Positions 1 to 8,269 of a stretch of DNA of 8,269 nucleotides are shown piece by piece; the stretch's first letter is position 1; the number at the start of each line of letters is the position of its first letter. Source of the stretch: Chloroflexota bacterium. Its GTDB lineage: Bacteria > Chloroflexota > Anaerolineae > Anaerolineales > Anaerolineaceae. Both the position numbers and the translations under genes were made by a program. Below the pieces are notes generated by a model. That model was not told the origin of the DNA. It ran no database searches and saw nothing but the letters and a program-made list of their open reading frames with translations. The DNA lies in contig JAJYJF010000079.1 of assembly GCA_021796375.1 (NCBI GenBank), positions 1 through 8,269 of the forward strand, written 5' to 3'.

Positions 1-356
1 CGCAGCTTGCGCCGGTTCTGGAGAAAGCGCGCAAGATAATAAACGGTTGTGGACGCGTCCAGGAAGATTGAATCGCCGTCTTCGATCAGCTCGGCGGCCC
101 AGCGGGCGATCGCCATCTTCGCCGCGGCGTTGCGCCGGGACCGGGCGCCAAACGATGGGCTGTGCAGCTGGATATCTTCGTTCAGGGCGGCCCCGCCGTG
201 GACGCGCAGCAAGCGGCCCTCGTCGGAAAGCGCATCCAGGTCATTGCGGATGGTCCCCTGAGAGACCTCGAGCGCCCTGGCCAGCTCCGGTACGCGTAAA
301 CCAGGCTGCTTTCGCAAAATCTCCAGGAGTTGCTGCCGGCGCTCGAAGGCTGTCAC
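1..356 (-). CDS. DeoR-family transcriptional regulator, N-terminal part (C-terminus beyond left edge)
   Basis: The 118 visible residues start with GTG (354-356) and read VTAFERRQQLLEILRKQPGL. A winged helix-turn-helix follows at about residues 20-41 (LRVPELARALEVSQGTIRND), and then the DeoR hallmark RVHGGA at 51-56. After it begins the sugar-phosphate sensor domain, with DGDSIFLDASTT at about 93-104. Family members are usually about 250 residues and are cytoplasmic repressors released by a phosphorylated sugar, so roughly half the gene lies outside. An in-frame TGA occurs five codons upstream and no ATG fits, so GTG is the start; its ribosome site is weak. The gene lies 196 nt downstream of ctaG on the same strand but has its own promoter. 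The target pathway cannot be told from the window. The family call is secure; the ligand is unknown. Confidence 0.9.
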   Translation of the reverse strand, partial: MTAFERRQQLLEILRKQPGLRVPELARALEVSQGTIRNDLDALSDEGRLLRVHGGAALNEDIQLHSPSFGARSRRNAAAKMAIARWAAELIEDGDSIFLDASTTVYYLARFLQNRRKL

Positions 357-417
357 AGGGTCTCGGTTTCAAGATTTTGGTTGATTCTTGTTGAAGACGC
401 AAAGAAACGGTAAAAAG

Positions 418-446
418 ATTATAGAATATCTGTTGATATTTTACAA
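418..446 (-). promoter_or_regulatory. Sigma-70-type promoter of the DeoR-family gene
   Basis: Read on the minus strand there is TTGTAA at 446-441, a 17-nt spacer, and a perfect TATAAT at 423-418. Transcription would start near 411, giving a leader of about 55 nt before the GTG at 356. The surrounding 100 bp are far more AT-rich than the rest of the window. A second, weaker pair, TTGAAT (470-465), 17 nt, TATTGT (447-442), lies just upstream. Confidence 0.68.
425..440. promoter_or_regulatory. Candidate operator: AATATC-N4-GATATT dyad inside the promoter spacer
   Basis: AATATC (425-430), TGTT, GATATT (435-440) is a perfect 6-bp inverted repeat. It fills 16 of the 17 bases between the -35 and -10 boxes of the DeoR-family promoter, so a protein bound here would block RNA polymerase. 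Autoregulation by the adjacent repressor is the obvious inference, but the binding protein is not shown by the sequence. Confidence 0.45.
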
Positions 447-460
447 TACCCCAAAAATAA

Positions 461-478
461 ACAAAATTCAACAAAATT
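461..478. repeat. Two ACAAAATT direct repeats 10 bp apart
   Basis: ACAAAATT occurs at 461-468 and again at 471-478, one helical turn apart, just upstream of the DeoR-family promoter. TTCAACAA (467-474) within this stretch is the reverse complement of TTGTTGAA at 388-395 downstream of the -10 box. These could be accessory binding sites, an UP-type element, or simple AT-rich chance. Confidence 0.3.
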
Positions 479-552
479 AACTTGGGAAAGCGGCGGGTTC
501 AGTTTAGAAAAGGGATGGGTCGCTGCGGGCAGGCGCTCGTGAAACGCCGGTT

Positions 553-1431
553 TCATTCAAAATGCTCGCCGGTCTCGCGGTCCATCTCGTTCAGCCAGGT
601 GTACAGGAAATAAAACAGGAAGCCCATGTAGACCATATTCCCCGGGATCCACATCAGCAGGCCTGCCGCCTGCTGGTCGTCCATCACCGATAAACCCCAT
701 CCCGCGGAGGCGCCGGCAGGCGCGGCGGCCTGACCCGGCGCAGCCGCAATCTGCCACAGCCGGGGGGCGGTGGCGTAAAAGGGGATCAGGGGCTGGCGGG
801 CGAAGGTGATGATCGCCCCCAGCAGGGTCGAGGGGAACATCATCAGAAACATGTACAGCACCTGCAGCGGCCGGGAGAGCTGCGGCGCTACCCGGTTCGA
901 CCGGCCCAGCACCGGCCACCAGCCCACCATCGCCGTGCCCATAAAGAGCAGGTGCTCGAAGATGTGCAAGCCCTCGTTCTCGAGGGTGGCTTCGTAGAGC
1001 GCGGGGACGTGCCAGATCAGGAGAACCGCGTTAAAGATCAAGAAGGCGACGGCCGGCCGGGTGACCCACCCGATCAGGGCCTCGGCCCATCCGGGCAGCT
1101 TCAGGCCGTCGATAAAATCGTCCGGAAGCCCGAGCAGCCACAGAGGCGGTACAACCATGATCAGCAGCAGGTGCTGGATCATATGCGCGCTGAACAGGTA
1201 GTTGTCGGCTATATAATCGATCGGGGTGATGAGAGCCAGGAGGGCCACCAGCGTCCCCAGGCTGAAAACCAGCTTGCGGGCCAGCGGCACCCGCCCCCAG
1301 GGTGGATTCCGCCGGCCGGGGCGGGTGAGCCAGAAGTATCCACCGATCCAGATCCCCATTCCGATGAGGATGCTGGGTTCCCAATTCCACATGGTCAGGG
1401 CCTGTTGAAATAGATCTTGGCTGCCGTTCAT
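553..1431 (-). CDS. ctaG: CtaG / caa3-type cytochrome c oxidase assembly membrane protein
   Basis: This 292-residue polytopic membrane protein matches the Caa3_CtaG family, which helps deliver copper to haem-copper oxidase during assembly. About seven membrane segments can be drawn: roughly 20-36, 53-70, 80-101, 122-141, 155-175, 188-212 and 256-280. Conserved family landmarks are FSAHMIQHLLLIMVVPPLWL (80-99) with H83 and H87, WHVPALYE (140-147) with H141, LHIFEHLLFM (155-164) with H156 and H160, and DDQQAAGLLMWIPGN (251-265). The histidines are likely metal ligands. An Ala/Gly/Pro-rich stretch at about 229-246 sits in the loop before the last segment and looks low-complexity. The start ATG has AAGGA upstream. 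It lies 58 nt after the Sco gene and shares its function, so the two form one operon. No oxidase subunit genes are in view. Confidence 0.9.
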   Translation of the reverse strand: MNGSQDLFQQALTMWNWEPSILIGMGIWIGGYFWLTRPGRRNPPWGRVPLARKLVFSLGTLVALLALITPIDYIADNYLFSAHMIQHLLLIMVVPPLWLLGLPDDFIDGLKLPGWAEALIGWVTRPAVAFLIFNAVLLIWHVPALYEATLENEGLHIFEHLLFMGTAMVGWWPVLGRSNRVAPQLSRPLQVLYMFLMMFPSTLLGAIITFARQPLIPFYATAPRLWQIAAAPGQAAAPAGASAGWGLSVMDDQQAAGLLMWIPGNMVYMGFLFYFLYTWLNEMDRETGEHFE

Positions 1432-1489
1432 CCCCGCATCCTTCCCATCCCCGTTCGCATCCGGATTTTACGACGCAGGCCGCCGGAGG

Positions 1490-2086
1490 TCAGCGGCGCT
1501 CCAGGAGCTGTAAATCCCGGGTCATCTCCGCGGGGCTGGCGCCGCCCGGCCAGAGCAGCCTCCAGCGGCCCTGCGGATCGATGACGATGACGTCCGAGGT
1601 GTGCGAAACCGAATACACGGTCGGGGATTGGATATCCGTCTTGGCGTAATAAATCCCGTAATCCCTGGCTGCCGCGGAAATCGCCCCCGCATCCCCACTC
1701 AACCCGATAAATGCCGGGCTGAAGGAGCGCGCATACTGGCCGGCCACAGCCGGTGTATCGCGGCCCGGGTCAACCGTGACGAAGATGACCTGGATGCCGG
1801 CGCCCCCCGCGCCTAAATTCCTGACCGCCTGGGCCATGTTCGCCAGGGTCAGCGGGCAGACGTCCGTGCAGTGGGTGTAGCCGAAGAACAGCAGCACGGT
1901 CTTCCCGCGAAAATCGGAGAGGCGCACGTCTCCCCGGTCCGATGAAAGCGTGAAATCGGCGGCCGGTCGGGGCGGGATGAGTTCCGTCCCGGTAAATTTC
2001 TGGTTGGCCTGCACGGCCTGATACCCCCCAAACCCGGCCAGTCCCAGCAGCAGGATCCCGGCCAGGCTCAAAGCGAATATTTTCAT
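1490..2086 (-). CDS. SCO1/SenC family copper chaperone (thioredoxin-fold)
   Basis: The protein has 198 residues. An N-terminal hydrophobic helix (about 4-21) anchors or exports it, so the thioredoxin-like domain faces outside the membrane. The copper-binding CxxxC is in GYTHCTDVCPLT (C73, C77), followed by VTVDPGRDTP (103-112) and the third ligand H162 in VSHTSDVIVIDPQGRW. All three expected ligands are present. Sco proteins carry copper to, or reduce the thiols of, the CuA site of cytochrome c oxidase subunit II. The start ATG (2084-2086) has a strong GAGGGGGAG ribosome site abutting it. It is the first gene of the sco-ctaG unit and is preceded by a near-consensus promoter. Length and motifs are normal for the family, so I am confident in the assignment. 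Confidence 0.93.
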   Translation of the reverse strand: MKIFALSLAGILLLGLAGFGGYQAVQANQKFTGTELIPPRPAADFTLSSDRGDVRLSDFRGKTVLLFFGYTHCTDVCPLTLANMAQAVRNLGAGGAGIQVIFVTVDPGRDTPAVAGQYARSFSPAFIGLSGDAGAISAAARDYGIYYAKTDIQSPTVYSVSHTSDVIVIDPQGRWRLLWPGGASPAEMTRDLQLLERR

Positions 2087-2139
2087 CTCCCCCTCAGGTC
2101 CATGGTCGTTAATGGACTACTTTGATAAACATTGATTGT

Positions 2140-2168
2140 ATTATCCTGAATCCGGAGATGCCTGTCAA
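2140..2168 (-). promoter_or_regulatory. Sigma-70-type promoter of the sco-ctaG operon
   Basis: On the minus strand a perfect TTGACA (2168-2163) is followed by a 17-nt spacer and GATAAT (2145-2140). Transcription would begin near 2133, giving a leader of about 45 nt before the Sco ATG. This is the best promoter match in the window and shows that the copper genes do not depend on the upstream carboxylase operon. Confidence 0.75.
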
Positions 2169-2254
2169 GGTGGATTTTTGGATGATTCCCGCGGCGCGGC
2201 CGAGGCCAGGATGCGCCGGAAAACGCACGGAGGGCGGTTTTTTGGATGTAATAC

Positions 2255-2304
2255 AAAAGACATTGGACCACCCATATCGGAGTACGGACGGTCCAATGTC
2301 TTTT
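2255..2304 (-). terminator. Intrinsic terminator of the carboxylase operon (bidirectional-looking)
   Basis: AAAAGACATTGGACC (2255-2269) and GGTCCAATGTCTTTT (2290-2304) are perfect 15-nt reverse complements around a 20-nt loop. Both strands end the stem in TTTT, so it could work in either direction. It lies 21 nt past the BCCP stop codon on the minus strand, which fits termination of that operon before the sco promoter. The loop is longer than usual for an intrinsic terminator. Confidence 0.75.
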
Positions 2305-2325
2305 ATCTGGACTATGGATGCCGGG

Positions 2326-2829
2326 CTAATTCTCCGCCGGCTGGAGCTCCACCAGCAGAGCGCCCTTTTCCACCTGGGCGCCGGGCTGGATAGCCACCCG
2401 CGCCACCACCCCGCTCATCGGCGCGCGCAACTCCATCTGCATTTTCATAGATTCCTCGGTTACCAGCACCTGCCCTTTTTCGACCGCATCACCCGGCTGC
2501 ACCTTGACGGCAGCCACGAGGCCAGGCATGGGCGCCAGCAGCTGGTTTTCAGCCGCCGGCGCCGCCGCCCGGCGCTTGCCTGCGGCCGCCTGCCCGGACT
2601 CTACCTGGGCGATCACCCGCCGCCCTTCGGTGGTGACGGCATAGGTTTGCCCATCTTGCCGCTGCAGGTGAAGCACCCGGCTGGTACGCTCCCAGCACAG
2701 CAGGATCAGGTCGTTGGCGTTCAACTGGATGAGCCTGGCCTGCTGTTTGATCCCGTCGATGAAAAGCTGGTTTTCGGTGATATCTACCAGAAAGTTGCGG
2801 TTGCCGACCTGAACGTGGTAAATGGTCAT
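2326..2829 (-). CDS. Biotin carboxyl carrier protein subunit of acyl-CoA carboxylase
   Basis: The gene encodes 167 residues. The N-terminal half (about 1-78) is a beta-rich region of the kind found in acyl-CoA carboxylase alpha chains between the BC and BCCP domains. An Ala-rich linker (about 80-95) leads to a C-terminal biotinyl domain with APMPG (99-103) and EESMKMQ (125-131), where K129 is the lysine that would carry biotin. The usual motif is EAMKM; here it is ESMKM. Biotin on this arm is carboxylated by the BC subunit and then serves the CT subunit. The start at 2829 is chosen because GGGGAGGA lies just upstream and the preceding gene stops 13 nt earlier; extending the frame upstream would overlap that gene without a ribosome site. 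It is last in the operon. Confidence 0.9.
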   Translation of the reverse strand: MTIYHVQVGNRNFLVDITENQLFIDGIKQQARLIQLNANDLILLCWERTSRVLHLQRQDGQTYAVTTEGRRVIAQVESGQAAAGKRRAAAPAAENQLLAPMPGLVAAVKVQPGDAVEKGQVLVTEESMKMQMELRAPMSGVVARVAIQPGAQVEKGALLVELQPAEN

Positions 2830-2842
2830 GGGTCCTCCCCAA

Positions 2843-4330
2843 TCAATGGTGAATTTGCTCTCGCCAGGCGGCCAGCTTCCAGGCGTCCAGAGCCTGAGCG
2901 GGCCGGGACGGCCTCGGGTCAGGGGAACGGCGCTGGTGAGCGGCGAACGCGGTCGCGATGGCGATATCGCGGGCAAAGCTGTCGTCGTCCGCGCGGGCGG
3001 GCGGCTGGAACGTATCCAGAAAAGTGGTATCGACCCGGCCGGAGGTAAAGGCAGGACTGTCGATCACCTGAGACAGGAATTCGAGGTCGGTCGGGACGCC
3101 GCCGATCTGAAATTCCTGCAGGCTGCGGCGCAGCCTCGCGATCGCTGCCGGGCGGTCTGTTCCCCACGCGATCACCTTGGCGAGCAGCGAGTCGTAGTCC
3201 GCGGTCACCGGCATCCCCGGGTAAAGGGCGCTGTCGACGCGGATCCCCGGACCGCCCGGGACCTGCAGGTGCAGGATTGAGCCGGTCGCCGGGATGAATC
3301 CCTGGCCGGGATCCTCGGCCAGCACGCGCGCCTCGATGGCCCAGCCTCGCGGCTGCACGTCTGCCCGGGTGAAGGGCAGCGTTCCCTCCATGGCCAGCTG
3401 GAGCTGGGCCTGCACCAGGTCCAGCCCATTCACCATCTCGGTGACCGGATGCTCCACCTGGATGCGCGGGTTGATCTCGATAAAATGGAGCTGGCCGTCT
3501 TTCCCCAGGAGGAACTCCACCGTGCCCAGGCTCCGGTAGTGCAGCGCCCGAGCCAGCCGGGTGGCGTGATCGAAAAGCAGCTCGCGCAGGGAGCTGTTCA
3601 TCCCAAACGCGGGGGATTCCTCGATGAGCTTCTGCCGCCGGCGCTGGATGGAGCATTCGCGCTCGCCCAGGCAGAGGATGTTGCCCCGCCCGTCGGCGAG
3701 GACCTGCACCTCGATGTGGCGCGCGTTCTGCACCAGCGGCTCGAGGTAAACCGAACCGTCCCCGAAGGCCGCCAGGGCTTCCTGCCGGGCGGCGGAGACC
3801 ATCTGGTCGAGCTCCTGGGGCGAGTGGGCCAGGCGGATCCCCCGACCCCCGCCGCCGGCGATGGCTTTGACCAACACCGGGAAATGAATTTCCGCACCCA
3901 GGATTTCCTGGGTATCCTCCCCGAGGGGTACATCCGGGCCGGGGAGGATCGGCAGCCCGGCTTCCCGGGCGGCTTTCCGCGCGGCCAGCTTGTCGCCGGT
4001 CAGGGCCAGCGTCTCGGGCGAGGGGCCGAGGAACACCAATCCGGCCTCTTCGACGGCCCGGCAGAAATCGGCGTTCTCGGAGAGGAAGCCGTAGCCGGGA
4101 TGCACCGCCTGGGCGCCGGTCTTGTGCGCCGCCTGGAGGATGGCCGGGATATTCAGGTAGCTCTGCGAAGCGGGCGCCGGCCCGATCAAGACGGCCTCAT
4201 CCGCTGAATGCGTGTGCAGCGCTTCCCGGTCGGGCTCGGAGTACACGGCCACGGTCGGCAGTCCCATCTCGCGGCAGGCGCGCAGAATGCGGATTGCGAT
4301 CTCCCCCCGGTTGGCGACGAGCACTTTCAT
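2843..4330 (-). CDS. accC: Biotin carboxylase subunit of acetyl/propionyl-CoA carboxylase
   Basis: At 495 residues it is a stand-alone biotin carboxylase, which uses ATP and bicarbonate to carboxylate biotin on the carrier protein. The N-terminal domain opens with MKVLVANRGEIAIRILRACR and contains HPGYGFLSENADF (77-89). The ATP-grasp domain has the glycine-rich loop KAIAGGGGRGIR (155-166), GERECSIQRRRQKLIEESPA (222-241) and the metal/bicarbonate site EINPRIQVEHPVTE (285-298), with E285, N287, R289 and E293 in place. AIEARVLAEDP (331-341) is the conserved C-terminal domain motif. About 50 residues beyond the usual 450-residue AccC form a hydrophilic tail, as seen in acyl-CoA carboxylase alpha chains that have lost their carrier domain. 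The ATG has GGGAG 8-9 nt upstream and follows the CT gene by 17 nt. All expected catalytic residues are visible. Confidence 0.95.
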   Translation of the reverse strand: MKVLVANRGEIAIRILRACREMGLPTVAVYSEPDREALHTHSADEAVLIGPAPASQSYLNIPAILQAAHKTGAQAVHPGYGFLSENADFCRAVEEAGLVFLGPSPETLALTGDKLAARKAAREAGLPILPGPDVPLGEDTQEILGAEIHFPVLVKAIAGGGGRGIRLAHSPQELDQMVSAARQEALAAFGDGSVYLEPLVQNARHIEVQVLADGRGNILCLGERECSIQRRRQKLIEESPAFGMNSSLRELLFDHATRLARALHYRSLGTVEFLLGKDGQLHFIEINPRIQVEHPVTEMVNGLDLVQAQLQLAMEGTLPFTRADVQPRGWAIEARVLAEDPGQGFIPATGSILHLQVPGGPGIRVDSALYPGMPVTADYDSLLAKVIAWGTDRPAAIARLRRSLQEFQIGGVPTDLEFLSQVIDSPAFTSGRVDTTFLDTFQPPARADDDSFARDIAIATAFAAHQRRSPDPRPSRPAQALDAWKLAAWREQIHH

Positions 4331-4347
4331 ATTTCTGGCTCCCTTCG

Positions 4348-5886
4348 CTAAAGCGGGATATTCCCGTGCTTGCGCTGCGGCGCGGGCTGGCGCTTGGCCT
4401 GCACGCTCTCCAGCGCGTCGATCAGCCGGCCGCGGGCGGCGGCGGGTGCGATCACATCGTCCAGATAGCCGCGGCTCGCGGCGATGTAGGGGTTGGCCAG
4501 CTGCTCCCGGTAGCGGCGGGTCAGCTCCTGGGTTTTGGCGGCCGGGTCTTCGGCGGCGGCGATCGCCTTGCGGTGGAGGATCTGGACCGCCCCTTCCGGG
4601 CCCATCACGGCGATCTCCGCCGCGGGCAGCGCCAGGTTGACGTCTCCACCCAGGTGTTTGGAGCTCATGACGATGTAAGCCCCACCGTAGGCTTTGCGCA
4701 GGATCAGCGACAGCTTCGGGACCGAAGCTTCAGCGTAGGCGTAGATCATCTTCGCCCCGTGGCGGATCACGCCGCCGTGCTCCTGATCTACCCCGGGTAA
4801 AAACCCGGGCGTATCGACCAGGGTCACCAGCGGGATGTGAAAGGCGTCACAGAACCGGATAAAGCGGGCAGCCTTGTCCGAGGCATCGATATCCAGTACG
4901 CCGGCAAGAAAATCCGGCTGGTTGGCAACCACCCCGATCGGGCTGCCGTTGAGGCGGGCGAACCCGATCACCAGGTTGCGGGCAAACTCGGGTTGAATTT
5001 CCAGAAAATCGCCTTCGTCGCACAGGGCGCCGATCACCTGGTGAACGTCGTACGGTTTGTTCGGCTCCTGGGGGATGATCTCGCCCAGCTCGGGGGTTTC
5101 GCGGGCGCCGTCGCGGGGCGGGAGGTAGGGAGGCTGATCCAGGTTATTGGAGGGCAAGAACGAAAGCACCCGGTGCACCTGGGCGAGCAGGCTGTCTTCG
5201 TCCGGCGCGGTAAAATGCGCCACCCCGCTGAGCGCCCGGTGCGCCCAGGCGCCGCCCAGTGAATCGGCATCGACTTCTTCGTGGGTGACCGATTTTACCA
5301 CGTCCGGGCCGGTGATGAACATGTAGGATGTTTTTTCGACCATGAAGACGAAATCGGTGATGGCGGGTGAGTAAACCGCCCCACCGGCGCAGGGCCCCAG
5401 GATCACCGACAGCTGGGGGATAACCCCAGACGCGCGCGTGTTGCGCAGAAAAATCTCTCCATACGCGGCCAGCGCGTCGACACCTTCCTGGATACGCGCG
5501 CCGCCCGAATCGTTCAGCCCGATCAGCGGCGCTCCGTTCTGAAGCGCCAGGTCCATCACTTTGGCGATTTTCCGGCCATGGCTTTCGCCCACGGATCCGC
5601 CCAAAATGGTGAAATCCTGGGCGAAAAGAAACACCTGCCGGCCGTCGATTTTTCCCCAACCGGTGATCACGCCATCGGTGAGCGGCCGGGAAGGATCTGC
5701 TTCGGTGCTGCTTCCGCGCGCGGAAACAAACCGGTCCAGCTCGGTAAAAGTGCCCGCATCGAGCAGCGCCGCGATGCGCTCGCGGGCAGTTCGCTTTCCT
5801 TTCTGGTGCTGCTTCGCCGCCTGGTCTTCCCCCCCGCCGGCGAGAGCTGCAGCCTGCATCCGATCGAAATCTGTCAGATCAACCAT
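4348..5886 (-). CDS. Acyl-CoA carboxylase carboxyltransferase (beta) subunit, PccB/MmdA type
   Basis: This 512-residue protein has the two fused crotonase-like halves of PccB/AccD5-type carboxyltransferases, which move CO2 from carboxybiotin to an acyl-CoA. The N-half shows KRTARERI (31-38), NDSGGARIQEG (125-135) with the first oxyanion-hole glycines, and GPCAGGAVYSPAITDFVFMV (164-183). The C-half shows DTPGFLPGVDQEHGG (358-372), YGGAYIVMSSKHLGGD (400-415) with the second oxyanion hole, and AEIAVMGPEGAV (423-434). In the related PccB family the residue at position 405 sets acyl specificity: Asp favours propionyl-CoA and Ile allows acetyl-CoA. Here it is Ile, so acetyl- or mixed specificity is inferred. 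The ATG has AGGTGA 6 nt upstream. It is first in the operon; the presence of an ATP-dependent BC subunit argues against a decarboxylase role. Confidence 0.93.
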   Translation of the reverse strand: MVDLTDFDRMQAAALAGGGEDQAAKQHQKGKRTARERIAALLDAGTFTELDRFVSARGSSTEADPSRPLTDGVITGWGKIDGRQVFLFAQDFTILGGSVGESHGRKIAKVMDLALQNGAPLIGLNDSGGARIQEGVDALAAYGEIFLRNTRASGVIPQLSVILGPCAGGAVYSPAITDFVFMVEKTSYMFITGPDVVKSVTHEEVDADSLGGAWAHRALSGVAHFTAPDEDSLLAQVHRVLSFLPSNNLDQPPYLPPRDGARETPELGEIIPQEPNKPYDVHQVIGALCDEGDFLEIQPEFARNLVIGFARLNGSPIGVVANQPDFLAGVLDIDASDKAARFIRFCDAFHIPLVTLVDTPGFLPGVDQEHGGVIRHGAKMIYAYAEASVPKLSLILRKAYGGAYIVMSSKHLGGDVNLALPAAEIAVMGPEGAVQILHRKAIAAAEDPAAKTQELTRRYREQLANPYIAASRGYLDDVIAPAAARGRLIDALESVQAKRQPAPQRKHGNIPL

Positions 5887-5906
5887 TCCATTTCACCTGG
5901 TAAATT

Positions 5907-5948
5907 CGGATTAATGCGCAAATCCGGTAGCTATGGGGGTAACCCCAT
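5907..5948 (-). promoter_or_regulatory. Two small hairpins in the carboxylase mRNA leader
   Basis: CGGATT (5907-5912) pairs perfectly with AATCCG (5921-5926) around 8 nt. ATGGGG (5933-5938) pairs perfectly with CCCCAT (5943-5948) around 4 nt. Both lie 20-62 nt ahead of the CT start codon in the transcribed leader. Neither is followed by a U-run, so they are not simple terminators. They may affect translation or mRNA stability, or be chance. Confidence 0.3.
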
Positions 5949-6020
5949 CGATCCCAAGTCGTTGCGCGGGGCGCAGGCCGGGTAATCTGCGGCCCCCGCC
6001 CGCCCGGAATTACGGAAAAA

Positions 6021-6048
6021 TCATATCTCCGGTATGACAAATATCATA
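6021..6048. repeat. Alternating TCATA / TATGA / TCATA repeats at about one helical turn
   Basis: TCATA (6021-6025), its reverse complement TATGA (6033-6037) and TCATA again (6044-6048) are spaced 12 and 11 bp apart. Each neighbouring pair forms an inverted repeat on the same helix face. The position, upstream of the kaiC -10 box and within the presumed carboxylase promoter region, fits regulator binding sites. Confidence 0.3.
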
Positions 6049-6079
6049 GAGAAGTTAAAATCGCGTTGCTACAATAAGC

Positions 6080-6085
6080 TATAAT
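6080..6085 (+). promoter_or_regulatory. Candidate -10 box for kaiC-kaiB
   Basis: A perfect TATAAT sits about 140 nt before the kaiC start in AT-rich DNA. No good -35 lies 16-18 nt upstream (AAAATC at 17 nt); TTGCTA at 6065-6070 is only 9 nt away and too close. The promoter may need an activator, or the box may be fortuitous. Confidence 0.4.
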
Positions 6086-6103
6086 CTTTTAAGGTTCGTC
6101 TGA

Positions 6104-6199
6104 ATGCATTGAGGGATCCGGGTTTTCCTCACGATCGTCCTCTTCGCAGTCCCGAACGCCATCACCGGGCTGTTCTTCTTTCCTCCCAGCGAAACCTAA
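6104..6199 (+). pseudogene. Broken or vestigial small hydrophobic ORF upstream of kaiC
   Basis: ATG (6104) is preceded by TAAGG with 9-nt spacing, but the third codon is TGA (6110-6112). The same frame then stays open for 28 codons to TAA (6197-6199) and reads GIRVFLTIVLFAVPNAITG followed by LFFFPPSET, a plausible single membrane helix. If the TGA were TGG (Trp) it would be a 31-residue membrane peptide. It is in frame with kaiC and ends 12 nt before the first kaiC ATG. I recognise no family. It may be a decayed gene end, a decayed gene start, or a chance hydrophobic frame. Confidence 0.3.
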
Positions 6200-6213
6200 T
6201 TTTCTACGAAAAT

Positions 6214-6217
6214 GGAG
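6214..6217 (+). promoter_or_regulatory. Ribosome binding site that decides the kaiC start
   Basis: GGAG (6214-6217) lies 9 nt before the ATG at 6227. An earlier in-frame ATG at 6212 has no purine-rich site upstream and itself overlaps this GGAG, so 6227 is preferred. The alternative would add only five residues (MEQKS). Confidence 0.6.
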
Positions 6218-6226
6218 CAAAAATCC

Positions 6227-7273
6227 ATGGAAAAGCCCCCATCAGCGGAACTGGCGGATAAAACCCTCCCAAAAAGCCCGACCGGGATCCAGGGATTGGA
6301 TCAGATTGTCAACGGAGGTCTCCCAAAGGGACGCACAACGCTGGTTTGCGGCGGCCCGGGCTGCGGGAAAACGCTCCTGGCGGTCGAGTTCTTGATCCGC
6401 GGCGCGGAGCAGTTCGGCGAGCCGGGGGTCTTCATGGCCTTCGAGGAAACCCAGGAAGACCTTTCCAAGAACGTGGCCTCACTGGGGATCGACCTGCAAG
6501 ACCTGATCGACCGGCAAAAAATCTTCGTCGATTACGTGTACCTGGAGCCCTCCGAGATCGAGGAGACGGGTGAATATGACCTGGAAGGGCTGTTCATCCG
6601 GCTGGGATCGGCGATCGACGCCATCGGCGCAAAACGGGTGGTGCTGGATACGATCGAATCGATCTTTTCCGGGTTCGGCAACGAAGGCATCCTGCGCGCG
6701 GAGGTCCGCCGGTTGTTCCGCTGGCTGAAAGAAAAAGGGGTCACGGCGATCGTGACCGGCGAGCGCGGAGAAAAATCGCTCACCCGCTACGGCCTCGAGG
6801 AATACGTTTCCGACTGCGTCATCCTGCTGGAGAACCGCATGGTGAACAAGATCGCGAACCGCATCCTCCAGGTGGTTAAATACCGCGGCTCGGCGCATGG
6901 GACGGACGAGTATCCATTCTTGATCGGGAAGGAGGGGCTGTGGGTTCAGCCGATCACCTCCATTGGGCTGAATTACCCGGTATCCAGCCAGCGCGTCCCG
7001 ACCGGCATCCCCGCGCTGGACGACATGCTCGGCGGGAAAGGTTATTTCCGCGGGTCGAGCGTGCTGATTTCTGGCACGGCGGGGACCGGGAAAACCAGCC
7101 TGGCGGCCAGCTTTGTGGATGCGGCCTGCCGGCGCGGCGAGCGCAGCCTGTTCTTTGCCTTTGAGGAATCAACCGCCCAGATCCTGCGGAACATGAGATC
7201 GATTGGATTGGACCTGCAGGGGTGGATAGACCAGGGACTGCTGCAGTTCCATGCGGCGCGGCCTTCTCTCTAA
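6227..7273 (+). CDS. kaiC: KaiC-like circadian clock ATPase, N-terminal fragment (CI domain plus start of CII)
   Basis: The 348 residues before the in-frame TAA cover the whole first RecA-like domain of KaiC and the first third of the second. CI has SPTGIQGLD (17-25), Walker A GGPGCGKT (42-49), catalytic Glu pair E73-E74 in FMAFEETQED, and Walker B KRVVLDT with D141. CII starts at about 258 with VPTGIPALDDMLGG and has Walker A GTAGTGKT (283-290) and Glu pair E313-E314 in FFAFEES. It ends in FHAARPSL just where homologues continue YGLEMHL. In the Kai system CI is the slow ATPase and the KaiB docking domain, and CII is the autokinase. As a separate product this would keep a complete CI but only a partial CII lacking Walker B and the phosphosites. 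See the entry for the whole locus. Confidence 0.85.
   Translation: MEKPPSAELADKTLPKSPTGIQGLDQIVNGGLPKGRTTLVCGGPGCGKTLLAVEFLIRGAEQFGEPGVFMAFEETQEDLSKNVASLGIDLQDLIDRQKIFVDYVYLEPSEIEETGEYDLEGLFIRLGSAIDAIGAKRVVLDTIESIFSGFGNEGILRAEVRRLFRWLKEKGVTAIVTGERGEKSLTRYGLEEYVSDCVILLENRMVNKIANRILQVVKYRGSAHGTDEYPFLIGKEGLWVQPITSIGLNYPVSSQRVPTGIPALDDMLGGKGYFRGSSVLISGTAGTGKTSLAASFVDAACRRGERSLFFAFEESTAQILRNMRSIGLDLQGWIDQGLLQFHAARPSL
7271..7273 (+). other. In-frame TAA inside kaiC
   Basis: The codons run CCT TCT CTC TAA GGG ATC GAA ATG, giving P-S-L-stop-G-I-E-M. Related bacterial KaiC proteins read PSLYGLEM, so TAT or TAC has become TAA by one base. Frame is unchanged on both sides. Other genes here (the CtaG, CT and BCCP proteins) stop normally and kaiC itself ends in TAA at 7946-7948, so reassignment of TAA is unlikely. 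Confidence 0.9.
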
Positions 7274-7276
7274 GGG
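7272..7276 (+). promoter_or_regulatory. Ribosome-binding-like AAGGG at the internal kaiC stop
   Basis: AAGGG (7272-7276) lies 6 nt before the ATG at 7283. The two A bases belong to the premature stop codon, so the change that broke kaiC also improved a possible internal start. Translation could restart here after termination. Confidence 0.4.
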
Positions 7277-7282
7277 ATCGAA

Positions 7283-7948
7283 ATGCACCTGCTGACCCTG
7301 CAAAAAACCATCGAGGAGTACCGGCCAGAGATTGTGGTGATCGACCCGCTAACCAACCTGACGTCGATCGGCAGCAGCCTGGAGGTGAAATCCATGCTGA
7401 CCCGCCTGATCGATTTCCTGAAAATGAAACAGGTGACGGCGATCTTCACCAGCCTCACCAACGGCTCGGACACGGAGATCAGCGCCGAGGTGGGTATCTC
7501 CTCCCTCATGGATACCTGGCTCCTGGTGCGCAACATGGAGACGGGCAGCGAGCGCAACCGCGGGCTGTATGTCTTGAAATCCCGGGGAATGGCCCATTCC
7601 ACCCAGGTGCGCGAGTTCCGGCTGAGCGATCACGGTGTGGAGCTGGTTGACGTCTACGTGGGGCCCGAGGGGATTTTGACGGGTTCGGCGCGAACGGCTC
7701 AGGAAGGCCGGGAGAAAAGCCTGGCAGTAAAGCGGCAGGCTGAGGTCGAGCGCCACAAGCGGGAAATGGAACGCAACCGCAGCAGCCTGCAGGCGCAAAT
7801 ATCCGCGCTGCAGGCCGCGATCGAGCTGGAAGAAGAAAAATACCAATCCTTCCTGGCCGATGAGGACCGGGAACGCCAGCTGCAGGCCGGCGAGCGCGGG
7901 GCGCAGGTCCGGGCCCGGCAGCGCGGAACCCCCAATGGAGGGAATTAA
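7283..7948 (+). CDS. kaiC: KaiC-like C-terminal fragment (rest of CII plus coiled coil)
   Basis: These 221 residues continue KaiC directly after the in-frame TAA. They begin [20 protein letters not shown] with Walker B Asp at 21 (DPLTNL). The phosphosite region is [14 protein letters not shown] (65-78), with S73 and S74 aligned to the Ser/Thr pair that KaiC phosphorylates. [20 protein letters not shown] (99-118) and [14 protein letters not shown] (124-137) are typical of the end of CII. From about 138 to 205 the chain is a charged, Leu/Gln-rich helix that looks like a coiled coil, and it ends in a basic tail. Alone it lacks any P-loop and should not bind ATP as a KaiC domain does. It has an AAGGG site 6 nt upstream and overlaps the kaiB start by one base. 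Confidence 0.82.
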
Positions 7949-8269
7949 TGGACGCGTCTCTTGACCTCAGCCGGCGCGGGAACGGCGACGGACTGGATGT
8001 GGATGAGATCTGGGAGCTGCGCCTGTACGTTGCCGGCCAGACCCCCAAGTCGATCACGGCTTTTGCCAATCTGAAAGCCTTATGCGAAACGCATCTGGCG
8101 GGCAAGTACCGCATCGAGGTGATCGACCTGCTCGAAAACCCGACCCTGGCGCGCGGCGACCAGATCCTGGCGATCCCCACGCTGGTCCGCAAGCTGCCTG
8201 AACCGGTGAAAAAGATCATCGGCGATCTCTCCAATACCGAACGTGTGCTGGTCGGGCTGGACCTCCGGC
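7948..8269 (+). CDS. kaiB: KaiB circadian clock protein (C-terminus beyond right edge)
   Basis: The 107 visible residues are nearly the whole protein. After an extra N-terminal segment of about 20 residues come [20 protein letters not shown] (24-43), [20 protein letters not shown] (54-73), [20 protein letters not shown] (74-93) and [14 protein letters not shown] (94-107). These are the canonical KaiB motifs, including the proline-rich loop and the Gly and Asp of VGLDL (G103, D105) known to influence fold switching in KaiB. KaiB binds the KaiC CI domain in its fold-switched state and helps reset phosphorylation. The start ATG overlaps the kaiC stop as TAATG, with GGAGGG (7936-7941) 6 nt upstream, so the genes are translationally coupled. 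No stop is reached; cyanobacterial KaiB ends only some ten residues further. Confidence 0.94.

Follow-up and report, generated by a model that had tools for sequence, protein, structure and literature searches.

A premature in-frame stop codon, probably a recent nonsense mutation, in an otherwise intact bacterial kaiC gene

The kaiC gene described here is interrupted by an in-frame TAA at positions 7271-7273, which is codon 354 of its reading frame. The window, by which we mean the whole stretch of DNA that was analysed, is 8,269 bases long and makes up one entire contig (C53) of a draft genome; the draft comprises 2.57 Mb in 435 contigs and is 64% complete, so that a second kaiC may be absent from the assembly. 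The TAA probably arose by recent nonsense mutation of a kaiC that is otherwise intact and belongs to a predicted kaiC-kaiB-kaiB-histidine kinase operon; the mutation would be an ordinary one, perhaps confined to a strain. The stop, its reading frame, the intact gene of the nearest relative and the adjoining genes are observed, whereas we infer that the stop reflects true variation rather than an error, and what is said below about the product is to be read in the same way.

Interruption of the kaiC reading frame

The sequences on the two sides of the TAA match a single KaiC profile, NCBIfam PRK09302.1 (515 positions), in consecutive order: the 5' part covers profile positions 6-344 (E = 2.4e-158) and the 3' part covers positions 347-514 (E = 4.3e-53). 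We therefore consider them to be one gene in two pieces rather than a chance arrangement, and the alternative of two adjacent genes was rejected on the same ground. The family PF06745 was found in each piece, and the two tandem KaiC ATPase domains are present when the stop is read across and absent from the product as encoded. With the TAA in place, the window does not encode one uninterrupted KaiC polypeptide. No second stop was found in the kaiC frame between this codon and the usual end of the gene, a TAA at 7946-7948 that overlaps the start of kaiB. The third-position GC contents are alike, 0.78 on the 5' side of the stop and 0.80 on the 3' side. The initial annotation had described an in-frame TAA with KaiC on both sides and no second lesion, and both statements are borne out by the 224 open codons that follow the stop and by the order of the profile matches.

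The likelier start of the gene is the ATG at 6227, since it has a ribosome-binding site with GGAG and is the start used both in the database protein of the window (P0002) and in its nearest relative (P0003). Counted from this codon, the 5' part is 348 aa long, and counted from its first ATG (7283) the 3' part is 221 aa long. The Walker A motifs and the Glu pairs of both CI and CII are located 5' of the stop; the two serines aligned with phosphosites, the tail and the VVIDPL sequence, which we take to be the Walker B region of CII, are located 3' of it, and the stop itself falls inside the CII ATPase fold. The Walker and catalytic residues had been reported as kept, and reading across the stop we indeed found both Walker A motifs, both Glu pairs and the CII Walker B region in place (Table 1).

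Table 1. Coordinates of kaiC, kaiB and their features in the window
Feature	Position	Strand	Remarks
kaiC 5' open frame	6212..7273	+	353 aa from ATG 6212; whole CI and first part of CII
Likely true kaiC start, ATG	6227..6229	+	GGAG upstream; duplex -5.6 kcal/mol versus -0.1 for ATG 6212
CI Walker A, GGPGCGKT	6350..6373	+	
CI FEET, catalytic Glu pair	6440..6451	+	By alignment; role according to the available part of PMC10076222
CII Walker A, GTAGTGKT	7073..7096	+	
CII FEES, catalytic Glu pair	7160..7171	+	By alignment; role according to the available part of PMC10076222
kaiC 3' part, same frame	7274..7948	+	224 codons to the usual stop
In-frame ATG, possible but unremarkable restart	7283..7285	+	Met in 71 of 118 listed homologues
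VVIDPL	7334..7351	+	Missing from the shortened product
Two Ser aligned with R. sphaeroides KaiC Ser413/Ser414 phosphosites	7499..7504	+	Missing from the shortened product
C-terminal tail, aligned with the R. sphaeroides KaiC coiled-coil extension	7694..7945	+	Start approximate
kaiB	7948..8269	+	Start overlaps kaiC stop (TAATG); strong ribosome site; completed on contig C113
127 bp identical to one end of C113 (L113 6303-6429), same genome	8143..8269	+	

Comparison with characterized KaiC proteins

The closest solved structures are those of KaiC from Rhodobacter sphaeroides (PDB 8dba, 8fwi and 8db3). The proteins of 8dba and 8fwi were aligned through the C-terminal tail, the alignment covering residues 19-572 (E = 1.7e-194 for 8dba). 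The chain index of the PDB rows exceeds the published residue numbering by two, as judged from the phosphomimetic Glu-Glu pair of 8fwi, and Ser430 and Ser431 of the window protein, both 3' of the stop, align with the phosphosites of R. sphaeroides KaiC. According to the portion of the structural study that was available (PMC10076222), phosphorylation takes place on CII in that species, a coil joins two hexamers, KaiB binds the CI domain of KaiC in the post-hydrolysis state, and the system is a KaiA-independent hourglass timer rather than a true circadian oscillator. The window gene has in common with R. sphaeroides KaiC the two ATPase domains, the adjacent serines at the phosphosite and the C-terminal tail, and it adjoins a kaiB, a KaiB being the partner of the R. 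sphaeroides protein in the same portion of that study (PMC10076222). Unlike R. sphaeroides KaiC, it stops inside CII.

Two serines at the phosphosite have been reported for the cyanobacterial KaiC2, and KaiC3-like proteins are encoded by most non-cyanobacterial genera, as stated in the accessible text of Schmelling et al. 2017 (PMC5520375). The window KaiC is like KaiC2 in its two phosphosite serines and in its pairing with kaiB, a likeness of residues and not of position in a tree. A premature stop in another clock gene, sasA, is described for laboratory-evolved Synechococcus elongatus in the excerpted text of PMC12435244. In both cases one early stop interrupts a clock gene of a bacterium, and the cases differ in the gene affected and in that the sasA stop was shown by whole-genome sequencing and its phenotype was measured. 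No naturally split kaiC was found among the papers listed on nonsense, pseudogene, split or truncated kaiC.

Distribution of the stop among related sequences

Homologues were searched for with the 5' piece, which admits truncated as well as full-length proteins, and 120 of the 7,999 matches were listed. The nearest protein among them, P0003, is the sole close relative that was found; it is of full length, with 573 aa encoded on a 2,044-bp record, and is identical to the window read-through protein at 547 of the 573 positions. It has Tyr at window codon 354, and the cut in the window corresponds to its residue 349. None of the 118 other listed homologues has a stop at this position; their residues in this column are Y (48), A (25), F (17), H (9) and T (8), with V (5), S (4), N (1) and M (1) being rarer. 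Comparison of the orthologous codon in close relatives, as proposed in the initial annotation, thus yielded an intact gene with Tyr in the nearest protein and no stop in the others listed. The related claim that homologues have Tyr here is correct for P0003 but does not describe the column in general, which is variable.

We also screened 396 genomes of the class for KaiC and obtained 69 KaiC-like matches at E values of 1e-30 or better, 13 of which, the window included, contain an in-frame stop, and among the 69 only the window has its stop within the KaiC core. The 12 other stop-bearing matches (L045, L046, L055, L061, L062 and the seven L117-L123) were checked, and in 11 of them the stop is located at the C-terminal end of the match; L061 aligns without a stop up to residue 473, so that its stop lies after this residue. 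A total of 17 loci were inspected directly by alignment, and none of the stops in L040, L045, L046, L047, L055 and L062 comes before alignment index 461. Of the 147 genomes in the family, 5, including that of the window, had a match at an E value of 1e-60 or better. The loci L086 and L087 from the same family are 61-62% identical and no stop was reported for them, and none of the 60 relatives drawn is from the genus of the window. The cluster of the 221-aa 3' piece (P0122) consists of two member sequences from one contig, and the second member might be another separately called 3' piece.

Sequence constraint on the two sides of the stop

The window protein and P0003 differ at 25 aligned sites, 16 of them before the stop and 9 after it. 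When the residue that is less common among the 118 listed homologues is counted as derived, the window is derived at 3 sites in the 5' part and 2 in the 3' part and P0003 at 13 and 6, respectively, with one tie. Among the sites with a conservation of at least 95%, the window departs from the conserved residue at 2 of 152 in the 5' part, both in common with P0003, and at 0 of 34 in the 3' part. No decay or relaxed constraint was seen 3' of the stop in these comparisons with P0003 and the 118 listed homologues. An old, decayed pseudogene was rejected, since there is no second stop and none of the 34 conserved 3' sites is broken. The lack of decay in the 3' part suggests that the stop is either recent or not real, the numbers of sites being small.

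The kaiB genes and the adjoining contig

The initial annotation had referred to a healthy downstream kaiB. Its frame is open, but it runs off the window, and the last 5 codons are supplied by another contig of the same genome, C113. The 127-bp end overlap of the two contigs lies inside kaiB and has no third match in the genome; the first 127 bases of the window have no partner there. An exact contig overlap of 127 bp is what adjacent nodes of a de Bruijn graph with k = 127 would show, and C53 and C113 presumably are such nodes. After kaiB, contig C113 contains a second kaiB (120 aa) and a gene for a 934-aa PAS-HisKA_3-HATPase protein. A row of kaiC-kaiB-kaiB-histidine kinase is thus present, in which the 127-bp overlap provides the link between the contigs and the operon is predicted. 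Since kaiB, the second kaiB and the kinase are open, only kaiC is damaged in an otherwise whole gene row. Beyond the kinase, C113 carries genes for zinc dehydrogenase-like and glucodextranase/GH15-like proteins.

The arrangement was compared by tblastn with 16 related loci from the genome search, which have flanks of only about 1.5 kb. A kaiB adjoins kaiC in all 16 (in L047 as a fragment that runs into the end of the contig), a second kaiB was found in 11 and a match to the kinase in 15, the latter being weaker in L037-L039.

Placement of the contig in the wrong genome was considered and rejected. The window AccC is 57-64% identical to its counterparts in 8 of 24 genomes of the same family and 44-58% identical to those in other families of the order. 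These identities favour the same family and indicate that the contig fits its genome, although the placement is not clean: 16 of the 24 same-family genomes gave no AccC match at an E value of 1e-100, and one genome from another family reaches 58%. A scan of the genome's own contigs gave 3 loci.

Explanations for the stop

A consensus or assembly error, with kaiC intact in the cells and the stop being a wrong base or a result of mixed strain paths, is unlikely, albeit far from negligible. The short contigs of this fragmented and incomplete draft speak in its favour, as do the intact 3' frame and the end of the contig inside kaiB with an exact overlap to another contig, since a mixture of strains can cause a graph break at such a contig end. 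The same overlap, on the other hand, suggests a short-read de Bruijn assembly, in which an isolated base error needs several reads, and no in-frame stop was found in the other tested genes of the 8.3-kb window. As a rough control, we scanned 20 further contigs for same-frame splits (about 216 kb, or 224,176 bases with the window) and found no other clear nonsense split in these segments of the same genome, which also argues against an error. The scan returned 16 same-frame pairs in the 21 contigs, under a strict rule that would itself miss kaiC, as one of four test stretches is not the best frame. A Pfam search of 15 of the pairs (all but the L076 pair) identified none with one family running across the stop; for 4 of the 15 one piece had no family match, so that these four might still be split genes.

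It is improbable that the split is functional, with one chain of CI plus part of CII ending at the TAA and a second, 221-aa chain restarting at ATG 7283 and assembling with it. The TAA does overlap a TAAGG located 7 nt before this ATG, the duplex energy of -5.2 kcal/mol is close to the -5.6 kcal/mol at the likely start, and 9 among the 120 listed short C-half proteins, the window's included, begin at this Met. However, 7 of the 17 other ATGs within kaiC pair equally well or better (spacing not weighed), for which reason a restart site under selection was rejected. Of the 8 other proteins that start at this Met, one is on a contig of 24.5 kb, whereas the other 7 come from contigs of 1.1 to 4.1 kb and may be fragments; a gene caller might pick this Met wherever the upstream part is missing. 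Moreover, the break is inside one ATPase fold, no other KaiC match examined is cut there, and among the 120 listed N-half matches only the window's own protein is near 350 aa in size. A timer gene in two pieces, in which a CI ring that binds KaiB and a kinase half-domain made separately with the coiled-coil tail would gate the clock through their assembly and not through phosphorylation alone, is more improbable still. Recoding or suppression, by which the TAA would be decoded as an amino acid to give full-length KaiC, would account for the conserved 3' frame, but is hardly credible and was rejected. We tallied 148 long non-overlapping frames in the 21 contigs, 9 of which run off the contig, and the other 139 end with TGA (57), TAA (47) or TAG (35), TAA also being the usual stop of kaiC itself; no tRNA with the anticodon tta, as in an ochre suppressor, was present among the 20 tRNAs found in the incomplete genome. 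Of the four explanations first put forward, a recent loss and a strain polymorphism fit the data, because the close relative is intact and the 3' part has not decayed; a consensus error retains a minor share, and the functional split has little in its favour.

Predicted consequences of the nonsense allele

A recent nonsense mutation, our preferred explanation, would remove the kinase half of KaiC. The product, of about 348 aa, would retain the ATPase of CI, which in R. sphaeroides is the KaiB-binding domain. Missing from it would be the Walker B region of CII, the two phosphorylation sites and the coiled-coil tail, such that the cell would be left without a phosphorylation timer. KaiB has a strong ribosome site to itself; it could still be produced and, provided that the truncated KaiC is stable, might bind to CI.

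Should the stop be real, this kaiC is a naturally occurring allele by which a KaiB/KaiC clock was lost, seen at a stage when decay has not yet set in and kaiB, the second kaiB and the kinase next to it are intact; the value of such timers in nature could then be learned by comparing strains that carry the allele with strains that lack it. An error, on the other hand, would call for caution in clock surveys that are built on draft genomes.

Other genes in the window

On the minus strand, genes for a biotin carrier, a biotin carboxylase and a carboxyl transferase are located side by side at 2326-5886 and constitute an acyl-CoA carboxylase set. Contig C39 carries another biotin carboxylase, which is 49% identical to that of the window. 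CtaG-like and SCO1-like genes for cytochrome oxidase assembly are located at 553-2086, also on the minus strand. The SCO1-like gene and the biotin carrier gene are separated by a short gap, which contains an inverted repeat (2255-2304) with two 22-nt arms that are 86% complementary and 6 nt apart, possibly a terminator.
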